From: a virus
Length of the DNA: 27,204 bases
IMG/VR virus record: IMGVR_UViG_3300010370_000195
Location: 1 to 27,204 of that record
Direction: 5' to 3' (one strand)
Shown: piece by piece, positions 1 to 27,204 of the stretch
Numbering within the stretch: the first letter of the stretch is position 1
Layout of the letters: each line of letters opens with the position of its first letter
Made by a program: the position numbers and the translations under genes
Notes under the pieces: model-generated
What the model saw: only the letters and a program-made list of their open reading frames with translations
Told to the model about the DNA's origin: nothing
Database searches by the model: none

Positions 1-4
1 ATAA

Positions 5-232
5 ATGGAAACAGCATATGTAATAACATTCACCGTAATGTTTACCTTGCTCTTTTTTATGGTAGGAAGTATAATAGGTTGGTTAACTTATAGGCATCTT
101 CTGGAATCAAAACCTCCTTACTTACATCCAGAGTTTTTTGATGAAAATGGTCAGGTGATTCCTGATGAAATAGTATCTGTACGATTTGAGAACGATTACG
201 ATTATGACTACGACGAAGACGAGGAAGACTGA
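5..232 (+). CDS. Small single-pass membrane protein, hypothetical
   Basis: A 75-residue protein with one clear N-terminal membrane segment (about residues 4-27, rich in F, L, V, I, T), then a short basic turn (YRH) and a soluble, increasingly acidic tail ending in alternating D/Y and a DEDEED stretch. This predicts a bitopic inner-membrane protein with an acidic cytoplasmic or periplasmic tail; topology is not certain. No family is recognised, and small one-TM proteins of this sort are common in cyanophage genomes. The acidic 3' end is read in a second frame by the start of the next gene (29-nt overlap). The start lies only 4 nt into the window, so its ribosome-binding site cannot be judged. 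Confidence 0.6.
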   Translation: METAYVITFTVMFTLLFFMVGSIIGWLTYRHLLESKPPYLHPEFFDENGQVIPDEIVSVRFENDYDYDYDEDEED

Positions 233-767
233 AACACCAATTGAAACTCTTCCCACAAATCCTTTTGTATTTGAAGTTTTAGAACTTGCATCAAAACAAA
301 AAAGCAATGCAAAGAAGGTCGAAGTTTTAAAAACTTACGAGCACGACTCTCTGAAAGTGGTTTTTGTTTGGAACTTTGATGAAACTGTTCTTTCCCTTCT
401 CCCCGAAGGTCCAGTTCCTTATGGAGATGTGAAAGATCAAAATGTTTATTCTGGAAATCTTTCTGATAATCTTGTAAGAGAAGCTGCAGGTGGTGAGGCA
501 GCAACTACGCAAGACCTCCAGGGACTTGGTAAAACTTCTCTTCGCAGAGAATATCAAAACCTTTATCATTATGTAAAAGGTGGTAATGGTAGTCTAACTA
601 CTATTCGTAGAGAAATGATGTTTATCAATCTTCTTGAGGGACTACATCCAAGAGAAGCAGAAGTTATTTGCCTAGTAAAGGATAAAAAACTACAAACTAA
701 ATATAAAATTACTCACGAAATTGTAAAAGAGGCATATCCCGATATTCAATGGGGTGGTCGTTCGTGA
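204..767 (+). CDS. Conserved cyanophage protein, DUF6433-like
   Basis: A 187-residue soluble protein. The sequence 'LLPEGPVPY' near residue 65, the 'YHYVKGGN' block and the 'RRE..FINLLEGLHP.EA' block followed by 'VKDKKL' match what I recall of a family found in T4-like cyanophages and other T4-like phages (DUF6433), whose function is unknown. I placed the start at ATG 204; an in-frame TTG at 186 would add six residues but is a weaker start. It overlaps the preceding membrane-protein gene by 29 nt and the next gene by 4 or 19 nt, so translation is probably coupled. No catalytic motif is visible. The gene is clearly real from codon pattern and family resemblance; the family name is from memory. 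Confidence 0.75.
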   Translation: MTTTKTRKTETPIETLPTNPFVFEVLELASKQKSNAKKVEVLKTYEHDSLKVVFVWNFDETVLSLLPEGPVPYGDVKDQNVYSGNLSDNLVREAAGGEAATTQDLQGLGKTSLRREYQNLYHYVKGGNGSLTTIRREMMFINLLEGLHPREAEVICLVKDKKLQTKYKITHEIVKEAYPDIQWGGRS

Positions 768-1111
768 GTAGAGTTAGTGATATTGTAAAAGATGAAAGGG
801 AGGAAACGATTTTGGATAAATCAAATGAAAACAAAGTTGTGCCCTCTTCATATGGATGTGAAATTATTTTAGAAAAAACAACAATTGAAAGTGCAAAGGA
901 TTCTTCTTTTCCAAATGATGCATATTTGATTTGGTATACTGTTGGTAAAAAAGAACACCTTGATTTGGTAAGAGGAACAAGAGTTCGCATCTTTGATATG
1001 TACTATGATAAGTATGGCCCAGGTGTTGTTCAAAAAATTGATTTTGGATATGGTAGAACGAACCCTAAATTGTGGGGATATAAACAACCAGAAAAGAAGA
1101 AAAGAAGATGA
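749..1111 (+). CDS. Hypothetical protein
   Basis: A 120-residue protein with a basic C-terminus (ending KKKRR) and a central stretch 'DLVRGTRVRIFDMYYDKYGPGVVQKID' type pattern, which looks like a small beta-rich domain, possibly nucleic-acid binding, though this is only an impression. I do not recognise the family. Two starts are possible: ATG 749 (19-nt overlap with the previous gene) or GTG 764, which gives a 4-nt GTGA overlap and has GGGGTGG a few bases upstream. The gene ends in an ATGA overlap with the next one, so it sits inside a translationally coupled run of small genes leading to speD. Confidence 0.6.
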   Translation: MGWSFVSRVSDIVKDEREETILDKSNENKVVPSSYGCEIILEKTTIESAKDSSFPNDAYLIWYTVGKKEHLDLVRGTRVRIFDMYYDKYGPGVVQKIDFGYGRTNPKLWGYKQPEKKKRR

Positions 1112-1308
1112 GTGAAGGATTTAGTGAAGAAAAAATTGAAGTAGCAATTTACAAAGACGAAGTAAAAAAACTTTTGAAAAAATATAAAAAAATTAAAAAA
1201 TATCAAAGGTCTTCAATTTTTGAAGTTAAGGTAATGGATGGTACTGAAACGTATGTGAGTCAATTGATAAAAGAAGCAGAAGAAAATGGGGAAACATTAT
1301 CTACTTAA
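1108..1308 (+). CDS. Small lysine-rich hypothetical protein
   Basis: A 66-residue protein with a strongly basic lysine-rich helix around residues 17-32 (KKLLKKYKKIKKY) followed by a glutamate-rich C-terminus. This suggests a charged, mostly helical protein, perhaps binding nucleic acid or an acidic partner; no family is recognised. It starts in an ATGA overlap with the previous stop codon and its last 23 nt overlap the start of speD in another frame, the same coupled arrangement as the genes before it. Confidence 0.5.
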   Translation: MSEGFSEEKIEVAIYKDEVKKLLKKYKKIKKYQRSSIFEVKVMDGTETYVSQLIKEAEENGETLST

Positions 1309-1612
1309 TCTATATGGGTGTTCGTTTGTTCTTTTGGATGATGAACGTTGCCTTATAGACCTACTAGAAAATGCAGCAGCAGCAAGCGGTGCAACTGTAG
1401 TTCAAACGATTTCAAAGAAGTTTGAACCACAGGGAGTAACTGTAATTTGTTTGTTATCTGAAAGTCATATTAGTATTCATACTTGGCCTGAAGAAGGTAA
1501 GGCGGCAGTGGATGTTTATACCTGTGGTGACTGCAATCCCAAGATTGGGTGTGATATTATTATCCAACAGCTTTACGCAACAAATCACACGTTAAGTTAT
1601 ATTGAAAGATAA
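1286..1612 (+). CDS. speD: S-adenosylmethionine decarboxylase proenzyme (prokaryotic class 1B type)
   Basis: A 108-residue protein that decarboxylates S-adenosylmethionine to supply aminopropyl groups for spermidine synthesis. The hallmark SESHISIHTWPE is at residues 58-69. By comparison with the Thermotoga/Bacillus enzymes, self-cleavage should fall between E59 and S60, turning S60 into the pyruvoyl cofactor; H65 and C80 (in YTCGDC) are the processing and catalytic residues and have the same spacing as H68 and C83 in the Thermotoga enzyme. Length fits the small bacterial/archaeal class. All key residues are present, so the enzyme should be active. speD is a known auxiliary metabolic gene in T4-like cyanophages. 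The start overlaps the previous ORF by 23 nt. Confidence 0.93.
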   Translation: MGKHYLLNLYGCSFVLLDDERCLIDLLENAAAASGATVVQTISKKFEPQGVTVICLLSESHISIHTWPEEGKAAVDVYTCGDCNPKIGCDIIIQQLYATNHTLSYIER

Positions 1613-1637
1613 ACTGTATCAAACATTACAAAATAAG

Positions 1638-1666
1638 TTGCCTAAATCTTATTAGTATGCTAAATT
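1638..1666 (+). promoter_or_regulatory. Candidate promoter for the riboswitch leader
   Basis: TTGCCT (1638-1643), a 17-nt spacer, then TAAATT (1661-1666) preceded by TGC, which gives an extended -10. The expected start site (about 1673) falls exactly at the first base of the structured RNA repeats at 1674, and this supports the assignment. Match to consensus is 4 of 6 in both boxes. Confidence 0.5.
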
Positions 1667-1673
1667 GCATCTA

Positions 1674-1716
1674 TCGTTCATTCCCAACGGGAACGGAAGT
1701 AAGCCGACTCGGAACG
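1674..1716 (+). promoter_or_regulatory. Glutamine-riboswitch-like aptamer, copy 1
   Basis: The unit reads UCGUUCA, a 5-bp hairpin (UUCCC 1681-1685 / GGGAA 1689-1693), CGGAAGUAAG, CCGACU and GGAACG. CGUUC (1675-1679) pairs with GAACG (1712-1716) to close the unit. The order CGUUCA - hairpin - CGGAAGUA(A/R)G - GGAACG is the signature I know from the glnA and Downstream-peptide glutamine aptamers of cyanobacteria and marine phage/metagenome sequences. The 3' strand has CUCGGAACG where the consensus has roughly CUGAAGGAACG, so this copy may be imperfect alone. It precedes a tiny peptide gene, the usual context of the Downstream-peptide class. Confidence 0.7.
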
Positions 1717-1718
1717 GA

Positions 1719-1770
1719 TCGTTCATTCGCTATTTCCAAATAGCGAACGCAAAAGCCGACTGAAGGAACG
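1719..1770 (+). promoter_or_regulatory. Glutamine-riboswitch-like aptamer, copy 2
   Basis: The second unit reads UCGUUCA, a 9-bp hairpin (1726-1734 UUCGCUAUU / 1739-1747 AAUAGCGAA), CGCAAAAG, CCGACU, GAAGGAACG and CU. CGUUC (1720-1724) pairs with GAACG (1766-1770). The hairpin sequence is entirely different from copy 1 yet still pairs, which looks like covariation in a conserved structure. This copy has the consensus 3' strand (GAAGGAACGCU) but a degenerate 5' strand (CGCAAAAG where copy 1 has CGGAAGUAAG). AAGCCGACU is identical in both copies (1701-1709, 1753-1761). Confidence 0.7.
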
Positions 1771-1795
1771 CTCTTTAACCTAAAAAACTAAGGAG
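1771..1795 (+). promoter_or_regulatory. Shine-Dalgarno sequestering helix of the leader
   Basis: CUCUUU (1771-1776), directly after the last aptamer stem strand, can form six pairs (one G-U) with AAGGAG (1790-1795), the ribosome-binding site of the peptide gene starting at 1804. This is the layout expected for an expression platform acting on translation. The pairing is visible; the switching is inferred. Confidence 0.5.
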
Positions 1796-1803
1796 AAAAC
1801 CTA

Positions 1804-1941
1804 ATGTCTAAAGTCGTATATCGCGGTGTTGAATACGATACCCAAAAGCGTATTGAATATCAACAGCAAATGCAACAACAACCCCAACAATTTAACGAAA
1901 CATATCGTGGAGTTAAGTTTGTAAAAGAGGGGCATAAATGA
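1804..1941 (+). CDS. Riboswitch-linked small peptide with YRGV repeats (DUF4278-like)
   Basis: A 45-residue protein with a good ribosome-binding site (AAGGAG, 8 nt upstream). It has two copies of a YRGV motif: VVYRGVEYD near the N-terminus and TYRGVKF near the C-terminus, separated by a glutamine-rich linker (QQQMQQQPQQ). YRG(V)-x-Y motifs are the hallmark of the short DUF4278 proteins widespread in cyanobacteria and their phages; their function is not established as far as I know. It follows two glutamine-aptamer-like elements, so it fits the 'downstream peptide' class controlled by glutamine. It ends in an ATGA overlap with the next tiny gene. Confidence 0.75.
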   Translation: MSKVVYRGVEYDTQKRIEYQQQMQQQPQQFNETYRGVKFVKEGHK

Positions 1942-2039
1942 TGAAAAAACTTAACTTTCTTCAAATCATCAAAGAGCAGAAGCAGAAAGAAGATAGGCGT
2001 CATAAAGCATCTCTTGCTACTCTGGTAGCATCAAAATAA
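1938..2039 (+). CDS. Tiny basic peptide, hypothetical
   Basis: A 33-residue ORF whose ATG overlaps the stop codon of the YRGV gene (ATGA; a second in-frame ATG follows at 1941). It is lysine/glutamine-rich with one amphipathic helix (residues 4-27) and ends in a short hydrophobic segment (LATLVASK). No family is recognised. Its position, ending just 7 nt before a strong terminator and coupled to the preceding gene, makes it a plausible second product of the same transcript, possibly under the same RNA control. Confidence 0.5.
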   Translation: MMKKLNFLQIIKEQKQKEDRRHKASLATLVASK

Positions 2040-2046
2040 TAACTCT

Positions 2047-2072
2047 GGGAGGTTGACACCTCCCTTTTTTTT
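2047..2072 (+). terminator. Rho-independent terminator
   Basis: GGGAGGT (2047-2053), a TGAC loop and ACCTCCC (2058-2064) form a perfect 7-bp stem followed by eight T. It ends the speD/riboswitch/YRGV transcript. The following promoter's -35 box lies in its loop and right arm. Confidence 0.92.
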
Positions 2073-2081
2073 AACTATAAT
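2053..2081 (+). promoter_or_regulatory. Perfect sigma70-type consensus promoter inside the terminator
   Basis: TTGACA (2053-2058), 17-nt spacer, TATAAT (2076-2081): 12 of 12 consensus bases at ideal spacing. Expected start near 2088, 15 nt before the next gene. The -35 box lies in the loop and right arm of the terminator hairpin and the T-run is in the spacer. Confidence 0.88.
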
Positions 2082-2102
2082 TACTACGTCAGTGTTATAA
2101 AA

Positions 2103-2282
2103 ATGGATAAAGAAAAACTTAAACTGATCGTCCATAATCTAGAGTTGCTAGTTGACTCCTTGAAGTCTGAAGTTTATTCAGATGTGGACGCATATAAAGC
2201 GAAATATGAGGAAGTAGCACCTTACATTAGCGATTACGACGAAGTGTTTTACGATGGTGATGATGATGGCTATGCAGATTGA
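2103..2282 (+). CDS. Small acidic hypothetical protein
   Basis: A 59-residue protein with an N-terminal amphipathic helix (LKLIVHNLELLVDSL) and a highly acidic, tyrosine-containing C-terminus (YISDYDEVFYDGDDDGYAD). No family is recognised. It is the first gene after the consensus promoter at 2053-2081 and overlaps thyX by 11 nt, so it probably is translated early and coupled to thyX. The acidic, DNA-mimic-like composition is suggestive but gives no firm function. Confidence 0.6.
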   Translation: MDKEKLKLIVHNLELLVDSLKSEVYSDVDAYKAKYEEVAPYISDYDEVFYDGDDDGYAD

Positions 2283-2991
2283 AAATACAGAGTTTGAGTT
2301 TATGAAACCAGAAGTCAAACTTATTAGTGTTACGCCAGATGCAGAAAAGCATATGGCATACTGTGCTCGTGTCAGTAATCCAGCAAATCAAGAGAGTGAT
2401 AAGTTCTCTGGATTGCTTAAGTATTGTATTCAGCATCAACACTGGAGCATCTTCGAACAAGCAACGATGACAGTGGAGATTAATACTACTAGAGGAATCG
2501 CGGCTCAAATTCTTCGTCATAGGTCCTTTACCTATCAAGAATTTTCTCAGCGTTATGCTGATGCAAGTCTTCTTGGTAAGTCTATTCCTCTTCCTGAACT
2601 TCGTCGCCAAGATGATAAGAATCGTCAGAACAGTATTGATGATATTCCTGATTATCTAAGACTAGTTTTGGGTGAAGATATTCGTGTTCATTTTGAGCAC
2701 TCTCTACGCCTCTATAATCGTCTTCTAGAAGCAGGTGTGGCAAAGGAGTGTGCAAGGTTTGTACTGCCCTTGGCAACGCCTACACGTCTGTATATGACTG
2801 GCTCTGTGCGTTCGTGGATACATTATATTGATCTACGCTCATCACACGGTACACAGAAGGAGCATATGGAGATTGCTGAACTGATTCGTTGCATCTTTAC
2901 CTGCCAGTTTCCTGCTGTATCAGAAGCACTTGGTTGGACTCGTTCTGGTTGCTCTGAGTGTGTAGATGCACCTTCTATTCGTATAGACTAA
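2272..2991 (+). CDS. thyX: FAD-dependent thymidylate synthase
   Basis: A 239-residue enzyme that makes dTMP from dUMP using methylene-THF and FAD/NADPH, feeding phage DNA synthesis. The ThyX signature is at residues 82-94: RHRSFTYQEFSQR, matching RHRxxSxxxxSxR with T87 in place of the first Ser, a variant I associate with cyanophage ThyX. A C-terminal DLRSSHGTQKEHMEIA block matches the second substrate-binding region. I chose ATG 2272; upstream in-frame ATGs from 2254 would add MVMMMA and lie within the acidic run of the preceding ORF. It sits in a nucleotide/replication operon from the promoter at 2053. Confidence 0.95.
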   Translation: MQIENTEFEFMKPEVKLISVTPDAEKHMAYCARVSNPANQESDKFSGLLKYCIQHQHWSIFEQATMTVEINTTRGIAAQILRHRSFTYQEFSQRYADASLLGKSIPLPELRRQDDKNRQNSIDDIPDYLRLVLGEDIRVHFEHSLRLYNRLLEAGVAKECARFVLPLATPTRLYMTGSVRSWIHYIDLRSSHGTQKEHMEIAELIRCIFTCQFPAVSEALGWTRSGCSECVDAPSIRID

Positions 2992-2994
2992 ATA
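2988..2994 (+). promoter_or_regulatory. Possible late-type promoter (CTAAATA)
   Basis: CTAAATA overlaps the thyX stop codon, 23 nt before the next start. It is one base away from the T4/cyanophage late box (N)ATAAATA. Weak on its own in AT-rich DNA. Confidence 0.3.
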
Positions 2995-3017
2995 TTCCTA
3001 TATTTTTTATGTAATTT

Positions 3018-3266
3018 ATGGCAACATATCCTGTTATTAACAAAACCACTGGTGAACAGAAAGAAGTGGCAATGAGTGTTCACGACTGGGATCAGTGGAA
3101 GAAAAATAATCCAGAGTGGGATAGAGATTGGTCAGACCCATCAACTTGCCCTTCTGCAGGAGAAGTTGGTGAAATCTATGACAGACTGAAAAAGTCCCAT
3201 CCGGGATGGAATGATGTTTTACATAAAGCATCAAAAGCACCTGGATCTAAAGTAAAACCAATTTGA
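3018..3266 (+). CDS. Conserved small phage protein, hypothetical
   Basis: An 82-residue protein: N-terminal 'YPVINKTTGEQKEVAMSV' strand region, a tryptophan-rich centre (HDWDQWKKNNPEWDRDW) and a C-terminus 'GWNDVLHKASKAPGSKVKPI'. This order (metal-free N-terminal hairpin, NPxW block, 'F/W-xDVLxKxxKxxPGS' tail) resembles small proteins of T4-like cyanophages and pelagiphages that are sometimes labelled FmdB-like zinc ribbons. The cysteine pairs of a zinc ribbon are absent here (one Cys only), so I do not assign that function. It lies between thyX and phoH, 7 nt before phoH. Confidence 0.6.
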   Translation: MATYPVINKTTGEQKEVAMSVHDWDQWKKNNPEWDRDWSDPSTCPSAGEVGEIYDRLKKSHPGWNDVLHKASKAPGSKVKPI

Positions 3267-3273
3267 TACTCCT

Positions 3274-4029
3274 ATGCCAACAAAAAGAAACGCTCCGAAA
3301 ACACCAGTTCCATTTGGTATGAGTAATAAACAAATGAAACGCAGAAAGCCAATCAATTCTGATTTGATGAGGACTATTGATCCTCTTACTGATAATCAAG
3401 AAGAGTTTTTTAAATCCTATAAATTAGATCAGAATATCGTTGCTTATGGATGTGCTGGAACGGGTAAAACGTTCATTGCACTTTATAATGCACTGAAAGA
3501 TGTTCTTGACGAAAGATCTCCTTACGAAAAAATCTATATCGTTAGATCTTTAGTAGCAACAAGAGAGATTGGTTTTCTTCCCGGTGATCACGAAGATAAG
3601 TCATCACTTTACCAAATTCCTTATAAGAATATGGTAAAGTTTATGTTTGAGTTGCCAACGGACGCAGATTTTGAAATGCTCTATGGTAATCTTAAAACAC
3701 AAGGAACTATTAGTTTTTGGAGTACTTCGTTCATTCGTGGTACAACTCTGGACAATTCAATCATTCTTGTTGATGAATTTCAAAACTTGAACTATCACGA
3801 ACTTGATAGTATAATTACTCGTGTAGGTGAAAACAGTAAGATTATGTTCTGCGGAGACGCAACGCAATCTGACCTTGTTAAAACAAATGAAAAGAATGGA
3901 ATTATTGATTTTATGAAAGTTCTTCGCATAATGCCTTCAGTTGATATTATTGAATTTGGAGTAGAAGACATTGTTCGCTCTGGATTAGTGAAAGAATATA
4001 TCCTAGCGAAAATGGAAGTTGGTGTATGA
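3274..4029 (+). CDS. phoH: PhoH-like P-loop ATPase
   Basis: A 251-residue protein. Walker A is GCAGTGKT at residues 59-66; Walker B is in SIILVDEFQN around residue 165, and 'MFCGDATQSD' after it is the sensor-like motif of PhoH proteins. The N-terminus is basic. PhoH-family ATPases resemble the helicase core and are found in most marine T4-like phages; a role in RNA metabolism or phosphate stress has been proposed but is not proven. The stop overlaps the next start (ATGA). It stands between thyX and an exonuclease gene, in keeping with a nucleic-acid role. Confidence 0.93.
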   Translation: MPTKRNAPKTPVPFGMSNKQMKRRKPINSDLMRTIDPLTDNQEEFFKSYKLDQNIVAYGCAGTGKTFIALYNALKDVLDERSPYEKIYIVRSLVATREIGFLPGDHEDKSSLYQIPYKNMVKFMFELPTDADFEMLYGNLKTQGTISFWSTSFIRGTTLDNSIILVDEFQNLNYHELDSIITRVGENSKIMFCGDATQSDLVKTNEKNGIIDFMKVLRIMPSVDIIEFGVEDIVRSGLVKEYILAKMEVGV

Positions 4030-4706
4030 GTTTTATCCATTGTAATTACTTAGGTGAACTTGAGTTAGAAAAAAAGGAACAGAACGGCATCCGTCTCTAC
4101 AATCTTCCGAATGGAGCCTGGGTGCCTTCTATTACTTCTGTAACTTCATTCTACAATCGCCAAATCTTTGTGAAGTGGCGTGAGCGTGTTGGGCTTGAAG
4201 AAGCAAATCGTATCACTAGAAAAGCAACAGCAAGAGGTACGGACTTTCACCAAGTCTGTCAGGACTATCTTGAAAATAAAGAACTTGTTTGGGATAATTA
4301 TCAACCCCTAACAAAGTTTATGTTTTATCACGCGAAACCATATCTTGATAAGATAAATAACATACACGCAATTGAACGCACACTCTACTCTGAGTATCTT
4401 GGACTTGCTGGTAGAGTAGATTGTATTGCCGAATATGATGGCGAACTCGCAGTCATTGACTTCAAGACTTCCGAAAAAATCAAACCAGAAGAGTGGATTG
4501 AAAACTACTTTGTTCAAGAAACATTTTATGCTGCTGCATACTATGAATTGACTGATATCGTCCCCGTAAAACTTATCACTATTATGGTAACTCCTGGTGG
4601 TGAAGTGAAAATATTTGACAAAAGGAACAAAGGGGATTATATTAAGTTATTAGTTCGCTACATTAAAGAATTTGTACGTCACAATACTAGGCAAGATGGA
4701 GAATGA
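4026..4706 (+). CDS. PD-(D/E)XK exonuclease, RecB/MGME1-like
   Basis: A 226-residue nuclease. Motifs in order: RGTDFH with H75 (the GxxxH-type motif I), E118, GRVD with D132, the core IDFKT with D145 and K147, and QETFY (Q164-Y168, QxxxY motif). This set is typical of RecB-like PD-(D/E)XK exonucleases acting on single strands or ends. All catalytic residues are present. It probably works in DNA recombination/repair or host DNA recycling; in T4-like cyanophages such a gene regularly accompanies phoH and gp59. It starts in an ATGA overlap with phoH, and its 3' part carries a consensus promoter for the next genes. Confidence 0.85.
   Translation: MSFIHCNYLGELELEKKEQNGIRLYNLPNGAWVPSITSVTSFYNRQIFVKWRERVGLEEANRITRKATARGTDFHQVCQDYLENKELVWDNYQPLTKFMFYHAKPYLDKINNIHAIERTLYSEYLGLAGRVDCIAEYDGELAVIDFKTSEKIKPEEWIENYFVQETFYAAAYYELTDIVPVKLITIMVTPGGEVKIFDKRNKGDYIKLLVRYIKEFVRHNTRQDGE
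4615..4643 (+). promoter_or_regulatory. Sigma70-type promoter inside the exonuclease gene
   Basis: TTGACA (4615-4620), 17-nt spacer, TATATT (4638-4643; 5 of 6). Expected start near 4650, about 46 nt before gp33. It would give gp33, gp59 and gp32 their own transcript. Confidence 0.65.
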
Positions 4707-4953
4707 ATTAGAAAAGGTTCTAGAGAGCAAATTCTTTTGCCCATCAAGATTCGCACAGGAAATTGAAAGGTTAGTTCAAACTAACGTTGAGATGAGTTAC
4801 ATCGATGCAATTATTCATTTCTGTGAGCAGAATAATATTGATGTGGAATCTGTTCCTAAACTGATTTCAAAACCATTGAAAGAAAAGATTAAGTATGAAG
4901 CAATGGAACTTAATTTTCTGAAGAAAACTTCCCGTGCTAAATTAATTTTTTGA
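4696..4953 (+). CDS. gp33: Late transcription coactivator gp33
   Basis: An 85-residue helical protein placed directly before gp59, the T4 core neighbourhood. 'SYIDAIIHFCEQNNIDVESVPKLIS.PLKEKI' followed by 'EAMELNFLKKTSRAKLIF' matches what I know of cyanophage gp33. In T4, gp33 bridges RNA polymerase and the gp45 sliding clamp with sigma factor gp55 to activate late promoters; the hydrophobic C-terminus (LIF) could be the clamp-binding tip. ATG 4696 overlaps the exonuclease gene by 11 nt; a TTG at 4672 would extend it by eight residues but is less likely. Shorter than T4 gp33 (112 aa). The stop overlaps the gp59 start. Confidence 0.78.
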   Translation: MENELEKVLESKFFCPSRFAQEIERLVQTNVEMSYIDAIIHFCEQNNIDVESVPKLISKPLKEKIKYEAMELNFLKKTSRAKLIF

Positions 4954-5549
4954 TGATGCCTTATGATGCTTATCGTGAATATCTTGCTCTGAAGAATCAC
5001 TTCACAAAAGATTCTTATGATTACTTTAAGTACAATAAAAAAGTAAGAGCAACCGTTCAGTCATTCTACAAGCGTAAAGATAGAATGTGGTTTGAAAAGT
5101 TTGCAAGAAATAAATCCGACCAAGAGGTTGTAGAGTTCTTTGTTGCAAACTTTGTTTCTTCTAGCAATCCAGAAACAATTTGGATTGGTGAAATGATGAA
5201 AGAGGGTGAAGGAAGGTATCAACAATGGCAGAAGAAGGTCCAGTCACTCTCCTATATCTTCAAAGAAGAAACGCAAAGTTTATTTGAAGAGCATAAGTTT
5301 GAAGAAGTATTCAGTTGTTCCAAAGGACATCCACCAGTTCTGAAAAAGTTCCTGAGCGGGAAAATCAGCCTGGAAACAATGGTAATCTATGATAGAATAT
5401 TCCTGTACGGGAATACTTTTGATAAGAAACTGAAGGACCCAGTGTGGGAAACCGTCAGTCGTAAAATTAAAAAGTATAACCCGTTTCTAAATATTGATGT
5501 ATTCCGTTATCGTAAAATTTTGAAGGAAGTTATTTTAGGAGACAGATGA
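4953..5549 (+). CDS. gp59: Helicase loader gp59
   Basis: A 198-residue protein beginning MMPYDAYREYLALKNHFT, the very characteristic N-terminus of gp59 homologues, with 'YDYFKYNKKVR' next. T4 gp59 loads the gp41 helicase onto gp32-coated fork DNA. It is all-helical and basic, and the length is near the T4 protein (217 aa). Start options are ATG 4953 (sharing one base with the gp33 stop, TGATG) and ATG 4956; I give the first. It lies between gp33 and gp32 on the same strand, which supports a replication-loading role. Ends in ATGA overlap with the next gene. Confidence 0.9.
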   Translation: MMPYDAYREYLALKNHFTKDSYDYFKYNKKVRATVQSFYKRKDRMWFEKFARNKSDQEVVEFFVANFVSSSNPETIWIGEMMKEGEGRYQQWQKKVQSLSYIFKEETQSLFEEHKFEEVFSCSKGHPPVLKKFLSGKISLETMVIYDRIFLYGNTFDKKLKDPVWETVSRKIKKYNPFLNIDVFRYRKILKEVILGDR

Positions 5550-5890
5550 GTTTTTTTGATTCCGAATTTGTTCGTGCAGAGATGACTGAAATTTCTGAAC
5601 TCCAAGAAGAAATTTACGGAAGTGTTTTTAAGTTTCCTTCAATGACGAAGGAAGATAAAATTCATCACGTAAATCTTCTTGAAAAACTATTGAATAAGCA
5701 ACAGGTTTTGTATACTCGTATGAGTTTGTCTGATGACCCTGAAGCACAGGAAATGAAAGAACGAATTTCAGATTCTGCTAGAATGATGGGACTTCCTCCT
5801 GGTGTTGATATGAATGTCATTTTTTCCAATATGACTAAGATGCTTGAAGTGATGAAAACACAGATTGACAAGACAGGTTCCGACCTGTAG
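5546..5890 (+). CDS. DUF1825-like conserved protein
   Basis: A 114-residue, mostly helical protein starting MSFFDSEFVRAEMTEI, with an 'LLEKLLNKQQVLYTRMSLSDDPEA' block and 'MMGLPPGVDMNVIFSNMTKMLEVM' near the C-terminus. The start FFDSE(x)V(x)xE and the central helix with '(Y)TR(x)SLS(D)D' resemble DUF1825 proteins, which are common in cyanobacteria and cyanophages; function unknown. It is placed between gp59 and gp32 in the replication operon. It overlaps gp59 by 4 nt, and its last 26 nt contain the -35 box, spacer and first -10 bases of the gp32 promoter. Confidence 0.7.
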   Translation: MSFFDSEFVRAEMTEISELQEEIYGSVFKFPSMTKEDKIHHVNLLEKLLNKQQVLYTRMSLSDDPEAQEMKERISDSARMMGLPPGVDMNVIFSNMTKMLEVMKTQIDKTGSDL

Positions 5891-5893
5891 AAT
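5865..5893 (+). promoter_or_regulatory. Sigma70-type promoter of gp32 with a palindrome in the spacer
   Basis: TTGACA (5865-5870), 17-nt spacer, TAGAAT (5888-5893; 5 of 6), overlapping the end of the DUF1825-like gene. Expected start near 5900. The spacer holds a perfect inverted repeat ACAGGT-TCCG-ACCTGT (5873-5888). Confidence 0.78.
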
Positions 5894-5939
5894 AACGAAG
5901 TACACAAAAGCCAAATCCGTACAAATACGAGGTAATCTA

Positions 5940-6887
5940 ATGTCTTTTAAAGATCTTAAGAAGCAATCTTCTCTGGGTTCTCTTACACAGAAACTGGTTA
6001 AAGAAGTAGAGAAGATGAGTACAACTTCTAGTGGCGCAGATGAGCGTCTCTGGAAACCAGAAATGGATAAGACTGGTAATGGTTTTGCAGTCATCCGTTT
6101 CCTTCCTGCCCCCGAAGGTGAAGATCTTCCCTGGGCAAAAATGTATTCCCACGCCTTCCAAGGTCCTGGTGGTTGGTACATCGAGAACTCACTGACCACT
6201 ATTGGTCAGAAAGATCCTCTGGGTGAACACAACCGTGAACTGTGGAACAGTGGAACTGAAACAAACAAAGAAACTGTTCGTAAGCAGAAGCGTAAACTGT
6301 CTTACTACTCTAACATCTACGTGGTGAAGGATCCTACAAATCCTGCAAACGAAGGTCGTGTCTTCCTGTTTAAGTATGGCAAGAAAATCTTTGATAAGAT
6401 TATGGAAGCTATGCAACCTGAGTTTGAGGATGAAACTCCTATCAATCCTTTTGATTTTTGGCAGGGTGCTAACTTCAAACTGAAGATTGTGAAGAAGGAT
6501 GGTTATTGGAACTACGATAAGTCTGAATTTGGTTCGATTGAACCTCTCCTGGACGATGATGATGCCCTTGAAGCACTGTGGAAGAAGCAGTATTCACTGA
6601 CTGCAATCACTGCCCCTGACCAGTTCAAGTCTTATGAAGAACTTGAAAAGCGTCTGCAATATGTTCTTGGACAGAAAACTTCTCCTACACAGTCTCGTGG
6701 TGTAGTGGAACAAGAGGAAGAGTATGAGTCTTATGCCCAAACTCCTACCGCAGAAAGTCGTGTTGTAGAAGAACTAGAGCAGTCCTATGCTCGCTCTAAG
6801 TCTCCTTCACTTCCTGTAGTTACTAAGGAAGTTGATGAAGATGAAGATGATGCTCTTGCTTACTTCCAGCGTCTTGCTGAAGAGTGA
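5940..6887 (+). CDS. gp32: Single-stranded DNA-binding protein gp32
   Basis: A 315-residue ssDNA-binding protein. Layout follows T4 gp32: basic N-terminal segment for cooperative binding (MSFKDLKKQSSLGSLTQKL), an OB-fold core (about 45-240, e.g. 'FAVIRFLP', 'WYIENS', 'YYSNIYVVKDP', 'NFKLKIVKKDGYWNYDKSEF') and an acidic C-terminal tail ending DEDEDDALAYFQRLAEE, the partner-binding region. The T4 zinc ligands (His and three Cys) are not kept: the protein has no cysteine at all, so the zinc finger is lost. Start ATG 5940 has SD GAGGT at the right distance. It follows its own strong promoter and is followed by a terminator. Confidence 0.93.
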   Translation: MSFKDLKKQSSLGSLTQKLVKEVEKMSTTSSGADERLWKPEMDKTGNGFAVIRFLPAPEGEDLPWAKMYSHAFQGPGGWYIENSLTTIGQKDPLGEHNRELWNSGTETNKETVRKQKRKLSYYSNIYVVKDPTNPANEGRVFLFKYGKKIFDKIMEAMQPEFEDETPINPFDFWQGANFKLKIVKKDGYWNYDKSEFGSIEPLLDDDDALEALWKKQYSLTAITAPDQFKSYEELEKRLQYVLGQKTSPTQSRGVVEQEEEYESYAQTPTAESRVVEELEQSYARSKSPSLPVVTKEVDEDEDDALAYFQRLAEE

Positions 6888-7556
6888 TCAAGAATAAAGT
6901 CTGATATTATCTCCTTTCTTAAGGTCCTCGCTAACATACTGTGAGGACCCTTTTTTATATGGCATAATTTCATTCATATCGTTTAGAACGATATTTAAAT
7001 ACTGTGATTTGAGTAAGTAAATATTTCTCTTATCATTTTCAATTTTCTCTTCATACTCGTAGTTAGTGACAGGAACTGCAATGTTACCAGTGTTTACTTG
7101 TCCACTTGTAAAATAATCATAATAACTTACTGAATATGGTGATGAAACTTCAAGACCTGATGGAACAATTACAACATTCTGACTATTAGTTACTTCGCTT
7201 GTTTCATAATGGTGAACACCACCATAAAGAGTTTCATAAGTTCCATATTTTGATAATAGATACTCATCAAATGCAACTTGAGTCATAGGCCATTCTGTTT
7301 GAATGTTTATGATATTGTTGCAAATAAGAACTAACCAATCTAATGAAGAATCATCATAGACTTCAAATGCAACATTATCGGGACGGTCATCACCATTAAT
7401 TTTGTATTTGGTAAAGAAAGATAAGTCTTGAAAAATATCTTCTCTGAGTTTTCCTTTTTTGAATAGATTTTTTACAGGAGCATAATCCGATATCTTAGCA
7501 TCAGAAAGTCTGCTGACGTAATCAAAGTTAGGGACTTGGCGGAAGTAACTGGGCAT
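6888..7556 (-). CDS. gp53: Baseplate wedge protein gp53
   Basis: A 222-residue protein that joins the baseplate wedges to the hub in T4. 'YFRQVPNFDYVSRL' at the start, 'FTKYKINGDDRPDNVAFEVYDD..LDWLVLICNNIINIQTEWPMT' in the middle and 'LSKYGTYETLYGGVHHYET' are typical of gp53/LysM-like wedge proteins in T4-like phages. The C-terminal residues 'LKKGDNIRLYS' resemble the LysM end. It is last in the minus-strand operon gp4-unknown-gp48-gp53. Its stop directly abuts the gp32 stop (0 nt between), and the gp32 terminator lies antisense in its last 70 nt. Confidence 0.85.
   Translation of the reverse strand: MPSYFRQVPNFDYVSRLSDAKISDYAPVKNLFKKGKLREDIFQDLSFFTKYKINGDDRPDNVAFEVYDDSSLDWLVLICNNIINIQTEWPMTQVAFDEYLLSKYGTYETLYGGVHHYETSEVTNSQNVVIVPSGLEVSSPYSVSYYDYFTSGQVNTGNIAVPVTNYEYEEKIENDKRNIYLLKSQYLNIVLNDMNEIMPYKKGSSQYVSEDLKKGDNIRLYS
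6923..6956 (+). terminator. Rho-independent terminator for gp32, antisense in gp53
   Basis: GGTCCTC (6923-6929) and GAGGACC (6943-6949) pair over a 13-nt loop, followed by C and TTTTTT (6951-6956). The T-run is only on the + strand, so it ends gp32 transcription, though the hairpin lies in the gp53 coding sequence. Confidence 0.8.
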
Positions 7557-7557
7557 T

Positions 7558-8901
7558 TTAGAAACCTATGTTGTTATCTACATCACCATAATCATCGTCA
7601 AAGAGTGGAACGAGTTCTTGGAATTGAAGAGTTACTTCATAAGAAGCCATTGATCGTTCAACTCCATCATATGACATATAATTTCCTTCAGGAGTATAAT
7701 TTACGTTGCACTGAGTTAAAGCACATTCTTTAAATCTATTTAAGTATGGATGTTCTTTATTTGATGTTATATATGAGATAGCAAACGTATGTGGGGATTG
7801 TAAAAGAAGATATCCACTGGATCTTTTTGGTGTCATTCCTTGTTTAAAATAACGAATAATTTTTTGAACTATTTTTGCTTCACTTTCACTTCTAGGTGAT
7901 AATCTAAAAATAAAACTAAACGTTCTTAACTGTGGTCCATTGAATAGTAATTCAATATTTGGATTTATAATTGCTCCATATTGTCTTTGCATTATACCAC
8001 TAGCACCTGTTGCAGATTGTACAAGTTTTGATACAACAGTTTTTTGAAGGCCACTAATGTTTTGTTCTGCTCCTGTTTTTGCTTGTTCTATTTTTTGTTC
8101 TGCTCCAGCTCCACCCCCAGTTATTGCTCCTTGAGCTATTCCTGCGAATGCTTTTGTTATTTCATCTAACTCGTTCCCCTGCCAGTCAACAGTATTTGAA
8201 TCATTAATTCCACCTGGAATTGGAAGGACAATTGTTGTAAGAGGTGTTCTTTTTCCTACTGTTGGATTTCCATTATTGGTAGATACTGATCTTTGAAATT
8301 GATTCAATTCAGAAACGGTTACATTTAAACCAGATTGCTGATACTTCAACATCGAAAATTTTATGCAATCTTGATATTCAAGTTGTATATTTTCTGGATA
8401 TCTTAGGAGGGAATCATATTTTTTTCTTTCTTTTACTTCTGCTAATTCTTTTTCTATTGTTGCTTTATTTTCGGCATCTTTTTTATTAGTATCTGATGCA
8501 TTATTTTTGGCAGCATCTGATAAAACTTTTGTTTGCTCTGGGTTTAGTTTTGCTTTTGCTGCGGCAGTTTGTATTTGTTGATTTGTTGTAGTTTTTAATG
8601 CACCCTCCTTTAAAGATTTTTGTGCCTCTGGACCGAACACGGGAGTTCCATCAAGTTTTTGATATCTTTTAGAAGTAGTATCCCAAGTTTTTCCGCCGTC
8701 AGTAGATGCTGCGGCTGGAACCCAATTTTTTACTCCAGGTATTGTTGAGTTATTATATAATATTTCTGTTTTTGTACTTTTAGGATCTATTTTTCCATTC
8801 GAGTCAATATTATATCTTGTCTGTATATACGTTTCTAATTTTGTTCCTGAGGTTCCAACTGGTGTTTGTATCGGATCACTAGCAATTCCTTCTGCAGCCA
8901 T
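7558..8901 (-). CDS. gp48: Tail-tube cap / baseplate protein gp48
   Basis: A 447-residue protein; T4 gp48 (364 aa) caps the baseplate and starts the tail tube with gp54. The C-terminal half carries the tube-like fold: 'IQLEYQDCIKFSMLKYQ', 'NPNIELLFNGPQLRTFSFIFRLSPRSESEAKIV', 'IIRYFKQGMTPKRS', 'CALTQCNVNYTPEGN.MSYDGV', all standard for gp48 of cyanophages. The N-terminal half has an Ala/Lys/Asn-rich helical stretch (about residues 85-155) that makes it longer than T4. I chose ATG 8901 because GGAGGT lies just upstream on this strand; an earlier in-frame ATG at 8928 is not needed. Confidence 0.87.
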   Translation of the reverse strand: MAAEGIASDPIQTPVGTSGTKLETYIQTRYNIDSNGKIDPKSTKTEILYNNSTIPGVKNWVPAAASTDGGKTWDTTSKRYQKLDGTPVFGPEAQKSLKEGALKTTTNQQIQTAAAKAKLNPEQTKVLSDAAKNNASDTNKKDAENKATIEKELAEVKERKKYDSLLRYPENIQLEYQDCIKFSMLKYQQSGLNVTVSELNQFQRSVSTNNGNPTVGKRTPLTTIVLPIPGGINDSNTVDWQGNELDEITKAFAGIAQGAITGGGAGAEQKIEQAKTGAEQNISGLQKTVVSKLVQSATGASGIMQRQYGAIINPNIELLFNGPQLRTFSFIFRLSPRSESEAKIVQKIIRYFKQGMTPKRSSGYLLLQSPHTFAISYITSNKEHPYLNRFKECALTQCNVNYTPEGNYMSYDGVERSMASYEVTLQFQELVPLFDDDYGDVDNNIGF

Positions 8902-8973
8902 CAGACAACCTCCCCACAAAAGGAACAAATGAAGGTATGTTGTCCTACTTCTTTAAACATTTATAAGGAGTTT

Positions 8974-9360
8974 TTATTTATTTAGACGGAATTTTGCATA
9001 TGGGATAGATAACAGTTCATCAAGTTCTTCGTATTCAACGACGTGAAGTTGCCCTGCAAGTTCTTCCCACGTATAATTACGAGACTGTCTCCAATGAAAA
9101 TTGATTGCTTTAAATCCCCACTTTTGAATTTCAGTGCAAGCAATTAGTGGATGTTGATCGTATTCAATGTCTGGTGTCTTTGGATTATAAACAAATGTAT
9201 AAAACTTTCCAACTTCAGGTATCCAAGTTTTTTTAGTAAAGAGTCCCATAATCAAGATCATAATATCTTCTGGATCTTTTACATCCATCTTTTCAACTTC
9301 TTGTTTTAGTTTTCTAACTCTTGCTGTTGATCCTACATATTGACCGAATCCTTCTGCCAT
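8974..9360 (-). CDS. Conserved hypothetical protein of the minus-strand structural block
   Basis: A 128-residue protein: N-terminal 'GFGQYVGSTARVRKLKQEVEKM', a centre 'KKTWIPEVGKFYTFVYNPKTPDIEYDQHPLIACTEI' and 'WGFKAINFHWRQSRNYTWEEL' followed by an acidic helix. 'P..GK.Y.F.Y.PKTP....YD.HPL' looks like a small beta domain that is conserved in T4-like cyanophages between gp4 and gp48, but I do not know its function. It shares one base with the gp4 stop (TAATG) so it is coupled to gp4, which suggests a virion or assembly role. Confidence 0.65.
   Translation of the reverse strand: MAEGFGQYVGSTARVRKLKQEVEKMDVKDPEDIMILIMGLFTKKTWIPEVGKFYTFVYNPKTPDIEYDQHPLIACTEIQKWGFKAINFHWRQSRNYTWEELAGQLHVVEYEELDELLSIPYAKFRLNK
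8975..8982 (-). promoter_or_regulatory. Late-type promoter box before gp48
   Basis: On the minus strand AATAAATA lies 74 nt upstream of the gp48 start, overlapping the stop of the preceding gene. It matches the (N)ATAAATA late box described for T4-like phages. Confidence 0.45.
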
Positions 9361-9806
9361 TATTTGATACCTAATTCTTCTTCAGTGATGATTTTAAACT
9401 CCAACAATCTATCATCACAGAATTCCTTTGCTGCTTTCCACTTTGCTTGATTCACTGCATAAGTCTTGCATTCATAGAGATATGATTTAGTAACTCTACT
9501 TTTTTTCTGTGGAGGTGCAGTTTGTTTCTTTGGTTTCACTTCAATTACGTAGGTTTTAATCTGCCCAGATTGTTCTTTTACTTTGATAATAAAGTCTGGA
9601 AAGTATCGATGCACACGATTATCAACTGGGGAAAGGTATGGAATCCAGAATTCTTCACTGCCCCATTCTAAAATATTTTCATTCAAGTCACACCAATGGC
9701 AGAATCTTCTTTCCCAACTACTTCTACAAATGATATTGTTGGGATCACCTTTATACTTCTTTGGATAAGATGGTTTGTATTTACTTTTTATACTCTCTGC
9801 CATCAT
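9360..9806 (-). CDS. gp4: Head completion protein gp4 with a PD-(D/E)XK nuclease-like core
   Basis: A 148-residue protein, the same size as T4 gp4 (also called gp50), which finishes filled heads before tail joining. Core motifs: 'CRSSWERRFCHWCDLNENILEWGSE' (Glu of motif I in SSWERRF), 'VHRYFPDFIIKV' (PD motif) and 'YVIEVKPKK' (ExK). These are the three parts of a TnsA-like PD-(D/E)XK nuclease, and all are intact, so nuclease trimming of packaged DNA is plausible but inferred. Two adjacent ATGs exist (9806 and 9803). First gene of the minus-strand operon, 24 nt downstream of a perfect TATAAATA late box. Confidence 0.88.
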   Translation of the reverse strand: MMAESIKSKYKPSYPKKYKGDPNNIICRSSWERRFCHWCDLNENILEWGSEEFWIPYLSPVDNRVHRYFPDFIIKVKEQSGQIKTYVIEVKPKKQTAPPQKKSRVTKSYLYECKTYAVNQAKWKAAKEFCDDRLLEFKIITEEELGIK

Positions 9807-9829
9807 ACATAATATATAAGGTCAAAAAG

Positions 9830-9837
9830 TATTTATA
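9830..9837 (-). promoter_or_regulatory. T4-type late promoter TATAAATA
   Basis: Read on the minus strand the sequence is exactly TATAAATA, 24 nt upstream of gp4. It is the best late-box match in the window and lies in the 32-nt divergent gap between gp4 and gp54. Confidence 0.7.
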
Positions 9838-9838
9838 A

Positions 9839-10771
9839 ATGCCTACTCCAAGGTCAGTAGATAATATAAAATCGAAGTTGTTGCATCCTGCATTAACTTC
9901 TCATTTTGAAGTATCTATAGGTCTGCCTCAATATAGAGGAAGTTCCGAAGGATTTTTAAGGTATTTAAATGAAAATGGCGTTCAATATGATCAAGAAAAA
10001 TTAAATCTTCTGTGCTCTGAAGCGTCTCTTCCTGGATCAAACTTAGCAACTTTTGAAATTAATAATGACTATACTGGAGTTACTGAAAGGCACGTTTATA
10101 GAAGAATTTATGATGATAGAATTGATTTAACTTTTTATGTTGATGCGGATAACTACTTACCTATTCGTTTTTTTGAATCTTGGATAAAGTATGCTGTGGG
10201 GGAGAACATTGGTGATGGAACAGGAGCTCCACCACTTAGAGGGTCCGCAAACCCAAACTATTTTTATAGAGTTAGATATCCAGAACTTTATATATCAAAA
10301 CAGGGATTAACAATTACAAAATTTGAAAGAACAAATACTACAAATAAGGATGGGTCTTACACCCCAAAATCAACCTTAGAATATAATTTTGTAAATTGTT
10401 TTCCAATTTCAATTACATCAATACCTATTTCCTATGATACTTCTTCATTATTAAAATGTACTGTTTCTATAAGTTATATTAGATACTATATTAATAGGAC
10501 AAATGATAAAATGGAAAGTAATGAATTTATAGCAACTCAGGGTGATGCGAGTAGTCCAATTAATCAAGCAACTTTTAACAGTGCTCCTGACTACTTCTTA
10601 AATCCGCAATTTGGAGTAGAAACATTACCCGTAGGTTCAAAGTCTGATATAACTTCTCAAATAAGAGCAGCAGAAATAGAAAGAAGTTTGGGTAATAGTG
10701 ATGCTGGAAATTCATTCCTCAATTCCTATGTAAGAAAAAGCGGAAATCAGGTTGGACGCATAGGACCCTGA
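9839..10771 (+). CDS. gp54: Baseplate-tail tube initiator gp54
   Basis: A 310-residue protein close to the length of T4 gp54 (320 aa), which seeds tail-tube polymerisation on the baseplate together with gp48. 'HFEVSIGLPQYRGSSEGFLRYL', 'LNLLCSEASLPGSNLATFEINNDYTGVTERHVYRRIYDDRIDLTFYVDADNY' and 'RFFESWIKYA' form the tube-protein-like fold seen in gp54 and gp19. The first gene of the plus-strand structural module, divergent from gp4. No strong SD is visible; AAGG sits about 18 nt upstream, so the start could be weak or the mRNA start may be very close. Confidence 0.87.
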   Translation: MPTPRSVDNIKSKLLHPALTSHFEVSIGLPQYRGSSEGFLRYLNENGVQYDQEKLNLLCSEASLPGSNLATFEINNDYTGVTERHVYRRIYDDRIDLTFYVDADNYLPIRFFESWIKYAVGENIGDGTGAPPLRGSANPNYFYRVRYPELYISKQGLTITKFERTNTTNKDGSYTPKSTLEYNFVNCFPISITSIPISYDTSSLLKCTVSISYIRYYINRTNDKMESNEFIATQGDASSPINQATFNSAPDYFLNPQFGVETLPVGSKSDITSQIRAAEIERSLGNSDAGNSFLNSYVRKSGNQVGRIGP

Positions 10772-10777
10772 TAAATA
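10770..10777 (+). promoter_or_regulatory. Late-type promoter box (GATAAATA) before gp26
   Basis: GATAAATA overlaps the gp54 stop codon, 28 nt before the gp26-like start. Matches the (N)ATAAATA late box. Confidence 0.5.
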
Positions 10778-10804
10778 ATCACACTGAAATTTCTATAGGA
10801 CATT

Positions 10805-11524
10805 ATGCCTTTACCTAAGATTAGTACGCCAACTTATGAAGTTGAATTGCCATCAACAGGAGAAACAATCCAATACAGACCGTTTCTGGTAAAAGAAGAA
10901 AAGGTATTAGTCATTGCTTTGGAAAGCGAAGATACAAAGCAAATTACTAATGCAATCAAAACAGTTATCAAGAATTGTATTTTAACAAAGGGAGTTAAGG
11001 TAGAAACACTCCCTACTTTTGATATTGAATATTTGTTCTTGAATATTCGTGGTAAGTCTGTTGGTGAAGAGATTGAAGTCAATGTAATCTGTCCAGATGA
11101 TGAACAGACTACAACGACAGTAAAAATTGATTTAGATTCAATCAAAGTTCAAAAGAACGAAGATCATACAAATAAAATTAAAGTCGATAAAAATATTATG
11201 ATGGAGATGAAGTATCCATCACTTGAACAATTTATTAAAAACAATTTTGATTTCACTGATGCAAATGCAATGGATCAATCTTTTGAATTGATTGCATCTT
11301 GCATTGATAAAATTTATACCGAAGATGAAGTTTGGTCCACTTCAGATGTAACTAAAAAGGAACTTAATGAATTCTTGGAACAGATGAATTCATCACAGTT
11401 CAAAGAAATTGAAAAGTTTTTTGAAACAATGCCTAAACTTTCTCATAAGGTAAAGGTAACAAATCCAAACACCCAAATAGAAAGTGAAGTGGTGTTAGAA
11501 GGGTTAGCATCTTTTTTCGCATAG
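10805..11524 (+). CDS. gp26: gp26-like baseplate hub / tail assembly chaperone
   Basis: A 239-residue protein (T4 gp26: 208 aa). The N-terminal 'LPKISTPTYEVELPSTGETIQYRPFLVKEEKVLVIALES' block is the hallmark of gp26-type proteins. The rest is helical and charged. SD AGGA is placed 5 nt upstream. It is the first gene in the group gp26 - short ORF - tape measure, the position that tail assembly chaperones take in other tailed phages. The last codons TCT TTT TTC before GCA TAG contain a perfect -1 slippery heptamer, and the next ORF is in the -1 frame, so a ribosome slip would make a longer fusion of about 303 residues. Confidence 0.85.
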   Translation: MPLPKISTPTYEVELPSTGETIQYRPFLVKEEKVLVIALESEDTKQITNAIKTVIKNCILTKGVKVETLPTFDIEYLFLNIRGKSVGEEIEVNVICPDDEQTTTTVKIDLDSIKVQKNEDHTNKIKVDKNIMMEMKYPSLEQFIKNNFDFTDANAMDQSFELIASCIDKIYTEDEVWSTSDVTKKELNEFLEQMNSSQFKEIEKFFETMPKLSHKVKVTNPNTQIESEVVLEGLASFFA

Positions 11525-11542
11525 CAATGGTCCATATGGACC
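11512..11542 (+). promoter_or_regulatory. Candidate programmed -1 ribosomal frameshift site
   Basis: T TTT TTC (11512-11518) fits the X XXY YYZ rule in the frame of the gp26-like gene, two codons before its TAG stop. Ten nt downstream a perfect stem-loop GGTCC-ATAT-GGACC (11529-11542) could act as stimulator. The -1 frame is open from the slip site through the whole 62-codon ORF that follows (to 11715). Confidence 0.6.
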
Positions 11543-11715
11543 TGGAAAGTTATTTTCGTCTTAACTTTTCCTTGATGCAGTATCATAAATATTCATTAAC
11601 GGAGATTGAAAATATGATGCCGTGGGAACGTGATGTTTATGTTGAACTTTTAAAGCAGCATCTGGAAGAAGAGAAAACGAAACAACAGCAATTAAATGGC
11701 ACCCAATTCTTCTAA
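11527..11715 (+). CDS. Short ORF after gp26, likely T-like chaperone extension (gp51 position)
   Basis: 62 codons starting at ATG 11527, two bases after the gp26 stop, with no Shine-Dalgarno sequence. The protein has 'LESYFRLNFSLMQYHKYSLTEIENMMPWERDVYVELLKQHLEEEK'; the pattern 'YSLTEIENMMPWERDVYVELL' is like the small second domain of tail assembly chaperones, e.g. gpT of lambda's gpG-T. In T4 the gene after 26 is 51, a hub assembly factor. It could be made by -1 frameshifting from gp26 (fusion), by termination-reinitiation, or both. Its end overlaps the tape-measure-like gene by 20 nt. Expression mode is inferred. Confidence 0.7.
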   Translation: MVHMDLESYFRLNFSLMQYHKYSLTEIENMMPWERDVYVELLKQHLEEEKTKQQQLNGTQFF

Positions 11716-13993
11716 AAATTTACCAGCACTGATGCCGTCTAAGGCAAAGAATGGGAATGCCTTAGTGAATGAAAAAATTGATGAAAGAATTCTCAGGATG
11801 CTTGGTCTTGAAGATATCTTTGATATTGATTATGATACTTATTCATCTCTTCTGAGAGAAAGAATGGGTGCTGCTAGAATGACGAAGCAGAGAATTCCAA
11901 CCGAAGAAGTTGAATTAATTACTGATGAATGGAAAAGAATTAAAGGTAAGAAGGGACGATTTAAAGTCAAGAAAATTACAGCAGCAAGTTTTAAAAAAGG
12001 AACTGCTGCTGGCATCAACCTAAAAAAACAAAAATTACTTCCTGGCGTTGGACAGTTAGCACTTCCACCAGCAACTGAAAAGATGACTGGGAAAAGTGAC
12101 ATTCAAGAAATTATTGGATTGTTGGGAGAGATTATTCAAAGCCTAACCCAACAAAATACAAATCAAAAGAAAGCAAACGAAAAGTCAAGAAAAGAAGCAG
12201 AGAATGCAAAGAGATCCTTAGCAGAATCAAAACTTGAAGGTGGTTTCAAAGCAGCAATTAAGGTAGCAGAAAAAGTTTTAGCGCCAGTTAAGTCTTTACT
12301 GAGAAAAATTATTGATTATTTCACGGCTATTTTTATTGGTAGATCTATATTCTTACTTTTAGAGTGGTTTGGTAATCCAGATAACCGCAAAAAACTTGAA
12401 GTCATCGGTAGGTTTTTTGGAGATAACTGGCCAAAACTTTTAGCACTTTATCTAAGATTTGGTACACAGTTTGGAAGATTTGTTGGTGGTCTTTCTAAAC
12501 TTGTAATTGCAGGTACACTAAAACTAGTACAATTAGCAGCAAGACTTGTTGGTGCAAAAGGAGTTGCTAGATTTTTAGGTGGTAAAGGAGGGCGACTTTT
12601 AGGTTCTGGATTACAAGTCGCAGCAACAGTTGGAACCACTATGGCGTTAAGTAGTGGTATTGAAAACTTTGGTGGTATCGGTGGAGGTGAAAAAGAACCA
12701 AAGACACCTGGATTTGCTGGCGGTGGACTAGCAAATCTTAGAAAGTTGTTTGGATTTTTTGGTGGCGGCCACGGATATGTAAGTGGACAAAAAGGTGTTG
12801 ATAAAATTCCTGCAATGCTAAGTGATGGTGAATTCGTTATGTCTCGCGGAGCAGTTCAAAAGTACGGTGTTGGTACGCTTGAATCAATGAATGCTGCTGG
12901 TGGTGGAACCAACAGACCACGAATGATTAGTGGAACAGCATATGCTCAGGGCGGTGGATTGATTGGCAAATCTCCTGATACAAAAGAAAAACCACCCGAA
13001 AAAACTTTTAGACCTGATTCATTAAAAGGAACACAAGGACTTAATATTGGTAAAGGATATGCTGCAACATATAAAGGTAGAGATTCTATTGTAGTTAAAG
13101 ATGCCGTTAAAGAGAATGCGAGATATGGTGATTTTATCATTGAACCTGAAATTATCTTAAATGGAAAGAAATATTTTGCACAACAAAAAGGAAGTGATTT
13201 GATCTACACTTCAAACTTTGCAAGAGGTTTGGGTGGTCAAGTCAATAAGTATGGAGCAAGAAATAAATCTTATGGTGGACTGGGCGGCGCAATGATGGGA
13301 GGTGCCGGATTGAAGAGAGATAACAAGGCACTTCCAAAAACTAAAATAATGATGGGTCCTGATGGTCCGTTTGTTGGATATTTAAGATTTAGAAATGGAC
13401 AACCAGAATATGCAAGAGCACAACAAAGGCAATTAGGGTTCTTAGAACAACTTGCAAATGTTTTTAATTCAAAAGGAACAAAGGCACGAGAAGAAACTTT
13501 GAATGCAAGATCAATGCGTCTTGCTGCAATTACTGATTTGGAGCAATACAGAAAGGAAGGAATGACCGAAGATAACATCAAAAAGATGTTAGGACCCAAT
13601 TTATACAGTGGAGCAGTTAATGACTCAAAAGCAAAACAGTCTAGAATTTCTAAGCAGAATGCAATAACACAAACATCCCAAAGAGCACAAGAACAAAATT
13701 ACTACAAGATGCGTGGTGTTGGTGGAATGGGTGGATTAGGTTCAAGTTACAGAGGACAGGAACTTCAACTGACTGCAAAAGCAAATGCTGCAAAAATATC
13801 TGCAACAAAACCAAAGGTAGCAGCACCAGCACCACCATCAAAACCCCCTGTTGTTGTAAGATCTAAACCTGTTGGTGGTAGTAAAGGTGGAGTTACTAAA
13901 TCAACAGGTGGAGTTCCAAGGGCACCAATCTTTGGAGCAACGTGTCCAAATCCAGAAAGAACCAAAAAGAAAAAGATACTGGGTATCTTCTAA
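11696..13993 (+). CDS. Tape-measure-like tail protein 1
   Basis: A 765-residue virion-type protein. Order: basic, charged N-terminus (1-130); coiled-coil-like stretch rich in K, E, N, Q (about 135-190); hydrophobic helical core (200-300, 'SIFLLLEWFG', 'LALYLRFG', 'LSKLVIAGTLKLVQLAARLVG'); glycine-rich region; then 'GVDKIPAMLSDGEFVMSRGAVQKYG...LESMN' (about 365-395), the sequence motif typical near the C-terminal part of tape-measure proteins; and a long glycine/proline-rich low-complexity tail. It probably sets tail length or plugs the tube together with its partner, the next gene. Located right after the gp26/short ORF chaperone pair, as expected for a tape measure. T4 gp29 similarity cannot be judged by eye. 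Confidence 0.7.
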   Translation: MAPNSSKNLPALMPSKAKNGNALVNEKIDERILRMLGLEDIFDIDYDTYSSLLRERMGAARMTKQRIPTEEVELITDEWKRIKGKKGRFKVKKITAASFKKGTAAGINLKKQKLLPGVGQLALPPATEKMTGKSDIQEIIGLLGEIIQSLTQQNTNQKKANEKSRKEAENAKRSLAESKLEGGFKAAIKVAEKVLAPVKSLLRKIIDYFTAIFIGRSIFLLLEWFGNPDNRKKLEVIGRFFGDNWPKLLALYLRFGTQFGRFVGGLSKLVIAGTLKLVQLAARLVGAKGVARFLGGKGGRLLGSGLQVAATVGTTMALSSGIENFGGIGGGEKEPKTPGFAGGGLANLRKLFGFFGGGHGYVSGQKGVDKIPAMLSDGEFVMSRGAVQKYGVGTLESMNAAGGGTNRPRMISGTAYAQGGGLIGKSPDTKEKPPEKTFRPDSLKGTQGLNIGKGYAATYKGRDSIVVKDAVKENARYGDFIIEPEIILNGKKYFAQQKGSDLIYTSNFARGLGGQVNKYGARNKSYGGLGGAMMGGAGLKRDNKALPKTKIMMGPDGPFVGYLRFRNGQPEYARAQQRQLGFLEQLANVFNSKGTKAREETLNARSMRLAAITDLEQYRKEGMTEDNIKKMLGPNLYSGAVNDSKAKQSRISKQNAITQTSQRAQEQNYYKMRGVGGMGGLGSSYRGQELQLTAKANAAKISATKPKVAAPAPPSKPPVVVRSKPVGGSKGGVTKSTGGVPRAPIFGATCPNPERTKKKKILGIF

Positions 13994-13996
13994 CCT

Positions 13997-16765
13997 ATGG
14001 AACGTAAAGCACTTCCTCCTGCAAAAATTAGCGCGATTAAACTTTTCAATAAGTCTAGTTCTCTTGTAAAGTCAAAGAGAATCGATGCTGCTTCTCTAAA
14101 AAAAGAATCTCCTCAATCTGAAATTATTATTGTAAAAAAACAAGTCATCAAGATTAAAGACTTGATTGCAACAAATACTTTACTGAAAGCACAGGAAGAA
14201 GAGCGAAAGAGAAGAGCGACAGAGCAAAAAAGATTTGCAGAAAAAGAAGATAAACTTGAAAAACCAAAAGAAGAAGGTGCTGGAAAAATAAAACTTCCTA
14301 CTGCACCAAAGTTAGGTTTTCTTGATCGTATCAAAAAGTTTCTGTTCAATGTTCTTTTAGGGTTTGTTGTATATCGTTTAATACCACACATTCCCAAACT
14401 TATGGGAGTTGCAAAACTAGCAGGTCAAGCACTTGATTTTATAACTGATTGGGGTGGTAAACTCTTAAATGGTTTGGTAACATTTGTTGATTGGGGATAC
14501 AAAGCATATGATAATACAAAGGTATTCTTAAAAGGACTTGGTGGAGAAAACTTCACAAAAGTTTTTGATGGATTTATTGGTGCAATGGATAAAGTGATTG
14601 AAGCAAGCATCATTGCTGCGATTGCTTTTGGTGAACTGGGTGGTGATGGTGGTGGACCCGATGTTACTAAACCAGGAAAAGGTGTCTTTGGTAGAGGACT
14701 TGGTAGAGCAGCAACAAGACTTGGACTGAAAACAATTGGAAGAGGTGGAATAAAAGCAGTCATACGATTAGCAAAACCTCTACTCTCTAGAGTACCGATC
14801 ATTGGTGGTTTGCTTGAATTTGGATTATCTTGGGCTCTTGGAGATCCAATAGGTAAAGCACTTCTTAGGGGTGCAGGTTCTTCTATTTTAGGTGTTGTTG
14901 GTGCTGCTATTGGTGGTCCAATAGGTGCTGTGATTGGCGGATATGCAGGCGGAGAACTTGCTGGATTTCTTTATGATATATTTTTAGGTAAAAAACAATC
15001 ACCGTCAGCAAAAGTTCAAGGACGTGCTGGGGGTGGATCAGTAACAAGAGGTGGAAAGTTTGTTGGTGGACCAGCAAGAAGAGAGGTAAAGAAAGACACT
15101 GCGAAAAGAGAAGTAAGTATTACTCCACCAAAATTAAAACCAGGTTCTTCTGTTGGTGGTGATGCAAAAATTCAAAAGGTATTTTCAAAGTCAGATAAAA
15201 AAGATACAGTAAGTCCACTTGGGTACACTGAAAGATTTTACGATAAAACCACCGATATACCTTTCTTTGGACCAATATTTGGTTTGGTAACAAAAACTTT
15301 ATTGGGAGACAAACCATCTGCACTTGATTATGATAATATTGGAAAAGGACTAAACTCTTGGATGAATAATACTTTCAGTGGAGAGGTGTTAAGAACTGGA
15401 GGTGCATTTGCTGGTGGTGGAGAAGTCAATGCTGAAATGTTTATGGCGGGAGAGGACTTAACAAAAGTCATTGCAAAATCAGTAGAAGAAAGTGTTTCTA
15501 CAAGACTTGATGATACGATCAATGATTTGATGCGAGAGATGATGTTAAAACCATCAATTAGACCTGCAGGTGTTCCAGGCCCTACTGATCCTGGCGCTAT
15601 GGATATGATTAATATTCAAGGCGGTGATGCTGACTTCTGGACATTGGTTGCAGTTGCTTCGAGGGAGGATGGAGATCCTCAAGCGTGGGCTGATGTAGCG
15701 CAATCAATTTATAATAGACTTGCATCTGGCGCTTATTCTGGGAAGACGATCAAGGATCTTATTCTTGGTCAGATGCAGTACGAACCAACCTGGAGATATC
15801 CAAAACCAGGAATGACTGGTAAACCAAATTCAGAATGGTATGCGATTAAAGATGCTGCAAGTGCTGCTGCAGCTGCAGGACAATCCGAAGAAGCAATGAA
15901 GAAAGTTGCTGCAGCAATTTTAGATCCAACTCTTCAAAAGAGTGCAAGAGATTTTATTCAAGGAAGAACTGACTTTAGAGGATATAGTGTTTCGGGCGGA
16001 CTTCAACGAAAGTCTGGTGATAATTATTTTGGTTGGTATAATAATTACCAAGCAAACAAAATAGGTTCGGTTCCTAACTTTGGAGCAACAGCATCTACCG
16101 GTCCCGGCCCTGGTGGAATGCAACTAGGTTCTGGATATGGATCGGAAGGAAGTAAAATCGCAGGAGAACTTGGTAGATATTTGTACAAAGTTTTAAAGTC
16201 ACCACAACAGTTCCAGGCAGTTACGGAACACCCAGAGTTTGGTGGAGTAAAAGGAACTCACGCTTCTGGTTCATATCATTATTCTGGTAGAGCACTTGAT
16301 ATTGGGGCTTATACCCACGAACAAGGACCAATTCTTCAAGCGATTGTTCAGTTCAATAAAATGAAAGGGATTAAACCTGTTCAACTTCTTCACGGAGGAA
16401 ATGATGCTGGACATAGAGATCACGTTCACGTTGCTTATGCTAAAGGTGGATTGGTTAGAGGATTTACAAGAGCAATTCTTGGTGAAAAAGGACCAGAGTT
16501 TGTTCTTGATGCAGATACTACATCAGCATTAGAACAAAACTTCCCAGGATTTTTGGGTGCATTAAACAAAGCAAACTATGGGGGGGCAATAGAAGTTTTA
16601 AGAAACTATGCTTATTATGAATTTGGAGCAGGTACAGAAGTAATTGTTGAACAATCAGAACCAGAAGTTGTTCCAGTAATGATGCCGATGCCTATGGGTG
16701 GAGATAGTTATGGTTCATCTTATGGTGAAGGTGAATTCTTTGATGGTGTTTATAACAGAGGTTAA
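13997..16765 (+). CDS. Tape-measure-like tail protein 2 with two wall-hydrolase-like domains
   Basis: A 922-residue protein. N-terminus: coiled coil (50-95), then hydrophobic core (110-330) much like the preceding protein. About residues 535-690 resemble a SleB-type cell-wall hydrolase: 'TLVAVASREDGDPQAWADVAQSIYNR' with Glu 557 as likely catalytic acid, then 'IKDLILGQMQYEPTW'. About 745-812 resemble an M15/VanY-type peptidase: 'GSYHYSGRALDIG' gives HxxxxxxD and 'GHRDHVHV' gives the HxH metal ligands. Then comes 'GEKGPEFVLDADTTSALEQ' (about 830-850), a tape-measure C-terminal motif. Together this suggests a tail component that also digests peptidoglycan during DNA entry. Both domain calls come from motifs only. 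Confidence 0.68.
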   Translation: MERKALPPAKISAIKLFNKSSSLVKSKRIDAASLKKESPQSEIIIVKKQVIKIKDLIATNTLLKAQEEERKRRATEQKRFAEKEDKLEKPKEEGAGKIKLPTAPKLGFLDRIKKFLFNVLLGFVVYRLIPHIPKLMGVAKLAGQALDFITDWGGKLLNGLVTFVDWGYKAYDNTKVFLKGLGGENFTKVFDGFIGAMDKVIEASIIAAIAFGELGGDGGGPDVTKPGKGVFGRGLGRAATRLGLKTIGRGGIKAVIRLAKPLLSRVPIIGGLLEFGLSWALGDPIGKALLRGAGSSILGVVGAAIGGPIGAVIGGYAGGELAGFLYDIFLGKKQSPSAKVQGRAGGGSVTRGGKFVGGPARREVKKDTAKREVSITPPKLKPGSSVGGDAKIQKVFSKSDKKDTVSPLGYTERFYDKTTDIPFFGPIFGLVTKTLLGDKPSALDYDNIGKGLNSWMNNTFSGEVLRTGGAFAGGGEVNAEMFMAGEDLTKVIAKSVEESVSTRLDDTINDLMREMMLKPSIRPAGVPGPTDPGAMDMINIQGGDADFWTLVAVASREDGDPQAWADVAQSIYNRLASGAYSGKTIKDLILGQMQYEPTWRYPKPGMTGKPNSEWYAIKDAASAAAAAGQSEEAMKKVAAAILDPTLQKSARDFIQGRTDFRGYSVSGGLQRKSGDNYFGWYNNYQANKIGSVPNFGATASTGPGPGGMQLGSGYGSEGSKIAGELGRYLYKVLKSPQQFQAVTEHPEFGGVKGTHASGSYHYSGRALDIGAYTHEQGPILQAIVQFNKMKGIKPVQLLHGGNDAGHRDHVHVAYAKGGLVRGFTRAILGEKGPEFVLDADTTSALEQNFPGFLGALNKANYGGAIEVLRNYAYYEFGAGTEVIVEQSEPEVVPVMMPMPMGGDSYGSSYGEGEFFDGVYNRG

Positions 16766-16789
16766 ATAGAATAAAGAGGTATGATATAA

Positions 16790-18169
16790 ATGTCTCAAAA
16801 GACAGTCGAACAAAGATTAGTTAATTTAAAAAATATTCTAGTCGTGTCTAATGATGGGGTCACGAAGAGTGATAAACTTCCTGATATGTTCACTGACTTT
16901 TATTATTATGAAAGTATTCTGAATGAAACAGTAAGAGCGCAAATTATATACGCGGATAATGGCCAAACAGTTCAAAAAGGTGGTGTTTATAAAACACTGC
17001 TCGATGGGCTTCCTTTAGAGGGAAAGGAAAAAACATCAATCACGATGGTTGATCCCCAAGGAGTTGAAATCAAGGTTGATTTATATGTGAACAAGATCAG
17101 TCCACTCTCAAAAGACTCACTTAAGTCTTTGGTTGGATTGGAATTTGTATCGAGAGAGGGTCTACTAAATTTTAAATCTGTTTTGAATAAAAGATATGAT
17201 GGAAAAATTTCTGATCATATTCGCAGTATTTTAACTGACTCTAGACTTCTTGGATCTCAAAAGAAATTAGACATAGAAGAAACAGAAAATAATCTGAACT
17301 TTACTGGCGACCAAAGAAGACCTTTTTACGCTTTAAACTGGCTTGCTAAAAAGGCAGTTCCAAAAACACAAAATGCAAAAGGAAACACTGCTGGGTTCTT
17401 CTTCTTTGAAACTTCTGATGGATTTAAGTTTAAGTCTATTGATGGAATGTTATCAGAAACAGATCCATCTGGTGGAAAAAAGACAATCAAAAGTTTTGCA
17501 TATAATCAAACTGTGGATTTACCCACAGGATATGATGGAAAGATACTGGAGTTAGTTCCCCCAACTCCCAGTGGAGATATGCAAACAAAGGATGAAGCGG
17601 GAACATATTCCACGAGAACAATTCTATTCAATCCCTATAACTGTTATTATGAAGTGATCACACCAAACTCTCAAGTAGAAAAAGGACTTCCTGGTTCTGA
17701 AAATAATTTACAGAAAGCGGGGAAAAATCTACCAAAGTTAAATCCAGAACTAAATCGCAGTGAACCTGGAAAAGATTTTACTCGAACACAATATGTGCTT
17801 CTTGATACTGGAACTCTTCCAACGGGAGATACAAACCAACAAATTCAAAAATCAAAAGAACAAAACTTTGATCCTAGAGGTATTCTTGGTCAATCAGTAA
17901 TGCGATATAATCAGTTGTTCTCTTCTAGAACTACGATTACTCTTTATGCCGATTTCAGTTTACACGCAGGAGATTTGATTTATATCGATACGCCATCACA
18001 CGATACAAATACGACTAAACAAATGGACGATCACCTTGGTGGATATTATGTGATTGCTGATTTATGTCATTACATAAACATAACTGAGGGTGGATACACT
18101 AAGATCACTGCGGTTAGAGATTCCGTTGGTAAGAAAGGATCTCCAACATATTATCCTTTTGGAAAATAA
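16790..18169 (+). CDS. gp27: Baseplate hub protein, gp27-like
   Basis: A 459-residue protein with SD AGAGGT 9 nt upstream. N-terminal strand-rich part 'FTDFYYYESILNETVRAQIIYADNG', 'GLPLEGKEKTSITMVDPQGVEIKVDLYVNKISPL', then 'DQRRPFYALNWLAKKAVP' with 'FFFFETSDGFKFKSIDGML', which is the typical order in gp27/gpD-type hub proteins (two tube-like domains with an intervening helix). C-terminal 'TITLYADFSLHAGDLIYIDTPS' is the usual last barrel. In T4, gp27 forms the trimeric hub that holds gp5. It lies two genes before gp5, which supports the call; homology to T4 gp27 is too distant to see directly. Confidence 0.62.
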   Translation: MSQKTVEQRLVNLKNILVVSNDGVTKSDKLPDMFTDFYYYESILNETVRAQIIYADNGQTVQKGGVYKTLLDGLPLEGKEKTSITMVDPQGVEIKVDLYVNKISPLSKDSLKSLVGLEFVSREGLLNFKSVLNKRYDGKISDHIRSILTDSRLLGSQKKLDIEETENNLNFTGDQRRPFYALNWLAKKAVPKTQNAKGNTAGFFFFETSDGFKFKSIDGMLSETDPSGGKKTIKSFAYNQTVDLPTGYDGKILELVPPTPSGDMQTKDEAGTYSTRTILFNPYNCYYEVITPNSQVEKGLPGSENNLQKAGKNLPKLNPELNRSEPGKDFTRTQYVLLDTGTLPTGDTNQQIQKSKEQNFDPRGILGQSVMRYNQLFSSRTTITLYADFSLHAGDLIYIDTPSHDTNTTKQMDDHLGGYYVIADLCHYINITEGGYTKITAVRDSVGKKGSPTYYPFGK

Positions 18170-18206
18170 ACTGTTAAATAGTAAATAACACTGATAAATT
18201 CCTACT

Positions 18207-18419
18207 ATGGAAAGTGTACAAAAACATATCGAGCACGACAAAAAAATTCTAGATGATCCTACTACATCTGCTCAGGCAAGACGCCACGTAGAAGATGAAT
18301 TAGATGCTCTTGAAAGATGGGTTGAAACCCATCCTGAAGATCAGCACGACCCAACTGGTTTAGAATTATATTGCAATGATCATCCAGACGCATCTGAATG
18401 TAGGATTTATGAAGACTGA
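18207..18419 (+). CDS. cp12: CP12-like protein (Calvin-cycle regulator)
   Basis: A 70-residue acidic, helical protein. The C-terminus YCNDHPDASECRIYED matches the C-terminal signature of CP12 (C-x8-C with P and ECRxYx), the loop that binds GAPDH. A helix 'ARRHVEDELDALERWVETH' sits where CP12 has its core AWD-VEEL motif, here degenerate. Only the C-terminal cysteine pair is present, so the N-terminal pair that regulates PRK binding is missing. CP12 is a known auxiliary gene of cyanophages and slows the Calvin cycle by tying up GAPDH and PRK. Odd placement: between the hub protein and gp5, ending in a TGATG overlap with gp5. A late-type AT-rich cluster (TTAAATAGTAAATAA, 18174-18188) precedes it. 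Confidence 0.78.
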   Translation: MESVQKHIEHDKKILDDPTTSAQARRHVEDELDALERWVETHPEDQHDPTGLELYCNDHPDASECRIYED

Positions 18420-20188
18420 TGGCTGAAAGTTCTTTGTTTAATCCAGGATTTTTGGGCGGTGGGTTCAATTGGTGGATCGGGCAAATTGCTGACGATTCTA
18501 CTTGGAGAGATAACATTCTGCCAGGAAAATTTGCCGATGCGAATACTATTCCTGGTTGGGGAAGAAGATATAAAGTAAGAATCATTGGTCTTCACGACCG
18601 CGAGGAAGCAACGATTCCATCGGATCAACTTCCTTGGGCTCAAGTAATGTACCCCATCACAGCAGGTGGTGGCCAAACTAATTCATCACAGACTCCTAAC
18701 CTACGTCAAGGAAACTTTGTATTTGGTTTCTTCCTTGATGGACAGGATCAACAAGTCCCCGTGATTATGGGTGTTCTGGGTAACAATGCCCAGACTGCAC
18801 TTAGATCAACAACTGGTAATGATGAATCTAACTTTGCAGGAACCAGTGGTTTTGCAAGAGGTAAAAAACCAAAAGGTCCTGCGACGGAAAAGGTTCCTGA
18901 CGAAGGAAAGGTAGTCGTCAAACCTAAACCAAAAGTACAGTATAATGAATGTGCTCCTATTCCATCGGGAAAGAAATTAGATAAGTATGGTCTTCCTTAT
19001 GGCGAAGCAAATCAATTTCAGTTAAGAGACATTCAAAGTGCTTCTGCAGAGGCAACAACCAAAGGATTAACTGGAACTGCCTTTGATGACTTTATTAAGA
19101 AGGCAGTTCAAACTGGAATTAAGAACCGCTGTAAAGAAGCAAATTCATCAACATCACCAGCACAACCAGGAGCAGCAAAAGAAAGTGCCGATGCTGTTCA
19201 CCAGACAAGTGCGGCAGATCTAAACAGAAAAGTTGTTTATGGAGAAAAAATTCCCCTAATGAAACCGGGGGAAAATAAAATCGCTTCAGCATTGAAGTGT
19301 ATTCAAACAGTGTTAGATAACTTGATGCGTGAGATTAAAAAATACTTAGATGCAATTACGTGTTATGCCGATGCAGTTTCTGGTTTAATCACGAGTATTC
19401 AAAACTTGATTGCAAAAGCAGCGTGCATTATTGCAAAGTATATGAAGATTATTTTTGATAAGATTATGGAATATGTTCTTAAGTTACTGAACAAAGAACT
19501 GACTAAAGTCGTAGCAGCAATGCCTTCAAGTATGCGAATGATGTTTGCTGATATGAAAGAGATACTTGTTGAACTTATTCTATGTTTATATAATAAAATT
19601 ACTCAAGGTCTATGTGGACTTATTGAAAGTTTATTGGTCGGTATCTTAAAACCAAAAGAACTAGAAGAACAGATGCGAACCAGTCCCTCCAACAGAAACA
19701 TAACACCCAATGTTCCTATGTGTTATGCAGAACAACTTGCAGGACAGGCAATCTCATTTAATAAGCAACAGATTGATGATGCAAACAACACGATTGTTGA
19801 TAATGTAAATGCCTTCCTTGATGATATCCAAGGACAGATTGCTGGCGTCAGTGGATCATTCGCAGACATTACTTCTAATATTGGAAACATCAGTGGTAGC
19901 TTATCTGATGCTCTCAGTTTTACTAACATTAGATTGAATGTATTTGGATGTGAACTCAAACCAAATGTTGCTGTGTCTGACTTCTATACCTTTGGAAGAG
20001 GTGGAGCAGCACAACCTGATGCTCAACTACCAAGTGAAAAGGGTGTTGAAAATGCAGCAGCAAATCCAGTATCGGCATCACCAACTCCTGATACTCCATT
20101 TGCAGAAATTCCTCAGGGGCAACGTGATGTTACTTCTGATGCACGAACTCCTGATCAAATCATTGCTGCAACCTCTGGCACAGCATAA
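18419..20188 (+). CDS. gp5: Baseplate hub protein gp5 (OB-fold, no lysozyme domain)
   Basis: A 589-residue protein. Residues 40-125 carry the gp5/VgrG OB-fold: 'GRRYKVRIIGLHDREEATIPSDQLPWAQVMYP', 'GNFVFGFFLDGQDQQVPVIMGVLG'. After a Pro/Lys linker follows a region (about 290-400) of hydrophobic helices ('YLDAITCYADAVSGLITSIQNLIAKAACIIAKYMKIIFDKI') and a long helical, Ser/Ala-rich tail. T4 gp5 has a lysozyme in its middle and a beta-helix at its end; neither is visible here. Hub role is inferred from the OB domain. The missing parts may be replaced by the hydrolase-like domains at 13997-16765 and the spike-like protein at 24334-25074. Confidence 0.85.
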   Translation: MAESSLFNPGFLGGGFNWWIGQIADDSTWRDNILPGKFADANTIPGWGRRYKVRIIGLHDREEATIPSDQLPWAQVMYPITAGGGQTNSSQTPNLRQGNFVFGFFLDGQDQQVPVIMGVLGNNAQTALRSTTGNDESNFAGTSGFARGKKPKGPATEKVPDEGKVVVKPKPKVQYNECAPIPSGKKLDKYGLPYGEANQFQLRDIQSASAEATTKGLTGTAFDDFIKKAVQTGIKNRCKEANSSTSPAQPGAAKESADAVHQTSAADLNRKVVYGEKIPLMKPGENKIASALKCIQTVLDNLMREIKKYLDAITCYADAVSGLITSIQNLIAKAACIIAKYMKIIFDKIMEYVLKLLNKELTKVVAAMPSSMRMMFADMKEILVELILCLYNKITQGLCGLIESLLVGILKPKELEEQMRTSPSNRNITPNVPMCYAEQLAGQAISFNKQQIDDANNTIVDNVNAFLDDIQGQIAGVSGSFADITSNIGNISGSLSDALSFTNIRLNVFGCELKPNVAVSDFYTFGRGGAAQPDAQLPSEKGVENAAANPVSASPTPDTPFAEIPQGQRDVTSDARTPDQIIAATSGTA

Positions 20189-20194
20189 TAAATA
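20187..20194 (+). promoter_or_regulatory. Late-type promoter box (AATAAATA)
   Basis: AATAAATA overlaps the gp5 stop codon, 33 nt before the giant structural gene. It matches the (N)ATAAATA late box. Confidence 0.5.
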
Positions 20195-20226
20195 TCACTA
20201 TGAAGAAAAAGGTAAACCAATAACTA

Positions 20227-23200
20227 ATGTCGTTTAATATCTTTGGACCTGCTTCACAAAGTTCCATTCGCGTTGGTTACATATCAACCGAAAGAGGGTT
20301 TGTTGATAATGTAACCATCTGTGAAGCTAATGATTATGCAAAGTTAAATCCAGGTACTCAGTTTGTTCTTAAGACAAGAAAGTCAATTCAATATCTTAAT
20401 ATCAATGAAGTCAACAAACTGACGCCTGATGATGTTTTATCGACAGGGACAAAGTGTGATGGTATTGTATTAGATGCTGACTGTGGTTATCCTCAGGCAT
20501 ACTTTTATGGTGGCGGGGGAGTAGGAGTTCAAGGTAATCCTGTTTTTGGTATTGATGGTTCATTGCTTGCTGTTGATCTCATTAACGGTGGATTTGGTTA
20601 TCAGTATGCTCCTATTGTAGAAGTTAAAGATAACTGTGGTGTAGGTGTGGGTGCAGTGACCCGTGCAGTTCTGGGAGAGATTGTAGAGACTGTAGAATAC
20701 TTTGATCAAGAAGGAGACTTTGAAGAATATGAAATCTGCGAACCTACTGATGTTGGATATGGAGTTAGGTATGGTCCCAATGGAGAGGTGCTAGGAAAAT
20801 GGGATCCAACTCTCTATGCAAATCTAACCAAGGATCCGATTGCAATAGAGATCAAAGAGTATCAGGATTTCTTACAACAACTACAAACTCCTTGGTGGAC
20901 TACAAGAAAGAAAAATCCACTTAGAGTAACTTCAGGAAATCGTACAACAAGAATTAAACATAATGTAACTTATCCAGCTTGGAGTGACTTCCTAAACGCA
21001 CACGCTATCTCTCCAGTTCCACCATCAAATGCCCCTGGTAGTGATTTTGCTGGACAAGAATTTACTTTTGAATGGGAAGAAGAGTTTCCTTATGATGGAG
21101 AGTATGTCTTCCGTGCTCAAGCGGATAACATCGGAAGATTTTATCTAGACAATCAAAAACTCTTGGAGACCGTAGAGTTTAGACAGGATCAAACTCCAAA
21201 AAGTCTTACCAAAACAATCAAAGCAGGAGTTCATAGAATTAGAATTGATTTGTACAACAAACCCATTTTAGAAAAAGTTGCAATACAAGAATCCAGTGGA
21301 TTGGTTGACGTTACGTTTGATGTTTATGGGGAGGGTAGAAATAGTAATACGTTTATTGCCGCGTTTACTTCTGAAGATGGTAAAGATTCTTTTATTTTAA
21401 AAGGATCTCAAAAATCCCGCGAAAATAGAAAAGAAATCATTAAAGTAAAACCAAATATTAAATATAAAGTTTCTATTAGTTCATCTATAGGGAATGTGGA
21501 GCAAGGGACCGTAGTTAACGGATCTAAAAATAAAGAAGGTGGGCTGAGAGAATCTAATAAAATTTTTGGTGATCGTATTGGTTCTGATAATGATAATGAT
21601 GACATTCAAATTACTGCTCTTAGTGGGACTTTTGTTCCATCTAATAAAAGAGGTGCAAAAGGAAGTGGTAGAAGCACTTATGATATAATCTTTTCAGTAA
21701 AAGAGAATATAAGCATCCCGACAAAATCACAATCATCAACACAAACGGATGTAGCTCAGGTAAGAAAGATTTTCAATACTGTAGACTACATTGGAAAATC
21801 GAACAGACAACTTTGGAGGTTAGATCCAAGAGCAGGAAGAGATTCTGGATTTATAAACCAATACGGTATTCTTCCTTTTGATCCTAACTCTGCAGCAGCA
21901 CAGACTGAAAGTTTCTCAGGTGTTCATACAATCGTCTGGGATAATATTACGTTCCCGATTGATGGAAACTATAATATTGAAGTGATGGTTGATGATGATG
22001 TAACTTTAAAATTTATTGGTGCAGGAACAGAGACTGTCATTACAAAAATAGGATATAGTTCCCCAGGTAAAAGTACTGGAAAGAGTTTAGAAACAAGAGC
22101 ATTTAAGAAAGGAAGTTATAAACTCATAGCAGAGTTAAAGCAGATTAATGTTGGACCTTTATCAAAAGGTAATCCAATGGCTCTTGCAGTAAATGTTGAA
22201 ACTACTTTTACAGAAAGTGAAGTAGTCTCACCTAAGTCTTGGAATGAAAATCCAATGGGAGTGACATTAACGATTGATGCTCCTATGCCACCAATCCCAC
22301 AGGAACCAATCGTTCTTCAAGAAGGAAGATGCCCAAATAATCCAATTTGGACAACAAGATTTCCAAATGGAAAACAGAAATGGTGGCCTGTAAATTATAA
22401 AGGTGCTCCTGGGTTCCAGTGGAGCCAGTTTATGAACCGTTATGCAATCTCTCCTATTCCTCCGTTAGCGAAGAAAGGATCTGATGGTGGTGGAATTGTA
22501 TACAGAAACGAATGGGAAGTTGATATTCCTTATGATGGTTTCTATGCATTTAAATCTACTGTGGATAATGCAGGTAGAATTTTAGTTGATGATAAACCTG
22601 TGATGCAGGCAAATTATATTCCAACAAATCTTAAAAATACAAAAGGCGGAAGTGGAGTTGAACGCAGAAGTGGTATTGAAGGTGTTGATGGTGGAGTGAT
22701 CTTTAATTTTAGAGAGAATAACCCAAAGTCTAAGAAGGTCTTTTTAAGTAAAGGAAAACATAAGATACAAATTGAAGTTGAAAATGGAATTACAGAAACC
22801 TTTGAAAAGATAAACAAAAAAGTATTCAGTACAAAAGATTGGTTGTTCCCACCCAAGGTTCAAACATCAACAACAGCGGAAACTACAGATGAATGGGTAA
22901 GAATTACTGATGAATTTGTAGCACCAATTTATACCACTCGGGGCCGTAGCGCAACAATTACTGGTGGAACATTCCATAAGTATGACCTTGGAACTTGGTT
23001 TAGAAATAAGAGAATACGACAAGGTGGAGATTGGAATGATACAAACCCATATACAAATTACATCGAAAATCCATTTAATTCAAAGCAAAGACTGACTTTG
23101 GGAATAAACAAAGGTGGTATCTTTGCTATTGCAGTTTGGGAAAGGAAATCAACTCAAACAGAAAAAACTATAACCTCATCATCCACTGCGATCATCAGTC

Positions 23201-24309
23201 AATCGCCTACCGCTGCTGGTGTTGTTTATGAAGGACCAACGCCAATTGCAAACTATGTCAGTGATTTTATCTCCCCAGTATTCCAAGATGTAAATTCTAA
23301 ACCTAATGAAGAAATCCAAGGTAAGACTTGGATCTTCCGTTGGTCGAATGTTGATTTTCCTGTGACCGGTCAATATACACTAGAAGCAGAAGCAGATGAT
23401 AATTTAATTGTAAGAATAAATGGTGTTGAAGCAGGAAGAGCAAAAGTATTTGAAGGTAGAAGAAAACTAAACTTCAATGCAACAAGTGGAAAGAAAACTG
23501 TTGAATTAGAACTCTCAAACATTCGTATTCCTGATACTGGATTCCAACAAAATCCTGTTGTAGGATTTGTACAGATCACTGTTCCCGTTGATTCTCCAAC
23601 AGGTATCAGCAAACCCTGGACAGAAAATCCAATGGGTATTTCTGCAATTCTCATTCCTCCTCCCTGCCCTAAGAGAATCAAAGGAAGAGGAGTTGTTACT
23701 GAAGTGATTGTTGATGATCCAGGTAATGGATTCCCACGTCCTGGCACTGGTGGTTATCCAGTCACTCTTAAACTAAAGAGTGTAGTTGTAGAAGATCCTG
23801 GAATTAATTATGATTGTTCAAAGGATCAAATAAGAATTACACCTGACTTTGGATGTGATTTAAGTTATACCTGCGATACCTTCGGCAGAATCACTGGAGT
23901 CACTGTAAATGGCGGATGTTTTGGATTTACAACTTATCCAGAGATCACAATTGATAGTGATACTGGCATTAATGCAACATTTAGACCACAGTTTGAAATC
24001 ATTCGTGATCCAATCGCACTTGTTACTGAGCCACAAAAACTGATTCAGGTTACAGATTTGGTTGGATTAAAACAAACTGGTTATGTGGATGGAAGACCTT
24101 ACTATGGTGCCGTCTTCTATAAAGATGGTATTAGTTATGCTGGTTTCTATGAAACACCTGGAGATCTTGTTCAAGTCTATGCTACACTCCAAGAAAGTAT
24201 TGATGCACAAGTCACTACTCCTCCATCAGCAATCCAGAGGCAGGGTACAGATGTCACCAATAATGATCCAAGACTTAATATTCCTGGTACTCCAGAAAAT
24301 CTTATTTAA
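20227..24309 (+). CDS. Giant multi-domain structural protein with four PA14-like repeats
   Basis: A 1360-residue protein, the longest in the window. Four PA14-like beta-sandwich modules are visible by repeating 'FPYDGxYxFxxxxDN-x-R-x-x-D' and a following 'KxGxHxIxIELxN' strand: about residues 222-345, 528-658, 705-858 and 996-1125; several end with the linker 'SW(N/T)ENPMG(V/I)'. Between 1 and 2 there is an extra domain (353-498) without such repeats. N- and C-terminal parts carry 'GGGFGY.YAPIVEV'-type glycine/proline repeats common in marine phage virion proteins. PA14 domains bind carbohydrates, so cell-surface attachment is a good guess. Precise place in the virion is unknown; it follows gp5 and precedes the spike-like gene. 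Confidence 0.75.
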   Translation: MSFNIFGPASQSSIRVGYISTERGFVDNVTICEANDYAKLNPGTQFVLKTRKSIQYLNINEVNKLTPDDVLSTGTKCDGIVLDADCGYPQAYFYGGGGVGVQGNPVFGIDGSLLAVDLINGGFGYQYAPIVEVKDNCGVGVGAVTRAVLGEIVETVEYFDQEGDFEEYEICEPTDVGYGVRYGPNGEVLGKWDPTLYANLTKDPIAIEIKEYQDFLQQLQTPWWTTRKKNPLRVTSGNRTTRIKHNVTYPAWSDFLNAHAISPVPPSNAPGSDFAGQEFTFEWEEEFPYDGEYVFRAQADNIGRFYLDNQKLLETVEFRQDQTPKSLTKTIKAGVHRIRIDLYNKPILEKVAIQESSGLVDVTFDVYGEGRNSNTFIAAFTSEDGKDSFILKGSQKSRENRKEIIKVKPNIKYKVSISSSIGNVEQGTVVNGSKNKEGGLRESNKIFGDRIGSDNDNDDIQITALSGTFVPSNKRGAKGSGRSTYDIIFSVKENISIPTKSQSSTQTDVAQVRKIFNTVDYIGKSNRQLWRLDPRAGRDSGFINQYGILPFDPNSAAAQTESFSGVHTIVWDNITFPIDGNYNIEVMVDDDVTLKFIGAGTETVITKIGYSSPGKSTGKSLETRAFKKGSYKLIAELKQINVGPLSKGNPMALAVNVETTFTESEVVSPKSWNENPMGVTLTIDAPMPPIPQEPIVLQEGRCPNNPIWTTRFPNGKQKWWPVNYKGAPGFQWSQFMNRYAISPIPPLAKKGSDGGGIVYRNEWEVDIPYDGFYAFKSTVDNAGRILVDDKPVMQANYIPTNLKNTKGGSGVERRSGIEGVDGGVIFNFRENNPKSKKVFLSKGKHKIQIEVENGITETFEKINKKVFSTKDWLFPPKVQTSTTAETTDEWVRITDEFVAPIYTTRGRSATITGGTFHKYDLGTWFRNKRIRQGGDWNDTNPYTNYIENPFNSKQRLTLGINKGGIFAIAVWERKSTQTEKTITSSSTAIISQSPTAAGVVYEGPTPIANYVSDFISPVFQDVNSKPNEEIQGKTWIFRWSNVDFPVTGQYTLEAEADDNLIVRINGVEAGRAKVFEGRRKLNFNATSGKKTVELELSNIRIPDTGFQQNPVVGFVQITVPVDSPTGISKPWTENPMGISAILIPPPCPKRIKGRGVVTEVIVDDPGNGFPRPGTGGYPVTLKLKSVVVEDPGINYDCSKDQIRITPDFGCDLSYTCDTFGRITGVTVNGGCFGFTTYPEITIDSDTGINATFRPQFEIIRDPIALVTEPQKLIQVTDLVGLKQTGYVDGRPYYGAVFYKDGISYAGFYETPGDLVQVYATLQESIDAQVTTPPSAIQRQGTDVTNNDPRLNIPGTPENLI

Positions 24310-24333
24310 ATAGAACATACCAGGAGATTATAA

Positions 24334-25074
24334 ATGGCAGAAGAGTCCGGAATACTTAAATCATTAAATAATGCACTTCAAAATGAAGAGATTGTTCAGA
24401 GTTTTGAAAACTTTAAAAACTGTGTAGATGATCGTCTACCTGCAGAGCAAGGTGGTGGAACTCCTGGATCTGGTGGAGGTGGAGGAAACAATCCAAAAGA
24501 TACTGCAAAACAAAACTATACTGCAATTCGCTATGGTAATGATCACGGTTCAATCAATTTTGGACACATACACGCAGATGCAGATGTAACTGCTGCAGTT
24601 CTTCTTCAAGCACCTGATGGAAAACACCAACTTTCTATGGATAAGGATGGTCCTAGAAAAGGATGGACAACGATTACAAGTCCTGGAAACTTCCAGGTTG
24701 AAGCAGGTCGTGCGAATGAAGAAGCACAAGACACCTTGATGTTAAATGCAAAAAATGGTAATATAGTTATTGTTGCATCAAATGGTAAAATTAGATTAGA
24801 AGGAACTGATATTGAACTTGTTGCTACAGGTGAAGGTAGTGGTAAAGGAAATATTCTTTTAAGTGCTACTGAAAATATTAGTGCAGACTCAAAGAAATTC
24901 TTGGTGGATGCAAAGGTTAATTATAAATTAGCAACACCAGGAACAGGAGAAATCATATCAAATGGAGTCCTAAAAATGTATGGCTCGATTATTAAAGGAG
25001 TGACTGATGCCTGTGCTAAAAAGGACTCCAAGAACGGAGGACGAAATTATCAACAGAAAAATAACAGAGTATAA
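24334..25074 (+). CDS. Beta-helix spike-like protein (gp5 C-terminal/VgrG-spike type)
   Basis: A 246-residue protein with SD AGGAG 7 nt upstream. A helical N-terminus (1-40) and a Gly-rich linker (44-58) precede a long run of short beta repeats: 'AVLLQAPDGKHQLSMDKDG', 'TLMLNAKNGNIVIVASNGKIRLEGTDIELVATGEG', 'GNILLSATENISADSKKFLVDAK'. Such 'GNI.I.A.G.I.L.' repeats resemble the triple-stranded beta-helix spikes of T4 gp5 and VgrG. It probably provides the membrane-piercing spike that gp5 lacks here. The C-terminus is basic (KKDSKNGGRNYQQKNNRV). Structural assignment comes from repeat pattern alone. Confidence 0.65.
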   Translation: MAEESGILKSLNNALQNEEIVQSFENFKNCVDDRLPAEQGGGTPGSGGGGGNNPKDTAKQNYTAIRYGNDHGSINFGHIHADADVTAAVLLQAPDGKHQLSMDKDGPRKGWTTITSPGNFQVEAGRANEEAQDTLMLNAKNGNIVIVASNGKIRLEGTDIELVATGEGSGKGNILLSATENISADSKKFLVDAKVNYKLATPGTGEIISNGVLKMYGSIIKGVTDACAKKDSKNGGRNYQQKNNRV

Positions 25075-25086
25075 AGGAGTTAAACA

Positions 25087-25881
25087 ATGACTGCTGGATG
25101 GGATGATGTAAATGTAGGAGGACAACTTAAAGTTGGTTCTGGTGTTGTTCCTGCAATTAAAGAAGGAGACCAAAAGATTAATGGGTCTGCCTTTATTGAA
25201 GGACCTGCTGTTTTTGGAAGCCCAACACACTTCCCAACAACATATGCAACAGTAAATATTGGACCACTGTCGAATCCAGACCCAGATTCTACGCCACCAT
25301 TTGTACCAGGTGCTCTGTGCTTACCTGTAAGTAATCCTTATGCATTATGTGTTTCAGATAATGCTGCTGTGATGGGAAACCTAGATGTGAATTATAGAAT
25401 TCAGGCAGGTGGTGACTTGATTGTATCTGGTAGTGTGATTTCCAACTGTGGTGGTCATATTCTTGCAGCAAAGAAAAACTTTGATATTCCACACCCAACC
25501 AAAGAGGGGTGGAGACTTCGCCATACCTGCCCAGAAGGACCTTCCAATGATGTATATGTGAGAGGAAAGGTTCTGAACAGAACTGAGATTGAACTTCCAC
25601 AATACTGGAAGAAACTGGTAGACTTTACAACCATTACAGTATCTCTTACACCAATCGGTGCTCATCAAGATGTAATTGTAAAACGGATTGATGAAGAGAA
25701 AGTCTACCTACAATCAAGAAGCGGAATTCCTATTCACTGCTTCTATCATATCTTTGGAACTCGTGCTGATGGTGAACGACTTATTCCAGAATATGAAGGT
25801 GAAAGTCCAGCAGATTATCCAGGAAACAATCAGGAATATTCAGTTTCTGGATACCATTATGACGTTAGAAAGGAGGATTGA
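25087..25881 (+). CDS. Fibre-like structural protein A
   Basis: A 264-residue protein with SD AAGGAG. N-terminal half: beta-rich 'VNVGGQLKVGSGVVPAIKEGDQKINGSAFIEGPAVFGSPTHF' and 'GNLDVNYRIQAGGDLIVSGSVISN', which look like fibre-shaft repeats. C-terminal half: 'PHPTKEGWRLRHTCPEGPSNDVYVRGKV..RTEIELPQYWKKLVDF..ITVSLTPIGAHQDVIVK', a conserved beta domain found at the ends of cyanophage structural/fibre proteins. It is paralogous to the next gene. Probably part of a short fibre or whisker for host contact; the exact structure is unknown. Confidence 0.72.
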   Translation: MTAGWDDVNVGGQLKVGSGVVPAIKEGDQKINGSAFIEGPAVFGSPTHFPTTYATVNIGPLSNPDPDSTPPFVPGALCLPVSNPYALCVSDNAAVMGNLDVNYRIQAGGDLIVSGSVISNCGGHILAAKKNFDIPHPTKEGWRLRHTCPEGPSNDVYVRGKVLNRTEIELPQYWKKLVDFTTITVSLTPIGAHQDVIVKRIDEEKVYLQSRSGIPIHCFYHIFGTRADGERLIPEYEGESPADYPGNNQEYSVSGYHYDVRKED

Positions 25882-25883
25882 AA

Positions 25884-26633
25884 ATGACCGCACCAGGACA
25901 ACCAAAAGACGCTGAATTTCCAGGAGAATTTGTACCATCCGCATCAGGTAAGAACTGCGACAAGGCAGCAGGTGGATGGGGTGTTCCAATGAATGATTAT
26001 GAATACATCTGGTATGGAAATATGGACCAAAATCGTTATCCAGCAGATGCCTGCGCTCCTTATTATCATAGAGCAGCACAGATTGATAACTTTAAAGTCA
26101 ACACTCTACTGGATGGTGCAGGAAGCATCAATGTAAGTGGAAGTGTTTCATCTAATGGTGGAGCACACGTTCTTTCCAATAAAAAGAATCTTCCCTTTGA
26201 TATGCCACACCCCAATAAACCAGGATGGAGACTTCGCCACGTTTGTATTGAAGGCCCCGAAATTGCTGTTTACTGTAGAGGGAGAATTTCTGGTGATGGA
26301 ATTATTAATCTCCCTTCTTTCTGGGACGGTCTTGTAAATCCTGAAGATATGACGATTAATCTCACTCCAATTGGGTCCTGGCAGGAACTTTTTGTTAAAG
26401 AAATTCGTTGGGGAAAACAGATTGTTGTTATAAACAATGCCGGCGGTCAAGTAAATGCAGACTATCATATCATTGCACGAAGACTTGATGATGATTTAGT
26501 GGTCGAATATGAAGGACAATCACACGAAGATTATCCTGGTGGTAATGAAGGATATTCATTTAACTTCGAACATAATTACGTCAAGAACCTCATTCAGGAA
26601 ACCATTCGGGAACACCTTGACAACCCCACCTGA
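25884..26633 (+). CDS. Fibre-like structural protein B, paralogue of A
   Basis: A 249-residue protein. The C-terminal two-thirds repeat the pattern of the previous gene: 'GSINVSGSVSSNGGAHVLSNKKNL', 'PHPNKPGWRLRHVCIEGPEIAVYCRGRI', 'INLPSFWDGLVNPEDMTINLTPIGSWQELFVK' and an 'EYEGQSHEDYPGGNEGYSF' end. The N-terminus is different ('YEYIWYGNMDQNRYPADACAPYYHRAAQIDNF'). I chose ATG 25884 because AAGGAGG (25870-25876) is 7 nt upstream; the TTG at 25878 inside the previous stop is less likely. The C-terminal tail 'HNYVKNLIQETIREHLDNPT' is a helix. The 3' end contains the -35 box of the next promoter. Confidence 0.74.
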   Translation: MTAPGQPKDAEFPGEFVPSASGKNCDKAAGGWGVPMNDYEYIWYGNMDQNRYPADACAPYYHRAAQIDNFKVNTLLDGAGSINVSGSVSSNGGAHVLSNKKNLPFDMPHPNKPGWRLRHVCIEGPEIAVYCRGRISGDGIINLPSFWDGLVNPEDMTINLTPIGSWQELFVKEIRWGKQIVVINNAGGQVNADYHIIARRLDDDLVVEYEGQSHEDYPGGNEGYSFNFEHNYVKNLIQETIREHLDNPT

Positions 26634-26645
26634 CCGTGCTATGAT
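26617..26645 (+). promoter_or_regulatory. Extended -10 sigma70-type promoter
   Basis: TTGACA (26617-26622), 17-nt spacer, TATGAT (26640-26645), with TGC directly before the -10, giving an extended -10. Start expected near 26652. It overlaps the end of the fibre-like gene and should drive the two small genes and the tRNA. Confidence 0.78.
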
Positions 26646-26670
26646 AACTGGGTAATCAACAAACGAACTA

Positions 26671-26853
26671 ATGCAAGACGAGTACCTAACACGCTGCGTG
26701 GTTGATCCTGTTAAGCGAACCGTGTATCTGTATTCTAATGAGGGGGACACTAAAGAAGTGACCTGTGATACTGTTGAAGAATTTATGAACGTGTTAGATT
26801 TCGTTCGTGCTACCGTGGATGAAGAAACCCTCTCATACGCAAGTCCACTTTAA
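26671..26853 (+). CDS. Small acidic hypothetical protein
   Basis: A 60-residue protein: 'YLTRCVVDPVKRTVYLYSNEGDTKEVTCDTVEEFMNVLDFVRATVDEETLSY'. It is probably a small beta-beta-alpha domain (two strands, then a helix with 'VEEFMNVLDFV'). I do not recognise the family, though similar small acidic proteins are often seen in cyanophage genomes. It is first after the extended -10 promoter at 26617-26645, with a 5' untranslated stretch of about 19 nt and no clear SD. The early-type promoter suggests early expression in a region of virion genes. Confidence 0.6.
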   Translation: MQDEYLTRCVVDPVKRTVYLYSNEGDTKEVTCDTVEEFMNVLDFVRATVDEETLSYASPL

Positions 26854-26916
26854 TTTCCATTTTGGGGTAAAAAAATCTCCCGGTAAAATTCTCATACGAT
26901 ACTTTTTTTATAAAAT

Positions 26917-27123
26917 ATGAATTTCTATAAAATTTCATATAAAACCCTAAAAGACGAACCCGTCAAAACCACTCCAGAAAACGTAAAAGATGCAAATGAA
27001 GCACTTTTTACTGCAAAGTGGAATTTGCCAAAAGCAGCAAAACACTGCGGAATGTCACAAAAAGAGATGAAATTGACATTTTGGGAATATCTCAAGTATA
27101 ATCCTATCACGTATCAAGCGTGA
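26917..27123 (+). CDS. Small protein with a Fis-like helix-turn-helix
   Basis: A 68-residue protein. The C-terminal half 'EALFTAKWNLPKAAKHCGMSQKEMKLTFWEYLKYNP' follows the Fis-type helix-turn-helix pattern (A..AA...G.S...(L/M)K..), which normally contacts DNA. The N-terminus is short and basic. Function is unknown; a small regulator or nucleoid-type protein is possible. The ATG follows an AT-rich tract (TTTTTTTATAAAATATG) without SD. Its stop is only 6 nt before the tRNA, so the tRNA is probably processed from the same transcript. Confidence 0.6.
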   Translation: MNFYKISYKTLKDEPVKTTPENVKDANEALFTAKWNLPKAAKHCGMSQKEMKLTFWEYLKYNPITYQA

Positions 27124-27129
27124 TTTTCT

Positions 27130-27202
27130 GCCCGTGTAGCCCAGCGGAAGAGGCAAACGACTTAAAATCGTTCAAGCGACAGTTCGAATCTGTCCACGGG
27201 TA
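27130..27202 (+). tRNA. tRNA with anticodon UAA (reads UUA, Leu) and short variable loop
   Basis: Acceptor stem 27130-27136 pairs with 27195-27201 (first pair G-U). D arm GCC 27139-27141 / GGC 27152-27154; anticodon stem AACGA 27156-27160 / TCGTT 27168-27172 with loop CTTAAAA, anticodon TAA at 27163-27165. The variable loop is only CAAGC (27173-27177). T arm GACAG 27178-27182 / CTGTC 27190-27194 with loop TTCGAAT. The discriminator is A 27202; CCA is not encoded. U8, A14, G15-C48, G18G19 and the T-loop are standard. Leu identity rests on the anticodon alone, because a short variable loop is not normal for bacterial tRNA-Leu. Confidence 0.88.
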
Positions 27203-27204
27203 TG

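Follow-up and report, generated by a model that had tools for sequence, protein, structure and literature searches.

A predicted -1 programmed frameshift in the gp26 tail chaperone gene of T4-like cyanophage relatives

The gp26 homologue and the small ORF that follows it in this virus record are very probably a single recoded gene, in which a -1 programmed frameshift would append a gpT-like domain to a tail assembly chaperone. The analysed virus record, referred to here as the window, has 27,204 bases and belongs to the kin of the T4-like cyanophages, and the features concerned are collected in Table 1. The 3′ end of gp26 reads ...GAA GGG TTA GCA TCT TTT TTC GCA TAG, of which TCT TTT TTC GCA TAG occupies 11510-11524, and the in-frame heptamer T TTT TTC reported by a first-pass annotation of the same DNA indeed lies directly before GCA TAG. 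The nearest -1-frame stop upstream of the heptamer is a TGA at 11485-11487, and the frame is then open through the 62-codon ORF until the TAA at 11713-11715, as the annotation had stated, so that any -1 shift within 11488-11524 would join both ORFs. The predicted fusion comprises 303 aa (...LASFFRIAMVHMDLE) with SFFRIAMVHM as the junction peptide; the joined frame is as first described, and the mass of roughly 34 kDa given for it is corrected to a computed 35.4 kDa.

Table 1. Positions of the gp26 locus features and flanking genes in the window
Feature	Position	Strand	Basis or remark
Tail tube protein, upstream neighbour	9839-10771	+	PF23849, E 9e-15; phrog_45, E 2e-33
gp26 homologue, 239 aa, 27.4 kDa	10805-11524	+	PF12322, phrog_150
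Shine-Dalgarno-like AGAAGGG	11497-11503	+	ends 8 nt 5′ of heptamer; absent from the first-pass annotation
Slippery heptamer T TTT TTC	11512-11518	+	in gp26 zero frame
-1 extension, gpT-like domain	11512-11715	+	phrog_634; frame kept in all relatives
Zero-frame stop TAG, end of short form	11522-11524	+	
Hairpin GGTCC-ATAT-GGACC	11529-11542	+	stem 11529-11533/11538-11542; 10 nt past heptamer
Second hairpin, 9 bp	11544-11570	+	single-sequence fold only; directly 3′ of first
Probable tape measure, 765 aa, downstream	11696-13993	+	weak tape measure phrog matches, E 1e-4 to 1e-5; position

The heptamer is conserved well beyond the window. Among 75 gp26 relatives from IMG/VR that are 71-93% identical, every one carries TTTTTTC three bases 5′ of the stop and has the small ORF in the -1 frame. 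When distant queries were added to give a wider set of 257 gp26 loci, an in-frame T TTT TTN was found no more than 31 nt from the gp26 stop in 253 of them; the first-pass annotation had proposed this comparison as a check, counting absence from relatives against the frameshift. The heptamer is also present in 10 of 12 further named phages. It occurs in Kyanoviridae and in some Straboviridae (Vibrio ValKK3, Aeromonas AsFcp_2, Aeromonas CC2), as well as in Stenotrophomonas, Pseudomonas and Rhizobium phages. The four loci without it are Kuja, K357, a T4-type coliphage and L175, which is one T short compared with its near-twin L174; the missing T is read as a likely sequencing indel.

The manner in which the heptamer varies indicates what is being kept. 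Its second codon is TTC in 170 loci, TTT in 54, TTA in 28 and TTG in 1, encoding either FF or FL, and the codon that precedes its TTT ends in T in 253 of 253 loci despite being any of seven codons for six residues (AGT, GAT, TCT, AAT, ACT, GGT, GCT). The combination of a variable second codon and a constant NNT indicates that the string T TTT TT is maintained rather than the amino acids. That the heptamer is a mere by-product of a conserved FF pair and AT-rich codon use has next to nothing to recommend it: the FF pair is conserved and these genes encode Phe mostly with TTT, but this would not account for the fixed third base of the preceding codon or for a TTT that stays while the codon after it changes to Leu, and FF pairs elsewhere in the same genes are mostly TTC TTT and form T TTT TTN in only 3 of about 240 cases. 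In Methylophilales phage Melnitz and its relatives the heptamer lies directly between an upstream -1 stop and the zero-frame stop, so that in these phages a shift is possible only at the heptamer itself.

Other arrangements of the same region were also seen. In a group of loci including L115, L130, L142, L145 and L151-L158 the gp26 stop lies 31 nt past the heptamer, which lengthens the short form by about 8 residues that overlap the -1 extension. Kuja, K357, phiA8-29 and VP-1 (L090, L091, L293 and L295; mostly Ackermannviridae) have a T-like ORF in the -1 frame and lack the T6 heptamer; the 3′ end in VP-1 is CAC GTT TTT CGC TAA, similar to the GTTTTT motif found in other myophages.

The downstream ORF is homologous throughout the relatives and extends 57-70 codons beyond the slip in every unique locus whose sequence includes the ORF end (204 of 206). 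Of the 206 unique loci, 75 lack any ATG, GTG or TTG in the -1 frame ahead of codon 11 past the slip, and L153, L154, L155 and L157 have no start codon within 25 codons. The same is seen in cultured phages, with S-CAM8 (predicted junction ...SFFRIALLHTNLR) and Aeromonas CC2 having a -1 ORF without a usable start codon. Taken as a whole, the missing starts in these loci and in both cultured phages imply that the downstream ORF is no gene of its own. Cyanophage records often treat it as one: GenBank annotates the small ORF as a gene in P-SSM2, S-PM2, S-RIM44 and others, with the cyanophage annotation "gp51, baseplate hub assembly catalyst", and the ATG at 11527 lies only 2 nt past the TAG, where stop-start coupling at the end of gp26 would be feasible in this window. 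An independent gene translated in this way is nevertheless very improbable, and independent initiation or coupling was rejected on the missing start codons. The records of S-CAM8, Aeromonas CC2, Syn30 and ACG-2014e have an unannotated gap at this position, and coupling would leave unexplained both the invariant heptamer and a -1 frame that is open all the way back to it. The ATG is one state of a Met/Leu position, at which many relatives carry Leu codons (CTN or TTA), and it is probably not used as a start.

Elements on either side of the heptamer point to ribosomal frameshifting. Upstream, the Shine-Dalgarno-like AGAAGGG corresponds to a GARGGN element conserved across relatives and is a probable stimulator. 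The maximum of anti-Shine-Dalgarno pairing 9-17 nt before the slip is -6.8 kcal/mol among relatives compared with -5.5 +/- 0.24 kcal/mol expected from synonymous codons. GAG serves as the Glu codon of GARGGN in 58 of 76 cases, compared with 33% elsewhere; the GAA cases are followed by GGG (15) or GGA (3) and never by GGT. Downstream, the 5-bp stem with a 4-nt loop that the first-pass annotation placed 10 nt past the heptamer was found as described and is a probable downstream stimulator, and the fold of 11519-11570 has an MFE of -14.2 kcal/mol (z -3.1). The second hairpin within this fold is not common among relatives.

Shuffling synonymous codons within alignment columns revealed an excess of structure 12-51 nt past the slip, both in the close clade (-9.0 vs -5.7 kcal/mol, z -19, n=74) and in the other sequences (-6.4 vs -4.3 kcal/mol, z -12.9, n=96), the z-scores being inflated because related sequences are not independent; most other windows show no excess over the shuffles. 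Base pairing in the 5-bp stem holds in 84% of cells, compared with at most 52% when the stem is slid, and 42 double-change cells provide covariation. About one in ten of the close relatives has no strong hairpin, and a single universal 5-bp hairpin was rejected, as the geometry differs between clades and some clades have none. The close clade has in addition a weaker excess of structure about 84-135 nt past the slip, including 11608-11647 (about 96-135 nt) with a similarly inflated z of -8.4, which precedes the tape measure start at 11696 and could bear on initiation of that gene.

The bacterial dnaX -1 signal consists of a Shine-Dalgarno-like sequence, a slippery heptamer and a hairpin in that order. 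The same three-part order is present here, and when tested as such a signal the three elements were each beyond chance. Unlike dnaX, the heptamer is U UUU UUN, the hairpin is weaker and the shift yields a fusion, not a truncated protein. These flanking elements also bear on transcriptional slippage, in which the polymerase rather than the ribosome would slip on the T run and join the frames. A run of 6-8 T exists and RNA slippage on it would yield the same fusion, but the run is usually no longer than 6 T and holds strictly to the X XXY YYZ phase while Z varies, and an upstream Shine-Dalgarno sequence with a downstream hairpin suits ribosomal shifting and not polymerase slippage, making this explanation highly unlikely.

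The protein and its neighbourhood are those expected of a tail assembly chaperone, and gp26 is predicted to be the short (TAC-N, gpG-like) form. Its gene lies between those for the tail tube and the probable tape measure, and the latter shares 20 nt with the end of the -1 ORF. The AlphaFold model of gp26 has a pLDDT of 87, and its residues 1-96 were matched by VIA-align to the solved structures 2ob9, 3fgx and 3klu as the best hits over 84-86 residues, with Z values of 7.9, 7.9 and 7.2 that are just under 8, in the range where chance similarity remains possible; the next-ranked structure has a Z of 4.9. The first of these is the HK97 tail assembly chaperone, and the other two belong to the same chaperone group. 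A plain Foldseek search of the model against the PDB gave no significant match, with chaperones appearing only at a probability of 0.2-0.4, and a profile sequence search of gp26 against solved structures gave nothing meaningful.

Several observations concern other parts of the window. Directly after the probable tape measure, a 922-aa ORF at 13997-16765 has weak tape-measure and cell-wall-hydrolase matches, and the two ORFs may divide the tape measure function between them. The overlapping adjacent ORFs at 25087-25881 and 25878-26633 share a similar stretch (VSGSV-SN-GGH-L--KKN--IPHP-K-GWRLRH-C-EGP) and probably arose by tandem duplication of a gene with a structural or fibre-related role. By eye, the ORFs at 1286-1612, 2254-2991 and 3274-4029 resemble SpeD (S-adenosylmethionine decarboxylase), ThyX and PhoH, which are usual cyanophage auxiliary genes.

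Comparison with T4 itself links the two products. T4 gp26, of the same family as gp26 of the window, and T4 gp51 each match PF12322 along their length, and residues 200-246 of T4 gp51 are colinear with the -1 product from the slip site onward (hhalign P 92-95%, E 1e-7 to 1e-8), the aligned regions starting with VFKLLVNPDEIFTFYQINH... in gp51 and FFRIAMVHMDLESYFRLNF... in the -1 product. T4 gp51 thus consists of a gp26-like part and the same C-terminal T domain, indicating that in T4 the short and the long form each have a gene of their own, with gp51 as the unshifted equivalent of the fusion. The cyanophage "gp51" corresponds to only the last ~50 residues of its T4 namesake. T4-like coliphages carry a pair of distinct, divergent genes and lack the heptamer, whereas the window has one gene and a predicted frameshift. 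No second gp26 copy or separate long-form gene was detected across 687 places in 687 phage records, and no separate full-length long gene to form a T4-type gp26 and gp51 pair was found in the window, which is a 27-kb fragment rather than a whole genome. The gpG/gpG-T reading given by the first-pass annotation is supported by the gene order, the fold match to tail assembly chaperones and the presence of T4 gp51 as an unshifted fusion.

Under the proposed mechanism, most ribosomes would stop at the TAG at 11522 and produce the short form of 239 aa. A minority would be held by the upstream Shine-Dalgarno-like sequence and the downstream hairpin and shift back by one nucleotide on U UUU UUC, with tRNA-Phe re-pairing in the P and A sites, to produce the 303-aa fusion, which carries the gpT-like domain. 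If the roles are as in lambda, the tape measure would be coated by many copies of the short form and few of the long one, and the T domain would recruit the tail tube subunit. Slippage, its rate and the roles of both forms are what we infer; what the analysis shows is the signal with its conservation, the missing starts, a fold like that of chaperones and homology to T4 gp51.

The arrangement shares with lambda G/GT its position between the tail tube and tape measure, a short product together with a rare -1 long form, a heptamer near the end of the short ORF and a downstream ORF that needs no start of its own. Unlike lambda, the proteins belong to PF12322 and are larger (239 aa), the heptamer is U UUU UUN, and an upstream Shine-Dalgarno-like element and a hairpin are both conserved. 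The -1 programmed frameshift in the lambda G/GT tail assembly chaperones is covered by a 2016 review, in which G-T frameshifting is described as conserved in long-tailed phages "except T4" (PMC5009743). The portions of a report on Vandenendeviridae and Andersonviridae that were available describe a predicted TAC frameshift at a GTTTTT motif, which likewise has a poly-T site ending the short chaperone ORF and a -1 ORF open in all genomes, and differs in concerning other families and in having GTTTTT in place of the TTTTTTN found here (PMC12846349). These portions contain no analysis of an upstream Shine-Dalgarno sequence or of a hairpin.

A literature search found no experimental proof of a chaperone frameshift in T4-like phages, in agreement with the first-pass annotation, which knew of no proven case. 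Vladimirov, Gautam and Davidson reportedly identified the T4-like tail chaperone genes in 2022. According to a paper citing that study, some T4-like phages have two genes instead of frameshifting, and a second citing paper attributes to it poly-T slippery sites in the chaperone genes of T4-like phages (PMC12846349). From these accounts, chaperone frameshifts in T4-like phages have probably already been proposed, and the novelty implied by the first-pass annotation was overstated. Among the papers searched, none reports the slip site in cyanophages; novelty may lie in the three-part signal, in the lack of start codons and in how widely the site is conserved.

These results correct a widespread annotation, in which the T domain appears as "gp51, baseplate hub assembly catalyst" or as a gap without a gene, and they explain the relation of T4 gp26 to T4 gp51. 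Ready test systems exist in cultured phages that have no start codon for the T domain. A more far-reaching account, offered tentatively and with more doubt than confidence, is that outside coliphage T4 and its close kin the whole T4-like lineage (Kyanoviridae, some Straboviridae and related phages) uses a dnaX-style three-part signal not described before, that the T4 branch replaced this signal by gene duplication and fusion of one copy to the T domain, and that the cyanophage "gp51" is no gene. That Kyanoviridae and some Straboviridae have the lambda G/GT design is strongly supported by the comparative sequence evidence, and the data indicate that most T4 relatives sampled, abundant marine cyanophages among them, use G-T frameshifting, with the coliphage branch as the exception.
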